Assembly: GCF_903064525.1 (NCBI RefSeq)
Contig: NZ_LR797830.1
Coordinates: 1,612,001-1,676,000 of the forward strand
Direction: 5' to 3'
Length of the DNA stretch: 64,000 nucleotides
From: Methylacidimicrobium sp. AP8
Lineage (GTDB): Bacteria; Verrucomicrobiota; Verrucomicrobiia; Methylacidiphilales; Methylacidiphilaceae
Shown one piece after another: positions 1-64,000 of this stretch (position 1 is its first letter; every line of letters starts with the position of its first letter). Below the pieces are notes generated by a model. It did no database searches. It had not been told where the DNA came from and saw nothing but the letters and a program-made list of their open reading frames with translations. A program made the translations under genes and the position numbers.

Positions 1-1
1 C

Positions 2-1264
2 GCGCCGACCAGCCGCTACGGCACGCCGCAGGATTTCATGTATTTGATCGACTATCTCCACCGGGAGGGGATCGGAGTGATCCTCGACTGGGTCCCCTCC
101 CACTTTGCCACCGACGGCCACGGGCTGGGGCTCTTCGACGGCACCCATCTCTACGAGCACGCCGATCCTCGCCAGGGGTATCATCCCGATTGGGGCAGTT
201 ACATCTTCAACTACGGCCGCAACGAAGTCCGCGCCTTTCTGCTCAGCAGCGCCCGCTTCTGGCTCGAGAAGTACCACGCGGACGGCCTCCGGGTCGACGC
301 GGTCGCCTCGATGCTCTATCTCGACTACTCCCGCCGGCCCGGGGAATGGATCCCCAACCAGTACGGGGGCAAGGAAAACCTCGAGGCGATCCGCTTTCTG
401 CGCACCTTGAGCGAGCAGCTCTACCAGGACTTTTCCGGCATCCAGCTCATCGCCGAGGAGTCGACCTCCTACCCGATGGTGAGCCGCCCGACCTACATGG
501 GAGGCTTGGGCTTCGGGTTCAAGTGGAACATGGGGTGGATGCATGACACCCTCTACTACTTCTCCCGCGACCCGATCTACCGGAAGTATCACCAGCACTG
601 CCTCACCTTCAGCGCCTGGTACGCCTGGCAGGAAAACTTCATCCTCCCCCTCTCCCACGACGAGGTCGTCCATGGGAAGGGTTCGCTGATCGCCAAGATG
701 CCGGGGGACGACTGGCAGAAGTTCGCCAACCTGCGGGCGCTCTTCGGCTACATGTTCTTTTTCGTCGGCCACAAGCTGCTCTTCATGGGCGGAGAGTTCG
801 GGCAGCGCAACGAGTGGTGCCATGAGGCCAGCCTCGACTGGCACCTGGCCTCCGAAGGAAGGCACAACCAGCTGCTCCAGTGGGTCCGCTCCCTCAACCA
901 CCTCTACGCGGGGGAGCGCGCGCTCCACGAGGACAACTTCACCGGCCAGGGCTTCTCCTGGATCGACTTCAGCGATGCGGAGAAGAGCGTCCTTAGCTTC
1001 CTCCGCAAGTCGAAGGACGGGCGGGAGCTGATCCTTTGCGTCTTCAACCTCACTCCGGTCCCCCGCATCGGATACCGGGTGGGCGCTCCCTTCGCCGGCT
1101 ACTGGCGGGAGATCGCCAACAGCGACGCCGTCGAGTTCGGAGGCAGCGGAATGGGGAACCTGGGCGGCCTCGAGGCCGACCAGCTTCCCTGGCAGGGGCA
1201 GCCCTGCTCGCTCAACCTCACTCTCCCCCCCCTGTCGGCGCTCGCCTTCAAGAAGGTCCTCTAG
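2..1264 (+). CDS. glgB: 1,4-alpha-glucan branching enzyme, C-terminal part
   Basis: Glycogen branching enzyme (GH13), which makes alpha-1,6 branches in glycogen. The reading frame is open from the left edge, so the N-terminal part lies outside the window and the ATG at 38 is internal. The four GH13 regions are readable: DWVPSHF (region I), [10 protein letters not shown] with the nucleophile Asp (II), LIAEES with the acid Glu (III) and [12 protein letters not shown] with the transition-state Asp (IV). The C-terminal all-beta domain ends normally in [10 protein letters not shown] followed by TAG. It fits with the trehalose/glycogen genes at 31-44 kb but is about 30 kb from them. The family is certain; only the missing N-terminus limits the entry. 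Confidence 0.96.
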
Positions 1265-1860
1265 CGTGCTCTCTCTTTGCCCCGCTCCCCGGGTTTCCGG
1301 CCTTCCGGGGAAAGGTGGACGCTTAGCGCGCCGGCCGCCCGCGCCCCGAGCGCGCCGAGAAACGTCCCGCCGGCCCAGGCCGCGACCGCAGCACCCGGTC
1401 CCGCTTCGGCACCGAGCATCCCTCCGACCACCGTGCCCAGCCCCAGCGAGCCGACCCGCAGGCCCGCTTGGACCAGGTGGATCGCGGAATCCCGGAACCG
1501 CTCTTCGGCCAAGGCCCGTACCGCCTTCTGCCACTCTTCCGATTGGAGAAGCTCCGAGGCCCATCCGAAGCGCCCGGAATGGCGAAAGAACTCCCGGCGC
1601 CACCGCCGCAGCCTCTCGGAAGAGGAACCGGCGGTCTTTTCTTCCCTCCCTCCCGGCTTTTCGCCGCCCCGCCGGGCGCGGCGGAAGGCCTCCGCCTTGG
1701 CCTGCTCGATGGTGCGGCCGCCCGCCCGCGAGGGTTTTTCCCCCCGGCCGGCGCTACCGGAGATCCATCGGGCCGCCTCCGCGACTACCTGCCGAGCCCG
1801 CCCGGCTAGATCCGCAAAGCTCATCCTGACCGTGCTTTTCCCGCTCGATTGTCTGTCCAT
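1261..1860 (-). CDS. Hypothetical protein with glycine-rich hydrophobic C-terminus
   Basis: I do not recognise this protein. It is about 199 residues from the ATG at 1860; a GTG at 1971 and an ATG at 1824 are alternative starts. The N-terminal two thirds is basic, rich in Arg, Lys and Glu, and probably helical. The last 60 residues hold a Gly/Ala-rich hydrophobic stretch ([19 protein letters not shown], then [17 protein letters not shown]) like a membrane-associated glycine-zipper hairpin. Its stop overlaps the glgB stop by 4 bases in convergent orientation. It fills a gap that would otherwise be empty, and its composition is less random than the opposing frames, but without homologues it could be spurious. 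Confidence 0.5.
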
Positions 1861-2114
1861 GGTTCGCGGTGGGGCGATCGACCCGGCCCGCGCAACCCCT
1901 TTCCGCCCTCCGAGCCGCCGGCTTCCGGGCGAAAATCGAGCCCCTTCCCCCTTCCTTGGGCGAAGTTTCACCCGGTTCCGAGTCGGCTGCCCCGGCGATG
2001 GGAGTACTCCTGCGGTCCGGTTCCCGCCGCGCCCCGCTTCCCGGACCTGGAAGCGACGGTTTGCCCAAGACCGTCTCCTCTTTCGGCCTATTTCCTGCTC
2101 GCCTCACCCTCGCC

Positions 2115-4556
2115 ATGCTACGGACAAAGTCGCCACGCTTCCCGCTCGGTGCTCTTGTCGCCCTCTTCTTCGCTCTCCTCTCCCTAGGACACGCCGATCC
2201 GCCGGCCGACCCGCCCGCCGACTCCTCCGGCCCATCCGGCGAAGCGCCGTCGCTCGCAGGAGACACCGCCGGCGACCGCAAGCTCCGCAGCGCCCTCCAG
2301 CAGCCGAAGCATCCGGAGACCGGCCGATCCGACCTGGAAAAAGCGATATCGCAGCTGCCGGAAGTAGAGGTGGTCGCCGTCACCCCGCTGCCGGGAATGG
2401 GCCAGCCTCTGCAAAACCTGCCCGGCGATTACCAGATCCAGCAGGGGAAGACCTGGCTGCAACAGGAGGAGTTCAGCCTGCCCGAGTTCCTGGAACGGAA
2501 CATGGCGAGCGTGAACGAGGTCAACATAAACGGGAATCCGTTCCTTCCGAACATCAACTACCGGGGCTTCGCCGCCTCCCCCGTCCCCGGCACCCCCGTC
2601 GGGATCTCCGTCTTCCTGGACGGTGTCCGGATGAACGAGCCCTTCACCAACAACGTGCTCTGGGATTACATCCCGCAGCTTGCCGTGCAAAGCATGGAGG
2701 TGGTGCCGGGCTCCAACCCGATCTACGGCCAGAATACCCTAGGCGGGGCCCTTGTCCTGCAGACCAAGAGCGGCCGCACCAACCCGGGCTCGATGATTCA
2801 GGACTATGCGGGGGACTGGGGCACCAACGACCTCGAGTTCCAGCACGGCGGCTACAAGGGACACTGGGATTGGTTCTTGAGCGGCAACTGGATGAGCATG
2901 GAGGGCTGGCGCCAGCAGAGCTCGAGCTACGTCAAGCAGCTCTTCGCCAAGGTCGGATACCATATGGAGGAGACCGACGTGCACCTGGAATACCTGGGCG
3001 CCGACAACCTGCTGAACATCCTGGGGCCCACGCCGGCGGACATGCTCGGGGGAGCCTTCGGAAACTCGATGATCTACACCGGGCCGAATCCCCAATACGA
3101 CAATCTCCAGATGATCAACCTGCTCGCCTCGCAAAAGCTCACCGACGAGCTCACCCTGGGAGGCAACGCCTACTTCCGCGAGTCCAACTACTCCTTCAAC
3201 AACGGCAATATCGCCAACGACGTCTACCAGTTCCTGGGCTTCAACTATCCTCTGAACGGGCAGGCGTTGAATGCCGAAGGGATGCCCATTCCGGCGGGAG
3301 AGTGGGATTTCGGAACGATCGACCAGACCGGCGCGGGAGCCCGGCTCCAGCTCCAGTGGGAGAAGAGCTTTGCCGGCATGGAAAACTACGCGGTGGCGGG
3401 GGCCAGCTTCGATTGGGCGCAGTCTTTTTTCGACTCGGGCTTCTACCCGGCCGCGATGGGCCCCAACTACAACAACATCACGATTCCGGGGTATCCCTTC
3501 GAGAACCAGTTCGCCGTGCCGACCTTCACCGACTACGTCGGCCTCTACCTGACCGACACCTTTTCGCCCACGCCCTGGTTCCACCTGACGGGCGCCTTGA
3601 GGGATAACTACGCGCAGATGGTGATCGGCGGCACGGGGGTGGAAACCAGCGGGGAGATGGTCTCCCTGGCGGCGGCCGAACGCTTCCAGCAGGTCACCCC
3701 GGCCGCGGGCTTTACGTTCCAGCCGCTGGCCGCCTTCGGAGTCGCCGATCCGAACCTCAAGGATCTCACCTTCTTCTTCAACTACAGCGAGAGCTTCCGG
3801 CCGCCCATGCCGGGCGAGATCACGGGGGCGAACCCCGCCATCCCGGTGATCCTGCCGGTCGCCCAGCTGGGCGATCCGGTCCTCTCCCCGGTGCTGGCGC
3901 AGACCTTCGAGAGCGGCTTCCGCGGCTCGCTTGCTCCGGGGAACGTCGACTGGGCGTTGTCCTTTTATCGGACCGGCATCTCCAACAACATCATGTTCGA
4001 GCAGACCGGCCATTCGGCCGCCGGCTTTTTCCAGAACATCGGCGAAGAGCAAAATCAGGGGGTTGAAATCACCATCCAGGGGAGCTACAAGAAGCTCACC
4101 TGGTTCGCGAACTGGTCCTTCCTCGAGGCGACCTTCCAAAGCCCGCTGGTCCTCCAGAATGCCGTAAGCTCCGCTGTGCCTGTCCAACCCGGGAACCGGC
4201 AGCCGAACCTGCCCGAGCAGATGGTCAAGGCGGGGATCACCTACCAGATCCTGCCGCAATGGCAGGTCTCGATGGACTTCCAGTACTATTCGAGCCGGGT
4301 CCTCTACGGAGACTGGTCGAACATCTACCCGATGCTCACCGGCTTCGCCGTGCTCAACGTGCAAACCTATTATACGCTCAATAAGCACTGCCAGATTTTC
4401 GCCTATGCGACCAACGTCTACGACGAGCACTATGCGAGTGCGGGCCTCATCAGCCAAAACGTCTTCACGGGAGCCCCCAACGGCGGAACCATCATTCCCT
4501 TCCTCACGCCGGGATCTCCCTTCGGCGTCTGGGGCGGCGTCCGCCTCCAGTTTTGA
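2115..4556 (+). CDS. TonB-dependent outer-membrane receptor
   Basis: Predicted 22-strand outer-membrane transporter powered by TonB (813 aa). The ATG at 2115 is chosen because it is followed at once by a signal peptide (positive start, then LGALVALFFALLSLG, cleavage near GHA). A possible TonB box (VEVVAVTP) lies near residue 90. The plug domain follows, with NINGNPFLPNINYRGF, ISVFLDGVRMNEPF, VEVVPGSNPIYGQNTLGG and ALVLQTKSG. The barrel ends in GVRLQF with the terminal Phe expected of a BAM-inserted protein. It lies 69 bases upstream of a sensor kinase gene with no clear terminator between them. Substrate is unknown; the link to the lanthanide enzyme XoxF 3 kb downstream suggests a metal or metallophore, which is inference. 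Confidence 0.92.
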   Translation: MLRTKSPRFPLGALVALFFALLSLGHADPPADPPADSSGPSGEAPSLAGDTAGDRKLRSALQQPKHPETGRSDLEKAISQLPEVEVVAVTPLPGMGQPLQNLPGDYQIQQGKTWLQQEEFSLPEFLERNMASVNEVNINGNPFLPNINYRGFAASPVPGTPVGISVFLDGVRMNEPFTNNVLWDYIPQLAVQSMEVVPGSNPIYGQNTLGGALVLQTKSGRTNPGSMIQDYAGDWGTNDLEFQHGGYKGHWDWFLSGNWMSMEGWRQQSSSYVKQLFAKVGYHMEETDVHLEYLGADNLLNILGPTPADMLGGAFGNSMIYTGPNPQYDNLQMINLLASQKLTDELTLGGNAYFRESNYSFNNGNIANDVYQFLGFNYPLNGQALNAEGMPIPAGEWDFGTIDQTGAGARLQLQWEKSFAGMENYAVAGASFDWAQSFFDSGFYPAAMGPNYNNITIPGYPFENQFAVPTFTDYVGLYLTDTFSPTPWFHLTGALRDNYAQMVIGGTGVETSGEMVSLAAAERFQQVTPAAGFTFQPLAAFGVADPNLKDLTFFFNYSESFRPPMPGEITGANPAIPVILPVAQLGDPVLSPVLAQTFESGFRGSLAPGNVDWALSFYRTGISNNIMFEQTGHSAAGFFQNIGEEQNQGVEITIQGSYKKLTWFANWSFLEATFQSPLVLQNAVSSAVPVQPGNRQPNLPEQMVKAGITYQILPQWQVSMDFQYYSSRVLYGDWSNIYPMLTGFAVLNVQTYYTLNKHCQIFAYATNVYDEHYASAGLISQNVFTGAPNGGTIIPFLTPGSPFGVWGGVRLQF

Positions 4557-4625
4557 TCGCTCCGCCGATCTCCTCCGGCGCCGGCCCGAGGAAGGAAGCG
4601 CCGCTCTGCGGCAAAACCGGCCGCT

Positions 4626-6077
4626 ATGAAGATCGCGACACGGATCCGCCTCGTCTCGGCCGCCTTCTTCCTCCTGGTGGGCGCGCTCTCGGTCGAGGCG
4701 GCCTGGATTGCCCTGCGCGGCCAGAAGCGGGTCGAGCAGGTGGGCGAGGAGTTAGCCCAGCTTTCGCGGCTAAGCGATCTGGAGCTCTTCGCGCAGCGTG
4801 AGGTCGCCGAGGTGGCCGATGCTCTCGGGGGCAAGGATCCCAAGGCCCGCGCCCAGTTCCTCTCTTTCGCCGGAGAGATGCGCGGGCTCCTCGGCCGCTG
4901 CCGCCCCCTCGCCCGCGGGGCGGAGGAAAGGGAAGCTCTCGACGCCGTCGAGCGAAACGCGCTCCTGCTCGAAAGGCGGGGCCGGGAGCTTCTCGACCGG
5001 CCCCCTCCTCCCGGCGGCGAAGGTTCGTTCGCCGGTGTCGACGCGCTGGAAGCCTTTCTCGACGGTCCGTTGCGCCAATCGGTCCAAACTCTGGAGCGGC
5101 TTTTCCACCAAGGGGCGATCGAGCGGGCGCGGGAGAAGGCCCGCCTGCTCAAGGAGACCGCCGCGCTGCTGGTTCCCCTCTGCTTCCTTGCCGGTCTCGG
5201 CCTGGCGGGGCTCGTCTCGCTCTGGCTCGCACAAGGAATCGGGCGCCCCTTGCGCAGTCTGGTCGAATCCGCCCAGCGGATCGGCCGCGGCGAGCTCGAG
5301 GCCATTCCGGAGATTTCCGCCTCGGGGGATCTCCGCGAGCTCGCCTCCGCCTTCCGCCAGATGGCCGGCGAGCTTAAGACCTCGCAGGAGAAGATCGTCC
5401 AAACCGAGCGGATGGCCTCCATCGGGGCGACGGCCGCCGCCGTCGCGCACGGAATCCGCAACCCGCTGGCGAGTATCCGGGCGCTGGCGCAAGTCGCTCT
5501 TCTGAAGCCCGCCCCCTCCGCCGCGACCGCGGATACCCTCGCGGAGATCATCCGCGAAACCGACCGGCTCGATCGGAGAATCCGCCAGCTGTTGAACTTC
5601 GCCAAGCCGCTCTCGCCCAGGCCGATGATCGGCAGCCTCAATGCGCTCGCCCAAACCGTCGTGCCGTCTCTGGCCAAAGGAAAGGATGTCGCCATCGACC
5701 TCTCCCTCGACCCCGGGCTCCCGCCCGTCCGTTTCGATCCGGCCCAAATGGAGCAGGTCCTGCTCGAAGTTTTGGAGAATTCCCTGGCGGCTGTCGGAGA
5801 CGGCGGCCGGATCCGGCTGAGCTCGGGGGTCCGGCCGGACGGCCGTGTCTTCCTGGAAATCGAAGACGACGGGGAAGGGATTGCCGAGGAGAACCTGCCT
5901 CGGGTGACCGAGCCCTTTTTCACGACACGGCCCGAAGGTTCCGGCTTGGGTCTGGCCATCGCGGAACGCTACGTTAGAGGAAACGGAGGCGAGATGCGGG
6001 CCGAAAGCCGGCTCGGCCGGGGAACGCGGATCACCCTGCTCTTCCCCGCCGCCTCGGAAGGGGGCAATGGGGCTTAA
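4626..6077 (+). CDS. Membrane sensor histidine kinase, NtrB/AtoS-like
   Basis: Sensor kinase (483 aa) that should phosphorylate the response regulator encoded by the next, overlapping gene. It has a first membrane segment at about residues 8-30, a periplasmic helical region, a second membrane segment at about 176-200, and a HAMP linker (about 200-250). The H-box contains VAHGIRNPLAS with the phospho-acceptor His275. The N-box (LENSLAAVGDGG) and G-boxes (EDDGEGI, GSGLGLAIAERYV) complete a normal HATPase domain. There is no PAS domain; sensing would be by the periplasmic part between the membrane segments. It overlaps the regulator gene by 11 bases, so the two are translationally coupled. The signal sensed is not known. 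Confidence 0.94.
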   Translation: MKIATRIRLVSAAFFLLVGALSVEAAWIALRGQKRVEQVGEELAQLSRLSDLELFAQREVAEVADALGGKDPKARAQFLSFAGEMRGLLGRCRPLARGAEEREALDAVERNALLLERRGRELLDRPPPPGGEGSFAGVDALEAFLDGPLRQSVQTLERLFHQGAIERAREKARLLKETAALLVPLCFLAGLGLAGLVSLWLAQGIGRPLRSLVESAQRIGRGELEAIPEISASGDLRELASAFRQMAGELKTSQEKIVQTERMASIGATAAAVAHGIRNPLASIRALAQVALLKPAPSAATADTLAEIIRETDRLDRRIRQLLNFAKPLSPRPMIGSLNALAQTVVPSLAKGKDVAIDLSLDPGLPPVRFDPAQMEQVLLEVLENSLAAVGDGGRIRLSSGVRPDGRVFLEIEDDGEGIAEENLPRVTEPFFTTRPEGSGLGLAIAERYVRGNGGEMRAESRLGRGTRITLLFPAASEGGNGA

Positions 6078-7458
6078 CATCCTCCTGGTCGAAGACGAAC
6101 GGAACCTCGCGCGGTCGATCGGCGAGCTTCTCACGGCCCAAGGCCATGAGGTGGCCCTGGCCTTCGACGGCAACGAAGGGCTCCGGCAAGCCGAACTCTC
6201 CGCTCCCGACCTGCTCCTCCTCGATGCCCGCCTGCCGGGCCTTCCGGGACCCGAGCTCCTCCGCCGAGCGCGGGCGATGCACCCCGCCCTGCCGGCGGTG
6301 GTCTTCACCGCCTACGCCTCCGTCGAGGACGCGGTCGCCGTGATGAAGCTCGGCGCTTTCGAATATCTGCAAAAGCCCCTCGACCTCGATCGGCTGCGCA
6401 TGCTGGTCGACCGGGTCGAGGAGACCGTCCGCCTCAGGCAAGAGCTCGCCTATTACCGGAGCCTCGACGAGCCGGTCCTGCTCGGGGAGTCGACGGCGAT
6501 CCGGTCGCTGCGCGAAAAGATCGACCAGCTGGGCCGGCTCGACGGCGGCCGGGGGCTTCCTACCGTTTTGCTCTCCGGCGAGACCGGAACCGGAAAGGAT
6601 GTCGTCGCCCGGCTCCTCCATCACCGGAGCTCGCGCCGGAACGAGGCCTTCCTGTCGATCAACTGCGTGGCGCTGCCCGAGAGCTTGGTCGAAGCCGAGC
6701 TCTTCGGCTACGAGCGGGGAGCGTTCACCGGCGCTTCGTTCGCCAAGCTCGGCCTGATGGAGGCGGCGGACAAGGGCACCCTCTTCCTCGACGAAATCGG
6801 GGACCTTCCCCTCGCCCTGCAAGGGAAGCTCCTGACGGCGATCGAACGCAAGACGGTGCGGCGCCTGGGAAGCGTTCGCGATCGCAAGGTCGATCCCTGG
6901 ATCCTCGCCGCCACCAACCGATCCCTGGAAAGCTTGGTCCGGGAAGGAGCCTTCCGCGCCGACCTCTACTACCGACTCCGCGTCGTCCATCTCGAGCTGC
7001 CTCCCTTGCGGGAGAGGACCGAAGACATCCCTCTTCTGGCAAATCACTTCCTCCGCGTCCACGGCAGCCGCTACGGAAAGGGGAACCGCACGCTCGCCCC
7101 GGATGCCGTGGCGGCCCTGCAAAAATATCCCTGGCCCGGCAACGTCCGCGAGCTTTCGCACGCGGTCGAGCAGGCGGTTCTCTGGTCCAAGGGAGAAATC
7201 CTGGGCGCCGCCGACTTCGCTTGGCCGGGGCCGCCCGCCCCCGCCCGCCGCGAGCCTCCGAGGAGCTGCGAGGAGGCGATCGGTTGGCTCCTGCGGGAGG
7301 GGCTCCCCTTTTCCGAAATCGAAAAACGGCTGCTCCAGCAGGCGCTGGAAGCCACGCGGCAGAACGTCTCCCAAGCCGCCCGCCAATTAGGCATGACCCG
7401 GGACATCCTCCGCTACCGGATGGAAAAGCACGGCATCGCCGTAGGAGAGCGTTCCTGA
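6067..7458 (+). CDS. NtrC-family sigma-54-dependent response regulator
   Basis: Transcription activator (463 aa) with three domains: receiver (about 1-120, phospho-Asp53 in LLLLDARLPG), AAA+ sigma-54 activation domain (about 140-375) and a Fis-type helix-turn-helix (about 415-460, VSQAARQLGMTRDILRYRM). The AAA+ part has Walker A GETGTGKD at 171-178, the GAFTGA loop at 218-223 that contacts sigma-54, and Walker B TLFLDEIGDLPL. All functional motifs are intact. It is coupled to the kinase gene upstream and stands immediately before xoxF, which has a sigma-54-like promoter at 7519-7534. The simplest reading is that this pair controls the xox genes, but no binding site could be proven from sequence alone. 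Confidence 0.95.
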   Translation: MGLNILLVEDERNLARSIGELLTAQGHEVALAFDGNEGLRQAELSAPDLLLLDARLPGLPGPELLRRARAMHPALPAVVFTAYASVEDAVAVMKLGAFEYLQKPLDLDRLRMLVDRVEETVRLRQELAYYRSLDEPVLLGESTAIRSLREKIDQLGRLDGGRGLPTVLLSGETGTGKDVVARLLHHRSSRRNEAFLSINCVALPESLVEAELFGYERGAFTGASFAKLGLMEAADKGTLFLDEIGDLPLALQGKLLTAIERKTVRRLGSVRDRKVDPWILAATNRSLESLVREGAFRADLYYRLRVVHLELPPLRERTEDIPLLANHFLRVHGSRYGKGNRTLAPDAVAALQKYPWPGNVRELSHAVEQAVLWSKGEILGAADFAWPGPPAPARREPPRSCEEAIGWLLREGLPFSEIEKRLLQQALEATRQNVSQAARQLGMTRDILRYRMEKHGIAVGERS

Positions 7459-7518
7459 CGGAGGCGTGTCCGGAGAGCGCCACGACGCATTCCCTCCTCC
7501 TCTATCTATTTTGCTCCT

Positions 7519-7534
7519 CGGCGCCATTTTTGCG
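7519..7534 (+). promoter_or_regulatory. Candidate sigma-54 (-24/-12) promoter of xoxF
   Basis: The sequence CGGCGC-CATTT-TTGCG matches the TGGCAC-N5-TTGCA consensus, with the essential GG (7520-7521) and GC (7532-7533) separated by exactly 10 bases. Transcription would start near 7545, leaving a leader of about 90 bases before the xoxF ATG. It follows directly after the gene of a sigma-54 activator, which raises its credibility. A weaker sigma-70 alternative is TTGACC at 7536 with TATCGC 17 bases on. Confidence 0.6.
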
Positions 7535-7535
7535 C

Positions 7536-7546
7536 TTGACCGTCAA
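7536..7546. promoter_or_regulatory. Small palindrome at the predicted xoxF transcription start
   Basis: TTGAC-C-GTCAA is a perfect 5-bp inverted repeat around one central base. It lies just downstream of the -12 element and would cover the predicted start point, a place where a repressor could act. It is short and could be chance. Confidence 0.3.
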
Positions 7547-7634
7547 CCGCAAAGAAGTTATCGCGTCCCTTGCAGCTTGAGGAGAAGTGCCCTCCCGGCA
7601 CCTCTCCCGCAACCCAAACGGAGGAGGTTACCAA

Positions 7635-9497
7635 ATGAGGTTCCTGAAACGTAAGAAAAGTCTCTCTGCCGGGATGCTCCTGGCACTGGCGGTCGGGTCC
7701 GCGGCGTCGATCCCGTCAGCCTATTCCAACGACGATGTGTTGAAGCTCACGGAGAATCCCAAGAATTGGGCGGCTCCGGGCAAGGATTACGCCAACACGC
7801 GCCACTCGCCCCTCAAACAGATCAACACGCAGAACGTCAAGGGCCTGCACATGGCCTGGTCGTTCTCGACCGGCGTGCTGCGCGGCCATGAAGGACAGCC
7901 GCTCGTGATCGGCGACCGCATGTACGTGGTGACTCCTTATCCCAACATCGTGTGGGCTCTCGACATCTCCAAGGGGAATTCCTACGAGGTCCTTTGGAAG
8001 TACGCGCCGCGGCAGGATGACAAGGCGGTCTCGACGGCCTGCTGCGACACGGTCAACCGCGGGGCTTCCTACGCCGACGGGAAGATCGTCTTCAACACCC
8101 TCGACGGATACGTCGTCTGCTTGGACGCCAACACGGGGAAAGAGCTTTGGAAGACCAAGTTTGCGGACGTGAACAAGGGCGAGACGAGCACTCCCGCGCC
8201 CATCATCGTCAAGGACAAGGTCGTCACCGGCTACGGGGGGGACGAGTTCGGCGCGCGGGGCCGCTTCGCCGCCTTCGATCTCAACTCGGGCAAGATGGTC
8301 TGGCAGGCCTACAGCAACGGTCCCGACTCGGACGTGCTGCTCGGGCCCGACTTCAACAGCAAGCATCCGGAGTACGGGCAGGCGGGCCAGGACCTCGGCG
8401 TCAAGACCTACCCCGACGAGGAGTGGAAGCGGGGCGGGGGCTGCGCCTGGGGCTGGTACAGCTATGACCCGAAGCTCGATCTGATCTACTACAACACCGG
8501 CAATCCCGGTCTCTGGAGCCCGAGCTACCGGACCGAGGCCAAGACCCATGAAGAGGCCAACGAGCCCTGGAAGTGGGACAACAAGTGGTCGATGACCATC
8601 TTCGCCCGCAAGCCCGACACGGGCGAGGCCGTTTGGGGCTACCAGATGACGCCGTTCGACCAGTGGGACTATGACGGCATCAACGAGGACGTCCTGGTCG
8701 ACATCACCGTCGACGGCTCCAAGAAGCCCTGCCTGGTCCACTTCGACCGCAACGGCTTCTGCTACGTCTTGAATCGAACCGACGGCACGATCATCCGCGC
8801 CAACAAGTTCGTGACGGTCAACTGGGCCGAGAAGATCGACATGAAGACGGGACGCCCGGTCAAGGTCAAGGAGCACTCCCCGTTCGAGGTCGGCAAGGCC
8901 GTGCAGGCCTACCCCTCCGCGATGGGAGGAAAAGACCAGCAGCCGGTCGCGGTCGATCCGAAGGAACCCAACGTCTTCTATGCGCCTACCAACAACTGGG
9001 GCATGACGCTGGAGCCGATGGAGCGCGCGCACACCAACCAGGGTAGCGTCTACGTCTTCGCCAACGTCCTGATGAAGCCCGAAAAGCCCGGCGTCATGGG
9101 CCGCTTCAAGGCGTTCGACGTGATCACCGGCAAGGCTCGCTGGGATATCCCGGAGCGGTTCCCGACCTGGAGCGGAGCCTTGGTCACCGACGGCGGGCTG
9201 GCCTTCTACGGCACCCTCGACGGCTGGTTCAAGGCGGTTGACCGGAAGACCGGCAAGGTCCTCTGGCAGCAGAAGCTCGGCTCCGGCATCATCGGCAACC
9301 CGATCTCCTACGAGGTGGGCGGCAAGCAGTACATTTCGGTCCTCTCCGGCATCGGCGGATGGATCGGACTCCCCGTCACTGCGGGCCTCGACCCGGCGGA
9401 TCCCTACGGCGCCCTCGGCGTCTCGGGGATGGCGGCAGAGAACGGGTTCTACAACATCCCGATGGGCGGAACGCTCTATACCTTCTGCGTCCAGTAG
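7635..9497 (+). CDS. xoxF: Lanthanide-dependent PQQ methanol dehydrogenase XoxF
   Basis: Periplasmic PQQ enzyme that oxidises methanol (and often formaldehyde) and passes electrons to cytochrome XoxG; 620 aa. The ATG at 7635 is chosen because it follows a strong GGAGGAGG ribosome site by 7 bases and opens a signal peptide (MRFLKRKK, hydrophobic core, cleavage near AYS-N). Family features: the adjacent-cysteine disulphide in STACCDTV that stacks on PQQ, repeated tryptophan-docking blades, and WDYDG with Asp345 plus Asp347. The second Asp is the residue that marks XoxF and coordinates the lanthanide; calcium-type MxaF lacks it. Only 21 bases separate it from xoxJ. No mxaI-like small subunit is present. 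Identification is very secure; clade XoxF2 is a guess from the apparent host. Confidence 0.97.
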   Translation: MRFLKRKKSLSAGMLLALAVGSAASIPSAYSNDDVLKLTENPKNWAAPGKDYANTRHSPLKQINTQNVKGLHMAWSFSTGVLRGHEGQPLVIGDRMYVVTPYPNIVWALDISKGNSYEVLWKYAPRQDDKAVSTACCDTVNRGASYADGKIVFNTLDGYVVCLDANTGKELWKTKFADVNKGETSTPAPIIVKDKVVTGYGGDEFGARGRFAAFDLNSGKMVWQAYSNGPDSDVLLGPDFNSKHPEYGQAGQDLGVKTYPDEEWKRGGGCAWGWYSYDPKLDLIYYNTGNPGLWSPSYRTEAKTHEEANEPWKWDNKWSMTIFARKPDTGEAVWGYQMTPFDQWDYDGINEDVLVDITVDGSKKPCLVHFDRNGFCYVLNRTDGTIIRANKFVTVNWAEKIDMKTGRPVKVKEHSPFEVGKAVQAYPSAMGGKDQQPVAVDPKEPNVFYAPTNNWGMTLEPMERAHTNQGSVYVFANVLMKPEKPGVMGRFKAFDVITGKARWDIPERFPTWSGALVTDGGLAFYGTLDGWFKAVDRKTGKVLWQQKLGSGIIGNPISYEVGGKQYISVLSGIGGWIGLPVTAGLDPADPYGALGVSGMAAENGFYNIPMGGTLYTFCVQ

Positions 9498-9518
9498 GCT
9501 GGTAGATCGCTCCGATCC

Positions 9519-11135
9519 ATGCATCTCACGGAAAAGGGCGGGCCGAACCGAAGGGCTTGGTCCGCCCTTTTCCTCATTCTCTTCCTGGTCCTCCCGCCGG
9601 CCCTCTCCGGCCAGTCGGCCGAGCCGCCGCTGCGCGTTTGCGGGGACCCGGGAAACATGCCGCTCTCCAACAGCCGCGGAGAGGGCTTTCAGAACAAGAT
9701 CGCCGAGCTGCTCGCCGGCACCTTGGGCAAGCCGCTCGAATACTTCTGGTACACCTATTACGAACGCGGGCTCGTCCGGGCGACCCTCAACGCGAGCCGC
9801 TGCGATGTCCTTTTCGACATGCCGCCCGACTTCGAGCCGGCTCTGCCGACCAAGCCCTATTACAAGTCGACCTTCGTTCTGGTCACCCGGAAGGACCGCA
9901 ACCTCCATATCCATTCTCTCGACGACCCGGTCCTTAAGAACCTCCGAATCGGCGTCTTCCAAGCCTCGGCCGCGCGCGACGCCCTTCGCAACCACGGCAT
10001 CCAGCACAACACGGTCGTCCATTACATCTTTTATGATTCGCGGGTGCACCCTGAGCAGCATCCCGCCGAGCAGGTCGAGCAGGTGATCCAGGGCACTCTC
10101 GACGCCTGTGCGATCTGGGGGCCCATGGCCGGATACTACGTTGCCAAGGCCAAGGCCCCCCTCGACATCACTCCGTTGAACACCATGGAGGACACCGTCC
10201 CGCTCGAATACGCGATGGCGCTGGCCGTTCCCAAGGGCGCCAAGGATCTGCGCGACGCCCTCAACCAAGCGATGGAGGCGCGCAAGGCCGATATCCGGCG
10301 GATCCTGACTGAATACGGCGTTCCGCTCGTCCACTGCCCGGAATGCATCGTGGACGGCGACCTTCCCGCGCATTCCGGCGGGTACAAGCCGCTGCCCCCG
10401 CCCCCCGCTCCCCAAGCCGCATCCACCGAGCACGATTCTCTGCAGGACTGCGTTACTGCGGACGACCTCCCGGCGGCCGAACGGTTGCTTGCAAAGAATC
10501 CGAAGGCCGTCGACGGGAAGGATCCGCTCGGCTTTACTCCCCTCTTGAACGCGATCCGCATGGAGGAATGGCCGATGGTCCGGCTCCTCCTGCAAAAGGG
10601 AGCCGACCCCAACCTGCCGGATCCCGAGGGGTGGACCCCGCTGCTCTTTGCGGTCTCCAAAGGGAATCCCGAGACGGTCCGCCTCTTGCTGGAGCGCGGG
10701 GCGCGCGCCACGGTAACGGCCAAGGACGGATGGACTCCCCTCGCTCTTGCGGCGAGCGGTTCGGACCCCGAGCTCGTCCGCATCCTTCTCGACCATGGGG
10801 CTCCGATAAACGGGAAGAGCGGCCCGGGAGGCTATACTCCGCTGATGTTCGCAGCCGCTTCCGGCTCCGAAGCGGTGACCCGCTTGCTCCTTGCGCGCGG
10901 AGCCGATCCGAACGCCGCCAACCCTGCGGGAGTCACCGCGCTCATGCTGGCGGTCTCCCGCAACCGGCCGCCGATCGTCGAACTTCTCCTGCACGCGGGT
11001 GCCCGCCCGGACCAGCGGAACCGTGAAGGGAAGACTGCGCTTGCCCTCGCGCAGGAAAGGGGCTATCAAACGCTCGCCTCCCTCTTGGAAAGAGCGAGCG
11101 GCCCGACGAAGACGACCATGCCTCCCGCCCGGTAG
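9519..11135 (+). CDS. xoxJ: XoxJ-like periplasmic binding protein fused to ankyrin repeats
   Basis: Two-part secreted protein of 538 aa. After a signal peptide (LFLILFLVLPPALSG), residues about 36-285 form a solute-binding-like domain starting LRVCGDPGNMPLSN, as in the MxaJ/XoxJ proteins thought to assist maturation or activation of methanol dehydrogenase. A proline-rich linker (about 290-300, PLPPPPAPQ) leads to about six ankyrin repeats filling residues 305-530, with typical GWTPL, VRLLLERGA and GADPN motifs. Ordinary XoxJ proteins end at about 280 residues, so the ankyrin half is extra. Its place between xoxF and xoxG supports the XoxJ call. The ankyrin part presumably binds a protein partner in the periplasm; which one is not known. 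Confidence 0.9.
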   Translation: MHLTEKGGPNRRAWSALFLILFLVLPPALSGQSAEPPLRVCGDPGNMPLSNSRGEGFQNKIAELLAGTLGKPLEYFWYTYYERGLVRATLNASRCDVLFDMPPDFEPALPTKPYYKSTFVLVTRKDRNLHIHSLDDPVLKNLRIGVFQASAARDALRNHGIQHNTVVHYIFYDSRVHPEQHPAEQVEQVIQGTLDACAIWGPMAGYYVAKAKAPLDITPLNTMEDTVPLEYAMALAVPKGAKDLRDALNQAMEARKADIRRILTEYGVPLVHCPECIVDGDLPAHSGGYKPLPPPPAPQAASTEHDSLQDCVTADDLPAAERLLAKNPKAVDGKDPLGFTPLLNAIRMEEWPMVRLLLQKGADPNLPDPEGWTPLLFAVSKGNPETVRLLLERGARATVTAKDGWTPLALAASGSDPELVRILLDHGAPINGKSGPGGYTPLMFAAASGSEAVTRLLLARGADPNAANPAGVTALMLAVSRNRPPIVELLLHAGARPDQRNREGKTALALAQERGYQTLASLLERASGPTKTTMPPAR

Positions 11136-11172
11136 CCTCGGGGAGAATCGGAGGCGACAACCACCGGAGATC

Positions 11173-11649
11173 ATGAAGAGAGGAAAACGCACTACGTATT
11201 GGACACGCTATCTGCTACCCGGGTTGGCCGGACTTTGGCTCACCGCAGCGGGAGCGCAACAGCCATCAGCGGCCACGCAGCCCGCCGCGGGCGCGGGCGG
11301 CGCTATGAAAAACCCCTATACCGACAAGCCGGAGGCCATCGCAGAGGGAAGAAAGCTCTGGTTCAGCCGCAGCTGCAACGGATGCCACGGAGGAATGGGG
11401 GGAGGAGGGATGTGTCCGCCGGTCATCAACGACACGTGGGTCTACGGCAGCGACGACAAGACCCTTTTCGAGCTCATCAAGTACGGCAGCGTCGAGCTCC
11501 AGAAGAAGGGCTACACGCGCATCGGACGGGAGAACGTCGTAGGGCCGATGCCTCCCTTCGGCAGCGTCCTGAGCGACGACGACATTTGGAAGGTGCTCGC
11601 CTACGTGCGCTCGATCTATCGCGGGGATCCCAAGCTGCGGAACTGGTAG
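11173..11649 (+). CDS. xoxG: Cytochrome c electron acceptor of XoxF (XoxG-like)
   Basis: Small periplasmic class I c-type cytochrome (158 aa) expected to take electrons from XoxF. The ATG at 11173 follows a CCGGAG ribosome site and opens a signal peptide (YLLPGLAGLWLTAAGAQQ). The haem attachment motif CNGCH is at residues 68-72, and the probable distal ligand is Met126 in GPMPPFG. A glycine-rich loop (GGMGGGGM) follows the haem motif. The C-terminal helix (DDDIWKVLAYVRSIY) is typical of this fold. It is a separate gene here, while some verrucomicrobial methanotrophs are reported to carry a fused XoxGJ. It lies 37 bases after the xoxJ-like gene. Confidence 0.92.
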   Translation: MKRGKRTTYWTRYLLPGLAGLWLTAAGAQQPSAATQPAAGAGGAMKNPYTDKPEAIAEGRKLWFSRSCNGCHGGMGGGGMCPPVINDTWVYGSDDKTLFELIKYGSVELQKKGYTRIGRENVVGPMPPFGSVLSDDDIWKVLAYVRSIYRGDPKLRNW

Positions 11650-11725
11650 CGGCGCCCGGGCCGAGGCGGCCGGCAGGAAACAGCGCGGTCGGTTCGTTTG
11701 CGAAACAGACTCTCCGGATCTTTCC

Positions 11726-12469
11726 ATGGCCGCCTCGTCCGCTTCCCCCGCGCAGCCCCGCCGAAATCGCTCCGGTATCTTTTTGCGCCCCGCCGGCGCC
11801 GTCCTGCTCTGCGTCCTGATCTTCTCCGTACCGATCGACCCTTCCCTCGCCCAATTCGTTCAGCTCGTTTCCGCCCGGAAATACTACACGCTCTACCTTT
11901 CTTCGGGACCGAACGGGGGGCAGGAGCCGCTGCTGCGCGAGATCTTCCTTTCCCGGTTCCGCAACTTCGGCCCGACCTTCCTCAACTCCGTCTGGCACGA
12001 CGAGCTGCCCGGGCAGCCTTATCTCGAATACCGGGATTCGATCGACGGGAAGCCGATCCCGGCACGGAAGATCGGCAACGCCTATTGGGATCAGGTGGCT
12101 TTCCCGGGCGGCCGGGAAATCGAGCTGCGCACCGACGCCCTCCAAAGAGTGCTGCCGCGCGATCCCGCCCGAAAGATCGACTTCTTCGAGGATTCGATCC
12201 AATGGAGCGGCTGGCGCCCGCCCATCGAGGATTACTGGATCGTCGTCGATCTGGGAAAGATGTACGCTTCCTTCCGCCGAGCCCCCGCCTTCGGCCTGGG
12301 GGGCTCGGCCCCGCCGGCTTTTCCGGAGTTTCTCGCCAATCAAGTGGTCCGGGTGCTTCCCGCCGGTTACCGGGTTCAAGGAAGCACGATCTGGTGGCAC
12401 TTCCGCCGGATTTACGCCCCGCAAGGGTTCACGACGCTCCACGTCGAGTGGAAGGCTTGGTATCGTTAG
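11726..12469 (+). CDS. Secreted protein of unknown family, paralogue A (xox-linked)
   Basis: Unknown function. 247 aa with an N-terminal signal peptide (PAGAVLLCVLIFSVPIDPSLAQ), so periplasmic or outer-surface. No cofactor motif or cysteine pair is visible; the mature part is rich in aromatic residues. It is clearly paralogous to the protein at 46977-47729. Shared blocks include QLVSAR-x-YYTL-x-LS near the mature N-terminus, RKID-x-FED, WRPP followed by YWIVVDLG, FLAN-x-V, GYR-x2-GS-x-IWW and a C-terminal AWYR. It follows xoxG by 76 bases in the same direction and may belong to the same transcript. A MITE-like element is inserted directly at its stop codon without altering the protein. Confidence 0.85.
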   Translation: MAASSASPAQPRRNRSGIFLRPAGAVLLCVLIFSVPIDPSLAQFVQLVSARKYYTLYLSSGPNGGQEPLLREIFLSRFRNFGPTFLNSVWHDELPGQPYLEYRDSIDGKPIPARKIGNAYWDQVAFPGGREIELRTDALQRVLPRDPARKIDFFEDSIQWSGWRPPIEDYWIVVDLGKMYASFRRAPAFGLGGSAPPAFPEFLANQVVRVLPAGYRVQGSTIWWHFRRIYAPQGFTTLHVEWKAWYR

Positions 12470-12470
12470 C

Positions 12471-12646
12471 GGCCATTTCTCACAAATTTCGTAGCCGAGG
12501 CGCCGCAAATGGGCTTGGGTCCGAGGCGGGCGCAGGTTTTCCACCGGAGCTGTATGAAGAGATACTGCGAAGATGAAAAACCAAGCGGGAGCGAAGCAGA
12601 CGAGCCCGTTTTGCAAGCCGTAGGAGAAAGCTTGTGAGAAATGGCC
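12471..12646. mobile_element. MITE-like inverted-repeat element with target duplication
   Basis: The ends are perfect 15-bp inverted repeats (GGCCATTTCTCACAA at 12471-12485 and its complement at 12632-12646). Partial complementarity continues inward, with GCAAA-x-GGGCT and GGTTTT matched by the opposite half, so the whole 176 bp can form one long imperfect hairpin. It is flanked by a direct repeat GTTAGC (12465-12470 and 12647-12652), as expected for a target-site duplication. No ORF of useful size lies inside. The left duplication contains the stop codon of the preceding gene. I saw no second copy in this window. Confidence 0.8.
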
Positions 12647-12678
12647 GTTAGCCTTCCGCCTCTCCCCCTCTCCTCCTT

Positions 12679-13776
12679 TCAGGGCAGATCGAGACTCCCG
12701 TAAGCGCGGGGATAGGTGAAGACGCCCCAAGGCAACGGGATCCCTCCGAGGACCTTGCGAAGCCGGTAGCTCTCCGCGTCGAAAACCAGCAGCTCGTTGG
12801 AGCGGCCGCAGGCGGCCAGGATCTTCCCTCCGTCGGGAGTATAGGTAAAATGCCAACAGCGGTCTCCGACCGGCATCTCCCGGACGAGCTTCCGGGTCTT
12901 GGCATCGAAAACCTGGAGCTTCTTGGCGCGCGAGGCGGCCACGAGGAAGTGCGCCCCCTGCGGATCAAAGGAAATCCCGTAGGGCCCGGCCCCGGTCGCC
13001 ACCGAAGCGAGGAAGTGCAGGTCCCTGTCCAGCACGACCACGTTGCCCGAACTCTCGAGCGAGACCAGGTACTGGTTGCCGTCGGGAGAACGCTTGACCC
13101 CCCGCGGCCGATGTCCGTACGGCCGGAGATCGACCCGCTCGACTTCCTTGCCGCTCTCCAGGTCGTAGACCCGCAGGGAATCCTCCGACTCGTTGGCGCA
13201 CAGCATCCTCTTCCCGTCGGCCGACAGCTCGATCCCCTCGGTATCCACGCTCGCGGGGAAGGTCCGCACGATCTCCCAGCTCTCGACGTCGATCTCGACG
13301 ATCCGGGCCGCGGTTTTCGCCCCGGCCTCTTCCTGCCTCTCCTGTTCGGCCTCGCTCCGCTGCCGCTTGGACGGCGCGCCCTCCGATGCCGGCTCATGGG
13401 CGACGAAAAACCGGCGGCCGTCGAGGCTGAACTTGAGGAACTCGGGCTTGGGCCCAATCGGGATCCGACGAACGACGTGCCGCTTCTTAAGATCGATCAC
13501 CGTCACGTCCTGGGTCCCCTTGTTCGCCGTCACGACAAAGCGGCCGTCCCGGGTGACACCGATTCCGCGGGGACCCGCCTTCGGCAGCGGGAAGCGCCGG
13601 GTCACCGTCATCTTCTCCAAGTCGATCGCCACGACCCCGAACGGCTCCGAGCTCACGTAAGCGACGGCGGCAGCTCCGCGATTGCCGGCGAGCAGCCAGA
13701 AAGCGGCCATCAGCACGCCGGCGGCCTGCCCGAACCTCCGCAGCCGACCCGGGGAGACAAGACCCATTTTCTTCAT
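12679..13776 (-). CDS. YVTN-type beta-propeller protein, exported
   Basis: Exported beta-propeller of 365 aa. After a signal peptide (GVLMAAFWLLAGNRGAAA) there are about seven repeats of the YVTN kind, with VAIDLEKMTVTRRFPL, VTVIDLKKRHVVRRIPIG, LRVYDLESGKEVERVDL and LQVFDAKTRKLVREMPVG. Proteins of this type are often found near PQQ-dependent alcohol oxidation genes, which fits the xox neighbourhood, but the exact role is unknown. A highly charged insertion (about residues 128-155, Lys/Arg/Glu/Gln-rich) interrupts one blade. The ATG at 13776 has AAGGA only 3 bases upstream; the ATG at 13767 would have a spacing of 12, so either may be used. It is convergent with the xox genes across the MITE. 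Confidence 0.88.
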   Translation of the reverse strand: MKKMGLVSPGRLRRFGQAAGVLMAAFWLLAGNRGAAAVAYVSSEPFGVVAIDLEKMTVTRRFPLPKAGPRGIGVTRDGRFVVTANKGTQDVTVIDLKKRHVVRRIPIGPKPEFLKFSLDGRRFFVAHEPASEGAPSKRQRSEAEQERQEEAGAKTAARIVEIDVESWEIVRTFPASVDTEGIELSADGKRMLCANESEDSLRVYDLESGKEVERVDLRPYGHRPRGVKRSPDGNQYLVSLESSGNVVVLDRDLHFLASVATGAGPYGISFDPQGAHFLVAASRAKKLQVFDAKTRKLVREMPVGDRCWHFTYTPDGGKILAACGRSNELLVFDAESYRLRKVLGGIPLPWGVFTYPRAYGSLDLP

Positions 13777-13798
13777 AAGTCCTTTTACCTATGGGTAC

Positions 13799-13820
13799 CG
13801 GCGGTCACAAGAGACCGCCG
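13799..13820. repeat. Perfect 8-bp hairpin upstream of the beta-propeller gene
   Basis: CGGCGGTC, six loop bases (ACAAGA), then GACCGCCG. It lies 22 bases upstream of the 13776 start, in the leader or promoter of that gene. It has no T-run, so it is more likely an operator or leader hairpin than a terminator. Confidence 0.45.
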
Positions 13821-13881
13821 CGCCCCGCCCGCGGATTCCCCGGCATCCACGGCTTTTTGGTTGCGCGGAACTTCCGGGCGA

Positions 13882-13901
13882 ACGTAAAGTGTCTGTTACG
13901 T
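13882..13901. promoter_or_regulatory. Palindromic operator candidate ACGTAA-N8-TTACGT
   Basis: A perfect 6-bp dyad with an 8-base spacer, ending 9 bases before tRNA-Leu. The core GTAA-N8-TTAC resembles sites bound by CRP/FNR-superfamily regulators such as NtcA (GTA-N8-TAC). Since cyanase is the next protein gene, nitrogen control is conceivable, but this is inference. Confidence 0.4.
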
Positions 13902-13910
13902 CGGACGCAA

Positions 13911-13992
13911 GCGCTCGTGGCGGAACCGGCAGACGCGCAAGCTTGAGGTGCTTGTGGGGAAACCCGTGGAGGTTCGAGTCCTCTCGAGCGCA
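13911..13992 (+). tRNA. tRNA-Leu (anticodon GAG)
   Basis: An 82-base class II tRNA. The acceptor arms GCGCTCG and CGAGCGC pair over 7 bp, with discriminator A at 13992 and no encoded CCA. The anticodon stem CAAGC/GCTTG encloses the loop TTGAGGT, giving anticodon GAG (reads CUC and CUU). A long variable arm (GGG-GAAA-CCC) and a T-arm with GGTTCGAGTCC are present. The cyanase gene begins 36 bases downstream on the same strand, so the two may share a transcript. Confidence 0.95.
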
Positions 13993-14027
13993 GCCTCTTC
14001 CGCAAGTCCGTCCGAGAGCGGCCAACC

Positions 14028-14471
14028 ATGACTCGATCGGATCTCACCCAACGGATTCTCGCCGCAAAGACCCGGAAAGGCCTCCGATGGGAAGCGATCG
14101 CGCGCACGCTCGGCAAGAGCAAGGAGTGGGTCGCCGCAGCCTGCCTCGGCCAGATGGCGTTGACGCGCGAGCAGGCTCGATCCCTCTCCACCCTTCTGGA
14201 TCTCCCCGACGAAGCGGAAGCGCTTTTGCAGGTCGCCCCGTACAAGGGATCGCTGCCGTCCGCCGTTCCCACCGATCCGCTGCTCTACCGCTTCTACGAA
14301 ATCCTCTCGGTCTACGGGGCGGCGCTCAAGGAGCTGATCCACGAGGAGTTCGGCGACGGCATCATGAGCGCGGTCGACTTCCGCATGCACGTGGCCCGCG
14401 AGCCCGATCCCCAAGGGGATAGAGTTCGCATCGAGATGAGCGGTAAGTTCCTACCGTACAAGGCGTACTGA
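14028..14471 (+). CDS. cynS: Cyanate hydratase (cyanase)
   Basis: Cytoplasmic homodecameric enzyme that converts cyanate plus bicarbonate to carbamate and CO2, releasing ammonia. At 147 aa it has normal length. The N-terminal domain is a Cro-like helical domain (about residues 5-75, with WEAIARTLGKSKEWVAAACLG). The C-terminal catalytic domain carries the conserved Arg and Glu of YRFYEILSVYG and the Ser of GIMSAVDF, the three residues known to form the active site. It follows tRNA-Leu directly and no cyanate transporter genes are adjacent. It may serve detoxification or nitrogen supply in an ammonia-limited methanotroph (inference). Confidence 0.97.
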   Translation: MTRSDLTQRILAAKTRKGLRWEAIARTLGKSKEWVAAACLGQMALTREQARSLSTLLDLPDEAEALLQVAPYKGSLPSAVPTDPLLYRFYEILSVYGAALKELIHEEFGDGIMSAVDFRMHVAREPDPQGDRVRIEMSGKFLPYKAY

Positions 14472-14506
14472 CCGGTGTTCGGCGGCCGCCGCCGCGCCTC
14501 CCCGGC

Positions 14507-14713
14507 CTATTCGTCGAGACGAAAGCCGATCCGGACCGCGACCTGAAAGCGCGGTTCGCCGTTATGGATCGCTCCCCGGATTTCCTTGACCTCGAACCAC
14601 TGCAGGTTGTGCACCGTCTTCGCCGCGCGGTGGATGGCGTTCCGCACCGCTTCATGGACGTTCACGTCCGAGGTTCCGACGACTTCGATGATCTTGTAGA
14701 TAGGATCGGACAT
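14507..14713 (-). CDS. Dodecin-family flavin-binding protein
   Basis: Small 68-aa protein matching dodecin, a dodecameric flavin storage or buffering protein. The start at 14713 follows a GGGAGC ribosome site, and the sequence begins MSDPIYKIIEVVGTSD. Typical features are the N-terminal beta-strand KIIEVVGTS, the helix EAVRNAIHRAAKTV, and LQWFEVKEIRG with the tryptophan that stacks on flavin in characterised dodecins. It is divergent from sixA (start 14845), with a 131-base promoter region between them. Confidence 0.93.
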   Translation of the reverse strand: MSDPIYKIIEVVGTSDVNVHEAVRNAIHRAAKTVHNLQWFEVKEIRGAIHNGEPRFQVAVRIGFRLDE

Positions 14714-14844
14714 TGTTCTTGCTCCCTTCGGCCGCTTGCCTTCTCCGCCCAGCGTGCCGCTCGATCTTCCTCGAAGGCAAGCAAGAATCGACAAAAGATG
14801 CTTCGCCGCTTTCCTCGCCGCATCCGCCGGATTATCTTCGGCCC

Positions 14845-15330
14845 GTGACGCTCTACTTTCTCCGCCACGCGACGGCCGCCCGCGAAGCCCCGACGGATGC
14901 CGAGCGCCCGCTGACCAAGGAAGGCCGTCACGAAGCCCGCATTGCGGGGAAAGCGCTCCATCGGCTCGGGGTGCGGCCGAATTTCCTCTGGTCCAGCCCG
15001 TTGCTGCGCGCGCGCCAGACGGCGGAGATCGCCGCGGAAGCCTTCACCCATCCCCCCGCCGTGGAAATCAAGGCGGAGCTCGCAAACGACACGCCCACTT
15101 CCATGCTTCTGGCGCTGCTCAAGCCGTTGCCGCCCGATTGCGAAATCATTCTGGTCGGGCACATGCCGAGCCTCTCGGAGCATCTGGCCGCCCTCCTCGG
15201 CGCGACCTCGCCTGAGAACTTTCCCTTGGATAAGGGAGGTGTGGCCGCCCTGCGGCTCGACGCGATCCAGCTCGGAAAGGCCGCCCTCCGCTTCCGGCTC
15301 CGGAACGAGCAGCTCGAGAAGATCGCCTGA
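14845..15330 (+). CDS. sixA: Phosphohistidine phosphatase SixA-like
   Basis: Histidine-phosphatase (phosphoglycerate-mutase superfamily) protein of 161 aa, related to SixA, which removes phosphate from His-phosphorylated proteins. A GTG start at 14845 is chosen because it places LYFLRHATAA, with the catalytic RH motif, at the N-terminus as in the family. The second conserved segment is EIILVGHMPSLSEHL. LWSSPLLRARQTAE is the typical middle motif. No other domains are present. The partner substrate is unknown. Confidence 0.88.
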   Translation: MTLYFLRHATAAREAPTDAERPLTKEGRHEARIAGKALHRLGVRPNFLWSSPLLRARQTAEIAAEAFTHPPAVEIKAELANDTPTSMLLALLKPLPPDCEIILVGHMPSLSEHLAALLGATSPENFPLDKGGVAALRLDAIQLGKAALRFRLRNEQLEKIA

Positions 15331-15331
15331 C

Positions 15332-15348
15332 CCGGGCTTTTTGCCCGG
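15332..15348 (+). terminator. GC hairpin after sixA
   Basis: CCGGGC-TTTTT-GCCCGG lies 1 base after the sixA stop. It is a perfect 6-bp GC stem with the T-run in the loop and no T-tail, so it is only a weak intrinsic terminator candidate. The remainder of the gap to 15509 shows nothing clear. Confidence 0.35.
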
Positions 15349-15509
15349 ATGGCGGAAATACGCGGGATCCGAATGGATCTACGATCCTCGCACCTTTCTT
15401 TTCATAACGATAACGATCTCTCCGGCATCGACGACGCCTCGATAAGCCTGCCCGACTTCCGGATCTCCACCCGCCGTCGCCGCCCGCGGCAGTCGAGGAG
15501 CAGGCGGGA

Positions 15510-16865
15510 TCAACAGCTTTCCGGCAGATCGAACGACGGCTCCCGGCACAGCCGGCGGAGCGTCTCTCCGAGCTGCTCGATTCCGGTCTGCAGCTCCTCC
15601 TCCGTGATCGTGAGCGGAGGGGCGACGAGCAGCACGTTATGCTTGCAAAAGAGGTAGACCCCGCGCGAAAGCAGCTGCTGCTGGAGCCAGCGGACTTCCG
15701 CCGAGGGCGGCTTATGCCATAGGGAAAGCGGCTCCCGGGTGTTTTTATCGCGGACCAGCTCGACGCCGAAGAAGGCTCCCATGCCGCGGACCTCGCCGAT
15801 CAAGGGACTCTGCTTTTCGAGCTCCCGCAGCCCCCGGCGCAGCCACCCCTCGATCGTCCGCGCCCGCTCGAAAAGCCCTTCGTCCCGGTAGGCGGCCAGC
15901 GCCCCCAGCCCGGCCGCCATCGCCAAGGGGTGACCGGAATAGGTATGGCCGCACCAGAGCTGCTGCTCGTCGAAGGTCGCCGCAAGCCCTTCCCGCACCA
16001 GGACCCCGCCGAGGGGCACGTAGGCCGAGGTGACTCCTTTGGCGAAGGTGACCATGTCGGGAACGACCCCGAAGCGGCTCGCTCCGAATGCCGCCCCCAG
16101 CCGGCCGAACCCGGTCATCACCTCGTCCAAAATGAGCAGAATGCCGTACCGCCGGCACCGCTCGCTTACTCCGGCGAGGTATCCCTCCGGGGGGACGAGG
16201 ACTCCGTTGGAGCCGACGACCGGCTCCAGAACGACGGCGGCCACCCGGCTCGGATCTTCGTGGAGCAACACCAGGTCCAGATGCCGGAGCGCCCGCTCGG
16301 TCTCCTCGGCTTCGCTCGCCGAGAAGAAGGGACTCCGGTAGAGGTACGGCCCCCAGAAATGCACCACTCCCGGAATCCCCGGCTCGCCCGCGAACCGCCG
16401 ATACTCCCCGGTGAGCGTGCCCGCCCCCGAGGTCGAGCCGTGGAAGGATCGATAGGCGGAAAGGACCTTGTGACGGCCGGTGATCATCCGCGCCATCTTG
16501 ATTGCGTCCTCGTTCGCCTCGGCGCCGCCCGTCGTAAAGAAAGTCCGCGCACCTTCCGGCCACGGCGCGCACTGACTCAACTGCTGCGCCAGCAGCGCTC
16601 TCTGATCGTGAAAGAAGGCCGGGGAGGCGTAGCAGAGGCGGGCCGCCTGCTGCTGGATCGCCCGGACCACCTGCTCCTTCCCATGGCCGAGATTGACGGC
16701 TACCAGGCCCGCGCTTAAGTCGAGGTAGCGGTTCCCCTCGGAGTCGTACAGGAAGCTCCCTTCGCCGCGGACGATCATCGGACCGGAGACCCGCTTCTGG
16801 ATCGCCCAAGGGGTCAAGACGTGCTTGGCGTGAATCTCCGAGAGCTCCTTCGTCCAGCTTCCCAT
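15510..16865 (-). CDS. Class III PLP-dependent aminotransferase
   Basis: PLP enzyme of fold type I, 451 aa, of the omega-aminotransferase group (beta-alanine/taurine/4-aminobutyrate type donors). The start at 16865 follows a GGAG ribosome site and lies 5 bases after the stop of the methyltransferase gene upstream. Visible motifs are FFTTGGAEANEDAIKMAR (phosphate-binding turn), YRSFHGST, LILDEVMTGFGRLG (Asp that binds the pyridine nitrogen) and VTFAKGVTSAYVPLGG with the Schiff-base Lys. Substrate cannot be assigned from sequence. The operon with a SAM-dependent methyltransferase hints at modification of a small metabolite. Confidence 0.92.
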   Translation of the reverse strand: MGSWTKELSEIHAKHVLTPWAIQKRVSGPMIVRGEGSFLYDSEGNRYLDLSAGLVAVNLGHGKEQVVRAIQQQAARLCYASPAFFHDQRALLAQQLSQCAPWPEGARTFFTTGGAEANEDAIKMARMITGRHKVLSAYRSFHGSTSGAGTLTGEYRRFAGEPGIPGVVHFWGPYLYRSPFFSASEAEETERALRHLDLVLLHEDPSRVAAVVLEPVVGSNGVLVPPEGYLAGVSERCRRYGILLILDEVMTGFGRLGAAFGASRFGVVPDMVTFAKGVTSAYVPLGGVLVREGLAATFDEQQLWCGHTYSGHPLAMAAGLGALAAYRDEGLFERARTIEGWLRRGLRELEKQSPLIGEVRGMGAFFGVELVRDKNTREPLSLWHKPPSAEVRWLQQQLLSRGVYLFCKHNVLLVAPPLTITEEELQTGIEQLGETLRRLCREPSFDLPESC

Positions 16866-16870
16866 TTTGC

Positions 16871-17875
16871 TCACTTTCTCCTGCCCGCGACCACCAGCTC
16901 CGCTCCTCCTGCAAAGAAGTCGGCTTCCGCCCTCCAGCCCGCTTCCTCGACGGCCCCGATCAGCTCCTCCGCAGAGAGGAGCCGCGCGCCCTGGGCGTAC
17001 TCGTGCAGATTCTGAAAAGCAAGGCTCCGCCGCGCGGGCTTGCGCAAGGAAACCAGGTCTTCCGGCCAACAGGGCTCCCAAACGAAGATCGCCCCGTCGG
17101 ACCGCGTGATCCGATCGAGGAGGGCGAAGAGCTTCCGGCGGTCCTCCCAGAGATGGTGGACCACCCGGCTGACGACCACTAGCCGAGCCTTCTCCGGGCC
17201 GCTCCAAGAAAGAAGATCGGCCTCGATCCACTCGATCCGCCCGTCGAGCTCCTCCTCCCGCGCCGCTTCTCTCCCCTCGGCGAGCCGCGCCGCCTCACGA
17301 TCGATACCGATCCCCCGCCACCGCGGAAGGTGCCGGAGCAAGCGGCGCAGGAGCCAGCCGTTTCCGCAGCCCAGATCGAGAACCAGCCCCTCCTCCTCGG
17401 CCAGCTCCGCGAAAAGCGCCGTCGCGGGAAGGATCTCTTCCTCGAATAGCGAAGCATGCTGCTCCTCCAAGAACCGCCCGAACCAAGGGAGGAGCTCGGG
17501 ATCGATCAAAGCTCCCGGCCCCGGCCGGACGCCGGTCCGAAAAAGCGGAAGCAGGCGCAGGGCGACCGAAGGAGCGAAGACCGCTTCGATCGCGGCTAGC
17601 AGAAAGGAGCTCCCCTTGCCCGTCCCCGCGAGTCCCGCCTCGGCCGCAAGACAAAAGCGCCCCGCCTCCTCCTCCAGGTAGCCGAAAGCGAACCCGGCCC
17701 GGCACAATTCTTTCACGTAGCCGGAATCGAGCCCCGTCCGGCTTGCGATCTCCGCCGGGTCATGAGGACCCTCCCGGCGGAGGAAGTCGAAGAGCCCCGT
17801 AGCGATCCCCAAAAATCCGACGACCAGCCCTATCCGCTCTTCCCGGGCCGCGGCGATCGCCTCCTGCTCCGCCAT
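16871..17875 (-). CDS. SAM-dependent methyltransferase with N-terminal winged-helix-like domain
   Basis: Class I methyltransferase of 334 aa. The first 90 residues resemble the helical dimerisation/winged-helix part of small-molecule O-methyltransferases (VVGFLGIATGLFDFLRREG, then SRTGLDSGYVKELCRAG). The SAM-binding motif I is VLDLGCGNGWLLRRLL near residue 168, followed by GIGIDREAARLA (acidic loop) and VVVSRVVHHLWE. It is the first gene of a two-gene unit with the aminotransferase. The substrate is unknown. Confidence 0.87.
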   Translation of the reverse strand: MAEQEAIAAAREERIGLVVGFLGIATGLFDFLRREGPHDPAEIASRTGLDSGYVKELCRAGFAFGYLEEEAGRFCLAAEAGLAGTGKGSSFLLAAIEAVFAPSVALRLLPLFRTGVRPGPGALIDPELLPWFGRFLEEQHASLFEEEILPATALFAELAEEEGLVLDLGCGNGWLLRRLLRHLPRWRGIGIDREAARLAEGREAAREEELDGRIEWIEADLLSWSGPEKARLVVVSRVVHHLWEDRRKLFALLDRITRSDGAIFVWEPCWPEDLVSLRKPARRSLAFQNLHEYAQGARLLSAEELIGAVEEAGWRAEADFFAGGAELVVAGRRK

Positions 17876-18021
17876 ATAGGCAGAGACTACGGGAACGGAG
17901 CTTCACCGACAATGCTTCTCCACGCTGGGGAACCCCCTTCCCATCCCGGGATGAGGCAGGCAGGCCTGTGGGGAGGAGCGAAAGAGACGGTCCGGGCCGC
18001 CGCCTCGCCCTCGATTCCTGC

Positions 18022-18044
18022 AAAAAAAAAAGGGCTGCGGCCCC
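18022..18044 (-). terminator. Intrinsic terminator, minus strand
   Basis: Read on the minus strand: GGGC-CGCA-GCCC followed by ten T residues. It lies upstream of the methyltransferase gene, so it would stop minus-strand transcripts that read through from the hyuB/gpmA side, insulating the next operon. The stem is short (4 to 5 bp) but the T-tract is the best in the window. Confidence 0.5.
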
Positions 18045-18068
18045 GCCTTTCCTGCGACAGTATTGCGC

Positions 18069-18692
18069 ATGCTCACCGTCGCTTCCTGGATCCGGGCCGA
18101 GGACGAAGCGCTATACGCCCGCATCTTCGAGCCGGCAGGCTTCTCGCTCCGCAACGCTCGGACCGAAGAGGTTTCGCCGGGGAGCGGGCATGGGCTGCTG
18201 CTAACCGGCGGCACCGACATCTCGGCTCCCTTTCTCCGCCAGGAGATCGACGCGCCGGATAAGATCCGCGCGCCCGATCCGAAGCGGGACGAGTGGGAGT
18301 TCGCCGCCCTCCAGTCGGCCTTGGCCCGGAGGCTTCCGGTGCTCGCGATCTGCCGCGGCGTTCAGCTCCTGAACGTCGCACTCGGCGGGAGCCTCCACCT
18401 TGACGTTCCGGGCCATGAGAACCTCGAGGACTCCCATACTCAGCCGCTCCGGCACGCGGAAGGGGCCGCCTTCCGGTTCCCCTTCGTCAACAGCTCCCAC
18501 CATCAAGCCCTGGATCGGTTGGGAGCGGGGGTTATTGCGGAGGCTTGGTGCGCCCTCGACGGAATCGTCGAGCAGGTGCGGGTCGAAAGCTACCCATTCG
18601 TCCTCGGCGTGCAGTATCACCCGGAACGGGATCCCGACCGCTACCGCCCGCTCTTCGCGGCCTATTTCGCGGCGCTCCGAGGGGAGGGCTGA
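18069..18692 (+). CDS. Class I glutamine-amidotransferase-type hydrolase (peptidase C26 family)
   Basis: Protein of 207 aa related to gamma-glutamyl-gamma-aminobutyrate hydrolase (PuuD) and other C26 enzymes, which cleave gamma-glutamyl bonds. The nucleophile Cys is in LAICRGVQLLNVALGG, the His-Glu pair in GVQYHPERDPDR, and LLLTGGTDI and NSSHHQALDRLG are typical of the family. It is slightly shorter than PuuD (about 250 aa). The ATG at 18069 is preferred over the in-frame TTG at 18063. Its 3' end overlaps the convergent hyuB-like gene by 31 bases. Confidence 0.9.
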   Translation: MLTVASWIRAEDEALYARIFEPAGFSLRNARTEEVSPGSGHGLLLTGGTDISAPFLRQEIDAPDKIRAPDPKRDEWEFAALQSALARRLPVLAICRGVQLLNVALGGSLHLDVPGHENLEDSHTQPLRHAEGAAFRFPFVNSSHHQALDRLGAGVIAEAWCALDGIVEQVRVESYPFVLGVQYHPERDPDRYRPLFAAYFAALRGEG

Positions 18693-20314
18693 CTGTCTCC
18701 GGAGACCGAGGGGCGGCCCCATCCCCCGCCGCCCGGCGTCCGAATCGAAAGGATCTGCCCCTTCCTACCCCGGAAGCTGATCTTGCCGGGAAGCGGCGTC
18801 TCCCCGGCTTCGTCGATCAGAAGGTTTTCGCCGCGCTCTCCGTTGGCACCACCTTGGAGCCCGTAGGGAGGAAAGCGCCTCCGGTCGGACAGCAGGGTGA
18901 CATCCATGTCGCTCAAGAACTCGATCTCCCGGATCAGCCCGTCTCCGCCCCGGTGTTTGCCGGCTCCCCCCGAACCCCGCCGCAGCCGGTAGCGGACGAC
19001 GCGGACCGGCAGCGCGTGCTCGAGCTCCTCCACGGGGGTGTTTCTCGAGTTGGTCATATGGGTGTGGACTCCGCTGTCTCCGTCTCCCCGGGGTCCGCCG
19101 CCCATACCGCCGGCGATCGTCTCGTAATAGGCGAAGGGGGAGCCCGAATCCGGGTGGATGCCGCCGAGAGTCAGATTGTTCATCGTTCCGCCACCCGCGG
19201 CGGGAATCCTTCCGGGGAGGGCTTGGGCCAGCGCCCGCAGCAGGACGTCGACCAGCCGTTGGGACGTCTCGACGTTGCCCGCGGCGACCGCGGCCGGAAA
19301 GAGGGCGTTGACCACCGATCCCGGAGGAGCCACGACCCGGATCGGGGCCAGAAGTCCCGCATTGGCCGGAACGTCCTCCTCCAGCAAGGACCGCACGACG
19401 TAGGAGACGGCGGAGAGCGCAATCGCCAGCACCGCGTTCACGCTCCCCTGGACCTGGGGCGCCGAGCCCGTGAAATCGACAAGAGCCTCCTCGCCCCGTT
19501 TGGCGATCGCCACCCGGATCGGAATCGGCTCCTCGCGGAAGCCGTCGTCGTCCAGGTAATCGACAGCCTGGTAGGTGCCGTCGGGAATTTCCGCCAGGAG
19601 CTTCCGCACCATCCGCTCCGTATAGTCGATCAGCGCCTCGGACGCCCGCTGCATCTGCTCCTCCCCGTACCGGCTCAGCATCTGCCGGAGCCGGCCTTCG
19701 CCGGTCCGGTTCGCCGCGAGCTGGGCCGCCAGATCCCCTTCCCGTTCCCCCGGGGTCCGCACATTGGCAAGAATCACTTGCAGCAGGGCCTGGTTCCATT
19801 TCCCGCCTTCCATGAGCTTGACGGCCGGGATCCGCAACCCTTCCTGGAAGATCTCGGAGGAGGCGGGCATCGAGCCCGGGGTCATCCCTCCGATGTCCGC
19901 GTGGTGCGCGCGACTGGCGACGTAGAAACGCGGGGAACGGGCCTCTTGTCCCGGGCCGAAGACCGGACTGACCAAGGTGATGTCGGGAAGGTGGGTCCCG
20001 CCTTCATAAGGATCGTTGAGGATCACCGCGTCGCCCGGGCCCATCGGCACCGCTTGAATCGCCCTCCGGACGGCGACCGGCATCGAGCCCAGATGAACGG
20101 GCATATGGTCGCCTTGGGCGGCCAGCCTGCCGCTCGCGTCGTAGACGGCGCAGGAGTAGTCGCGGCGCTCCCGGATGTTCGGCGAGAAAGCGGTCCGCCG
20201 CAGGACGTTCCCCATCTCCTCGGCCACCGAAACCAAGAGTGCCCGAAAGATCTCGAGTTGGATCGGGTTCATCTCCACATTCGCCAAGGGGCTTGCCCGC
20301 TTCTCCGGCGCCAT
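18662..20314 (-). CDS. Hydantoinase B / 5-oxoprolinase subunit family protein
   Basis: Protein of about 550 aa matching the HyuB family (N-methylhydantoinase B, 5-oxoprolinase C-terminal half, acetone carboxylase alpha relatives). Recognisable segments are FSPNIRERRDYSCAVYD, HMPVHLGSMP, ILNDPYEGGTHLPDITLV, SRAHHADIGGMTPGSMP, ETIAGGMGGGPRGDGDSG and the C-terminal ILSIRTPGGGGWG. The start at 20314 is 27 bases after the gpmA stop; an ATG at 20272 (MNPIQLEIFRA) is equally possible. A HyuA-type ATPase subunit normally accompanies this family and none is nearby. The reaction is therefore uncertain. Confidence 0.9.
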   Translation of the reverse strand: MAPEKRASPLANVEMNPIQLEIFRALLVSVAEEMGNVLRRTAFSPNIRERRDYSCAVYDASGRLAAQGDHMPVHLGSMPVAVRRAIQAVPMGPGDAVILNDPYEGGTHLPDITLVSPVFGPGQEARSPRFYVASRAHHADIGGMTPGSMPASSEIFQEGLRIPAVKLMEGGKWNQALLQVILANVRTPGEREGDLAAQLAANRTGEGRLRQMLSRYGEEQMQRASEALIDYTERMVRKLLAEIPDGTYQAVDYLDDDGFREEPIPIRVAIAKRGEEALVDFTGSAPQVQGSVNAVLAIALSAVSYVVRSLLEEDVPANAGLLAPIRVVAPPGSVVNALFPAAVAAGNVETSQRLVDVLLRALAQALPGRIPAAGGGTMNNLTLGGIHPDSGSPFAYYETIAGGMGGGPRGDGDSGVHTHMTNSRNTPVEELEHALPVRVVRYRLRRGSGGAGKHRGGDGLIREIEFLSDMDVTLLSDRRRFPPYGLQGGANGERGENLLIDEAGETPLPGKISFRGRKGQILSIRTPGGGGWGRPSVSGDSQPSPRSAAK

Positions 20315-20340
20315 CTCCAAGTCGAGGGGACCAAAAATCC

Positions 20341-21090
20341 TCAGCGTGCCCGGCCTTGAGCCGCCACGCACGCCGCGGCCTTGGCGACCTCGTCCTCCGA
20401 CGCCAGATAGCGGTGGCTGACCGCCCGCAAATCCGAGTCGAGCTCGTAGATCAGGGGCATGCCGGTCGGGATGTTCAGGCGGACGATCTCCTCGTCCGAG
20501 AGCCTGTCGAGATATTTCACCAGCGCCCGCAGGCTGTTGCCGTGAGCCACGACGATCAGCCGCCTGCCCGCCAGAATCCGCGGCGCCAGTTCGGCTTCCC
20601 AGTAGGGGATCACGCGCTCGAGGGTATCCTTGAGGCTTTCTCCCGCGGGCAGATCCTTCAAGGGGACCGACGCATATCGGGGATCGTGGCGGGGGTGCCG
20701 CGGATCGTTCGGAGAAAGCAAGGGCGGGCGGATATCGTAGGAGCGCCTCCAGAGCAACACCTGCTCTTCCCCATACTTGCGCGCCGTCTGGCTCTTGTCG
20801 AGCCCTTGGAGCGCGCCGTAATGGCGCTCGTTGAGCCGCCAAGTGCAGACCGTGGGAAGCCACATCTGATCGAGCCGGTCGAGCACGCACCAGAGCGTGC
20901 GGATGGAACGCTTCAGAACGGAGGTATACGCTTCATCGAACCGAAAGCCGGCTTCCCTCAGGCGGTCGCCGGCCCGCAGCGCCTCCTCCTTTCCCTTCGG
21001 GGAAAGATCGACGTCCGTCCAGCCGGTGAAGAGATTCTCTTGGTTCCAGATGCTCTCTCCATGCCGCAGCAAGATCAGACGGAAGCTCAT
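20341..21090 (-). CDS. gpmA: 2,3-bisphosphoglycerate-dependent phosphoglycerate mutase
   Basis: Glycolytic/gluconeogenic mutase (3-phosphoglycerate to 2-phosphoglycerate), 249 aa, normal length. The start at 21090 follows AAGGGA at good spacing. Signature motifs are [19 protein letters not shown] with the phospho-acceptor His, [27 protein letters not shown], and [14 protein letters not shown] with the second catalytic His. It is first in a likely two-gene unit with the hyuB-like gene. In a one-carbon autotroph it would serve lower glycolysis and gluconeogenesis. Confidence 0.97.
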
Positions 21091-21220
21091 CCGTCCCTTG
21101 TAGCCGCCGCGGAGAGCCTCCGTCAAGCAGGCGCCCGAAGGGCGCGGGCCACCGCTACCGGTCGAAAAGAGCTTTCACCGCTCCTTGCACCGTCTTAAGA
21201 CTCTCCGACAGCGCCTTGCC

Positions 21221-22552
21221 ATGAACCTCCCGAGCCCTCTCCTCCTGCGTATCGCCGCCTGGCTCTCGGCAGGCTCGCTCTCGCTCATCGCCCCCTGCGC
21301 CCGAGCGGAAGCCGGCCTTCCGCCGGAAGCGGTCTTGCGAGCTCTGGCCGCCGAGTCCCGAGCCCAGAATTCCGAGTACCGCTCCTACGAAGCGGCAATC
21401 CAAGCCGCCGAGGGCCAGCTCGTCCAGCTAGGAATGCTTCCCAAGCCTCAGCTCATCGCCTTCGTCGGACCGTATTTGAGCACCGGAGGCGCGGGTCAGA
21501 CGGTGCTCGGGTACCAGCAGGAGTTCGAGCTTCTCCAGCCCTTCTATTTTCCGGGCAAGGTCTCCCTCCGGAAGGCGGTCGCCCGCCGCGACGTTCTTCT
21601 AGCGCAGCTCCTGCTCAAGCAGTTCGGCCTTTCGCTCGAGGTGGCCGTCCGGTCGCTCGCCCACCAGCTCGCCGTCACCGTCGCCACCGCGGGAGTCGCC
21701 CAGGAGATCGCGGAGCGGACCAATTCGGTCATCGCATTCCTCGAGAGCCGCCCCAAGGCGGGCATCCTCGGGTACCTGGACGCCCGCATCCTGACGGGAA
21801 GCTTGATCGGCCTCGAGCAGGAAGTCCGGTGGCTCGAGGAGAGGCGCTGGTCGCTGGCGGCGCAGCTCAACGCCTACTTGGGGCGGCCGGCGGGTACCCC
21901 CGTCCCGGAGTTCCTGCTCCCGCCGGAATCCTTTCCCCCGCTCTCCGTCGAGCGGCTTTCCACGCTGGCGCAACGCCACAACGTCCTCCTGGAGATCCAC
22001 CGGGTGATGATCGACCGGGCCCGCCGGCAACGGAAGGCGACGGAAATCGCCGGCTATCCCGACTTCGCCATGGGGCCCTTTTGGATGGCCTTCCAAGGGG
22101 TCAACTTCGACGCCGGGCCGGGGATCACGCTTACGGTCGGCTTGCCGGTCGGGAAGCCGGAAGTCCCCGGCATCGAAGGCGTCGCCTGGGCGGGCCAGCG
22201 CGGCAACTTGGCCACAGCCAAGGCGCAGGAGGAGCAGGCGATGGCCCTCTTCCCCGCGGCCGAGCGCAACGCGCAAAGCCTCCTCTACGCCCGCTTCTCC
22301 GCCTACGAGGCGGTGCGGAACCAGCTGGCGGTCCAGCCGCCCTCCCTGATCGCCTCGCTGCGGGATGCCGCCGCGCTCGCCGAGCGGCAGTATCGGATCG
22401 GGGCGATCGACGTCCATCGCTTCCTCGCCGCCCAGCAGCAATACCTGGCCGCCTTCCGCTCGGTGCAGGCCGCGCGGCTTGACGCCGCCCTGGCCCGGCT
22501 CGACCTCTTCTTCTTGACGGGAGGAGAGCTGGCGCCCAATGGTTCCCGCTAA
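21221..22552 (+). CDS. TolC-family outer-membrane efflux protein 1
   Basis: Outer-membrane channel component of an RND metal-efflux system, 443 aa. The ATG at 21221 opens a signal peptide (LLRIAAWLSAGSLSLIAPCARA). The rest is mostly long helices with the OEP repeat pattern; the segment QEFELLQPFYFPGKVSLRKAVA is shared with the next gene (PVFFPGKMSLAKAIA), so the two are tandem paralogues. The stop codon abuts the start of the second gene with no gap. No lipobox Cys was found after the signal peptide. Confidence 0.9.
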   Translation: MNLPSPLLLRIAAWLSAGSLSLIAPCARAEAGLPPEAVLRALAAESRAQNSEYRSYEAAIQAAEGQLVQLGMLPKPQLIAFVGPYLSTGGAGQTVLGYQQEFELLQPFYFPGKVSLRKAVARRDVLLAQLLLKQFGLSLEVAVRSLAHQLAVTVATAGVAQEIAERTNSVIAFLESRPKAGILGYLDARILTGSLIGLEQEVRWLEERRWSLAAQLNAYLGRPAGTPVPEFLLPPESFPPLSVERLSTLAQRHNVLLEIHRVMIDRARRQRKATEIAGYPDFAMGPFWMAFQGVNFDAGPGITLTVGLPVGKPEVPGIEGVAWAGQRGNLATAKAQEEQAMALFPAAERNAQSLLYARFSAYEAVRNQLAVQPPSLIASLRDAAALAERQYRIGAIDVHRFLAAQQQYLAAFRSVQAARLDAALARLDLFFLTGGELAPNGSR

Positions 22553-23818
22553 ATGATGGAAGCGCGCCTTTCCCTTGCCCTTATCTTCCTGCTCCCGGCC
22601 GCCTTCGGCGCGCCCGCCCCGGCGGCGAAGCCCAAAGGAGCGCTCGAGGCTCTTGTGGAGGAAGCGCTGGCGCGCAACCCCGAAATCGCCTATTACGAAG
22701 GGGCCATCGGTGCGGCCAAGGGACAGGTCGTACAGGCCCGGATCGTCCCCTATCCCCAGATCGAAGGATTCGCCGGACCCTGGTACAGCACCCCGACCGG
22801 GGGGGGGACGGCCCACGGCTGGATGCAGGAATACGCGATCTATCAGCCGGTCTTCTTCCCCGGAAAGATGTCGCTGGCCAAGGCGATCGCGGAGAAGGAC
22901 GTGCGGGTGGCCGAGCTGGGGCTCCAGCAGTTCCGCCTGAGCTTGGCCACGCAGGTGCGCACGCTGGCCTACAGGCTCGGCGTCGTGACGGCCAATGCGC
23001 GGATCGCACGCGAGATCGCCGAGCGGGCGGCCGGCCTGGTCGACTTCCTGCGACGGCGGCCCGCCACTGGCGTCCAGGGGTATCTCGATCTCCGCATCCT
23101 CGAAGGCAGCCTGGTCGATCTCCAGCGGCTGGCGCGCGAGCTCGAGCAAAATCGGAGAGCCATCCAATCCCAGATCAATGCGCTGCGGGCCCGGCCGGCG
23201 GCGGCACCGGTCCCCGACACGATCTTCCCGCCGGCGCAAGCCCCTTCCCTGGACCTAGCCAGCCTTCAGGAACAGGCCAAGAACCGGAACTACGCCCTGC
23301 TGATGCGCCAGACCGAAATCGACCGTGCGGCCAGGTCGCTCGACGCGGCCAAGCTCGCCGCTCTCCCCGACTTTTCGGTCGGCCCCTTCTGGATCGGAGA
23401 AAAAGGGACCAACTTCGATCAGGGCCCGGGCCTGGTCTTTACCAGCGGGCTTCCGTTCTGGAACGACAACAAGGGCAACATCCTGACCGCCGAAGCGCAG
23501 CAGCGGCAGGCCGAAGCGCTCCACCGATCGGCGATCTGGAGCGTCCAGAGCGCGGTCGCCGCCGCCTTCGGCACCTACTTGACCACCCGCCGGCAGCTCG
23601 GGCAACAGCCGCACGACGTCATCACCCGGCTCCAGCGTGCCGCCGAGCTCGCCGACCGGCAGTACCGGCTGGGAGCGATTCCGGTGCAGACCTTCCTCGA
23701 AATGCAGCGTCAATATCTCTCCTCCGCCCAAGCCCTGTACACGGCCGCATTGGACCTGCAAACCGCACTCCTCGACTTGGAAAACCTGACGGCGGGGGCC
23801 ATGGTCGCGCCCCGATGA
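22553..23818 (+). CDS. TolC-family outer-membrane efflux protein 2
   Basis: Second outer-membrane efflux channel protein, 421 aa, beginning directly after the stop of the first. Signal peptide LALIFLLPAAFGAPAPAA. Helical OEP repeats include VEEALARNPEIAYYEGAIGAAKG at the N-terminus and AAELADRQYRLGAIPVQTFLEMQRQYL near the C-terminus. It is paralogous to the preceding gene across its whole length, consistent with local duplication. Each may serve one of the two RND pumps downstream. Confidence 0.9.
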   Translation: MMEARLSLALIFLLPAAFGAPAPAAKPKGALEALVEEALARNPEIAYYEGAIGAAKGQVVQARIVPYPQIEGFAGPWYSTPTGGGTAHGWMQEYAIYQPVFFPGKMSLAKAIAEKDVRVAELGLQQFRLSLATQVRTLAYRLGVVTANARIAREIAERAAGLVDFLRRRPATGVQGYLDLRILEGSLVDLQRLARELEQNRRAIQSQINALRARPAAAPVPDTIFPPAQAPSLDLASLQEQAKNRNYALLMRQTEIDRAARSLDAAKLAALPDFSVGPFWIGEKGTNFDQGPGLVFTSGLPFWNDNKGNILTAEAQQRQAEALHRSAIWSVQSAVAAAFGTYLTTRRQLGQQPHDVITRLQRAAELADRQYRLGAIPVQTFLEMQRQYLSSAQALYTAALDLQTALLDLENLTAGAMVAPR

Positions 23819-23851
23819 TCCGCATAGCTCCCCAAGAGGCCACCCGATACC

Positions 23852-24691
23852 GTGATCCCGCTTCTCACCGCGCCCCGGAAAGGAATCGCCTGCGCTTTCG
23901 GCTCCTGGCTGATCCTCTCGCCGCTGGCGGCGGCCGCCGAAAGCGGCGATTCCCCCGGCCTTTCCTCTTCGGGAGAGCCGAAGATCGTCCTCGAGGAGGC
24001 CCACCCGAAAAAGGAGGCCGAAGAGCCTCCCCGCCTTGTCGCGGGCAAGGGGCTCCTCCTCAGCGAGGTGACCCGCACGGCTCTGGGGATCAAGACCGTT
24101 CCGGTGATCGTCCACAACTTGACTCCTCTCCTGAGCGGAAGCGCGCAGGTCTACCAGGCCGCCGCCGAGCGAGCTCGGCCGAGCAGCTCGACGCGGCCCG
24201 GGGTCGCCTACGCTACGGTCTTCATCGATCCGAAAACGGCGGAGAAGCTCAAGGTCGGCAATCCGGTGCACGTGCGCCGCAAGGGTCAGCCGGCGCCGGG
24301 GGAACCCGAGAGGCCGGGGAAAATCTTTCAGATCGACCGGCAGCTCGTTCCGGTGACCGGGCAGGCTGAGCTCCTGATCGAGTTTCCCGACCCCGCGAAC
24401 GACTTTCCGGTCGGCGCCTGGATCGAATTCACGACACCCCTCGGGGAAGATGCCTCCTATCCGGCGGTTCCCCAGAGCGCTCTCCTGGCGACGCCCGAAG
24501 GCAACTTCGTCTACGTCTGGGACGGCCGCTTCTACCGGAGGACGCCGATCGCCGTCGCCTTCTCGTCCGACGGGCTGGTCGCCTTCGTAGGCGATCCGCC
24601 CGCCGGCACGCCGGTCGTTTCCCGCGGGGCGGAAGACCTCTGGCTGCTGGAGCTCTCGCTCCGCCAGGGTGCAACCCAGGGTTCGTATTGA
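23852..24691 (+). CDS. Short RND adaptor (membrane fusion protein), CusB/CzcB-like
   Basis: Periplasmic adaptor-like protein of 279 aa, GTG start at 23852. A signal peptide (ACAFGSWLILSPLAAAA) is followed by a region typical of metal-efflux adaptors (LLLSEVTRTALGIKTVPV), a beta-barrel-like part (AYATVFIDPKTAEKLKVGNPV) and the membrane-proximal part (AVPQSALLATPEGNFVYVWDG, then RTPIAVAF). The usual lipoyl and alpha-helical hairpin domains, which bridge to TolC, cannot be found; the family normally has 350-500 residues. It lies between the two channel genes and the two pumps and is the only adaptor gene of the cluster. Confidence 0.8.
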   Translation: MIPLLTAPRKGIACAFGSWLILSPLAAAAESGDSPGLSSSGEPKIVLEEAHPKKEAEEPPRLVAGKGLLLSEVTRTALGIKTVPVIVHNLTPLLSGSAQVYQAAAERARPSSSTRPGVAYATVFIDPKTAEKLKVGNPVHVRRKGQPAPGEPERPGKIFQIDRQLVPVTGQAELLIEFPDPANDFPVGAWIEFTTPLGEDASYPAVPQSALLATPEGNFVYVWDGRFYRRTPIAVAFSSDGLVAFVGDPPAGTPVVSRGAEDLWLLELSLRQGATQGSY

Positions 24692-24740
24692 AGGCGAATT
24701 GTGCTAGCCTCGGTTTCCTTCCCGGACCAGGGGGATTGCA

Positions 24741-27700
24741 ATGATCCGGCGGATTTTGGCGTTGGCTTTGCACCGGAGGCAGCTCATCCTCTTGGCCGCC
24801 GTCGGGCTGTGCGCTGCCGGCTTCTGGTCGGCCCTCCGGATCCCGATCGACGCGGTGCCCGACATCACCAGCCCCATGGTGCAGGTGAACACCGCCGTTC
24901 CGGCCCTGGCCCCCGAGGAGATCGAGAAGCTCGTCACCTTCCCCTTGGAAATCGAGCTTTCCGGCATCCCCGGGATGGAGACGATGCGCTCGCTCTCTAA
25001 GTTCGGGCTCTCCCAGATCACGATGATCTTTCGGGACGGAACCGATCTCTACCGGAGCCGCCAGCTGGTGAGCGAGCGGCTCCTGACAGCCGCCGGCAAG
25101 CTGCCGCGCGATTTGACTCCCACCATGGCGCCGATCGCCACGGGATTGGGGGAAATTCTCTACTACACGCTCGCCTACCGGCCGGACGCCAAGGAAAAGC
25201 CTCCCTCCGAGATGCTCCAGCTGATGGAGCTGCGCCTCCTCCAGGAGTACACCGTCAAGCCGCTCCTCCGCATGGTGCCGGGGGTAGCCGACGTGAACAC
25301 CAGCGGAGGCTACCAGAAGCTCATCCTGGTCGAACCGAGCCCGGAGAGCCTCTTCCACGCCGGCATCACCGCATCCGATCTCGCTTCCCTGATCGGAAAG
25401 AACGTGGAGAACGCGGGAGGAGCGGTCATCGACCAAGCCGGTCAGCAGCTCTTCGTCCGCTCGCTCGGCCGCGTCGAGGACATGGCACAGATCGAACGGC
25501 TGCCGGTCAAGTACGGGGGATCGGCCAAGCCGATCCTCGTTCGCGACCTAGCCCGGGTCACCGTCGGGCCCAACATCCGGACGGGGGCGGCGACCTGCAA
25601 CGGAGAGGAGACCGTTCTCGGCACCGTGCTGATGCTCATCGGAGAAAACGCGCTCACGGTCGCGCGGCACGCCAAGGAGAAAATCGCCGAAATCCAAGAG
25701 CGCCTCCCCCCCGGGGTCGAGATCCGTGTCGTCTACGATCAGTCCGACTTAATACGCCGGACGATCCACACCGTCATCCGCAACCTCTCGGAAGGAGCGC
25801 TGCTGGTCATCGGTGTCCTTTTTGTCCTGATCGTCGATGTCCGCGCCAGCCTGCTCGTCGCCTCGGTGATCCCCCTCTCCTTTCTTTTCGCGCTCTGCCT
25901 GATGCCGCCGCTCCATGTTTCGGCGAACCTCATGAGCTTGGGGGCGATCGATTTCGGCCTGCTCGTGGATGGAGCGGTCGTCATCGTGGAGAACACGATC
26001 CGGGAGCTTGCCCGTCGCCGGCGGGAGCTCGGCCGGCCGCTCACCCCTGTCGAAAGGCGTTCGGCCGTCCTCTCCGCAGCCGAGCAGGTCGGCCCCTCGG
26101 TCTTCTTCGGCGTGCTCGTGATCGCCGTCGTCTACCTTCCGATCCTCGCCTTGGGCGGGATCGAAGGGAAGATGTTCCGGCCGATGGCGCTGACCGTGAT
26201 CCTGGCCCTCTCCGGCTCCCTGCTGCTCGCGCTCACCTACGTGCCCTCGGCCGCATCGCTCTGGCTGAGCGACAAGCTCCAGGACCGGGAAAGCCCGCCG
26301 ATCCGATGGGCGCGCGCCCTGTATACGCCCGCGCTCCGGTGGGCGCTCGGCCGGGGCGGGCCCATCCTGGTGCTCTCGGTCTTCGGCCTCTTCGCGTTCT
26401 CCCTCTTCCTCTTGAGCCGGATGGGTGCGGTCTTCGTCCCCCGGCTCAACGAGGGCGCCTTCACCGTGATGATCTACAAAGCTTGGTCGACGGGGTTGCC
26501 CGCTTCGCTGGAGATGGAAAAGCAGACCGAAAAGATGCTCCTGGCGCGCGTCCCGGAGATCTCCCTGGTCTTCTCCCGGGCCGGCACTCCCGATATCGCC
26601 ACCGACCCGATGCCGCAGAACGAGAACGACACCTACATGATCCTCCGCCCTCCGGAAGAGTGGCGGAAGGAAGGAGGGAAGCCGATCAGCCGAGACCGGC
26701 TGATCGAGATCATTCAGCGGGAGATCGCCACCCGGGCTCCGGGGCAGCAGACGCTCTTCGGCCAGCCGATCGAAGTGCGCTTCAACGAGATGCTGGAGGG
26801 AGAGAAGGCCGACCTAGCCGCCAAATGGTACGGGCCCGATTTCGACGTCCTCGAGCCCCTGGCGGTCAAGACTGCGGAGATCCTCCGGAAGATCCCTGGG
26901 GCGATCGAGGTCGAAACGCAGTCGGCCGGCCGCGCGCCTTCGCTCGAATTCTCTCCCGATCGGTCGGCGATGGACCGGTATACCGTGGAAGCCGGCGAGA
27001 TCAATTCCGCGGTGGCGACCGCGATGGCCGGGCAGGTCGCAGGGACGATGATCGACGGCGAGCGCCGCTACCCCGTCGTCGTCCGCCTTCCCGAAACCTT
27101 GCGCTCCGATCCGCGGGCGATCCTCCGGCTGCCCGTGCGCAGCGAATCGGGGGGATTGCTGCCGCTGGGAGAGGTCGGGAAGTACAGCGTGGAAAACCGG
27201 GTGCGGATCATCCGCCGATCGGGAGGAATCCGCTACCAGCCGGTACAGGTCACCTTGGGCAGCCGGGACGTGGTCGGCTTCGTCCGTGAGGCGCAAAGCC
27301 GCATCGCCCGTCAGATCGAGGCCCCCCGGGGTTACTTTCTGGAATTCGGCGGACAGTACCAGAACCTTCTTCGCGCCCAGGCCCGTCTTTCGGTGATCGT
27401 TCCGGCCGCCCTCCTCCTCATTTTCTTCCTGATCTTCACGGCCCTGGGCGATCTCCGGCAGACAATCCTCGTCCTGCTGAGCGTGCCGGTTGCGATCACC
27501 GGCGGCGTCTTCGCGCTCCGGTGGGCCGACCTCCCCTTCAGCCTCTCCGCCGGAGTCGGCTTCATCGCCCTCTCGGGAATCGCGGTCCTCGCCTCCCTGG
27601 TGCTGGTCGCATTCTTCAACCAGCTCCGGCACCAAGGATACCAGGTGGCCGACGCCGTCCGGGAAGGATGCCGGATCCGCCTCCGCCCGATCCTCATGAC

Positions 27701-27929
27701 GGCCACGGTCGCCAGCCTGGGCTTCCTGCCGATGGCGATGGCTCACGGCGCGGGGGCGGAGGTCCAGCGCCCTTTGGCGATCGTCGTCATCGGCGGGGTG
27801 CTCTCCTCTACGCTCCTCTCCCTCCTCCTGCTGCCGACCCTCTACTCCTGGACGGAGCAGTGGCGGGAAGGTGCGCGGACAAGTCGGCCGCCCGCCGAGG
27901 AAAAGATCTCCCGGTCTCTGGAGGGATGA
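24741..27929 (+). CDS. Heavy-metal efflux RND pump 1 (CzcA/CusA family)
   Basis: Inner-membrane proton-driven RND transporter of the heavy-metal-efflux family, 1062 aa, normal length. It starts at 24741 behind GGGGGA. The N-terminal membrane helix and porter loop begin LRIPIDAVPDITSPMVQVNT. The proton-relay helix AIDFGLLVDGAVVIVEN carries Asp404, Asp410 and Glu417, the pattern of CzcA. The second set of membrane helices contains ILVLLSVPVAITGGVFALRW and SAGVGFIALSGIAVLASLVL. The substrate metal cannot be assigned; methionine relay positions of CusA were not evident. A near-identical paralogue follows. Confidence 0.95.
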   Translation: MIRRILALALHRRQLILLAAVGLCAAGFWSALRIPIDAVPDITSPMVQVNTAVPALAPEEIEKLVTFPLEIELSGIPGMETMRSLSKFGLSQITMIFRDGTDLYRSRQLVSERLLTAAGKLPRDLTPTMAPIATGLGEILYYTLAYRPDAKEKPPSEMLQLMELRLLQEYTVKPLLRMVPGVADVNTSGGYQKLILVEPSPESLFHAGITASDLASLIGKNVENAGGAVIDQAGQQLFVRSLGRVEDMAQIERLPVKYGGSAKPILVRDLARVTVGPNIRTGAATCNGEETVLGTVLMLIGENALTVARHAKEKIAEIQERLPPGVEIRVVYDQSDLIRRTIHTVIRNLSEGALLVIGVLFVLIVDVRASLLVASVIPLSFLFALCLMPPLHVSANLMSLGAIDFGLLVDGAVVIVENTIRELARRRRELGRPLTPVERRSAVLSAAEQVGPSVFFGVLVIAVVYLPILALGGIEGKMFRPMALTVILALSGSLLLALTYVPSAASLWLSDKLQDRESPPIRWARALYTPALRWALGRGGPILVLSVFGLFAFSLFLLSRMGAVFVPRLNEGAFTVMIYKAWSTGLPASLEMEKQTEKMLLARVPEISLVFSRAGTPDIATDPMPQNENDTYMILRPPEEWRKEGGKPISRDRLIEIIQREIATRAPGQQTLFGQPIEVRFNEMLEGEKADLAAKWYGPDFDVLEPLAVKTAEILRKIPGAIEVETQSAGRAPSLEFSPDRSAMDRYTVEAGEINSAVATAMAGQVAGTMIDGERRYPVVVRLPETLRSDPRAILRLPVRSESGGLLPLGEVGKYSVENRVRIIRRSGGIRYQPVQVTLGSRDVVGFVREAQSRIARQIEAPRGYFLEFGGQYQNLLRAQARLSVIVPAALLLIFFLIFTALGDLRQTILVLLSVPVAITGGVFALRWADLPFSLSAGVGFIALSGIAVLASLVLVAFFNQLRHQGYQVADAVREGCRIRLRPILMTATVASLGFLPMAMAHGAGAEVQRPLAIVVIGGVLSSTLLSLLLLPTLYSWTEQWREGARTSRPPAEEKISRSLEG

Positions 27930-28002
27930 AGAAAAACCCGCTTCCCCCGCTTCCGCTCTCACCGAAGGAGCCGCCCCGAGGGGATCCGGCACGGAAGGCG
28001 TC

Positions 28003-31000
28003 GTGATTTTCTCTTTGCTCCGCTTCGCCGTCCGCCGCCGCGAGTTCATCTTCCTCGCCTCGGCAGGCTTGCTCGCGATCGGCCTCTGGGCGGCTTTCCG
28101 CCTTCCCATCGACGCGGTGCCCGATATCACCAGCCCCATGGTGCAGGTGAACACCGCCGTTCCGGCCCTGGCGCCGGAGGAGATCGAAAAGCTGGTCACC
28201 TTCCCGTTGGAGGTCGAGCTTGGCGGCCTCCCCCGGCTCGAGGTGATGCGCTCGCTCTCCAAGTTCGGCCTTTCCCAGGTGACCCTGATCTTCCGGGACG
28301 GGACCGATATCTACCGGAGCCGGCAGCTCGTCGCCGAGCGGTTGCTCGCGGCGAAGGCGAAGCTCCCGCCTGGCCTGACCCCCACCTTGGCCCCGATCGC
28401 CACGGGGCTGGGAGAGATCCTCTACTACTCCCTAGCCTACCGTCCGGAGGCGAAGGACAAGCCTCCCTCCGAAATGCTCCAGCTGATGGAGCTGCGGCTG
28501 CTGCAGGAATACACCGTCAAGCCGCTGCTCCGGGCGATTCCCGGAGTCGCCGACGTCAACACCAGCGGCGGCTACGAAAAGCTGATCGTCGTCTCGCCCA
28601 CCGCCGAGAGCCTTTTCCACGCTGGCATCACTCTTCCCGAGCTCGGCGCGCTCGTCGGCAAGAACGTCGAGAATGCGGGCGGAGCCGTCATCGAAGAGGC
28701 GGGCCAGCAGCTCTTCGTCCGCTCGCTCGGACGGGTGGAAGACTTGGGGCAGATCGAGCGGCTTCCGATCAAATACGCGGGAAGTCCTCGTCCGCTGCTG
28801 GTAAGCGATTTGGCGAAGGTCGCGGTCGGGCCGAACATCCGTACGGGGGCGGCGACCGTCAACGGCGAGGAGGCCGTGGTCGGCACGGTGCTCCAGCTGA
28901 TCGGAGAGAACGCCCGGGCGGTCGCGGCGCGCGTCAAGGATAAGATCGGCGAAATCCGCAAGCGGCTTCCCCCCTCCGTCGACCTGCAGATTCTCTACGA
29001 CCAGTCAAAGCTCGTCGACCGCACGATTCGCACGGTCGTCGAGAACCTCACCGAAGGCGCCCTGCTCGTCATCGGGGTCCTCTTTCTCTTGGTCGGCGAC
29101 GTCCGGGCAAGCCTGCTCGTCACCTCGGTCATCCCGCTCTCCTTTCTTTTCGCCCTCCTCGCTATGGGGCCCCTGCACATCTCCGCGAACCTGATGAGCT
29201 TGGGCGCCATCGATTTCGGCCTGCTCGTCGACGGCGCGGTCGTCCTGGTCGACAACGTCTTGCGGGAGCTGGCCCGGCGCGATAGCCGCCTCGGCGCGCC
29301 GCCGGATGCCCGGAGGCGGCTCGCGACCGTGCTGCGCGCCGCCGAGCAGGTTGGGCCCTCAGTCTTCTTCGGCGTGCTCGTGATCACCGTAGTCTACGTC
29401 CCGATTCTCTCCTTGGGCGGGATCGAGGGGAAGATGTTCCGTCCTATGGCATTCTCGGTCATCCTGGCCCTTTCGGGCTCTCTCCTCCTGGCGCTCACCT
29501 ACGTTCCGGCAGCCGCCTCGGTCTGGATCCGGGGGAGCGCCCCGGGTCAGGAGACATGGCTCATCCGGCTCGCTCGGAGGGCCTACCAACCCATCCTCCG
29601 GTGGACGTTGGACCGCGGCGGGTCCCTGGTCGTGGGCCTCTCCTTCGCGGCCTTCGCCCTGGCTCTCTGGACGCTTGCGCACATGGGATCGGTTTTCGTC
29701 CCGCGCTTGGACGAGGGGGCCTTCACAATCGAATTCTACAAGGCGCCGTCGATCAGCCTGGAAGCTTCGGTCGCGATCGAAAAGGCCACCGAGAAGATGC
29801 TCCTCTCCCGGATACCGGAAGCCGAGATTCTCTTCTCGCGTACCGGCACCTCCGAGATCGCCACGGACCCGATGCCTCCCAACGAGAACGATCTCTACAT
29901 GATGCTCCGGCCCCGCGCGCAGTGGCGCAAGGAGAACGGCCGCCCCATCACCCGGGAACGGCTCATCGAGATCATCTCCCGGGAAGTCGAAACGCGGGTT
30001 CCCGGGCAGACCATGCTTTTCGTCCAGCCGATCGAGATGCGCTTCAACGATATGCTCGAAGGCCAGCGAGCGGAGCTCGCCGTCAAGTGGTTCGGCCCCG
30101 ACTACGACATCCTCGAGGGGCTGGCGGCGCGGACCCAGGAGATCCTCCGGACGATCCCGGGGGCCCTGGAGGTCGAGTTCCAGTCGGCGGGCCGCTGTCC
30201 TTCCCTGGAGTTCATCCCTGACCGAGCGGCGATGGAGCGATATGTCGTCCAATCGGCGGAGATCAACGCCGCAATCGCCTCCGGGGTCGCGGGAGAGCCG
30301 GTCGGGACCGTCATCGACGGGGAGCGCCGGTATCCGATCGTGATCCGGCTCCCCGAGGCGGATCGGAGCGATCCCGGCAAGGTCCTCTCCCTGCCCGTCC
30401 GGAGCGAGAACGGCGGCTTGCTGCCGCTCAAAGAAGTCGCCGGCTACGCGGTCCGGGACCGGGTCCGCATGATCCAGCGGGGGAGCGGCATCCGCTACCA
30501 GGTGGTGCAAGTGACCCTGGGCAGCCGAGACCTGGAAGGGTTCGTCCGCGAGGCGAAGTCCCGGATTCTGCGCGCCGTGCCGCCGCCGCCGGGCTACTTC
30601 CTCGAGTTCGGAGGCCAGTACCAGAACCTCGTGCATGCGCAGGCCCGCCTGGCGGTCATCGTCCCGGCGGGCCTCCTGCTGATCTTCTTCTTTCTCTATA
30701 CGGCCCTGGGCAGCATCCGGCAGACCCTGCTGGTGCTCCTCAGCGTCCCCGTCGCGGCGACCGGCGGGATCTTTTCCCTCCGGCTCATGAACCTGCCCTT
30801 CAGCCTTTCGGCCGCTGTCGGCTTCATCGCCCTCTCCGGCATCGCCACCCTCGCCTCGCTTGTGCTCATCTCCTTTTTCAACCAGCTGCGGCTGGAGGGG
30901 AAGCCCGTGCGGGAGTCGGTCTGGGAAGGCTGCCAGATCCGGCTGCGCCCCGTGCTCATGACGGCGGCCGTCGCCAGCCTCGGCTTCCTGCCCATGGCCC

Positions 31001-31224
31001 TCTCGCAAGGCGCCGGGGCCGAAGTCCAGCGCCCTCTGGCGCTGGTGGTCATCGGCGGCATCCTCTCTTCGAGCCTGCTCTCGCTCCTCCTTCTGCCCAC
31101 GCTCTACTGCTGGACGGAGCAGGAACGCAGGAGGCCGGCAGCTCTGGAGCCTCCGGCCATAGCGGAAGAGATGCTTTCCGCCGGCGGCCGGATGTCCGTT
31201 CGTCCGGACGGGAAGCCGTCCTGA
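28003..31224 (+). CDS. Heavy-metal efflux RND pump 2 (CzcA/CusA family)
   Basis: Second RND pump, 1073 aa, strongly similar to pump 1 along its whole length (for example IDAVPDITSPMVQVNTAVPA and LMELRLLQEYTVKPLLR are shared word for word). The GTG at 28003 is chosen because it directly precedes the first membrane helix; no in-frame ATG fits. In the proton-relay helix Asp404 and Asp410 are kept, but the position of Glu417 is Asp (DGAVVLVDN), the clearest functional difference from pump 1. It is the last gene of the efflux operon. Substrate is unknown. Confidence 0.95.
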   Translation: MIFSLLRFAVRRREFIFLASAGLLAIGLWAAFRLPIDAVPDITSPMVQVNTAVPALAPEEIEKLVTFPLEVELGGLPRLEVMRSLSKFGLSQVTLIFRDGTDIYRSRQLVAERLLAAKAKLPPGLTPTLAPIATGLGEILYYSLAYRPEAKDKPPSEMLQLMELRLLQEYTVKPLLRAIPGVADVNTSGGYEKLIVVSPTAESLFHAGITLPELGALVGKNVENAGGAVIEEAGQQLFVRSLGRVEDLGQIERLPIKYAGSPRPLLVSDLAKVAVGPNIRTGAATVNGEEAVVGTVLQLIGENARAVAARVKDKIGEIRKRLPPSVDLQILYDQSKLVDRTIRTVVENLTEGALLVIGVLFLLVGDVRASLLVTSVIPLSFLFALLAMGPLHISANLMSLGAIDFGLLVDGAVVLVDNVLRELARRDSRLGAPPDARRRLATVLRAAEQVGPSVFFGVLVITVVYVPILSLGGIEGKMFRPMAFSVILALSGSLLLALTYVPAAASVWIRGSAPGQETWLIRLARRAYQPILRWTLDRGGSLVVGLSFAAFALALWTLAHMGSVFVPRLDEGAFTIEFYKAPSISLEASVAIEKATEKMLLSRIPEAEILFSRTGTSEIATDPMPPNENDLYMMLRPRAQWRKENGRPITRERLIEIISREVETRVPGQTMLFVQPIEMRFNDMLEGQRAELAVKWFGPDYDILEGLAARTQEILRTIPGALEVEFQSAGRCPSLEFIPDRAAMERYVVQSAEINAAIASGVAGEPVGTVIDGERRYPIVIRLPEADRSDPGKVLSLPVRSENGGLLPLKEVAGYAVRDRVRMIQRGSGIRYQVVQVTLGSRDLEGFVREAKSRILRAVPPPPGYFLEFGGQYQNLVHAQARLAVIVPAGLLLIFFFLYTALGSIRQTLLVLLSVPVAATGGIFSLRLMNLPFSLSAAVGFIALSGIATLASLVLISFFNQLRLEGKPVRESVWEGCQIRLRPVLMTAAVASLGFLPMALSQGAGAEVQRPLALVVIGGILSSSLLSLLLLPTLYCWTEQERRRPAALEPPAIAEEMLSAGGRMSVRPDGKPS

Positions 31225-31266
31225 AGCCGCCGCCCGGCTCCCGCAAGCAGAGCTCCGATCCGCGCC

Positions 31267-31297
31267 TTCCCGCCCCCTTCCGCAACGGAGGCGGGAA
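31267..31297. repeat. Strong hairpin between the efflux operon and treS
   Basis: TTCCCGCC and GGCGGGAA form 8 bp, with a further TTCCG/CGGA stem inside. It lies 43 bases after the second RND gene. The flank is A-rich rather than T-rich, so it may end the operon in a factor-assisted way or act in the treS leader. The remaining bases to 31402 show nothing else clear. Confidence 0.4.
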
Positions 31298-31402
31298 AAT
31301 CGCCCTCGCCTCGCTTTTCCCTCCCCCTTTGCGGCCGAGGAGCCGCGCAAACCGCTTGCCGTTTGCCCCAAACTCAAGCACCAATCAAGGAACGACACGA
31401 CC

Positions 31403-34400
31403 ATGCCCGGCGCAGCCACAGACGAACAGCGCAACGGGGAAACCCGACCGGCCCTTCCGGCTCCGCCACGCAGGCGCAGGCGTCGGGGCGTCTTAGCCGC
31501 CCCTTTGGTCGAGCCGCCCCCGCACTGGTGGCTCGACGCCGTCATCTACGAAGTCCACGTCAAAGCCTTCGCCGACGGCAACGGGGACGGCATCGGAGAC
31601 TTCGTCGGCCTGGTCGAAAAGCTCGATTATCTCAAGAAGCTGGGCATCACCGCGATCTGGCTTTTGCCCTTCTATCCCTCGCCGCTGCGCGACGACGGCT
31701 ACGACATCGCCGACTACTACGGCGTCCATCCGAACTACGGAACCCTGAAGGACTTCGTGCGCTTCCTGGAAGAAGCCCACCGCAGGAACATCCGCGTGAT
31801 CACCGAGCTTGTTCTCAACCACACCTCCGACCAGCACCCCTGGTTCCAACGGGCGCGCCGCTCTCCGCCCAAGAGCCGGTGGCGGAACTATTACGTCTGG
31901 AGCGATACCCCGAACCGCTACACCCAGGCCAGGATCATCTTCCAGGATTTCGAGAGCTCCAACTGGACGTGGGATTCCACGGCCCGGGCCTATTTCTGGC
32001 ACCGTTTCTACTCCCACCAGCCGGACTTGAACTACGACAGCCCCGACGTCCGGAAGGAAATCCTTGCAGTGATCGACTTCTGGCTCGGCTTGGGCGTCGA
32101 CGGGCTCCGGCTCGATGCGGTGCCCTATCTCTTCGAGCGGGAAGGCACCAATTGCGAGAACCTTCCCGAAAGCCATGCCTTCCTCAAGGAGATCCGCCGT
32201 TACATCGACAGCCGCTACGCCAATCGGATGCTCCTGGCGGAGGCGAATCAATGGCCGGAGGATGCGGCCGCCTACTTCGGACAGGGAGACGAATGCCACA
32301 TGGCGTTCCACTTTCCGGTGATGCCGCGTCTCTTCCTAGCCATGCACATGGAGGAACGCTACCCGATCGTCGATATCCTGGAGCAGACGCCGCAGATCCC
32401 GCCTGGCTGCTGCTGGGCCACCTTCCTCCGCAACCACGACGAGCTTACGCTCGAGATGGTGACCGACGAGGAGCGGGACTACATGTTCCGGGTTTATGCC
32501 AAGGATCGGCGAGCCCGCCTCAATCTCGGGATCCGCCGCCGGCTCGCCCCGCTCTTGCAGAACAACCGGAGGAAGATCGAGCTGCTGACGATCCTCCTCG
32601 TTTCCCTGCCCGGCACCCCGATCCTCTATTACGGGGACGAGCTCGGCATGGGAGACAACATATATCTCGGGGATCGCGATGGGGTGCGCACCCCGATGCA
32701 GTGGAGCGCGGACAAAAACGCCGGATTTTCCCGGGCCAACCCGCAAAAGCTCTATCTGCCGGTCATCATCGACCCGGAATACCACTACGAGACGATCAAC
32801 GTCGAGCTCGAGGAGAACAACCCCTCTTCCCTGCTCTGGTGGACGCGCCGCGTCATCGCGATGCGGCAGCGGTTTTCCGCTTTCCGCCGGGGAACCCTCC
32901 GGTTCGTCCATTCCCAGAACCCGAAGGTACTCTCGTTCCTCCGCACCGACGGGACTCAGAACATTCTCGTGGTCATCAACCTCTCCCGGTTCAGCCAGGT
33001 TGCGCTCCTCCCGCTGGCCGACTTCCTCGGTTGGGTTCCCGAAGAAGTCTTCGGATGCGCGCGCTTCCCCGAGATCAGCGACAAGCCTTACCTCTTCACG
33101 CTCAGCCCCTACGCCCATTTCTGGCTCCAGCTCCACCCTCCGGCCACGACCGCATCGATCTCGCGGGATAGGATCCCGTTGATCGCCGAGCCGCCGACGA
33201 TCGACTTTTGGCTCTCGGAGCGGGGACAAGCTTTCGCGAGGGAAGCCCTTCCCGACCACCTCGGTAGGAATCGATGGTCGCCGCGATCCGTTCGCCGGCT
33301 CACCCAAGCGGTTGCGGAGGATGCCGTCGAGGTCGAGACGCTCCGGCCCTTGGGGCAGCCCGTGCAGGCGGTCCTCTTCCGCCTCGCCTATTCCGAAGGG
33401 GAAGCCGGGCTGGCGTTCTTCGTCTGGATGCCCATCGAGGGCGAGGAGGCCGAGCGCCTCATCCAGCGCGAGCCGCAAAAGGTCTTCGCCCGCTACGTTC
33501 GCGACGGCAAGACGGGTGTCCTGATGGACGCTTTCCTCGACCCGGCTTTCCGCGCCTGGGCGCTCGACTGGATCGCTTCCCGCCGGCGCCTTTCCTTAAA
33601 AACAGGCGTCGTCCAAGCCCGCCCGGCGGCCTACCTGGAAGAGCTCCGCCGCAAGGGAGAGCTTCCTACCGATTCGGAGCTTCTTCCCGATGCCCCGCAG
33701 AGCCGCACGGTCCTCTACGAAAAGAGGTTCGCCCTGCGATGCTACACCAAGCTCGAGGAGGGGCCGAATCCCGACGTCGAGATGGCCCGCTACCTGGCGG
33801 AGCATAGGCTTTTCCCCTTTGTGCCCCGCTACTCCGGCACCCTCGATCTCCACACGCGGCAGGGAGGTGTAGTAGCCCTGGCTCTCCTGCAGGAACTCCC
33901 TCCGGTCGAGACCGATGGCTGGTCCTTGGCGCTGGATGCGGCGAGCCGCTTCCTGGAAAGAGCCCTGGGCCAGAGGTCGGTTCTGGCCGATCTCTCTCCG
34001 CTCTTGGGTTCCGCGCCGGAGCGTTGGCCGCAACCGGTGATTCAACTCCTCGAAGGCATCTTCTGCGAGCAGCTCCGCCTCCTCGGCGGACGGACCGCGG
34101 AGATGCACCGGGTTCTTTCGAGCGAGACGAGCGATCCCGCCTTTTCCCCGGAGCGGTTCACCCCCTGGTCCCAGCGTTCGCTCTTCCAAGTGGCGCTGGA
34201 AACCCACAGGCGCATCGGCCGCTGGTTCGACCTCCGCCCGGAAGCGGAAGCCGAGCGCCGGGAATGGCAGGCCGTCTCCGCCCCGCTCGAAAAGGCTCTG
34301 GCCTCCTTCCTCGGCCCCGTGATCCCCGCGACGAAAATCCGAGTGCACGGCGACTACCATCTCGGAAGATTGCGTTTCACCGGCAAGGACTTCCTGGTCG

Positions 34401-34801
34401 CCGACTTCGAAGGAGAGTTCTATCGGCCCCTTTCCGAACGGAGGCTCAAGCGGCCCGCCCACCGGGACGTGGCGAGCCTCATCGCCTCCCTCCACGCCGC
34501 CGCCTTCGCCGCGCTCCACCGAAACGGAAGCCTGCCGGAAGCCGACCATAGGTGGTTGCAGGGGGCCGCGGAAGCCTGGTGGTTCTATGCAAGTCACGTC
34601 CTCTGGCGGAGCTATCGGGAACGGCTGGAAGGAGCGCCCTGCTGCCCGGCTTCCAAGGAAGATTCCGCCCGGCTTCTCGGGTTCTGCCTTGTGGAGCGCG
34701 GCCTCACCGAACTCGACTTCGCGCTGCGTTGGGAGCCCGAGGCGGCAGCTACCCGCCTCCGCTTCCTGAAAACCATCCTGGAGCACCGCTTCTATGTTTG
34801 A
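31403..34801 (+). CDS. treS: Trehalose synthase - maltokinase fusion (TreS-Mak)
   Basis: Bifunctional protein of 1132 aa. Residues about 40-590 are trehalose synthase (GH13; maltose to trehalose interconversion) with VLNHTSDQH, GLRLDAVPYL (nucleophile Asp238), LLAEANQWPED (Glu280) and LRNHDELTLEM (Asp346). Residues about 640-1130 are a maltokinase of the Pep2/Mak type, which makes maltose 1-phosphate from ATP, with HGDYHLGR near 980 and VADFEGEF near 1000 as catalytic and metal-binding motifs. Such fusions are known in several phyla. The start at 31403 follows AAGGA. An arginine-rich stretch (residues 22-28) precedes the GH13 domain. It overlaps glgX by 8 bases. Confidence 0.95.
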   Translation: MPGAATDEQRNGETRPALPAPPRRRRRRGVLAAPLVEPPPHWWLDAVIYEVHVKAFADGNGDGIGDFVGLVEKLDYLKKLGITAIWLLPFYPSPLRDDGYDIADYYGVHPNYGTLKDFVRFLEEAHRRNIRVITELVLNHTSDQHPWFQRARRSPPKSRWRNYYVWSDTPNRYTQARIIFQDFESSNWTWDSTARAYFWHRFYSHQPDLNYDSPDVRKEILAVIDFWLGLGVDGLRLDAVPYLFEREGTNCENLPESHAFLKEIRRYIDSRYANRMLLAEANQWPEDAAAYFGQGDECHMAFHFPVMPRLFLAMHMEERYPIVDILEQTPQIPPGCCWATFLRNHDELTLEMVTDEERDYMFRVYAKDRRARLNLGIRRRLAPLLQNNRRKIELLTILLVSLPGTPILYYGDELGMGDNIYLGDRDGVRTPMQWSADKNAGFSRANPQKLYLPVIIDPEYHYETINVELEENNPSSLLWWTRRVIAMRQRFSAFRRGTLRFVHSQNPKVLSFLRTDGTQNILVVINLSRFSQVALLPLADFLGWVPEEVFGCARFPEISDKPYLFTLSPYAHFWLQLHPPATTASISRDRIPLIAEPPTIDFWLSERGQAFAREALPDHLGRNRWSPRSVRRLTQAVAEDAVEVETLRPLGQPVQAVLFRLAYSEGEAGLAFFVWMPIEGEEAERLIQREPQKVFARYVRDGKTGVLMDAFLDPAFRAWALDWIASRRRLSLKTGVVQARPAAYLEELRRKGELPTDSELLPDAPQSRTVLYEKRFALRCYTKLEEGPNPDVEMARYLAEHRLFPFVPRYSGTLDLHTRQGGVVALALLQELPPVETDGWSLALDAASRFLERALGQRSVLADLSPLLGSAPERWPQPVIQLLEGIFCEQLRLLGGRTAEMHRVLSSETSDPAFSPERFTPWSQRSLFQVALETHRRIGRWFDLRPEAEAERREWQAVSAPLEKALASFLGPVIPATKIRVHGDYHLGRLRFTGKDFLVADFEGEFYRPLSERRLKRPAHRDVASLIASLHAAAFAALHRNGSLPEADHRWLQGAAEAWWFYASHVLWRSYRERLEGAPCCPASKEDSARLLGFCLVERGLTELDFALRWEPEAAATRLRFLKTILEHRFYV

Positions 34802-36965
34802 ACGGATCCTGCCGGGAAATCCCTACCCCTTGGGCGCTTCCTGGGACGGCCGAGGAGTCAACTTCGCCCTTTTTTCCGCGACCGCCGAAAAGGTCGAGCT
34901 CTGCCTCTATTCCGAAGACCGCCGCGAGCTCCAGCGGATTCCGCTGAGCGAATCGACCGGCGAGGTCCGGCACGCGTACATCCCCGGAATGCTGCCGGGC
35001 CAGCTCTACGGCTACCGGATTTCCGGCCCCTATGAACCTGCGCACGGCCACCGGTTCAATCCGAACAAGGTGCTCCTCGACCCCTACGCGCGGGAAATCG
35101 GCGCCGATCTCCAGTGGGATGACTCCCTTTTCGGCTATTCCATCGGTCACCCGGACCAGGATCTGAGCTTCGATTCCCGCGACGACGCCGCCTTCGCGCC
35201 GCTGGCCCGGGTCGCGCACACGGTATTTCCCTGGGGAGAGGACCGTCCGCCGCAGGTGCCCTGGCACAAGACGATCATCTACGAAGCGCACGTCAAGGGC
35301 CTGACCCGGCGGCACCCGAAGATTCCGCCGGAGCTCCGGGGCACCTACCTCGGCCTAGCCCACGACGAGATGATCCGCTACTTCCTCGCGCTCGGCATCA
35401 CGGCGATCGAGCTTCTGCCGATCCACCATCACGTCGATGAAAGAGTCCTAACCGAGAAAGGGCTTTCCAACTACTGGGGCTACAACACGATCGCTTTTTT
35501 TGCTCCCGATTCCCGCTACGCGGTTCCTAACTGCAGCCTGACGCACACCGAGCAGTTCCAGTCGATGGTCCGCTCGCTTCATCTTCACGGGATCGAGGTG
35601 ATCCTCGACGTCGTCTACAACCACACGGCGGAGGGCAACCAGCTGGGACCCACCCTCTCGTTCCGGGGCATCGACAACGCCTCCTACTACCGGCTTTCGC
35701 CGGAAGATCCGCGCTACTATGTCGATTTCACCGGCACCGGAAACACCCTGAACATGCGCCACCCTCGCGTGCTCCAGCTTATCATGGACAGCCTCCGCTA
35801 TTGGGTGACCGAAATGCATGTCGACGGCTTCCGCTTCGATCTGGCCAGCAGCTTGGCCCGCGAGTTTTTCGAGGTCGATCGCCTTTCGGCCTTCTTTGAC
35901 CTGATCCAGCAGGATCCGGTCCTCTCCCGCGTGAAATTGATTGCGGAGCCCTGGGATCTGGGTCCGGGAGGTTACCAGGTCGGGAACTTTCCCGTCGGCT
36001 GGGCGGAGTGGAACGGCAAGTACCGGGACTGCGTCCGCCGCTTCTGGAAGGGAGAAGGAGGGGTGGTATCCGAGCTGGCCAGCCGCCTCGCCGGATCGAG
36101 CGATCTCTACGAGGCGAGCGGAAAGCGCCCCTACGCCAGCATCAACTTCATCACCTGCCACGACGGATTCACCCTCCAGGACCTGGTCTCCTACGAACGG
36201 AAGCATAACGAAGCCAACGGAGAGGAAAACCGCGACGGCACCGACGCCAACTGGAGCTGGAACTGCGGCGCCGAAGGGCCGACGGACAATCCGGAGATCC
36301 TGGCGCTGCGCACCAGGCAGAAGCTCAACTTCTGGCTCACCCTGCTCACCTCGCAAGGAGTGCCGATGATCCGGGCCGGCGACGAGCTCTGCCAGAGCCA
36401 GTCGGGCAACAATAATGCCTACTGTCAGGACAACGAGCTCTCCTGGCTTGATTGGGAGCCGACGAAGGAAAAGCTCTTCTTCATCCAGCTCGTGCAAAAG
36501 CTCATTTGGCTGCGACGCAAGGAGCCGGTCTTTCACAGGCGCCATTTCTTTCAAGGGAGATCGATCTACGGGGCGGACATCCGCGACGTGGTCTGGTTAA
36601 ACCCGTCCGGAAAACCGATGGACGAAGCGGAATGGAGCTCTCCGGGAACCAAGTGCCTCGGAGTCCGGCTTTCCGGCGACTTGACCGGCGTTGTCGACGA
36701 ATTCGGGGCTCCGGTCCAAGGCAGCTCGATGCTCGTGCTCTTCAACGCTTCCAATGCGCCGGTCCGCTTCGTGCTTCCCAAGAGGCGCGCGGGTCTGAGC
36801 TGGGAGCTGGTCATCGATACCGCCCAGCCGACTTCCGCCCCTCCTCCGCCCGCGGCGGGAGGGGAGTACACGCTCGAAGGGCATAGCAGCGCCCTCTTCC
36901 GGGGAGAACGGCCGGCGGAGCCGCTGCCCCCCGGAGAATTTTTGGAACCGATTCCCGGCGAATGA
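34794..36965 (+). CDS. glgX: Glycogen debranching enzyme GlgX
   Basis: Isoamylase-type GH13 debranching enzyme (723 aa) that removes alpha-1,6 branches from glycogen or limit dextrin. It has an N-terminal CBM48 (PLGASWDGRGVNFALFS), then catalytic motifs DVVYNHTAEG, DGFRFDLASSLA (nucleophile Asp), LIAEPWD (Glu) and ITCHDGFTLQDL (Asp). The insertion GEENRDGTDANWSWNCGAEG is typical of GlgX/TreX. It overlaps the treS stop (ATGTTTGA), so the two are translationally coupled. Together with TreY and TreZ it would feed linear maltodextrin into trehalose synthesis. Confidence 0.96.
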   Translation: MFERILPGNPYPLGASWDGRGVNFALFSATAEKVELCLYSEDRRELQRIPLSESTGEVRHAYIPGMLPGQLYGYRISGPYEPAHGHRFNPNKVLLDPYAREIGADLQWDDSLFGYSIGHPDQDLSFDSRDDAAFAPLARVAHTVFPWGEDRPPQVPWHKTIIYEAHVKGLTRRHPKIPPELRGTYLGLAHDEMIRYFLALGITAIELLPIHHHVDERVLTEKGLSNYWGYNTIAFFAPDSRYAVPNCSLTHTEQFQSMVRSLHLHGIEVILDVVYNHTAEGNQLGPTLSFRGIDNASYYRLSPEDPRYYVDFTGTGNTLNMRHPRVLQLIMDSLRYWVTEMHVDGFRFDLASSLAREFFEVDRLSAFFDLIQQDPVLSRVKLIAEPWDLGPGGYQVGNFPVGWAEWNGKYRDCVRRFWKGEGGVVSELASRLAGSSDLYEASGKRPYASINFITCHDGFTLQDLVSYERKHNEANGEENRDGTDANWSWNCGAEGPTDNPEILALRTRQKLNFWLTLLTSQGVPMIRAGDELCQSQSGNNNAYCQDNELSWLDWEPTKEKLFFIQLVQKLIWLRRKEPVFHRRHFFQGRSIYGADIRDVVWLNPSGKPMDEAEWSSPGTKCLGVRLSGDLTGVVDEFGAPVQGSSMLVLFNASNAPVRFVLPKRRAGLSWELVIDTAQPTSAPPPPAAGGEYTLEGHSSALFRGERPAEPLPPGEFLEPIPGE

Positions 36966-37029
36966 CGCCCCGTCACGGACGACCCAGCCCGGAAAGAAAA
37001 AGCAAGGCCGAACACAACCAGGAGGACTT

Positions 37030-38850
37030 ATGAATCCAGGCACGTTTCTTACCCCGGACGGATGCCGCTTTTGCGTCTGGGCTCCGGACCGGTCGCGCTG
37101 CGAGCTGGTCCTGGTCGGCCCTGCCGAGGGGATCTATCCCATGGAAAAGGACAGCGCCGGCTATTGGACCGTGACGATCCCGGGGGTGCAACCGGGCTGG
37201 CTCTACCGGTACCGGCTGGACGGCCGGGAGGAGTTCCCGGATCCCGCTTCCCGGTGCCAACCCCAAGGAGTCCACGGCCCCTCTCAAGTCGTGGACGATT
37301 CGTTCCCGTGGACCGACCGGTCCTGGCGGGGGCTCGCCCTGTCCGACTACGTCCTCTACGAGCTCCATGTCGGCACGTTCACCCCGGAGGGGACTTTCGC
37401 CGCGATCCTCCCGAGGTTGCCCGAGCTGCGCGAGCTGGGAATTCGGGCTCTCGAGATCATGCCCGTGGCCCAGTTCCCCGGAAGGCGCAACTGGGGCTAT
37501 GACGGCGTCTATCCCTTCGCCGTGCAGGTCTCCTACGGAGGAATCCACGGCCTCAAGACCCTAGTGAACGGCTGCCACGAGGCCGGGCTGGCGGTCGTCC
37601 TCGACGTCGTCTACAACCACTTCGGCCCCGAGGGCAACTACCTGGCCCGATTCGGCCCCTATTTCACCGACAGCTACCGGACCCCGTGGGGGCCCGCGGT
37701 CAACTTCGATGGAGCCGGGAGCGACGAGGTGCGCCGCTTTTTCCTGGAGAACGCCCGCAGCTGGTTCTTCGAATTCCACGTCGACGCCCTCCGGCTCGAC
37801 GCGGTGCATGCGATTCACGACGAGTCGGCCTTCCCCTTCCTCGAGGAGCTGGCCCTTCGGACGCAAGACTGGGAACGGGAGCTCGGCCGGCCGCTCGTCC
37901 TCTTCGCCGAGACCGACCGCAACGACCCGCGCCTCGTCCGCCCGCGGCCCGGCGGCCTCGGCTTGCCCGCCCAGTGGTGCGACGACTTCCACCACGCGCT
38001 CCACGCCCTACTGACCGGAGAAAAGCACGCCTACTACGTCGATTTCGGCGGCATCGCCGACCTCGCCAAGGCCTTTTCCCAAGGATATGTCCTCGACGGG
38101 CGTTTTTCCTCCTACCGGCGGCGGCGGCACGGCGCTCCTCCCGACGGGATCCGGCGCCATCAGCTCGTCGTCTTCGCCCAGAATCACGACCAAGTCGGCA
38201 ACCGGGCGCGGGGGGACCGGCTCTCGGTTCTGGTCGATTTCCCTTCCCAGAAGCTGGCGGCCGCCGCCCTCCTCCTTTCCGGCTTCCTCCCTCTGCTCTT
38301 CATGGGCGAGGAATACGGAGAGCGCCGTCCATTTCCCTATTTCGTCGACCACGAGAATCCGGAGCTCCTGGAGGCCGTTCGGAAGGGGCGGCAGCGGGAG
38401 TTCGCCGCCTTCCACGACGTGGCGGGGACGGAGATCCCCGACCCGGCCGCGGAGGCGACCTTCGCCTCCGCCGTCCTCCAATGGGAATATCGCCACGACG
38501 GAAGCCACGGCGTTCTCTGGGAACTGCACCGGGAGCTGCTCTTACTGCGCCGGCGCTTCCCGATTCTCCAGCCGCGCGAATCGATCGAGGTCGCCGCCGC
38601 GGCGGACGAGCCGTCGGGCCTCCTCCGCTTCCGCCGGCGGAGCCCGGAGGCCGAAGCCGAGGTTTTCTTCAACTTTTCCTCCGGTCCGCGGCCGGTTGCG
38701 ATCGAGACTGACCGGCCGCCGGCGGGGAAGCTCTTCGATAGCGAAGAGCCGCGCTGGCTGGGGACGGGGGCCGTCGCTCCCGGTCGCCTCGAACCGGGAA
38801 GCGTGCTGATCCTCGCTCCGCGCAGCGCCGTCCTCTACATAAGAGAGTGA
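37030..38850 (+). CDS. treZ: Malto-oligosyltrehalose trehalohydrolase TreZ
   Basis: Releases trehalose from maltooligosyl-trehalose made by TreY. 606 aa, normal length. Start at 37030 behind AGGAGG. N-terminal CBM48-like domain (GCRFCVWAPDRSRCELVL), then GH13 motifs DVVYNHFGPEGNYL, DALRLDAVHAIHD (nucleophile Asp), LFAETDRNDPRL (Glu) and FAQNHDQVGNRARGDRL (Asp); the last motif is diagnostic for TreZ. The C-terminal beta domain is intact. It follows glgX by 64 bases and is convergent with treY. Confidence 0.96.
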   Translation: MNPGTFLTPDGCRFCVWAPDRSRCELVLVGPAEGIYPMEKDSAGYWTVTIPGVQPGWLYRYRLDGREEFPDPASRCQPQGVHGPSQVVDDSFPWTDRSWRGLALSDYVLYELHVGTFTPEGTFAAILPRLPELRELGIRALEIMPVAQFPGRRNWGYDGVYPFAVQVSYGGIHGLKTLVNGCHEAGLAVVLDVVYNHFGPEGNYLARFGPYFTDSYRTPWGPAVNFDGAGSDEVRRFFLENARSWFFEFHVDALRLDAVHAIHDESAFPFLEELALRTQDWERELGRPLVLFAETDRNDPRLVRPRPGGLGLPAQWCDDFHHALHALLTGEKHAYYVDFGGIADLAKAFSQGYVLDGRFSSYRRRRHGAPPDGIRRHQLVVFAQNHDQVGNRARGDRLSVLVDFPSQKLAAAALLLSGFLPLLFMGEEYGERRPFPYFVDHENPELLEAVRKGRQREFAAFHDVAGTEIPDPAAEATFASAVLQWEYRHDGSHGVLWELHRELLLLRRRFPILQPRESIEVAAAADEPSGLLRFRRRSPEAEAEVFFNFSSGPRPVAIETDRPPAGKLFDSEEPRWLGTGAVAPGRLEPGSVLILAPRSAVLYIRE

Positions 38851-38925
38851 CGCTTCGGGCCAAGCTTTTTCCATCGTTTGCGCGCTCCGCGGCCAGCCGT
38901 GCCCGCCGAAGGCGCACCCGAGCGG

Positions 38926-41718
38926 TCAGCCTTCGGAAATCCAGAGCGCGACGGGCAGCTCAGCCATCGCCTCCGCGAGCGGCGCCCCGCCCTGCCAGCG
39001 GCGCCGGTTGCCGGTGAATGCGCACCGCCAGAACGCGGCCAGGGATTCCGGCAGAACGGCCGAGGTGTCGCCCCAGGTCTCCGCGCCGACCGGCGCTTGC
39101 TCGGGGGGGACGAGCGCGGTGACGAATCGGGGCACGATCGCCAGCAAGTGCTGTCTCCCCCAGGAGCGTAGAAAGCCGAAGGCATGATCGGCCTTGGCGC
39201 CCGCAAAGGAGAGCGGCTCGTAGCTGCCCGAACCGAAGAGCTCCGGAGCGAGCCGCCGTGCCTGCAGGGCCTTGTGGGTGAGAAAGAGCTTGATCTTGCC
39301 GTCCTCCGGATGCGCTAGAATCTCTCTCCGGTATTCCGGCCTGTCCCCCTCTCGCCGGATCTCCGCCAAGGTCCTGCGGCGCAGCTCGAAATCGACCGGC
39401 CTCCGGTTGTCGGGATCGACGAAGGAGAGATCCCAGAATTCGGTCCCTTGATAAAAATCGGGAACGCCGGGCGCCGCCACCTTCAAAAGGAGCTGGGAAA
39501 ACGAGTTGTAGACCCCATACCGGGCGATCTTCCGCTGGAACGGGAGAAAGGCCGCGAGAAACTCCTTACCCTCCTCCGCATCGAGAATGCGGTCGATAAA
39601 GGCGCAGCATCCCTCCTCGTAGAGCCGGTTGGGCCTCTGCCATCCGGAAAAGCTCCGTGCCTCCCGGCTCGCCTTGACGAAATAGGCTTTGAGGCGCTCG
39701 CGGAACTCCTCCATCTCCTCGCTCCTCCACGGCCAGCTTCCGAGGAGCGCCTGATAGATGAGATACTCCGCATTGGCGTCAGGAACGAGCAGGTCGCCGA
39801 TCGTGGCCTTCTTCCCCGCGTTGATCCGGTTCCAGCGCGCGAGCAGCTCCGCCCACTCTTCGGGAAGCTCGGCCAGGACGTTCAAGCGGGCGCGGGCGTC
39901 CTCTCCCCGCTTCGCGTCGTGCGTCATCGTCGCATTGAGGGTGTGGGGCCAGCGGACCCACCGGTCGCGGAGAAAGCGATGAAGCTCCTCGGGCTCGATT
40001 CCGAAGCGGGAGGGATCGCTGCCCACCTCGTTGAGGGAGAGCAGCCGGTTGTAGACGTAGAACTGGCAATCCTCCAAGCCCTTCGCCATCAAAGGCCCGC
40101 TCAATTGCTGAAACCGGAGGACGAAGTCGAGCGCCTGCACCCGGTCCTCCTCGGCCAACTCGTGCGGCATTTCGCCGAGGAGAAAGCGCCGGATGAACTC
40201 GAGCTCGGCCGAGAGCTGCGGCAGGTTCTCCTCCGCGGTCCGGATGGCTTCGTCGATCCACTGCCGGTCCTCCGGACTGGGCCCGTTCGCGTCGACATAG
40301 GAACGGTAGACCGGAAAGCAGGAGAGCACCTCGACCAACGCCCGGCGAACCGCGTAGATCGTCACGTCCGGCCCGAACCAGAGCCGGGCGCAGAGCGAAT
40401 GCATCATCAAGGCGATCCGATCGAGATCGCCCGCCAGCCGGCGGGCGATGACGAACCGCTTCTTTTCCCGCAAGAGCCGGCCGTAATTCTGCGGCTGCCC
40501 GAGAAAATCCTCGTAGCAGCGGGTGAACGCGTCCGCGTTCCTCGCGGGGCAGAAGAGCTGCGTCACCATTGCCAGGAAGTCGTAGCCGGTCGTGCCTTCC
40601 ACCGGCCAGTCCTTCGGAAGCTCTTCCCTCCCGAATCCGAGGATCTTCTCCACGACCGTGTAGGTGTCGGGGAGCGCCGCCCGCAAGGTTTCGAGGTAGG
40701 CGCGCGGCCGGTAGAGCCCGTCGATATGGTCGATCCTCACCCCGGTGACCTTCCCCTCGGCGACCAGCCGTCGAATCAGCCGGTGGACCCGCTCGAAAAC
40801 CTCCTTCCTCTCGACCCGGACCGAGATGAGATCGTTGACCGTGAAGAAGCGCCGGTAGTTGATCTCCTCGGAAGCGACCCGCCAGTGGGCGAAGCGGAAG
40901 TGCTGCTCGGAAAGAATTTGATCCAGCAGCGCGAGCGACTGCGGGGTCGGCCGCTTGGGCGAGATCAGCTCCAGGCTCCGATCGAGAGAGCTGCGGATGA
41001 AGCCGTTCTTCTGATAGAGCTCCTCGAGGACCCATTTGACGAAGGTCACTTGATCGGCCCTCTCCTCCGGATTTCCCGCCGAATCCAGATTGCGCACGGT
41101 ATAGATGACTCCGAGGAGCTTGAGGTAATCCGGGTCCCGGCGCTCCAGGCGGTCGTGGATCTGCTGCTGCACCAGCGCCAGCACCGTTCCGTAGCTTTCG
41201 ATGCGAAGGGGGAATCGGTGATCGAAATAGGAAACCCAGAATCCGCCCTTCTCGAAGGACAAGCGGATCTCGCCCTTTTGCAACGCCTCGCCGTAATGCG
41301 GCCCAAGAAAGGGGGCTAACACCCGGCCGCGCAGCGTCGGGAAGGGGTGGTTCCACTCGATATCGAAGAACTCATAGAACTCCGAATGCGGGCCGTTCTC
41401 GAAGACGTCCATCAGGAAGCGGTTTTCCTTGTCGTAGGCCATGTGGTTGGGAACCACGTCCTGCAGCCACCCCATTCCCCGAGCCCGGACGTTCTCGATA
41501 AGACGGACGAAGGCTTCGGCCGAGCCCAGCTCCGGATGGAGCTCCTCCGGATCGACGACGTCGTAGCCGTGGCTGCTGCCCATCCGCGCACGCGTGATCG
41601 GGGAGGCGTAGATGTCGCTGATCCCAAGATCGTCGAGGTAGGCTACGACCGGCTCGAGCGCGGCGAACCCGAGCTCTTTTCGTAGTTGCACGCGGTAGGT
41701 GGACACAGGAATGCGCAT
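38926..41718 (-). CDS. treY: Malto-oligosyltrehalose synthase TreY
   Basis: Converts the reducing end of maltodextrins into a trehalose unit by intramolecular transglucosylation. 930 aa. The start at 41718 ([12 protein letters not shown]) follows GAGGGAAG and matches the family N-terminus; longer starts are upstream in frame but unlikely. Motifs: [46 protein letters not shown] (nucleophile Asp), [15 protein letters not shown] (Glu) and [17 protein letters not shown] (Asp). [20 protein letters not shown] near the C-terminus is typical. It is on the opposite strand to treZ, which is unusual since treY and treZ often form an operon. Confidence 0.97.
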
Positions 41719-42057
41719 ACCGTGAACTTCCCTCGAACCCATCGCGCAAGCAGCCGCGCCCGCCTTCCGGCGGATCGCCGCCCGGCCGACGGCCGGAAAG
41801 CATGGCAAAGGCTCCCCCGGAAAGCAAGATCTCCCCATGCCGCGGGCGCGCCCGAAGCCGCTCCGGAGGCCGACCCTTTCGGCACCGGGCGGAAACCGAA
41901 TGGGCTTGCGCCCGGCCCGCCCGGCCCGTTAAGAGTGTTCCCGATCGACCTTTTTGACCTTTCGGCGCAAGAGGGGCGTCGACCGGTTCCCCGAGAAAGG
42001 GTGAGCCCTAGCTACACGAGAATCGGAATTCCAACCCACCTGCCACCACCTACCCCT
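41719..42057. other. Divergent intergenic region treY / pgi (339 bases)
   Basis: GC-rich spacer that must hold the promoters of both treY (minus) and pgi (plus). Weak reading frames run across it but no credible gene. I see no convincing -35/-10 pair, riboswitch or long repeat. A TTTTTGACCTTT stretch at 41950-41961 is the only AT-richer part. Confidence 0.6.
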
Positions 42058-43704
42058 ATGAGCCTTCCCACCTCCTTGCCTTCCTGGCGCAAGCTCGAAG
42101 AGCACCACGCCCAGATCCGTTCTCTCCACCTCCGGGATCTCTTCCGCGAGGATCCGGAGAGAGCCGAAAGGTTTTCGGTTTCCCTCGAAGACATCGTCTT
42201 CGACTACTCGAAGAACCGGATTACGAACCAGACCCTCGACCTCCTGCTTCAGCTCGCCCGGGAGGCGGAGCTGCCCCGCTGGATCGAGAAGATGTTCGCG
42301 GGGGAAAAGATCAATGTCTCCGAACGGCGGGCGGTGCTCCACATCGCTCTCCGCAAGCCGCGGGGCAGCTCCGTTTTCGTCGACGGCAAGGACGTGATGC
42401 CCGAGGTGCACGCCGTTCTCGACCGGATGCGGGAGTTCAGCGAATCCGTCCGCACCGGCCGTTGGCATGGCTATACGGGGCGGCCGATCCAAGACGTGGT
42501 GAACATCGGCATCGGCGGATCCGACCTCGGCCCCATGATGGTCACTCGGGCCCTCCGCCCCTACCACTCCTCGCTACGGCTCCACTTCGTCTCCAACATC
42601 GACGGAACGCACCTGGTCGAAACGCTTCGCGGCCTCGATCCGGAGACCACCCTCTTCCTCGTCTCCTCGAAGAGCTTCGGGACGCTCGAAACCCTCACCA
42701 ACGCGCGATCGGCCCGCGCCTGGTTCCTCGACAAGGCGAAGGATCCCGCAGCGGTCGCCAAGCACTTCGTGGCTATCTCGACCAACGAAAAGGCGGTCGT
42801 CGCCTTCGGCATCGACAAGAAGAACATGTTCCCGTTCTGGGATTGGGTGGGCGGCCGCTACTCTCTCTGGTCGGCAATCGGGCTCTCGATTGTGCTCGCC
42901 ATCGGCATGGACCGTTTCGAGGAGCTTCTGGCCGGCGCGCACGCCGCGGACGAGCATTTCCGCACAGCACCCCTGGAAAAGAACATCCCGGTCCTCATGG
43001 GCCTCCTGGGCATCTGGTACAACAACTTTTTCCAGGCTTCGACCCACGCGGTCTTCCCGTACGACCAGTATCTCGAGTTTCTTCCGGCCTATCTCCAGCA
43101 GGCCGACATGGAGAGCAACGGCAAGCACGTCCAGAAAGACGGAACGCCGGTCGCCGTGACGACCGGGCCGATTCTCTGGGGCGCGCCGGGCACCAACGGG
43201 CAGCACGCCTTTTTCCAGCTCCTCCATCAGGGCACGAAGCTGGTGCCCGCCGATTTTCTGGTTCCCGCCCAAAGTCACAATCCCCTGGGACCGTCGGACG
43301 AGCATCACCGCATGCTGCTGGCCAACTGCCTGGCTCAGACCGAGGCGCTCCTCCGGGGAAGGACGGCGGAGGAGGTGCGCGCCGAAATGGAAGCGGCCGG
43401 ATTGGCGGCCGAGGATATCGCCAGGCTCACCCCCCACCGGGTCTGCGAGGGGAACCGGCCTTCCAACACTTTCCTTTTTCGGAAGCTCACCCCGCGAACG
43501 CTCGGCAGCCTGATCGCCCTCTACGAGCACAAGATCTTCGTTCAAGGAACGATCTGGAACATCGACTCCTTCGATCAATGGGGGGTCGAGCTCGGCAAGC
43601 AGCTCGCCCAGAACCTCCTGCCGGAGATCAGCGGGGAGCCCGCCCGCAAGCCGCACGACTCGTCGACCGAACGCCTACTCCGGCTCGTCCGCGGCTGGCT
43701 CTGA
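42058..43704 (+). CDS. pgi: Glucose-6-phosphate isomerase
   Basis: Interconverts glucose 6-phosphate and fructose 6-phosphate; 548 aa, normal length. The ATG at 42058 has a poor ribosome site, but the following sequence matches the family N-terminus. Both family signatures are present: [16 protein letters not shown] (sugar phosphate binding), [18 protein letters not shown], and [13 protein letters not shown] with the catalytic Lys. [11 protein letters not shown] is the central conserved segment. It links the glycogen/trehalose genes with central metabolism. Its last 30 bases overlap the convergent sugar-kinase gene. Confidence 0.97.
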
Positions 43705-44654
43705 TCGGCCCCTCCCCGGGGGGGCCGCAGTGCCGGCGCCGTCCCACAGCCGGGCCGCACCCCGCACTCCGCTCGAGTCGCCGTGCCGGGGAGCGAGAAG
43801 CCTGGTGAGGACGGAGTCCGAGAAAATCCATCGGCTCCAAAGAGCGGGGACCCGGCGATAGAGCCGCGCGATGTTGGAGAGGCCCCCGCCGAGAACGATC
43901 GCGTCGGGGTCGAGCACGTTGATCACATGCGCCAGGCCTCTGGCCAGCCGCTCCTCGTAGCGCCGGAGGGTGGCTTCACAGTCCGGGTCCCCGGCGGCGG
44001 CGCGCCGGACGATCTCCTCCGGATCCGAGCGCGCCCCCGTGGCGCTTTGGTGATCCCGGGCCAGCCCCGGACCGGAAAGGAAGGTTTCCAGGCAGCCCCT
44101 TCTTCCGCAGTAGCATTCGGGGCCGGGCAGCTCTTCCGGGCGGGGCCAGGGCAACGGGTTGTGGCCCCACTCCCCGGCGATCCCGTTGATCCCGGAAAGG
44201 ATCTTGCCGTCGACCACGATTCCGCCCCCACCCCGGTCCCCAAAATGACGCCGAAGACCACGGCCCGGCCCCGAGCCGCCCCGTCCCAGGCCTCGGAAAG
44301 GGCGAAGCAATTGGCGTCGTTGGCGATCCGGACGGGCCTGGCCAGGACCCGCTCGAGGTCGACGCGCAACGGCCGGCCGGAAAGGCAGACGGTGTTGGAG
44401 TTCTTGAGCCGGCCGGCAGGCTCCAGCAGCGTCCCGGGGGAAGCGACGCCGACCGGCAGCCTCGGGAGGCCCAGTTCTTTTTCCACCTCCGTCACCAGCC
44501 GGCGGACTCCTTCCAGAATCGCCTCATAACCTTCGCGAGGGGTGGGGATGCGGCGGCGCACCAGCTCTTTCTCCCCCTCGAGGACGAGGATCTCGATCTT
44601 GGTGCCGCCCAAATCGACGCCTAATCGGATCTTCGCTTGCTCCCCAGCCGGCAT
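43675..44654 (-). pseudogene. ROK-family sugar kinase (glucokinase-like) split by a frameshift
   Basis: ROK kinase, probably glucokinase, in two overlapping frames. The N-terminal part (start 44654) has the phosphate loop GVDLGGTKIEILVL and runs in frame to FGVILGTGVG. The frame then shifts; the continuation (GGGIVVDGKILSGINGIAGEWGHNPL, zinc motif CYCGRRGCLE, VLGGGLSN) is in the other frame. One extra G in the five-G run at 44225-44229 (C-run on the plus strand) would restore a full-length ROK protein of about 325 aa. No other lesion is visible, so a sequencing error or slippage is as likely as true loss. It is convergent with pgi and fits the glycogen/trehalose theme. Confidence 0.88.
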
Positions 44655-44886
44655 GGATCCTCCGCCGCCTCAACGTTCCTCACCGGCCCGCCGACCGGGG
44701 CTTCCGCGATTTTTCCCCGCCCCCTCGCTCCCATCCTCGGCGGGTGATCCGGCCGAGCGCCGCTCCCGCACGAGCCGGACGGTCTCCACGGTTCGGCCGC
44801 AGAAATCCCGATCCTAGGGCTTCCATGTGTCATGGCATGGACGATACTATCGCCGCACACGGCCGCCAATTTCGAAGACCGTCGCC

Positions 44887-45498
44887 ATGGCAACCGCCCG
44901 CACGCCAGAGTCCCGGCCGACTTGGATCCGGCTATCCGCCGGCGGCAAGCTTTCGGACCCGGAGCAGCTCCCGCGCACTCCCGGTTCCTATCTCCTCCTC
45001 GTGGCCCTGCTCCGGGACACAAGGCTGCCGGTCGGGCGTTTGGGCATATGCACCCTTCCTCGGGGCTTCTACGCGTACTGCGGATCGGCGTTCGGAACCG
45101 GCGGAATCCGCGGCCGCCTGGCCCGCCACCTCCGCGAGGGCCTCCCCCTCCACTGGCATATCGATTTTCTGCTCCGCTACGCCCGGCCGATCGCCCTCGC
45201 TTTCCGGGAAGGCGATCCCTCCCTCGAGTGCGTCTGGAGCCAAGCGCTCGGCCGGCTGCCGAACGCCTCCTTCCCGGCTAGGGGATTCGGCGCTTCGGAT
45301 TGTCGGCGGCACTGCCCCTCGCATTTGGTCTTGCTTTCCGGGACGGACGCTCCCGCGCGGCACCCGGCAAGCCCCAGGCCGGAGGCGCACGCTTGCGGGA
45401 CGGGCCGGCGGGCCAAAGAAAGAACGTGCGCCGAAGGATGGCAGGCCGTAAAAGAGGCTCTTCTACCCCTCTTGGAGACATCGCCCCATGGCGCCTGA
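44887..45498 (+). CDS. DUF123 / GIY-YIG-like domain protein
   Basis: Protein of 203 aa with a DUF123-type domain in the first 145 residues: PGSYLLLVALLRDTRLPVGRLG, RGFYAYCGSAFGTGGIRGRLARHL and HWHIDFLLRYARPIALAF. DUF123 is a small domain related to GIY-YIG nucleases and is sometimes fused to endonuclease III; its activity is not established. Cys-His pairs (CRRHCPSH) follow the domain. The tail (about 150-203) is low complexity. GTG at 44827 is an alternative start. It overlaps the malic enzyme gene by 11 bases. Of the 232 bases before it, nothing else is recognisable. Confidence 0.8.
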   Translation: MATARTPESRPTWIRLSAGGKLSDPEQLPRTPGSYLLLVALLRDTRLPVGRLGICTLPRGFYAYCGSAFGTGGIRGRLARHLREGLPLHWHIDFLLRYARPIALAFREGDPSLECVWSQALGRLPNASFPARGFGASDCRRHCPSHLVLLSGTDAPARHPASPRPEAHACGTGRRAKERTCAEGWQAVKEALLPLLETSPHGA

Positions 45499-46933
45499 AT
45501 CGTTGAACCCGTCCGCCAGCCACAGCTTCCTTCTGCGTCTTTCCTATCCGAACAGGATCGGGATGTTGGCGAAGGTCGTCCGCGCGCTGAGCGAAAACGG
45601 CGGCGATCTCGGCGCGATGGACATCGTCTCGGTCCATTCGGGCCAGATGATCCGGGAGATCGCGGTCAACGCGCGCAGTGCGGAGCATGCGAAGCGGCTG
45701 CAGGAAGAGGTCGCCAAGCTTCCCGAGGTGACCGTCCTGGCCGTCTCCGACCGGGTCTTCCAGCTGCATCAGGGCGGCAAGATCCAAGTCGAGAACAAGG
45801 TTCCCCTGAGCAACCGCGACACCTTGTCGATGGCCTATACGCCCGGCGTCGCGCGCGTCTGCGAGGCGATCGCCGCTCGGCCCGAGCTCGTCTACGAGCT
45901 CACCATCAAGAGCAACTCGGTGGCGGTGGTGAGCGATGGATCGGCGGTCCTCGGCCTCGGAGACATCGGTCCGGCGGCGGCCATGCCGGTCATGGAAGGG
46001 AAAGCGATGCTCTTCCGCGAATTCGGCCGCATCCACGCCTATCCCATCTGCCTGGCCGCGCGCGGGATCGACGAGATCGTCGACACCGTCGCCCGGATCG
46101 CCGTCGGCTTCGGCGGGATCAACCTGGAGGATATCTCCGCACCCCGTTGCTTCGACATCGAGCAGAAGCTCCAGGATCGGCTGGATATTCCCGTCTTCCA
46201 CGACGATCAGCACGGGACCGCCATCGTCGTGCTGGCCGCCCTGATCAACAGCGCCCGCCTGCTGGGGCGCGATCTGCAATCCCAGCGCTATGTCATCCTG
46301 GGAGCGGGAGCGGCCGGTGTGGCCGTCGCGAAGATGCTCCTAAAGGTCGGCTGTCGGCGGATCATCGTCTGCGACCGGCGCGGGATCATCCATCCCGCCC
46401 GCTCGGATCTGACCCCGATCAAGGCATGGCTAGCCGGCCACACCAACCCGGACGCCGTATCCGGAACGGTGGGCGATGCGATGAAAGGCGCGGACGTGTT
46501 CATCGGGGTCTCTTCGGGCGGGCGCATTTCCGCCGAAGATGTGCAAGGAATGGCCGAGCCGCGGACCGTCTTTGCGCTGGCCAATCCCACGCCCGAGCTC
46601 ATGCCGGAGGAAGCAGCGCAGTACGCGTACATCGTGGCCACGGGGCGCAGCGACTATCCCAACCAGATCAACAACGTTCTGGCCTTCCCCGGGATTTTCC
46701 AGGGCGCTCTTTCCGTGCGGGCCTCCCGGATCACCGAAGGAATGAAGCTGGCGGCGGCCGAAGCGATCGCCTCCTGCATCCCGCCATCGGAAGCTGCACC
46801 CGAGTATATCATCCCCAGCGTGTTCAATCGGGAAGTCGCGGGCCGCGTGGCGAGCGCGGTTGCGCTGGCGGCGGAGAAGGACAGGGTCGCTCGGATGGAG
46901 AGAGACCGGATTGAACCGACCCCCCTTCCGTAA
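45488..46933 (+). CDS. NAD(P)-dependent malic enzyme with N-terminal ACT domain
   Basis: Oxidative decarboxylation of malate to pyruvate and CO2; 481 aa. Residues about 10-90 form an ACT domain (LLRLSYPNRIGMLAKVVRAL) that usually binds an amino-acid or other small effector. The malic enzyme part follows: LSMAYTPGVARVCEAIA, VLGLGDIGPAAAMPVMEGK, VFHDDQHGTAIVVLAAL, then the Rossmann motif VILGAGAAGVAVAKML. It lacks the phosphotransacetylase-like domain seen in long MaeB forms. The choice of NAD or NADP is not clear from sequence. Start at 45488 follows GGAGA with somewhat long spacing. Confidence 0.95.
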   Translation: MAPESLNPSASHSFLLRLSYPNRIGMLAKVVRALSENGGDLGAMDIVSVHSGQMIREIAVNARSAEHAKRLQEEVAKLPEVTVLAVSDRVFQLHQGGKIQVENKVPLSNRDTLSMAYTPGVARVCEAIAARPELVYELTIKSNSVAVVSDGSAVLGLGDIGPAAAMPVMEGKAMLFREFGRIHAYPICLAARGIDEIVDTVARIAVGFGGINLEDISAPRCFDIEQKLQDRLDIPVFHDDQHGTAIVVLAALINSARLLGRDLQSQRYVILGAGAAGVAVAKMLLKVGCRRIIVCDRRGIIHPARSDLTPIKAWLAGHTNPDAVSGTVGDAMKGADVFIGVSSGGRISAEDVQGMAEPRTVFALANPTPELMPEEAAQYAYIVATGRSDYPNQINNVLAFPGIFQGALSVRASRITEGMKLAAAEAIASCIPPSEAAPEYIIPSVFNREVAGRVASAVALAAEKDRVARMERDRIEPTPLP

Positions 46934-46976
46934 AAAAGGCTGGACGATCCTGCAGCCCTTCCTGCCATGCCCGCCG

Positions 46977-47729
46977 ATGCCGGCGCGACCACCGGCTCCC
47001 CGGCTCCTTCTGGTCGTCCTCCTCTTGACGGGTCTCTTGCCCGCTTCCGCGTCGGCGGACGCGCCGCCGGTACAGCTCGTCAGCGCCCGGCGCTACTATA
47101 CCCTCTTTCTCTCGACCCCGAGCCGTCCGGGCGAGGCTGTCCATCCCCGGATCCGCTATCAAGGGGTCTGGGACTGCGTCAATTGGGGGGCGGACGAGGA
47201 GATCTCCCTCTTTCAGCAGGAGCCGGCCCACCTCCCTTACCTCGAATTCCGGGCGAAAGCCAACGGAGTCCCCATCCCGGTCGAGAAGCGGGAGGGCCGC
47301 TACTGGGTCCCTCTCCATTTCTCCAGCGGACAGAGGGTCCGAGTGGAAATCGAATCGCTGCAGCAGGTGCTCCCGGTCGATCCAAGCCGGAAGATCGATT
47401 CGTTCGAGGATCTAATCCAACCCACCGGTTGGAGGCCGCCGGTCGTCAACTACTGGATTGTCGTCGACCTCGGCCGTCTCTTCGGCGCCTTCCTCGCGCA
47501 CGAGGGAAAAAGCCCGGCGTTCGGCCTCTCCCCCTCGCAAACCGGGCCGGGTGCTCCTCCCCCGGACGCCTTCCCGCAATTTCTCGCCAACAAGGTTCTC
47601 CAAGTAGCCCCGGGCGGATACCGGATCGAGGGCAGCAAGATCTGGTGGTATTATCACAACCTGGGAGACCCGGCCTCCTCGCCCGCGCTCGGCACCCTCC
47701 GCGTGGTCTGGCAGGCTTGGTATCGCTGA
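46977..47729 (+). CDS. Secreted protein of unknown family, paralogue B
   Basis: Unknown function; 250 aa with a clear signal peptide (LLLVVLLLTGLLPASASA). It is a paralogue of the protein at 11726-12469: shared blocks are VQLVSAR-x-YYTL, PYLE-x-R, a VLP-x-DP-x-RKID core, GWRPP followed by YWIVVDLG, FPQFLAN, GYR-x2-GS-x-IWW and a C-terminal AWYR. Conservation is strongest around the tryptophan/tyrosine-rich core. Spacing from the malic enzyme gene is 43 bases. Its 3' end overlaps addA on the other strand by 76 bases; because its C-terminus matches paralogue A exactly at AWYR, this end is certain. Confidence 0.87.
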   Translation: MPARPPAPRLLLVVLLLTGLLPASASADAPPVQLVSARRYYTLFLSTPSRPGEAVHPRIRYQGVWDCVNWGADEEISLFQQEPAHLPYLEFRAKANGVPIPVEKREGRYWVPLHFSSGQRVRVEIESLQQVLPVDPSRKIDSFEDLIQPTGWRPPVVNYWIVVDLGRLFGAFLAHEGKSPAFGLSPSQTGPGAPPPDAFPQFLANKVLQVAPGGYRIEGSKIWWYYHNLGDPASSPALGTLRVVWQAWYR

Positions 47730-50700
47730 GCGGCAGGAATGGGGCCTTCACTTTCGCGCGCCGGTTCGGGCTGGACCTCAAGGAGACGCCGCGATACCAC
47801 CCAGACCAAGAACGCGCGCACCCGGTCGACGGGAAGCGAGATCATCTGGGCGAGCGCCGTCCGGTAGAGCCCGATCTGCTCCCGGTAGCGGGCTAGGAGC
47901 CGTCCTTCGCCGCATTCGGCCCCCTCCCCATCCGTCTTGAACTCGTAAAGGGTCGCGCCGGCGGGCGATCCGTCGGAGCCAGGGAAGAGATGCACCCGGT
48001 CGAAGATTCCGCTGATCCAGCGGCCGGAGACGAGGGCCTCAAACGGCCTCTCCCGCCAGACGATCGTTCCCGCCGGCGGAAGAAAAACGGCCCGGCACTC
48101 CTCGCTTTCGATGCAGGAGAGCACGGCCAGAGCCGCCTGCTTGGCCGGACCGTCGGGTGCGGCGCGGGCCTCCCGGCGGAGCGCTTCGCGCGTCGGCTCA
48201 TCCCCCCTCTCCACCCCCGCGAGCCGCTCGTGGACACGACTGCCCCACTCCCGGGCCGCCGCGCGGGCAGCAATCCAGGCGCCCGCCGCCGTCTCCTCCT
48301 CGGATCGCGACGGCGCCACCGGAGTTAGGCGAACGGAGCGCGGCGGGAAGAGCAACGGTCCGACACGTCCGGGTTCCTCTTCCCGGGAGATGCGCTCGCC
48401 CCGCTCCGGGTCGCTCCGGACGCCACGCTCAAACCGGATTTCGACATTGCTCTCGCCCCAGAGCGGGCGGACCTCTCCGCCCCGGAGAGTCCGGCGCAGC
48501 AGATCGCGGAGGGTGGGAGCGCCCGGCTCCGCGCCCTCCGGGGATCTCCGCCGCCCGGCCCGCGGAGCCTCCGCGAGGACGTAAAGCTCCCGTCGGGCCC
48601 GGGTCAAGGCGACGTAAAGCACGCAGAGGCGCTCGAAGAGCTCCTTTTCGCGGGCCTTCGCCCACGCCGCCGCCAGCGCGGGAATCTTGGCGACCACGGC
48701 TTTTCCCGGGGAGAGAAGTCGTCCGGCCACCCCACCAGCGCTCTCTACCTCCAGCAGGTCTGCCCGCACCGAGAGGGAACGCTCGAGCTCTGTGACCACC
48801 ACGACATCGAAGCCGAGGCCTTTTGCCTTATGGACCGTCATGACTTGAACGGACCCCGTCGTCTCGGAAAGCCGCACGGGCTGCTCCCGCCAGAAACGCA
48901 GAAACCGTTCCACGTCCCGGGAACCGGTCCGGTCGAACCGGCACGCCATCTCCCGCAGCAGGCCCGCCCTCTGCTGCCCAAATTCGTCGAGCTTCCCGGG
49001 CAGGCGTCCCAAGATTTCCGCGACCACACCGGAAAACCCCTTTTCGTGGAGCAGCCGCCATCCGGTTTCCTCCCATTCCCGGCGGAACCGATCCCCAAGA
49101 GGAGAAGCGTCCAACCACCCTTTGGCCAGCGTGTCCGCCGGGTGCGCCAGGCTCTGCAGGGCGGCGGCCACCAGCCGCCCGAGCTGGTTGTCCGCGCCGG
49201 GAAAGACCTCGCCTTCGAGGAAGATCGATCCCACCTTCTCCCTCCGTAAGCGATCCGCCAAGCGGCGCGCCCAGCTGTTGGTTTGGACCAGAACCGCGCA
49301 GGAAAGGCGTCGCTCGGCGGGCCGGATGACTTCGCGGACCAGGCGGGCCAGCACCCCATCGACGGCCGAGGCGGAAGCTTCTTCGCCCTCTTCGGCCTCT
49401 CCCTCCGGCACCGTGCCGGTCGCCGCGGATGCCTCCAAGCCCGTCCCCACCTCAAGATAGCAGCTGTATCCGCCGGCTCCTTCCAAAGCCGAGGAGTGCC
49501 GGTCCCACCCCTCCGCCCAGGAAGCTCCCGCCTTCCCGTAGAGCTCCTCGAGGGCCGCCTTGTCGCCGAAAACCGTATTGACCAGCTCGATCACGGCGGG
49601 CCGCGAACGATAGGAAACGGCCAGCCGCTCGACCTCGATGCCGCCGGCATACCGGGAAGCGATTTCCTCGAGGAGCAACCGGTCTCCTCCCCGCCATCCA
49701 TAGATCGACTGCTTCCCGTCTCCGACGCAAAAAAAGGTCTTCGTTCCCTCCGTCGACTGAATCGCTTCTTCGACCAGGAGCTGCAGGGCCTGCCACTGCG
49801 CGCGGCTCGTATCCTGGAACTCGTCGAAGAGCCAATGATCCCACTGGGAGTCGAGCCGATAGGCGACCCGCAACCAATCGTCCCTATCCATGCCTCCACC
49901 CCTCGCCCCGAGCTGCCGAAGGAGCCTCGGCGCATCGTCGAACGCGATCCGTCCTTGCCGGCGGAGGGCATGCCGGTAACGGGCCTGAAAGTCCGCCAAG
50001 AGCGAGAGGAGCCCGCGCGTCCGCCGGCAGGCGGCTTCGATGCCGTTCCGGAGCCAGAACCGGACCAGCCGGCCGAAAAGCAGGGCTGCCTCCGGGTCCG
50101 GGACGATCTTCTTGCGTTGCCAGTAAAACGCCCCGCAGCAGCCGGAGGCCGGATCGTAGCTCTCCACGATATTCCGGATCACCCGATCTTCCGGGCCATA
50201 CCCCCGGTACGCCAAAAGAAGAGGGCGGAGCTTCTCCCACGCCTCGGCCCTTGCCGGCTCCAGAATCCGGAGCTTGCGGCCGATCTCCTCCCAAAGTTCC
50301 CCACCGTCCTCCTCCGGCGGTCCGGGATCGAGCGACCGGCAGAGCGCCTCCCCCCCCCAGCGCTCCCGCTCGGGCTCGTCCGCGAAGGCGTCCCCGAAAC
50401 GGGCGATCCATCGATCGGCGGCGCTCCGGATGCTTTTCCCATCGTCTCCCCAGCGCAGCCGTCGCATCGCCTCCGCCAGCCTCTCTCCGGCCGATCCGTT
50501 CTCCGCGAACATCCGGGAGAGGAGCCAGCGGCGCAGCTCCCGCGCCTCGAACTCGTCCATCACCTCGAAATCTTCAGGAAGCCCGAGCTCCATCGAGCAG
50601 ACACGGACAATCCGCTGGAAGAGGCTGTCGATCGTCCGCAGATGGAGCCGCGGCAGATCGGCCAGAAAGACCTGGAGGGAGGCGAGCGCGCTTCGCGCGC

Positions 50701-50941
50701 GGCCGCCGCCGTCCGCGGCCCCGCGCTCGGCATCGGCTTCCGCCTGCTCGATGAGCTTGCGCAGAACCCGATCGAGGATCTCCGCCGCGGCCTTCCGCGT
50801 AAAGGTCACCGCGACGATCCGATGAGGATCGACCCCGGAGCGGAGCAGATCGACAATCCGCTTCGCCAGGGCTTCGGTCTTGCCGGTGCCGGCCGAGGCC
50901 CGGATCAGGCAGCAGCGCGCGATCGGAAGCCCTCGCCGCAT
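47654..50941 (-). CDS. addA: AddA-like UvrD/Rep-family helicase-nuclease
   Basis: Large subunit of an AddAB-type double-strand-break repair complex, 1095 aa. The start at 50941 lies behind AGGAAGGGGGG and puts Walker A (IRASAGTGKTEALA) near the N-terminus. Further helicase motifs: TFTRKAAAEILDRV, HLRTIDSLF, WLFDEFQDTSRAQW (II), CVGDGKQSIYGWRGGD (III), SYRSRPAVIELVN (IV), MTVHKAKGLGFDVVVV (V) and LYVALTRARRELYVL (VI). The C-terminal RecB-type nuclease has SRVHERL, GIFDRVH and LYEFKTDGEG, with Asp, Glu and Lys. The last 20 or so residues lie in the overlap with paralogue B and look like read-through tail. It follows addB by 11 bases. Confidence 0.93.
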   Translation of the reverse strand: MRRGLPIARCCLIRASAGTGKTEALAKRIVDLLRSGVDPHRIVAVTFTRKAAAEILDRVLRKLIEQAEADAERGAADGGGRARSALASLQVFLADLPRLHLRTIDSLFQRIVRVCSMELGLPEDFEVMDEFEARELRRWLLSRMFAENGSAGERLAEAMRRLRWGDDGKSIRSAADRWIARFGDAFADEPERERWGGEALCRSLDPGPPEEDGGELWEEIGRKLRILEPARAEAWEKLRPLLLAYRGYGPEDRVIRNIVESYDPASGCCGAFYWQRKKIVPDPEAALLFGRLVRFWLRNGIEAACRRTRGLLSLLADFQARYRHALRRQGRIAFDDAPRLLRQLGARGGGMDRDDWLRVAYRLDSQWDHWLFDEFQDTSRAQWQALQLLVEEAIQSTEGTKTFFCVGDGKQSIYGWRGGDRLLLEEIASRYAGGIEVERLAVSYRSRPAVIELVNTVFGDKAALEELYGKAGASWAEGWDRHSSALEGAGGYSCYLEVGTGLEASAATGTVPEGEAEEGEEASASAVDGVLARLVREVIRPAERRLSCAVLVQTNSWARRLADRLRREKVGSIFLEGEVFPGADNQLGRLVAAALQSLAHPADTLAKGWLDASPLGDRFRREWEETGWRLLHEKGFSGVVAEILGRLPGKLDEFGQQRAGLLREMACRFDRTGSRDVERFLRFWREQPVRLSETTGSVQVMTVHKAKGLGFDVVVVTELERSLSVRADLLEVESAGGVAGRLLSPGKAVVAKIPALAAAWAKAREKELFERLCVLYVALTRARRELYVLAEAPRAGRRRSPEGAEPGAPTLRDLLRRTLRGGEVRPLWGESNVEIRFERGVRSDPERGERISREEEPGRVGPLLFPPRSVRLTPVAPSRSEEETAAGAWIAARAAAREWGSRVHERLAGVERGDEPTREALRREARAAPDGPAKQAALAVLSCIESEECRAVFLPPAGTIVWRERPFEALVSGRWISGIFDRVHLFPGSDGSPAGATLYEFKTDGEGAECGEGRLLARYREQIGLYRTALAQMISLPVDRVRAFLVWVVSRRLLEVQPEPARESEGPIPAAQRYQACQTTRRVPSAGEEAGSPRL

Positions 50942-50952
50942 ACCCCCCCTTC

Positions 50953-53694
50953 CTAGCCGACGGCGGAGACAGGGGATACGATTTCCCCCGGGCGGCCGTC
51001 GAACCAGCTCCGCCATGGTTCCCTCCGCCAAACGATCGATTCCGAAGGAGGCCAAAAGCGCCCTTCCTCCACGGCGCGTAAAACGCGGCCCGCGCACGAT
51101 TCCGCTTCGGTTTCGAGCGTGGGGCTCCACTCCTTCCACTCGAGAATCCCCGCCTGCGCCCGCTCGCGCGGAAGCGCGAAGTAGGCGACCTCGACGGCGG
51201 AGCACGCGGGATGGCGGCGGCGCCAAGCCGCGGCATAGAGGGGCAGCTGCAGATCCCGCCACCGCAGTCGCTTGCCTTTCCACTCGAAGACGGCCTCCTC
51301 GGGTCCGGTGCTCTCGGAAGCCGGACACAGATGGGCCGACCTCGGGCTCCGCGCACGCTCGGCGCTCTTGAAGTCCAGGAGGCGCACCCTTCCGTCCGGA
51401 TCCCGATCCACCCGGTCGATCCTGCCGACGATCTCCCAGGCTCCGATCGAAAACGACACCGGCTCCTCCACCGAGACGGTCGTCCACCCCCGCCGCACTT
51501 CTTCGGCCTGCGCGCGGGCGAATCCCGCCAGCCGGCCCTCGAGCGCTGCGGCCTGAAACATGATCGCGGGGGGGATCCCGTCCGGAAAACGCCGGTGCAG
51601 CCGCCGGGAGAGCAGATCCCGCAGGCAGTCCTCCATCTCCTCCCTCCGATCGCACCCCTTCATCGCCTCCTCCCGTCCGAAATCGGCCAAGACCTCATGC
51701 AGCAGGCCGCCGAACTCCCGGTCATTGAGCTCTTCGGGCGGCTCCTCCACGAATTCCCAACGGCGAACGTGGCGGAGGAAGAAGAAAAACGGGCAGGCCA
51801 GATAATCCCGCAAGCCCGTGATCGAAAGCTTCCTCTCTCCTGCCCACACGAGGGGACCGATCCGCAGCAGAAAGGAGTCGGTCGCCGCCGGCTGCCGGCG
51901 CGGCGGAGGCTGCTGCCCGTCCAGGACCCGCCGGACGCGCCCGGGCAGCTCTTCCGGTGGGCATCGAAACAGGAGCCGCGAAGGGAAGAGAGGCTCCCCT
52001 TCCCGGGTGAAGCGGCACGCCAGCAGATCGACCCTCCCGCGCCCTCTCCGTTGCGCCAGAACCGCCTCGAAGAGATAGGCGTCCCTGGCCTCCCGCTCCG
52101 CGTTGGTCCGCAAGCCGAGCCGCTCGCGCAGGGCGGGCGGGAGCAGAAAGTGATGCGTGACGGATTCGGGAACCGAGCCCTCTTGAAATCCGGCCAGCAC
52201 GAGGTGGGGCGCATCATCCCAGAGGAGCTCAAGCCAGCCGCGGAGCTCGACCGCTTTTTCCGGGCGCTCTTCGGGAAGAGAGAGCCCGGAGAGGCGATCG
52301 ATCAGAAGAGCGAGCACCTCCGCGGCCCCCAAGGGGCGTTCCACGGAGGGCGCAAGCGCCTCTATCTCCTGCAGAGCGGCCGCCAGCTCCTCGGCAAGGA
52401 TATCGTCGCCCTCGCCGCAGCGCTCCCCACCGAAGACCTCCGAAAAGGGCTTCCGGAGGGCGGCCAGCGGCTCGGCTCCCGCCGCGGAAAGAAAGCGTTG
52501 CGCCCGCTCGACGCAAGGCTTCAGAACTTCTTCCCGCGCCGCCGCCCGGAAATCCTTCCCCGGGCTGCGCGCGGCGGCCCGGTCGAAGGCCTCCAGCAGG
52601 GCGCGCACGCTCTCTCCCGGCCCCACACCCAGCCAGCCCGCCGCCGGGTGGCAGAGGAGCCGGCGGAAGGCCGCGAGGCTCCCCTCCTCCAGAAGCTCCC
52701 GGATATCGGCAAGCAGCGGCAGCCAGCTCGACTCCCGCCCGGGAACGCCGCCGGGATCGAAGGCCGGGATCTTCCTCTCCGCCAAGGCGAGCCGCAAATA
52801 GGGGAGCAGGCGGGATGCGCAGACCCCGATCGTGACCGCCTCCCGAATCCGGTTCGCCTCCACCAGAAGCGCGGCCCTAAGGGCGACCTGCCCCTCCTCG
52901 GCTTCGATCCGCGTCGTGGCCGGAAAGGGCAGGCGCCTGCTCTGCCAAAAGGCCGGTTGGGGCCTGCCCCACTCGTCGAAGCCGTCGGCGATCGTTTCCG
53001 GAGCGTGGATCCATACCGAGCAGGCCCGATCGGGCAGAACCGCTTGCAGCAACCGCAGCGCCAGCGGATGGGGATCGGGGCAGCCCACGAGGGCCACCGA
53101 ATCCTCCGCGAAGCGCCAGACACCTTTCTCCAGAGCTTCCAAACGGCCTTCGGTGGGGTCTCGCAATCCCGAACGGCGCAAGATCGCCCGGTATCGCTCT
53201 TCCCATCGGGCCAGTCGGACCCAAAGATCCGGCTCGAGATCTCCGGCCGCCTCCCGAGCGGTGGAAAACGTCAAGCCCCCTTCGGCGAGGAGATCCTGTG
53301 CCTCGCAGAGGCTCCGGCCCACGCCGAGAGCCCAGGCAAAATCCCGCCGTCCGGGGTCGCAGGGAAAAGGAGAGCCCTCTTCCGGCCCTGGCTCCGAGAG
53401 GACGACCTCCGTCCAGGCCCGGATCCGAGCCGTCCGGCCTGCCCACTTTTCGGAAGGCCCCCGCACCCAACCAAAAAGCTCCATAGGCGTGACGACCCGG
53501 GGAGCCAGAAGGCCTGCCGGCCTGCGCAGGCAGAGCGATCCCCGCAGCATCCTTCCCGACTCGCGCGTCGGGACGATTACAAGCCAGCGGGAGAGATCAG
53601 CCCAAGGGCCCGGTCCGCATCGCGCCAGGAGCCGGTCCGCCGCCTCCTCGACCAGAGGGCGATCCCACCCGAGGAATACCCGTTCCGGGCGCAT
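50953..53694 (-). CDS. addB: AddB-like helicase-nuclease subunit (PD-(D/E)XK)
   Basis: Partner subunit of AddA, 913 aa. It begins near residue 1 with a degenerate helicase-like region (WLVIVPTRESGRMLRGSL, then PRVVTPMELFGWV) and ends with a PD-(D/E)XK nuclease: SITGLRDYLACPFFFFLRHV, GGLLHEVLADFG, IVGRIDRVDRD, VRLLDFKSAE and LQLPLYAAAWR. This arrangement matches AddB/RexB-like proteins. No iron-sulphur cysteine set was evident around the nuclease. The start at 53694 is the first reasonable ATG; the ribosome site is weak. It is divergent from the dksA-like gene with 206 bases between. Confidence 0.88.
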   Translation of the reverse strand: MRPERVFLGWDRPLVEEAADRLLARCGPGPWADLSRWLVIVPTRESGRMLRGSLCLRRPAGLLAPRVVTPMELFGWVRGPSEKWAGRTARIRAWTEVVLSEPGPEEGSPFPCDPGRRDFAWALGVGRSLCEAQDLLAEGGLTFSTAREAAGDLEPDLWVRLARWEERYRAILRRSGLRDPTEGRLEALEKGVWRFAEDSVALVGCPDPHPLALRLLQAVLPDRACSVWIHAPETIADGFDEWGRPQPAFWQSRRLPFPATTRIEAEEGQVALRAALLVEANRIREAVTIGVCASRLLPYLRLALAERKIPAFDPGGVPGRESSWLPLLADIRELLEEGSLAAFRRLLCHPAAGWLGVGPGESVRALLEAFDRAAARSPGKDFRAAAREEVLKPCVERAQRFLSAAGAEPLAALRKPFSEVFGGERCGEGDDILAEELAAALQEIEALAPSVERPLGAAEVLALLIDRLSGLSLPEERPEKAVELRGWLELLWDDAPHLVLAGFQEGSVPESVTHHFLLPPALRERLGLRTNAEREARDAYLFEAVLAQRRGRGRVDLLACRFTREGEPLFPSRLLFRCPPEELPGRVRRVLDGQQPPPRRQPAATDSFLLRIGPLVWAGERKLSITGLRDYLACPFFFFLRHVRRWEFVEEPPEELNDREFGGLLHEVLADFGREEAMKGCDRREEMEDCLRDLLSRRLHRRFPDGIPPAIMFQAAALEGRLAGFARAQAEEVRRGWTTVSVEEPVSFSIGAWEIVGRIDRVDRDPDGRVRLLDFKSAERARSPRSAHLCPASESTGPEEAVFEWKGKRLRWRDLQLPLYAAAWRRRHPACSAVEVAYFALPRERAQAGILEWKEWSPTLETEAESCAGRVLRAVEEGRFWPPSESIVWRREPWRSWFDGRPGEIVSPVSAVG

Positions 53695-53900
53695 CCGATC
53701 AACATAATCCTTCGGCTTCTCCGTGCCCAGCCCCCCGATTGTCTCGAAGGCCCCGCCGGCGCGGCGTCCGGGAGGACCTTCGGGCGGAGATCCCGGCCGT
53801 TCCGGAGTGCCAGGTCCGAGGGGGAAAAGGTCACGACAAGCCGGAAACGGGGAAAAAGTCCTTGGCAAAGCCCCAGCACACTCGCATATTCTCCCGCATA

Positions 53901-54620
53901 ATGCCTGGCAAAAGCAGCAAGAAGACTTCGAAGCCGACGGAGAAAGACGTGGAGAAGGGCAAGGAATCGCCTGCGGCCGCTTCCTCCGTAAAAGGAACGC
54001 ACGCCAAAAAAAGGACTGCCAAGAAAGGCGGCCGCGCCGGGTTGTCCGGCGAGGTCTCCTCGGAAGAAGAGGCGGCGGCGACCGAACCTGGCGACGCCTC
54101 TTTCGAGGCGGAGTCCAAGCTCACCCTGGCCGATCTGCCGCCCAAACGCCGGCAGGCTTTCCTTGAAAAGCAGAAGCATCGGCTACTCGAGTTGCGCGAC
54201 GAAATTCTCGGGCAGATGCAGGGCATTGCCCAGGACTCCCTGCGCGTGCCCCCGGAAGGCGGCGAGGCGAGCGGCCTCGGCATGCACCAAGCCGATGCGG
54301 GAACCGAGGCGTACGACAAGGACTTCGCTCTGAGCTTGCTTTCCCAGGAGCAAGATGCTCTCTACGAGGTCGAGGAGGCCCTCAAGCGCATCGAGAACGG
54401 GACCTACGGGATCTGCCAAATGTGCGGGCGGCCGATCCCGTTGCAACGGCTAGAAGCGGTCCCACATGCGCGCTTCACCGTGGAATGCCAGCGACAGGTA
54501 GAGTTGCAGCGCCGTTTCGAGCGACGCTGGGAGTCGGTCCCGCAGTTCGCCGACCTGGCGGAAGCCAGGGGCGAAGAGGATGAGGATGCCTCCGAAGAGA
54601 GAGAGAGTCCTGCGGAATGA
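53901..54620 (+). CDS. DksA/TraR-type zinc-finger protein with lysine-rich N-terminus
   Basis: Protein of 239 aa. The first 75 residues are low-complexity and rich in Lys, Ser and Glu. A coiled-coil region follows (KRRQAFLEKQKHRLLELRDEI), with GMHQADAGTEAYDKDFALSLL and the DksA/TraR zinc-finger region ENGTYGICQMCGRPIPLQRL. Three of the four expected Cys are present (172, 175, 196); the third position is Thr193 in ARFTVEC. Family members bind RNA polymerase through the secondary channel and alter initiation. It stands 22 bases upstream of rpsR and probably shares its transcript, which fits a growth-control role. Confidence 0.9.
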   Translation: MPGKSSKKTSKPTEKDVEKGKESPAAASSVKGTHAKKRTAKKGGRAGLSGEVSSEEEAAATEPGDASFEAESKLTLADLPPKRRQAFLEKQKHRLLELRDEILGQMQGIAQDSLRVPPEGGEASGLGMHQADAGTEAYDKDFALSLLSQEQDALYEVEEALKRIENGTYGICQMCGRPIPLQRLEAVPHARFTVECQRQVELQRRFERRWESVPQFADLAEARGEEDEDASEERESPAE

Positions 54621-54642
54621 GGATCGGGCGTAAAGTGAGAAA

Positions 54643-54873
54643 ATGAAAAAACAGAAAAACAAGCGGACCGGCCGCCCCGCCGCTCGCGAGAGCCAGCGCA
54701 GGATCGATATCAACGTCGAAGCGATCGACTTTCGCAATACCGATTTGCTGCGCAAGTTTACCACGGAAAGCGGGCGCATTCTTCCTCGACGGATCACGGG
54801 TATGCCTGCCAAACTTCACAGAAGGTTAACGAGAGAAATTAAAAGAGCGCGCAACGTACTTCTCATGAAGTAA
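54643..54873 (+). CDS. rpsR: Ribosomal protein bS18
   Basis: Small-subunit ribosomal protein S18, 76 aa, normal length. Diagnostic stretches are [20 protein letters not shown], followed by [23 protein letters not shown]. It follows the dksA-like gene by 22 bases and precedes rpmB by 14. S18 is more often beside rpsF, ssb and rplI; that set is not seen here. Confidence 0.97.
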
Positions 54874-54887
54874 CGGAGAGAAGTTCC

Positions 54888-55154
54888 ATGGCCCGTCGAT
54901 GTTGTATTTTAGGTCGGCGCCCGGCTCGCGGCCGGAGGATCCGGCGCAAAGGCAAGCCGAAGAAAGAAGGGGGGATTGGCACGCACGTGACGGCGAACAC
55001 GCCGCGGGTGTTTTTCCCCAACTTCCGGAGAAAGAAGCTATTTGTCCCGGAACTCGGCCGATGGGTTTCGTTGCGCCTTTCGGCCCGCGGACTCAAGACG
55101 CTGAGCAAGAAGGGATCGTATGCCACGCTCCGGGAAGCGGGCGTTTTGCGGTAA
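54888..55154 (+). CDS. rpmB: Ribosomal protein bL28
   Basis: Large-subunit ribosomal protein L28, 88 aa. The N-terminus MARRCCILGRRPARG has a cysteine pair and is followed by THVTANTPRVFFPNFRRKKL, typical of L28, and a C-terminal LSARGLKTLSKKGSYATL. It is immediately after rpsR and so in the same operon. The two N-terminal cysteines are present but the second zinc pair of C+ forms is not visible. Confidence 0.96.
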   Translation: MARRCCILGRRPARGRRIRRKGKPKKEGGIGTHVTANTPRVFFPNFRRKKLFVPELGRWVSLRLSARGLKTLSKKGSYATLREAGVLR

Positions 55155-55220
55155 CGATATGCGGAGGCAAGAGGTAAGCGTACAACGTGCTGAATAGTGA
55201 TAGTGAGGAGGAAAAAAAGT

Positions 55221-55424
55221 ATGCCGTTCCAAGTTGTTAGCAAAAAGTCCGGAAAAACCTATTACCTACATGCTCGCGAACAGACCCTGCGCAACGGCCA
55301 CAAGGTCACTCTCTACTTTTTCTCCACCGAGCCCCGAGAGGGAGCGATCGACGCCCTTCCCAAGGGATACGTGGTGTCGGAAAGCAACCGGACGGGCCTT
55401 CCGATCCTCAAGAAGAGCCGCTAG
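55221..55424 (+). CDS. Small conserved protein, function unknown
   Basis: 67-aa protein with a strong GGAGG site at 55206-55210 and start at 55221. The pattern KKSGKTYYLHAREQTLRNGH, then LYFFSTEPREGAIDALP and YVVSESNRTGLPILKK, resembles small cytoplasmic proteins found in several bacterial phyla with no assigned function. It is basic and without a signal peptide or cysteine. It lies 66 bases after rpmB and may be in the ribosomal operon. Confidence 0.82.
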   Translation: MPFQVVSKKSGKTYYLHAREQTLRNGHKVTLYFFSTEPREGAIDALPKGYVVSESNRTGLPILKKSR

Positions 55425-55483
55425 CCGGCCGGCCGGCGGGATGGTCGCCCGGGCCTTTCGCAGTGGTTCCCGCTTGGAGTACT

Positions 55484-56374
55484 ATGAACTCGATCGTTGA
55501 ACTGCCCGGAGATTCCTGGACGCAGGCCGTGCCCCCCGACGTGCAGAATCGGGCTATCGAGGACCTGGAGCAAGGGAGGGTTCTGTTTTTCCCCCGCCTC
55601 GCCTTCACCCTTCTGCCGGAGGAAGAGGCGTTCCTGAAGCCGGAGTGGGGCGCCGGCGGCGCCAAGAACATCAGCTTCGAGCGCGAGACCGGAAAAATCT
55701 GGGGAGCCACCGGCAGCGAGGCCGAGAAGACCGCCCTTTCCCGCATGCTCCGCCGCTATGCGGACAGCACGCGGGAGTTTCTGCAGAATCTCTTCCCCAC
55801 CTATGCCGCCTCCCTTCTGCAGGCGCGGACAAGTTACCGGCCGATCGAGATCGCCGGCCGCCCGTCCTCCTACCGGAAGGACGATACCCGACTCCACGTC
55901 GATGCTTTCCCGTCCCGTCCGACCGGCGGCCGGCGGATCCTACGGGTCTTCAGCAACATCAACCCGGAAGGCAAGCCGCGCTGCTGGCGGGTCGGAGAAG
56001 GCTTTCGGGAGTACGCCCAGCGGTTCGTGCCTCGGGTGTCCGCGCCGATACCGGGCTCCCGGTTCCTGCTCTCCCTGACAGGCATCACCAAGGGCTACCG
56101 CAGCCTCTACGATCATTACATGCTCGGACTCCACGACCAGGGCAAGCTCGATATCGAATATCAGAAGCAGAGCCCGCAGGAGGCGTTCGCCTTCCCCCCG
56201 AATTCGACGTGGATCTGTTTTACCGACCAGGTCCTGCACGCCGTGGACTCGGGGCAGTACCTGCTTGAGCAGACCTTCCACTTGCCCCGTGCCGCCTTGC
56301 GGCACCCCGAGCTATCCCCGCTTTCGGTCCTGGAGAGCATCGTCGGGCGCCCCCTTTGCGCTTCGAGCCTCTGA
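55484..56374 (+). CDS. Kdo hydroxylase-family Fe(II)/2-oxoglutarate oxygenase
   Basis: Protein of 296 aa resembling the KdoO/Kdo3-hydroxylase family, iron/2-oxoglutarate enzymes that hydroxylate 3-deoxy-D-manno-octulosonate in lipopolysaccharide. Segments: GRVLFFPRLAFTLLPEEEAFL, AGRPSSYRKDDTRLHVDAFPS with the metal-binding His138 and Asp140, GRRILRVFSNINPEG, and TDQVLHAVDSGQYLLEQTFHL with the probable third ligand His. Such enzymes are described in Burkholderia and Yersinia; the modification is linked to envelope stability. It lies 59 bases after the small conserved gene. Confidence 0.85.
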   Translation: MNSIVELPGDSWTQAVPPDVQNRAIEDLEQGRVLFFPRLAFTLLPEEEAFLKPEWGAGGAKNISFERETGKIWGATGSEAEKTALSRMLRRYADSTREFLQNLFPTYAASLLQARTSYRPIEIAGRPSSYRKDDTRLHVDAFPSRPTGGRRILRVFSNINPEGKPRCWRVGEGFREYAQRFVPRVSAPIPGSRFLLSLTGITKGYRSLYDHYMLGLHDQGKLDIEYQKQSPQEAFAFPPNSTWICFTDQVLHAVDSGQYLLEQTFHLPRAALRHPELSPLSVLESIVGRPLCASSL

Positions 56375-56445
56375 AGAGTCCCGAACTGCTCCTTCGGCTG
56401 TGCTCTCCCTCCGTGGTGCCGCACGATGCTGAGGACTACGGCGCT

Positions 56446-57123
56446 TCACGGTAGAATCGCAGCCACCCGCACGGCGGTGAAAAATCCGTAAAAATTGGAC
56501 GGGCAGGCCGCCTTCGCCGCCTCGCCGGGCGCCGGGCGGAAGCATTCACACGGGCCTTGGAACACGGCCTCTTCGGCGATCAGCAAGCGGAGGCATCGGA
56601 TCGACCCCTGCACGTCGGACCCGTTCCGTAATTCGAGCGACTTCCGAGCCGAGAGGCTGCCCCGCACCTTTCCTTCCACCACCAGGTCCAAGGCTTCGAT
56701 GTCCGCCCGTACGTTCGCTTCCGGGCCGATCCACAGGCATCCCTCCGCCGCGTGAATCGAACCCGAGAAGCCGCCGTTCAGGGTCATCTTCCCGCGGAAG
56801 GCTAGCTCTCCCCGCAGCTGCGTCCCGACCGCGACGACGCTCGCTTCTTCCTTGCTCTCCGGCCGCTCCGGCGCCGCTTTCCGATTCGAGGCTCCCCCGC
56901 GCTCCTCCGCGCCGGCTGCCGACGGCTCGAGCCGATCTTCCTGCCTCCGGGGACGAGAAGGAATCGGCGGTCGCTCCGCAGGCGGCGGAGGAGGAGGAAT
57001 CGGCGCCGCTACGGCCGCGTTCGGGGGGGATGGCACGCTCGGGCTCGGGGAGGCCTCCTCGGGACGATCGACTCCCTTCGAATGTTTAGCCGGCTCCCAC
57101 TTCTTCAAGAGCTTGCCGAACAT
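56446..57123 (-). CDS. Bactofilin-family cytoskeletal protein
   Basis: Polymer-forming beta-helix protein of 225 aa. The first 95 residues are disordered, rich in Pro, Arg and Glu. The bactofilin core (about residues 95-205) begins VVAVGTQLRGELAFRGKMTL and continues with GGFSGSIHAAEGCLWIG, VEGKVRGSLSARKSLEL and GSDVQGSIRC, the typical periodic Gly/Ile pattern. The N-terminal MFGKLLKKW may bind the membrane. Several cysteines near the C-terminus (GPCECFRP) are unusual for the family. Role in cell shape or envelope scaffolding is inferred. Confidence 0.9.
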   Translation of the reverse strand: MFGKLLKKWEPAKHSKGVDRPEEASPSPSVPSPPNAAVAAPIPPPPPPAERPPIPSRPRRQEDRLEPSAAGAEERGGASNRKAAPERPESKEEASVVAVGTQLRGELAFRGKMTLNGGFSGSIHAAEGCLWIGPEANVRADIEALDLVVEGKVRGSLSARKSLELRNGSDVQGSIRCLRLLIAEEAVFQGPCECFRPAPGEAAKAACPSNFYGFFTAVRVAAILP

Positions 57124-57253
57124 CGAAGCAAGCTTTGCCGCCGACCGGCAAGGCTGTCGAGGAAATTTGCTTTTGCCCTTTCCCTATGCTAAGAGCAGCG
57201 GGAAAGTCCCGTCAGATGATCGTAGGCGGAGTTTTGCATTCGACAAGTTTTTC

Positions 57254-57565
57254 ATGATTCATCATATCTGCTTTCTGGAAACGCTCCCTTCCACTTCTCC
57301 CGCCGAGCTCGATCAACTCTTAATCGAGATCCGAATCCTCCTGCTCAAGCTCCCGGACATCCACAACCTGCGCGTAGGCCGCAACCTCGATGCGGCCGAT
57401 CCGTTCTCTCTCTTCCTCTCCTTCGACATCGATTCGCTCGAAAAGCTCGCGTACGTGCAGCGCAATGCGATCTACTATCAATTCGAAAGGCAGATCCTCG
57501 ATGCGCATGCCAAGCGTGTCGTCCGCTACAACTTCGACATGGACAGCGGCAAGGAGACCGGCTAA
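57254..57565 (+). CDS. Dabb-like (stress-responsive A/B barrel) protein
   Basis: 103-aa protein starting MIHHICFLET, the typical opening of Dabb-domain proteins, followed by LDQLLIEIRILLLKLPDIHN, GRNL and LSFDIDSLEKLAYVQ. These are dimeric ferredoxin-like barrels whose functions are mostly unknown. The ATG at 57254 lacks a good ribosome site; the frame is open far upstream but opposes the bactofilin gene there. The 130 bases between 57124 and 57253 hold the divergent promoters. Confidence 0.75.
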   Translation: MIHHICFLETLPSTSPAELDQLLIEIRILLLKLPDIHNLRVGRNLDAADPFSLFLSFDIDSLEKLAYVQRNAIYYQFERQILDAHAKRVVRYNFDMDSGKETG

Positions 57566-57877
57566 CCGTTGCTCAAACCACGGACCATCCTTCCTCCGCC
57601 AGGGTAGATCGTCCACGGCGTCGGCCGGACACTGCTACCGGCGGCTCGCGTGACGGAGTTCCGCCGGCAAAGCCCGGGTAGCGCCCGATGCCCGCGCTTT
57701 CCGGGGCAGAGGCGCGGGAGGCGCGCGGTTGCCTTGCCTCCCGACCGGGCGGGCGTTCGGATCGACCCGATCCTCTCCGGGCCACGGCATAGGCTGCGCC
57801 CTGGCGAGAGCTGATGCCGTGCCGATCGGGGAAGTGTAGGCCGGATCGACTTCGATTACCTCGGGGACGGCACGAGC
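57566..57877. other. Intergenic stretch without recognisable gene
   Basis: 312 bases of GC-rich sequence. Only short opposing frames without family features are present. I see no tRNA, terminator with T-tail or long repeat. It borders the decayed island to the right and may be part of it. Confidence 0.55.
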
Positions 57878-59208
57878 TCAGCCCCTTGCTTCCGAACCGT
57901 ACGAGCTGCTCAATGCGCCTTGAACGACAATCCGAGGGATCCCACCGAGTCTACCCTGCAGGTAGCTCTTCCGGATATCCTTGTCGTAGCGGACGCCCTT
58001 GTAGTCGCTGAACCAAAAAAGCCTGGAGACCCCGCCGGCGTCCCGCTCCGTCACCCACATTTCGTCGCGGCGCAGGAGTTCTTGGTCCATGAGCAGGACA
58101 TCATGGGTGGTGAAGAGCAGCTGCCTTCTGCTCCGGGGGGAGCATCCCGCAAGGTAAGCCTCGAGCAGCCGGCGGAGGAGCAAGGTATGCAGGCTGCGGT
58201 CGACCTCATCAATCAGGTAGACTTTCTTGGAGTCCTGATCGCAAAGATCGCAAAACGCCGGAAGGAGGTCGATCAGCCGCCGGGTGCCGTCCGATTCCTG
58301 CTCGAGGGTGAACTTCGCCTCTTCGCCGTCCTCCTACGGATGATAAGCGACCACCTTTTGCAGGATGAGCTTTCCGGCTTTCCGGCTCACGACCAGCATT
58401 TTTCCCGTCCCATCGCCGATGGAGGCGGTTTTTCCTTCCTCCATCCGCTCGACCACATCGTTCCGGACCGGCTCGGGAAGCGCAGCCTCATCCAGCGGAA
58501 TCTCCTCGGCACCCAGCCGGGTAATTCCGGTATCGAGCCGCCATAGCTCTTCCGCCACGGCCGAAGAAAGCTTCTCCTCCGGGTCGATCAACCGTGCCAC
58601 GCGGACAAACCGTGACTCCGGTCCGATGCACACGAGGTTCTCCGGACACCAGTCATAGACCGGTCGGAACCGATCCACCTTCTGGGATACGGAGTTGCTC
58701 AGGAAAAGCTGGTTGTCCCACGTGCCCTCGAAGGCAAACCCCAGACGCTGATCCTGCTCCAGCGCCGGAGCAAAGTTGGGCTTCCCCCCCCGCGCCGGTC
58801 GTAGAGGGTCGTCTCCGTTCGGGCGTCAATCACCACGAGCTTTTCCTCCACCACCTCCTTGCGCGTCACCGCGAAGCTCAACTCGTAGATCTTTTCGTCG
58901 ATCAGGAGCTCGAAGTGAAAACGCGACGGTTTTTGCCCAGATGTTCTGTCCAGTAGCAACGGCACGACCGGAATGGCGCTATCCGGTGCCACTCCTGGGA
59001 CGACGAGCTTGCTTGCGAACTGCAGCGCTTGGAAAAAGTTGCTCTTGCCCGATGCGTTGGCGCCGTAAAACGCGGCGATCGGCAGTACCCTCGTCCGGTA
59101 GTTGCGGACTTGAGGCACCCGGTTTCCGTGCTAGCGGCTGGCGACCATGGAAAATTCGACCGGATCGCGGAACGACTTCCAGTTTTCCAGGGCAACTTTG
59201 ACGATCAT
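57878..59208 (-). pseudogene. AAA-family ATPase (AAA_15/AAA_21, RloA-like), decayed
   Basis: Remains of a protein of about 440 aa that starts at 59208 (MIVKVALENWKSFRDPVEFS) behind GGGGGAGA. Walker A is FYGANASGKSNFFQAL, Walker B is [14 protein letters not shown], and the C-terminal [21 protein letters not shown] is the usual sensor region of overcoming-lysogenisation/RloA-type ATPases. Three lesions: an in-frame TAG at 59131-59133, a frameshift at the C8 run 58784-58791, and another in-frame TAG at 58334-58336. Sequence continues in register around each stop. Related ATPases are often defence genes with a nuclease partner; none is seen here. Confidence 0.85.
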
Positions 59209-59330
59209 CGCGTCTCCCCCCAGGGACAGCCGCCTCCTCCCTCCTGCAAACGAACTTGCACCTTTTTGGCCCCGGATGCCGCAATAATCGAGAAATGATC
59301 TCATAAAATGCTTTCTTGAAGAAGAACGAG

Positions 59331-59925
59331 AGCCACTCCATGCGGGTTCTCCACCCGTTGCAAGAGCCAAAGCGGACTGCCGCCGACGGGGCTGCCGGCG
59401 ATCCAAACGGTCGAGGAGTTCGATTGGAACCATGCCGGACGAGCGCCCGAGGCCGAATCATCGAGTCGTCGAACCCGGCCTTGATCGGACGCGCCGAAAA
59501 CCTCCTCTTGCCGGGTCCCGGCGGGGCAGGCAAGACCTATATCGCCCTGCCCCCTATCGGGCGGCCATGGCCGGACACAAGGGGCGTTTCCTCTCGGCGG
59601 CCAAGGGAAAGGGGCAGCGCAAGGAGTATTTTGCCCGCGCGCTCCTCGCACCCGAACCGCTGGTCATCGACGCAATCGGCTCTCTTCCCTTCGACCGTGA
59701 AGAGGCCGGCCTATTTTTGTCGAGTAGTGGCCAACCGCTATGGCAGGCCGTCTGGATCTCGACGGGCAACTTGGCCTTCACCCGCCGGGCGACCGCCTTT
59801 GCCGGCGGCCAAACCCTGACGGCGGCCATGCTTGGTCGGCTGCTTCACCATGCCCATATCGTCCGGAGCGCCGGCGAAAGTTGCCGCCTCAAGGACAAGC
59901 GGAAAGCAGCTCGGATGCCCGGAAG
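59331..59925 (+). pseudogene. istB: IS21-family IstB helper ATPase remnant
   Basis: Fragments of IstB spread over three frames: PAIQTVEEFDW near 59391 (IstB N-terminus), ENLLLPGPGGAGKTYIAL near 59495 (Walker A), then LVIDAIGSLPFDREEAGLFL (Walker B region), WISTGNLAF, and LTAAMLGRLLHHAHIVRSAG ending near SCRLKDKRKA. At least three frame changes are needed, so the gene is dead. No istA or terminal repeats were recognised. It is the only clear insertion-sequence relic in the window. Confidence 0.8.
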
Positions 59926-60028
59926 CGATCGAGGAAGCCCTTTCTCTCACCGCTTGGCGCCGGCCCAGGGCCAAGGTTGTTTCCGGCCGCGGGAACAACT
60001 CGAGGAAAGTTGTTCCCGGTCATGGCGG

Positions 60029-61393
60029 CTAACCGACCACCCGCCCCAGAACGGAACGCAGGGTGCGGAGCGACCAATCCAGCTCTTCCGAAGTGATGAT
60101 CAGCGGAGGAGTGAAGGAGAGCACGTGGCGATCGGTGCCTCCCGCCAGCAGAATCACCCCCGCTTTCAGCAGGCTGGCGACCAGCTTTCCGGCCAGAGCG
60201 GGGTCCGGCCGCCCGCCTTCGTCGGTCACCTCCACTCCGACGAATAGACCGGCGCCGCGGACGTTCCGCAGCGGCGATCCCGCCGCGGCCATCTCGCGCA
60301 GTCCGGCAAGTAAAGCTGCGCCCTTTTCTTCCACGGCCAAGCCCGGGCGCTGCTCCTCGATCGCTTCCAAAAAGGCACAGGCCATCCGACAGCCGAGCGG
60401 ACTTCCGAGAAAGGTGCTCGTGTGCAACGCCTCTCCATCCGACTCCGGCCATGCGTCCATCACTTCCTTCGGGCCGATGCAGGCCGATATCGGAAAGCCC
60501 CCGCCCAGCGGTTTGCCCACGCAGAGCAGATCGGGCACGACCTTCCAGCGCTCGCACGCAAACCGGGGTCCGGTGCGAAAAAATCCGGTGAAGATCTCAT
60601 CGAGGATCAAAAGAACGCCTTCCTCGTCGGCCGCCGCGCGCAGGAACGGCAGAAACCAGTCGGGGGGCGGGATCATCCCTCCGCGGCCGAGCATCGGCTC
60701 GACGAGAATGGCCGCCACGCGAGCCTGCGAAAGGATCGTCTTCAGCTCGGCCGCCAGGGCAGACCGGCATTCCGCATCGCAGTCCGACGGCGAACGCGCC
60801 CCCCGGCCCCAGGGACATCGCCAGCAGTCGGGAAACGGCAGGAAGCGGACCCGCCCGGCCATCTGCTCTCGGAAGGGCTTGCGGAAATTACCCATCTCGG
60901 TCGCTTCCAGCGCTCCGTAGGACAAGCCGTGATAGCTTCCCCGGAAGGCGATGATCTCGGGTCTCCCCGTCGCCAGGCATGCGGTCTTCATCGCCGCCTC
61001 CACCGCATCGCTGCCCGAGCAGCCGAGGATCGACTTCGCGCCTCCGCGGCCCCAAGACTCGAAGGTCAGCCGGGAGAGAGCCTCCAACAGGGCGACTTTC
61101 GCCAAGGAAGGGTGGACATCCCCCATGCCGACAGGAAGCCGCTCAAGCTGGGCCGAGGCGGCGGCGGCGATCCCGGGCGCCGAGTAGCCCAGGGCGGCGA
61201 CGCCGAATCCCGCCGTCAGATCGAGATAGCCGTTTCCGTCCACGTCCCAGACGTTCGCTCCTTCCGCCCTCTCCCAAAAGACGGGAAAATCCGCGGAAAG
61301 AAACGTCACGTTCCGGGACTCGCACCGGCGCAGGCGAGCACCGAGGTCGATGGAGCCGGGCCCCGGAATCTGCGTCTTTTGCACGGGAATCAT
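60029..61393 (-). CDS. Class III PLP-dependent aminotransferase (second)
   Basis: 454-aa aminotransferase of the ornithine/4-aminobutyrate/diaminobutyrate group. Start at 61393 (MIPVQKTQIPGPGS). Motifs: GNGYLDLTAGFGVAALGYSA, CSGSDAVEAAMKTA, FRGSYHGLSYGALEATEM, LILDEIFTGFFRTG and LLCVGKPLGGGFPISACIG with the PLP Lys, and HTSTFLGSPLGCRMACAF. Two cysteines in PFPDCWRCPWG and SDCDAECRS form an unusual insertion. It is only distantly similar to the aminotransferase at 15.5 kb. It is divergent from the pyruvate dehydrogenase genes; substrate unassigned. Confidence 0.92.
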   Translation of the reverse strand: MIPVQKTQIPGPGSIDLGARLRRCESRNVTFLSADFPVFWERAEGANVWDVDGNGYLDLTAGFGVAALGYSAPGIAAAASAQLERLPVGMGDVHPSLAKVALLEALSRLTFESWGRGGAKSILGCSGSDAVEAAMKTACLATGRPEIIAFRGSYHGLSYGALEATEMGNFRKPFREQMAGRVRFLPFPDCWRCPWGRGARSPSDCDAECRSALAAELKTILSQARVAAILVEPMLGRGGMIPPPDWFLPFLRAAADEEGVLLILDEIFTGFFRTGPRFACERWKVVPDLLCVGKPLGGGFPISACIGPKEVMDAWPESDGEALHTSTFLGSPLGCRMACAFLEAIEEQRPGLAVEEKGAALLAGLREMAAAGSPLRNVRGAGLFVGVEVTDEGGRPDPALAGKLVASLLKAGVILLAGGTDRHVLSFTPPLIITSEELDWSLRTLRSVLGRVVG

Positions 61394-61524
61394 AGGCGGC
61401 TCATTGCCAATGGGTCCGAAATATGCTTTGTAGGAGGAGAAAGCACAAGAGGAGCGGCGATGTGCAGACCGAGACGCGCCGCGACCGCGAATCCCGCTTT
61501 GCAACAAGGAGGCAAGGAGAGCTT

Positions 61525-62583
61525 ATGGTAATGGAAGGTCCTGGCGTAGCCATAGCGGAGCCGAAACCGGCCGCCGCGTCCCTGAGCCCCGAGGTTCAAA
61601 TCGAGCTCTATCGCCAAATGGTTCGCATCCGCCGCTTCGAAGAGAAAGCGGCCCAGGCCTTCATGCGGGCCCTCATCAAGGGATTCTGCCACCTCTACAT
61701 CGGGCAGGAGGCAGTCGCGGTGGGCGCGCTCTCGGTTCTGGAATCGCGGGACGCGGTGATCACCGCCTATCGGGATCATGGGGTGGCGCTAGCCCGGGGA
61801 ATGACAGCTCGGGCCTGCATGGCGGAACTCTTGGGAAAGCGAACGGGCTGCTCCCGGGGGATGGGCGGGTCGATGCATCTCTTCGAACGCGCGAATCATT
61901 TCTACGGCGGGCACGCGATCGTGGGAGCGCATACCCCCGTCGCAGCCGGGCTGGCCTTCGCCCAGCAATACGAGAACACTGGCGGGGTAACCCTCTGTCT
62001 TCTCGGCGATGGAGCCGTGAACCAGGGAGTGTTCTCGGAGACCCTCAACTTGGTCTCCCTGTGGAAGCTGCCGATCGTCTTCCTGATCGAGAACAACGAC
62101 TACGCGATGGGGACCAACGTTTCCCGCTCTTCGGCCGGACTCCCGTTGGTCAATCGAGGAACGGCCTTCGAGCTGGCCGGACGAACGGCCGACGGCATGG
62201 ATGTCGAAGATGTGCGGGAGAAGGTGGCGGAAGCAGTCAAGCTCGCGCGCACCGAGCGCCTGCCGACTCTCTTGGAAGTCAATACCTACCGCTATCGCGG
62301 TCACTCCATGTCCGATCCCGACACCTATCGGACCAAGCAAGAGATCGAGGAGCACAAGAAGAACGACCCGATCCTCCGCTACCGGCGACGGCTCGAGGAC
62401 CGGCGGGTTCTTTCCGAGGCCATGGCCAAGCAGATCGACGGAGAAGCCCGGGCCGAAGCCCAGGACGCCCTTGCTTTCGCCGAAGCGAGCCCGGAACCTG
62501 ATCTGGATCTGGCTTTCTCCCTCGCCTTCTCGCCCGAGGATCAGATCGAACCGATTCCCAGGCCCCGCTACAGCGACATTTAG
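61525..62583 (+). CDS. pdhA: Pyruvate dehydrogenase E1 component, alpha subunit
   Basis: Thiamine-diphosphate-dependent decarboxylase subunit of the pyruvate dehydrogenase complex, 352 aa. The start at 61525 follows AAGGAGA. The TPP-binding motif runs from LLGDGAVNQGVFSETLNLV to FLIENNDYAMG; RYRGHSMSDPDTYRT carries the phosphorylation-loop serines of the family; ITAYRDHGVALARG and GGSMHLFERANHFYGGHAIV are typical of E1 alpha. The beta subunit gene begins 9 bases later. E2 and E3 genes are not in this window. Confidence 0.95.
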   Translation: MVMEGPGVAIAEPKPAAASLSPEVQIELYRQMVRIRRFEEKAAQAFMRALIKGFCHLYIGQEAVAVGALSVLESRDAVITAYRDHGVALARGMTARACMAELLGKRTGCSRGMGGSMHLFERANHFYGGHAIVGAHTPVAAGLAFAQQYENTGGVTLCLLGDGAVNQGVFSETLNLVSLWKLPIVFLIENNDYAMGTNVSRSSAGLPLVNRGTAFELAGRTADGMDVEDVREKVAEAVKLARTERLPTLLEVNTYRYRGHSMSDPDTYRTKQEIEEHKKNDPILRYRRRLEDRRVLSEAMAKQIDGEARAEAQDALAFAEASPEPDLDLAFSLAFSPEDQIEPIPRPRYSDI

Positions 62584-62592
62584 GGTCCATCC

Positions 62593-63567
62593 ATGGCGAA
62601 AATCACCTATCGTCAGGCCCTCAACCAGGCCATGGCCGAGGAGATGGAGCGGGATCCGTCGGTCTTCCTGATCGGAGAAGAGGTCGGCGAGTACCAGGGG
62701 GCCTTCAAGGTTTCTCAGGGGCTTTTGCAGCGCTTCGGCGCCAAGCGCGTGCTCGATACGCCCATTAGCGAAGCCGCCTTTTCCGGGCTCGCCGTGGGGG
62801 CGGCCCTTTACGGCCTGCGTCCGATCGTCGAGTTCATGAACTGGAGCTTCTCCTTGGTCGCGTTCGACCAGCTCGTCAACAACGTCGGATCCCTCCGGTT
62901 CATGTCCGGCGGGCAGTTCGATCTTCCCGTGGTCTTCCGCGGACCGAGCGGGGGCGGCACGCAGATCGGTGCAACCCACTCCCACTGCCCCGAAAACTGG
63001 TATGCCGGCGTTCCCACCCTGACGGTGGTGAGCCCCGCCTTTCCCGACGATGCCAAAGGATTGCTCAAGAGCTCGATTCGCTCGAACAACCCTGTCTTCT
63101 TTTTCGAGGGGGAGCGGCTGTACGGGATCGAGGGCGAGGTTCCCGAGGGGGAGCATCTCACCCCGATCGGGCAGGCCCGGCTCTGCCGGGAAGGTGCCGA
63201 CTTGACGATCGTCAGCGGCGGCTACGCGACGCACACGGCTCTTTCGGCGGCGGAGGTCCTCTCGGCGGAAGGGAAGGAAGCCGACGTCATCGACCTGAGA
63301 ACGATCAAGCCTTACGATTTCGACCGGATCGCCCAATCGGTTCGCAAGACCAACCGGCTGGTGATCGTCGAGGAGAACAAACCCTTCGCCGGATGGGGAG
63401 CGCAGATCGCCTATGACGTCCAACGGCGGCTCTTCGATTGGCTCGACGCTCCGATCCTCCGGGTGACCGGTCTCGATATTCCGCAGCCCTACAACGCGAA
63501 GCTCGAGGCCGAAGTTCTTCCGAACGTCGACCGGATCGTCGCCGCGGCACGAAAGGTGCTTGCCTAG
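62593..63567 (+). CDS. pdhB: Pyruvate dehydrogenase E1 component, beta subunit
   Basis: Beta subunit of the E1 heterotetramer, 324 aa. Start at 62593. Conserved parts: VFLIGEEVGEYQGAFKVSQG, RVLDTPISEAAFSGLAVGAA with the Glu that contacts the TPP pyrimidine ring, PTLTVVSPAFPDDAKGLLKS, VIDLRTIKPYDFDRIAQSV and LVIVEENKPFAGWGAQIAYD, then the C-terminal TGLDIPQPYN. Same operon as pdhA. Confidence 0.96.
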   Translation: MAKITYRQALNQAMAEEMERDPSVFLIGEEVGEYQGAFKVSQGLLQRFGAKRVLDTPISEAAFSGLAVGAALYGLRPIVEFMNWSFSLVAFDQLVNNVGSLRFMSGGQFDLPVVFRGPSGGGTQIGATHSHCPENWYAGVPTLTVVSPAFPDDAKGLLKSSIRSNNPVFFFEGERLYGIEGEVPEGEHLTPIGQARLCREGADLTIVSGGYATHTALSAAEVLSAEGKEADVIDLRTIKPYDFDRIAQSVRKTNRLVIVEENKPFAGWGAQIAYDVQRRLFDWLDAPILRVTGLDIPQPYNAKLEAEVLPNVDRIVAAARKVLA

Positions 63568-63600
63568 ACGGGCGCAACCGATCTCTGTCCGGACCGTCGC

Positions 63601-64000
63601 ATGGGAAGGGAATCGACCGAAGCCAAGCGCCGCCGGGTCGCCGAGATTCTTCAGGTGCTCCGGCGCCTCTATCCGCAAGCCAAGCTCGCCCTCGCCTACT
63701 CCAATCCCCTCGAGCTATTGGTGGCGCTGATCTTGGCGGCTCAGGCCCGGGATGAGCTCGTCAACGCGGTCGCCGCCCCGCTTTTCCAGAAGTATCGCAC
63801 CGCCGCCGACTGGGCCGCCGTTCCCGAGGAGCAGCTCCAAGAGGAGCTACGCAAGATCAACTTCTACCGCAACAAGGCCCGCGCGATCCAAAAGGCCTGC
63901 CGCGCTCTTGTCGAGCGGTTCGGCGGAGAGGTGCCCGGCCGGCTCGAGGATCTCCTCACACTCCCCGGAGTCGGCAGAAAGACCGCGAATATCCTTCTGG
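63601..64000 (+). CDS. nth: Endonuclease III, N-terminal part
   Basis: DNA glycosylase/AP-lyase for oxidised pyrimidines in base excision repair; 133 residues are visible before the window ends. ATG at 63601. Family segments: LVALILAAQARDELVNAVAAPL and the helix-hairpin-helix LEDLLTLPGVGRKTANILL. The catalytic Asp and the [4Fe-4S] cysteines lie beyond the edge. The typical AQ-[ST]-TD of Nth is here AQARDEL, so the Ser/Thr is replaced by Ala-Arg. It follows pdhB by 33 bases. Confidence 0.93.
   Translation, partial: MGRESTEAKRRRVAEILQVLRRLYPQAKLALAYSNPLELLVALILAAQARDELVNAVAAPLFQKYRTAADWAAVPEEQLQEELRKINFYRNKARAIQKACRALVERFGGEVPGRLEDLLTLPGVGRKTANILL

Follow-up and report, generated by a model that had tools for sequence, protein, structure and literature searches.

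Lanthanide-dependent methanol oxidation still poses the question of what XoxJ does. In Methylorubrum extorquens, deletion of xoxJ amounts to loss of XoxF for growth on methanol with La (PMC7391723), and one report proposes that XoxJ and MxaJ bind the partly folded apo-enzyme for insertion of PQQ and metal (PMC12997753). A complex of MxaF with MxaJ has been solved by cryo-EM (9ISM), and this complex shows that the XoxJ/MxaJ family can bind the large subunit of a methanol dehydrogenase. The XoxJ of M. extorquens AM1 (6ONP) stands alone at 284 residues; MxaJ (9ISM and 9ISO in complex, 5SV6 alone) belongs to a calcium-type system; and in XoxGJ of Methylacidiphilum fumariolicum SolV, from a sister genus of Methylacidimicrobium, a XoxJ-type domain is fused to a cytochrome and goes with XoxF2. 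The XoxF1 clade is little understood; calcium has been reported in the Methylomirabilis enzyme and repression by lanthanum in Methylocella (PMC9291206), and an Asp next to the metal-binding Glu is diagnostic for the clade (PMC8546591). The published loci of strain AP8 are cirA (1697), xoxF1 (1700), xoxJ (1701), and xoxG (1702), and its xoxJ was transcribed in a chemostat, less than xoxG (PMC7907005).

We analyzed a window of 64,000 nucleotides from AP8 (the whole stretch of DNA considered here), which lies in a complete chromosome of 2.30 Mb; features are on the forward strand unless stated otherwise. The window encodes a lanthanide methanol dehydrogenase of 620 aa, xoxF1 (7635..9497), which matches the crystallized Nd-XoxF1 of Methylacidimicrobium thermophilum AP8 (7O6Z) over residues 1-620 with 1477 bits, equal to the self-score. 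It carries the motif GGDEFG, in which the diagnostic Asp203 (Asp172 in the numbering of the paper) sits beside the metal-binding Glu, and it has a clade insertion at about residues 302-314. Given this match and a locus order that agrees with PMC7907005, the gene that follows, here called xoxJ-ank, very probably corresponds to the locus published as "xoxJ" (MTHMO_v1_1701), an annotation that conceals a second domain.

The initial annotation had described xoxJ-ank as one uninterrupted frame, and its coordinates proved exact: the gene (9519..11135) starts with ATG at 9519, stops at 11133-11135, has no internal stop, and encodes 538 aa. The predicted export signal was likewise recovered, from sequence alone, at residues 1 to ∼35 (9519..9623); its hydrophobic core (∼15-30) fits a Sec signal that would direct the product to the periplasm, and an AlphaFold2 model has a helix at residues 12-23. 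The MxaJ/XoxJ-type binding domain occupies residues 38-271 (9630..10331) and matched TIGR03871 at 274.2 bits (cut-off 212.15), covering positions 2-232 of the 232-position profile. A sequence search matched this half to the solved XoxJ 6ONP (E 9e-42) and also to 5SV6 and the MxaJ chain of 9ISM, and Foldseek listed 6ONP (E 2.1e-14, TM(target) 0.86), 5SV6 (0.77), and 9ISM chain B (0.75). The calcium-system profile TIGR03870 (MoxJ) scored 131.5 bits, under its cut-off of 258.1. The combination of SBP_bac_3 and ankyrin families that had been suggested for a domain search was borne out for the ankyrin part; PF00497 (SBP_bac_3) reached 23.7 bits (E 4.4e-5) and fell below its gathering score of 26.4, as a related superfamily whose place was taken by the more specific TIGR03871. 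We conclude that, by sequence and by gene context, the protein belongs to the XoxJ/MxaJ family and carries an additional ankyrin domain. It shares with AM1 XoxJ the binding domain, the two conserved cysteines (C41 and C95), and an encoding gene that accompanies xoxF and xoxG, and with MxaJ the fold; unlike the fusion, neither has an ankyrin arm.

Past the XoxJ domain lies a hinge of the form C-x2-C-x3-G-x4-H (C273, C276, G280, and H285; residues 272-289, 10332..10385), which marks the fused clade described below. It is followed by the proline-rich flexible linker that had been read from the sequence (residues 290-304, 10386..10430), the least conserved part of the protein, with a pLDDT of ∼47 at residues 291-300. 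The AlphaFold2 model (mean pLDDT 81, pTM 0.56) comprised a binding-protein fold and an ankyrin stack joined by a stretch that is disordered near residues 290-302; at that pTM the placing of the two halves relative to each other is unreliable. The ankyrin domain (residues 305-528, 10431..11102) matched PF00023 (136.3 bits, 7.6e-41) and PF12796 (136.9 bits), both far over cut-off. Six repeats had been counted originally, because the first helix pair lacks the G-x-T-[PA]-L signature; the model instead contains seven pairs, at residues 308-326, 341-359, 374-392, 407-425, 441-459, 474-492, and 507-527.

Comparison of the model by VIA-align gave Z values up to 29.7 with ankyrin structures; the matches listed were mostly ankyrin proteins, the XoxJ half having been matched through Foldseek. 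Gankyrin and Nas6 (1UOH and 1IXV) resemble the arm in repeat number and arrangement (1UOH, Z 28.1, rmsd 1.7 over 219 residues). Both are chaperones built from seven ankyrin repeats that assist assembly of the proteasome. They differ from the fusion in being eukaryotic and cytosolic and in having no XoxJ half, and the fold match is no proof of a shared function. A bacterial comparison is offered by AnkB of Pseudomonas aeruginosa, a periplasmic ankyrin protein tied to the catalase KatB and encoded beside the enzyme it supports; it is likewise an exported ankyrin protein whose gene neighbors that of a periplasmic enzyme, but it has no XoxJ domain and serves another enzyme. Periplasmic ankyrin proteins with a known partner are few, and the fusion would be a useful model. 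Assignment as a type IV-secreted ankyrin effector was rejected, with scores of 87.8/600 bits for AnkH, 65.0/600 for AnkY, 56.6/500 for AnkG, and 47.4/1400 for AnkX reflecting repeat similarity only.

A fusion read from one genome could be an error, and a frameshift at the join or separate genes in relatives had been named as outcomes that would overturn it. Neither was found. The same full-length fusion recurs in independent genomes at 79-84% identity, and in more distant ones at 44-47%, which excludes a sequencing or assembly error at the join. It was present in six of six Methylacidimicrobium congeners searched (one copy, in G003, begins at a contig edge). The proposal that it might also occur in the sister genus did not hold: plain XoxJ frames of 297-360 codons occur in Methylacidiphilum-type genomes and in the family's third genus, and among 289 Verrucomicrobiota genomes we saw no further fusion outside Methylacidimicrobium. 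In a genome-wide scan the relatives at 44-47% identity, also full-length, came from Gammaproteobacteria, namely Rudaea, a Rhodanobacter MAG, and bog or soil MAGs. Of 299 genomes from the order that includes Rudaea, 17 had a match over cut-off, and of the 14 read, 13 were fused and one (G343) unfused; 398 Pseudomonadota genomes yielded fused genes in only three. A search of 397 genomes from the alphaproteobacterial family to which L074 belongs (titled Methylobacteriaceae) gave 14 fused loci that we read, in 12 genomes. The carriers are Methylacidimicrobium, Xanthomonadales-type Gammaproteobacteria, and Beijerinckiaceae-type Alphaproteobacteria; across these three classes and two phyla, a fused XoxJ is the standard arrangement next to XoxF1-clade enzymes.

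One alphaproteobacterial locus (L191), with the order xoxF1, fusion, xoxG, and a periplasmic binding protein, fits Methylocella silvestris Msil_3149-3146 by position and gene order, which would make its fusion Msil_3148. Proteomics of that organism detected XoxJ1, whose level dropped 62-fold with lanthanum alongside XoxF1 and XoxG1 (PMC9291206). We found no paper that mentions XoxJ and ankyrin together in the open literature, outside which most subscription journals fall, and the word ankyrin is absent from PMC7907005 and PMC8498564; as far as this literature shows, an ankyrin-bearing XoxJ appears not to have been described previously.

We compared substitution rates along the protein in six Methylacidimicrobium sequences. 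Median dN/dS was lowest in the XoxJ half (0.06), rose to 0.14 in the ankyrin half, and reached 0.41 in the signal, the fastest part, indicating that both halves are kept by purifying selection. That the join is an artifact, or the arm a neutral passenger, is barely credible: the faster evolution of the repeats relative to the XoxJ half is all that speaks for it, while selection on the arm is clearly purifying and the fusion is common to independent isolates and metagenome genomes. We did not find a conserved binding patch on the arm; positions that contact the target in designed ankyrin proteins were no more conserved than the framework (mean 0.27-0.55).

In a tree of XoxJ domains built with the ankyrin columns omitted, the 49 fused proteins formed one clade (support 100/99, present in 200 of 200 bootstrap trees), and a tree with 35 rows again recovered it. 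Methylacidimicrobium grouped amid the gammaproteobacterial fused proteins, away from XoxJ proteins of the family it belongs to, a placement implying that the cassette has moved between phyla. The dehydrogenases tell a matching story. Every readable XoxF adjoining a fusion belongs to the XoxF1 clade, and in the XoxF tree the enzymes of fused cassettes form one clade, save for the second xoxF1 copy of an LP2A-type genome. The stretch from NPGxWSPxxR to DNKW is 14-16 residues long in 41 of 41 XoxF from fused cassettes, compared with 2-3 residues in 44 of 46 others (the exceptions being one of 8 residues and the LP2A-type copy). The XoxF1-diagnostic residue is D in 29, N in 10, and A in one of the fused-cassette enzymes; in the others it is mostly G (23) or A (22). 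This link covers the Methylacidimicrobium, gammaproteobacterial, and alphaproteobacterial cassettes. Because the fusion arose once, the XoxF1 link, the insertion, and the arm belong together as features of a single clade and do not count as independent functional evidence, and the clade insertion and the ankyrin arm may have only their history in common. The second XoxF1 copy of the LP2A-type genome (L170, G001:C1:711351-713123) has no adjacent xoxJ; the only XoxJ-type gene of that genome is a fusion, sited away from this copy.

The fusion sets XoxF1 cassettes apart from others and marks a whole clade. Domain fusions often join partners that meet in the cell, and the strict association makes XoxF1 the most economical partner for the arm. 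We propose, giving it a roughly even chance, that the fusion is a dedicated maturation or activation factor for XoxF1, in which the XoxJ half docks on apo-XoxF1 and the ankyrin arm provides a second grip on the same enzyme. The protein would be exported to the periplasm, where its XoxJ half would bind immature XoxF1 in the manner of MxaJ on MxaF and keep it receptive to PQQ and metal. Through the CxxC hinge and flexible linker, the seven-repeat arm would add a grip specific to XoxF1, perhaps on the clade-specific loop, and the finished enzyme would pass electrons to XoxG, the product of the next gene. That the arm contacts XoxF1, and that assembly is its purpose, are points we infer. The arm is detachable and lends itself to truncation, exchange, or bait experiments, offering a handle on XoxF1 assembly. 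A bolder version, which we regard as quite unlikely, is that the two-armed factor clamps an XoxF1-specific loop and has a say in whether lanthanide or calcium is supplied to the enzyme, making XoxF1 a distinct subsystem; if true, such a clamp could bear on the reports of calcium in Methylomirabilis and of lanthanum repression in Methylocella.

The hinge itself invites another interpretation. C273 and C276, just past the XoxJ domain, are present in 49 of 49 fused proteins, and no CxxC was seen in the tails of unfused XoxJs among the rows that reach the tail. The fusion might then act on XoxF1 as a thiol-disulfide or metal-handling factor, with the arm only positioning the CxxC; a Cys pair within the clade insertion of alpha- and gammaproteobacterial XoxF1 would suit such a role. 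We consider it very unlikely, as the Methylacidimicrobium XoxF1 keeps company with the CxxC yet has no insertion Cys pair, the vicinal disulfide motif also occurs in other XoxF types, paired with a XoxJ that lacks the CxxC, and a plain structural disulfide is simpler. In the XoxF rows shown (L026-L041, L135-L147, and L191-L204), both cysteines at ∼302-314 are present in the alpha- and gammaproteobacterial enzymes, and Methylacidimicrobium is without either.

The arm might instead hold the electron acceptor. xoxG (11173..11649) encodes a separate c-type cytochrome of 158 aa (PF13442, PF00034), and the operon runs xoxF1, xoxJ-ank, xoxG, the genes being separated by 21 and 37 bases, an F-J-G order that differs from the F-G-J order of M. 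extorquens AM1. This order is repeated in gamma- and alphaproteobacterial loci, and in nearly all fused cassettes read, xoxG comes directly after the fusion. Such adjacency, together with the fusion of XoxG to XoxJ in Methylacidiphilum (PMC8498564), where closeness of the two is evidently favored, would agree with an arm that binds XoxG or another component of the electron chain and so tethers the dehydrogenase to its acceptor, and is not an assembly clamp. We think this unlikely, however, given that xoxG remains a separate gene in the fused cassettes and that the tightest correlations are with XoxF1. A Pfam search detected no cytochrome c domain in the fusion chain, and with xoxG as a gene of its own the AP8 fusion is not of the Methylacidiphilum XoxGJ type; the partner domain in AP8 is the ankyrin repeats and in SolV the cytochrome.

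Upstream of xoxF1 are a TonB-dependent receptor (1869..4556; PF00593, PF07715), which by locus order is the published cirA and a candidate for lanthanide uptake (PMC7907005), a histidine kinase (4626..6077; HAMP, HisKA, HATPase_c), and its partner, a sigma-54-type response regulator (6067..7458; Sigma54_activat, Response_reg). In most gammaproteobacterial loci a sigma-54 activator homologue lies downstream of xoxG. A sigma-54 promoter of the form TGGC-N7-TGC was unmatched in the intergenic stretch before xoxF1, and matches overall were at chance level. Ankyrin domains being general binding modules, the arm might anchor XoxJ elsewhere in the periplasm, to the membrane, the wall, an uptake receptor, or a PQQ or lanthanide carrier, and both the TonB receptor in the cluster and the unexplained periplasmic proteins on its flanks could be cited in favor. 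We find this improbable, since the flanking genes beyond xoxF1, xoxJ, and xoxG vary between phyla while the arm is conserved, and we retain XoxF1 as the preferred partner.

Two further genes follow the cassette. Directly after xoxG, positions 11726-12469 encode a 247-aa protein with no Pfam or NCBIfam match, found genus-wide at 66-74% identity; one genome has an additional copy ahead of xoxF1 (L023, 3200-3952). On the reverse strand, 12682-13776 encodes a beta-propeller related to the PQQ-dependent catabolism-associated family TIGR03866, although its score of 124 of 287 bits is below cut-off. Distant homologues of the propeller occur near many gammaproteobacterial cassettes, and a similar one lies near the Methylocella-like locus L191.

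Two xoxF genes and a single TIGR03871 gene are present in the genome. Outside the window lies the gene for XoxF2, the other methanol dehydrogenase (G000:C1:1686688-1688808; L154/L155), and no TIGR03871 gene was found near it in this genome. Unlike the XoxF2 of sister genera, that of Methylacidimicrobium has ACYDT at the vicinal Cys-Cys motif and GYD at the DYD motif, and the altered motifs agreed in five of five genomes read by motif search in this genus of seven (L156, L157, L159, and L161 among the loci). Judged from these motifs, Methylacidimicrobium XoxF2 seems to have lost key residues and may be inactive or repurposed; published work has treated it as a second, barely expressed enzyme.
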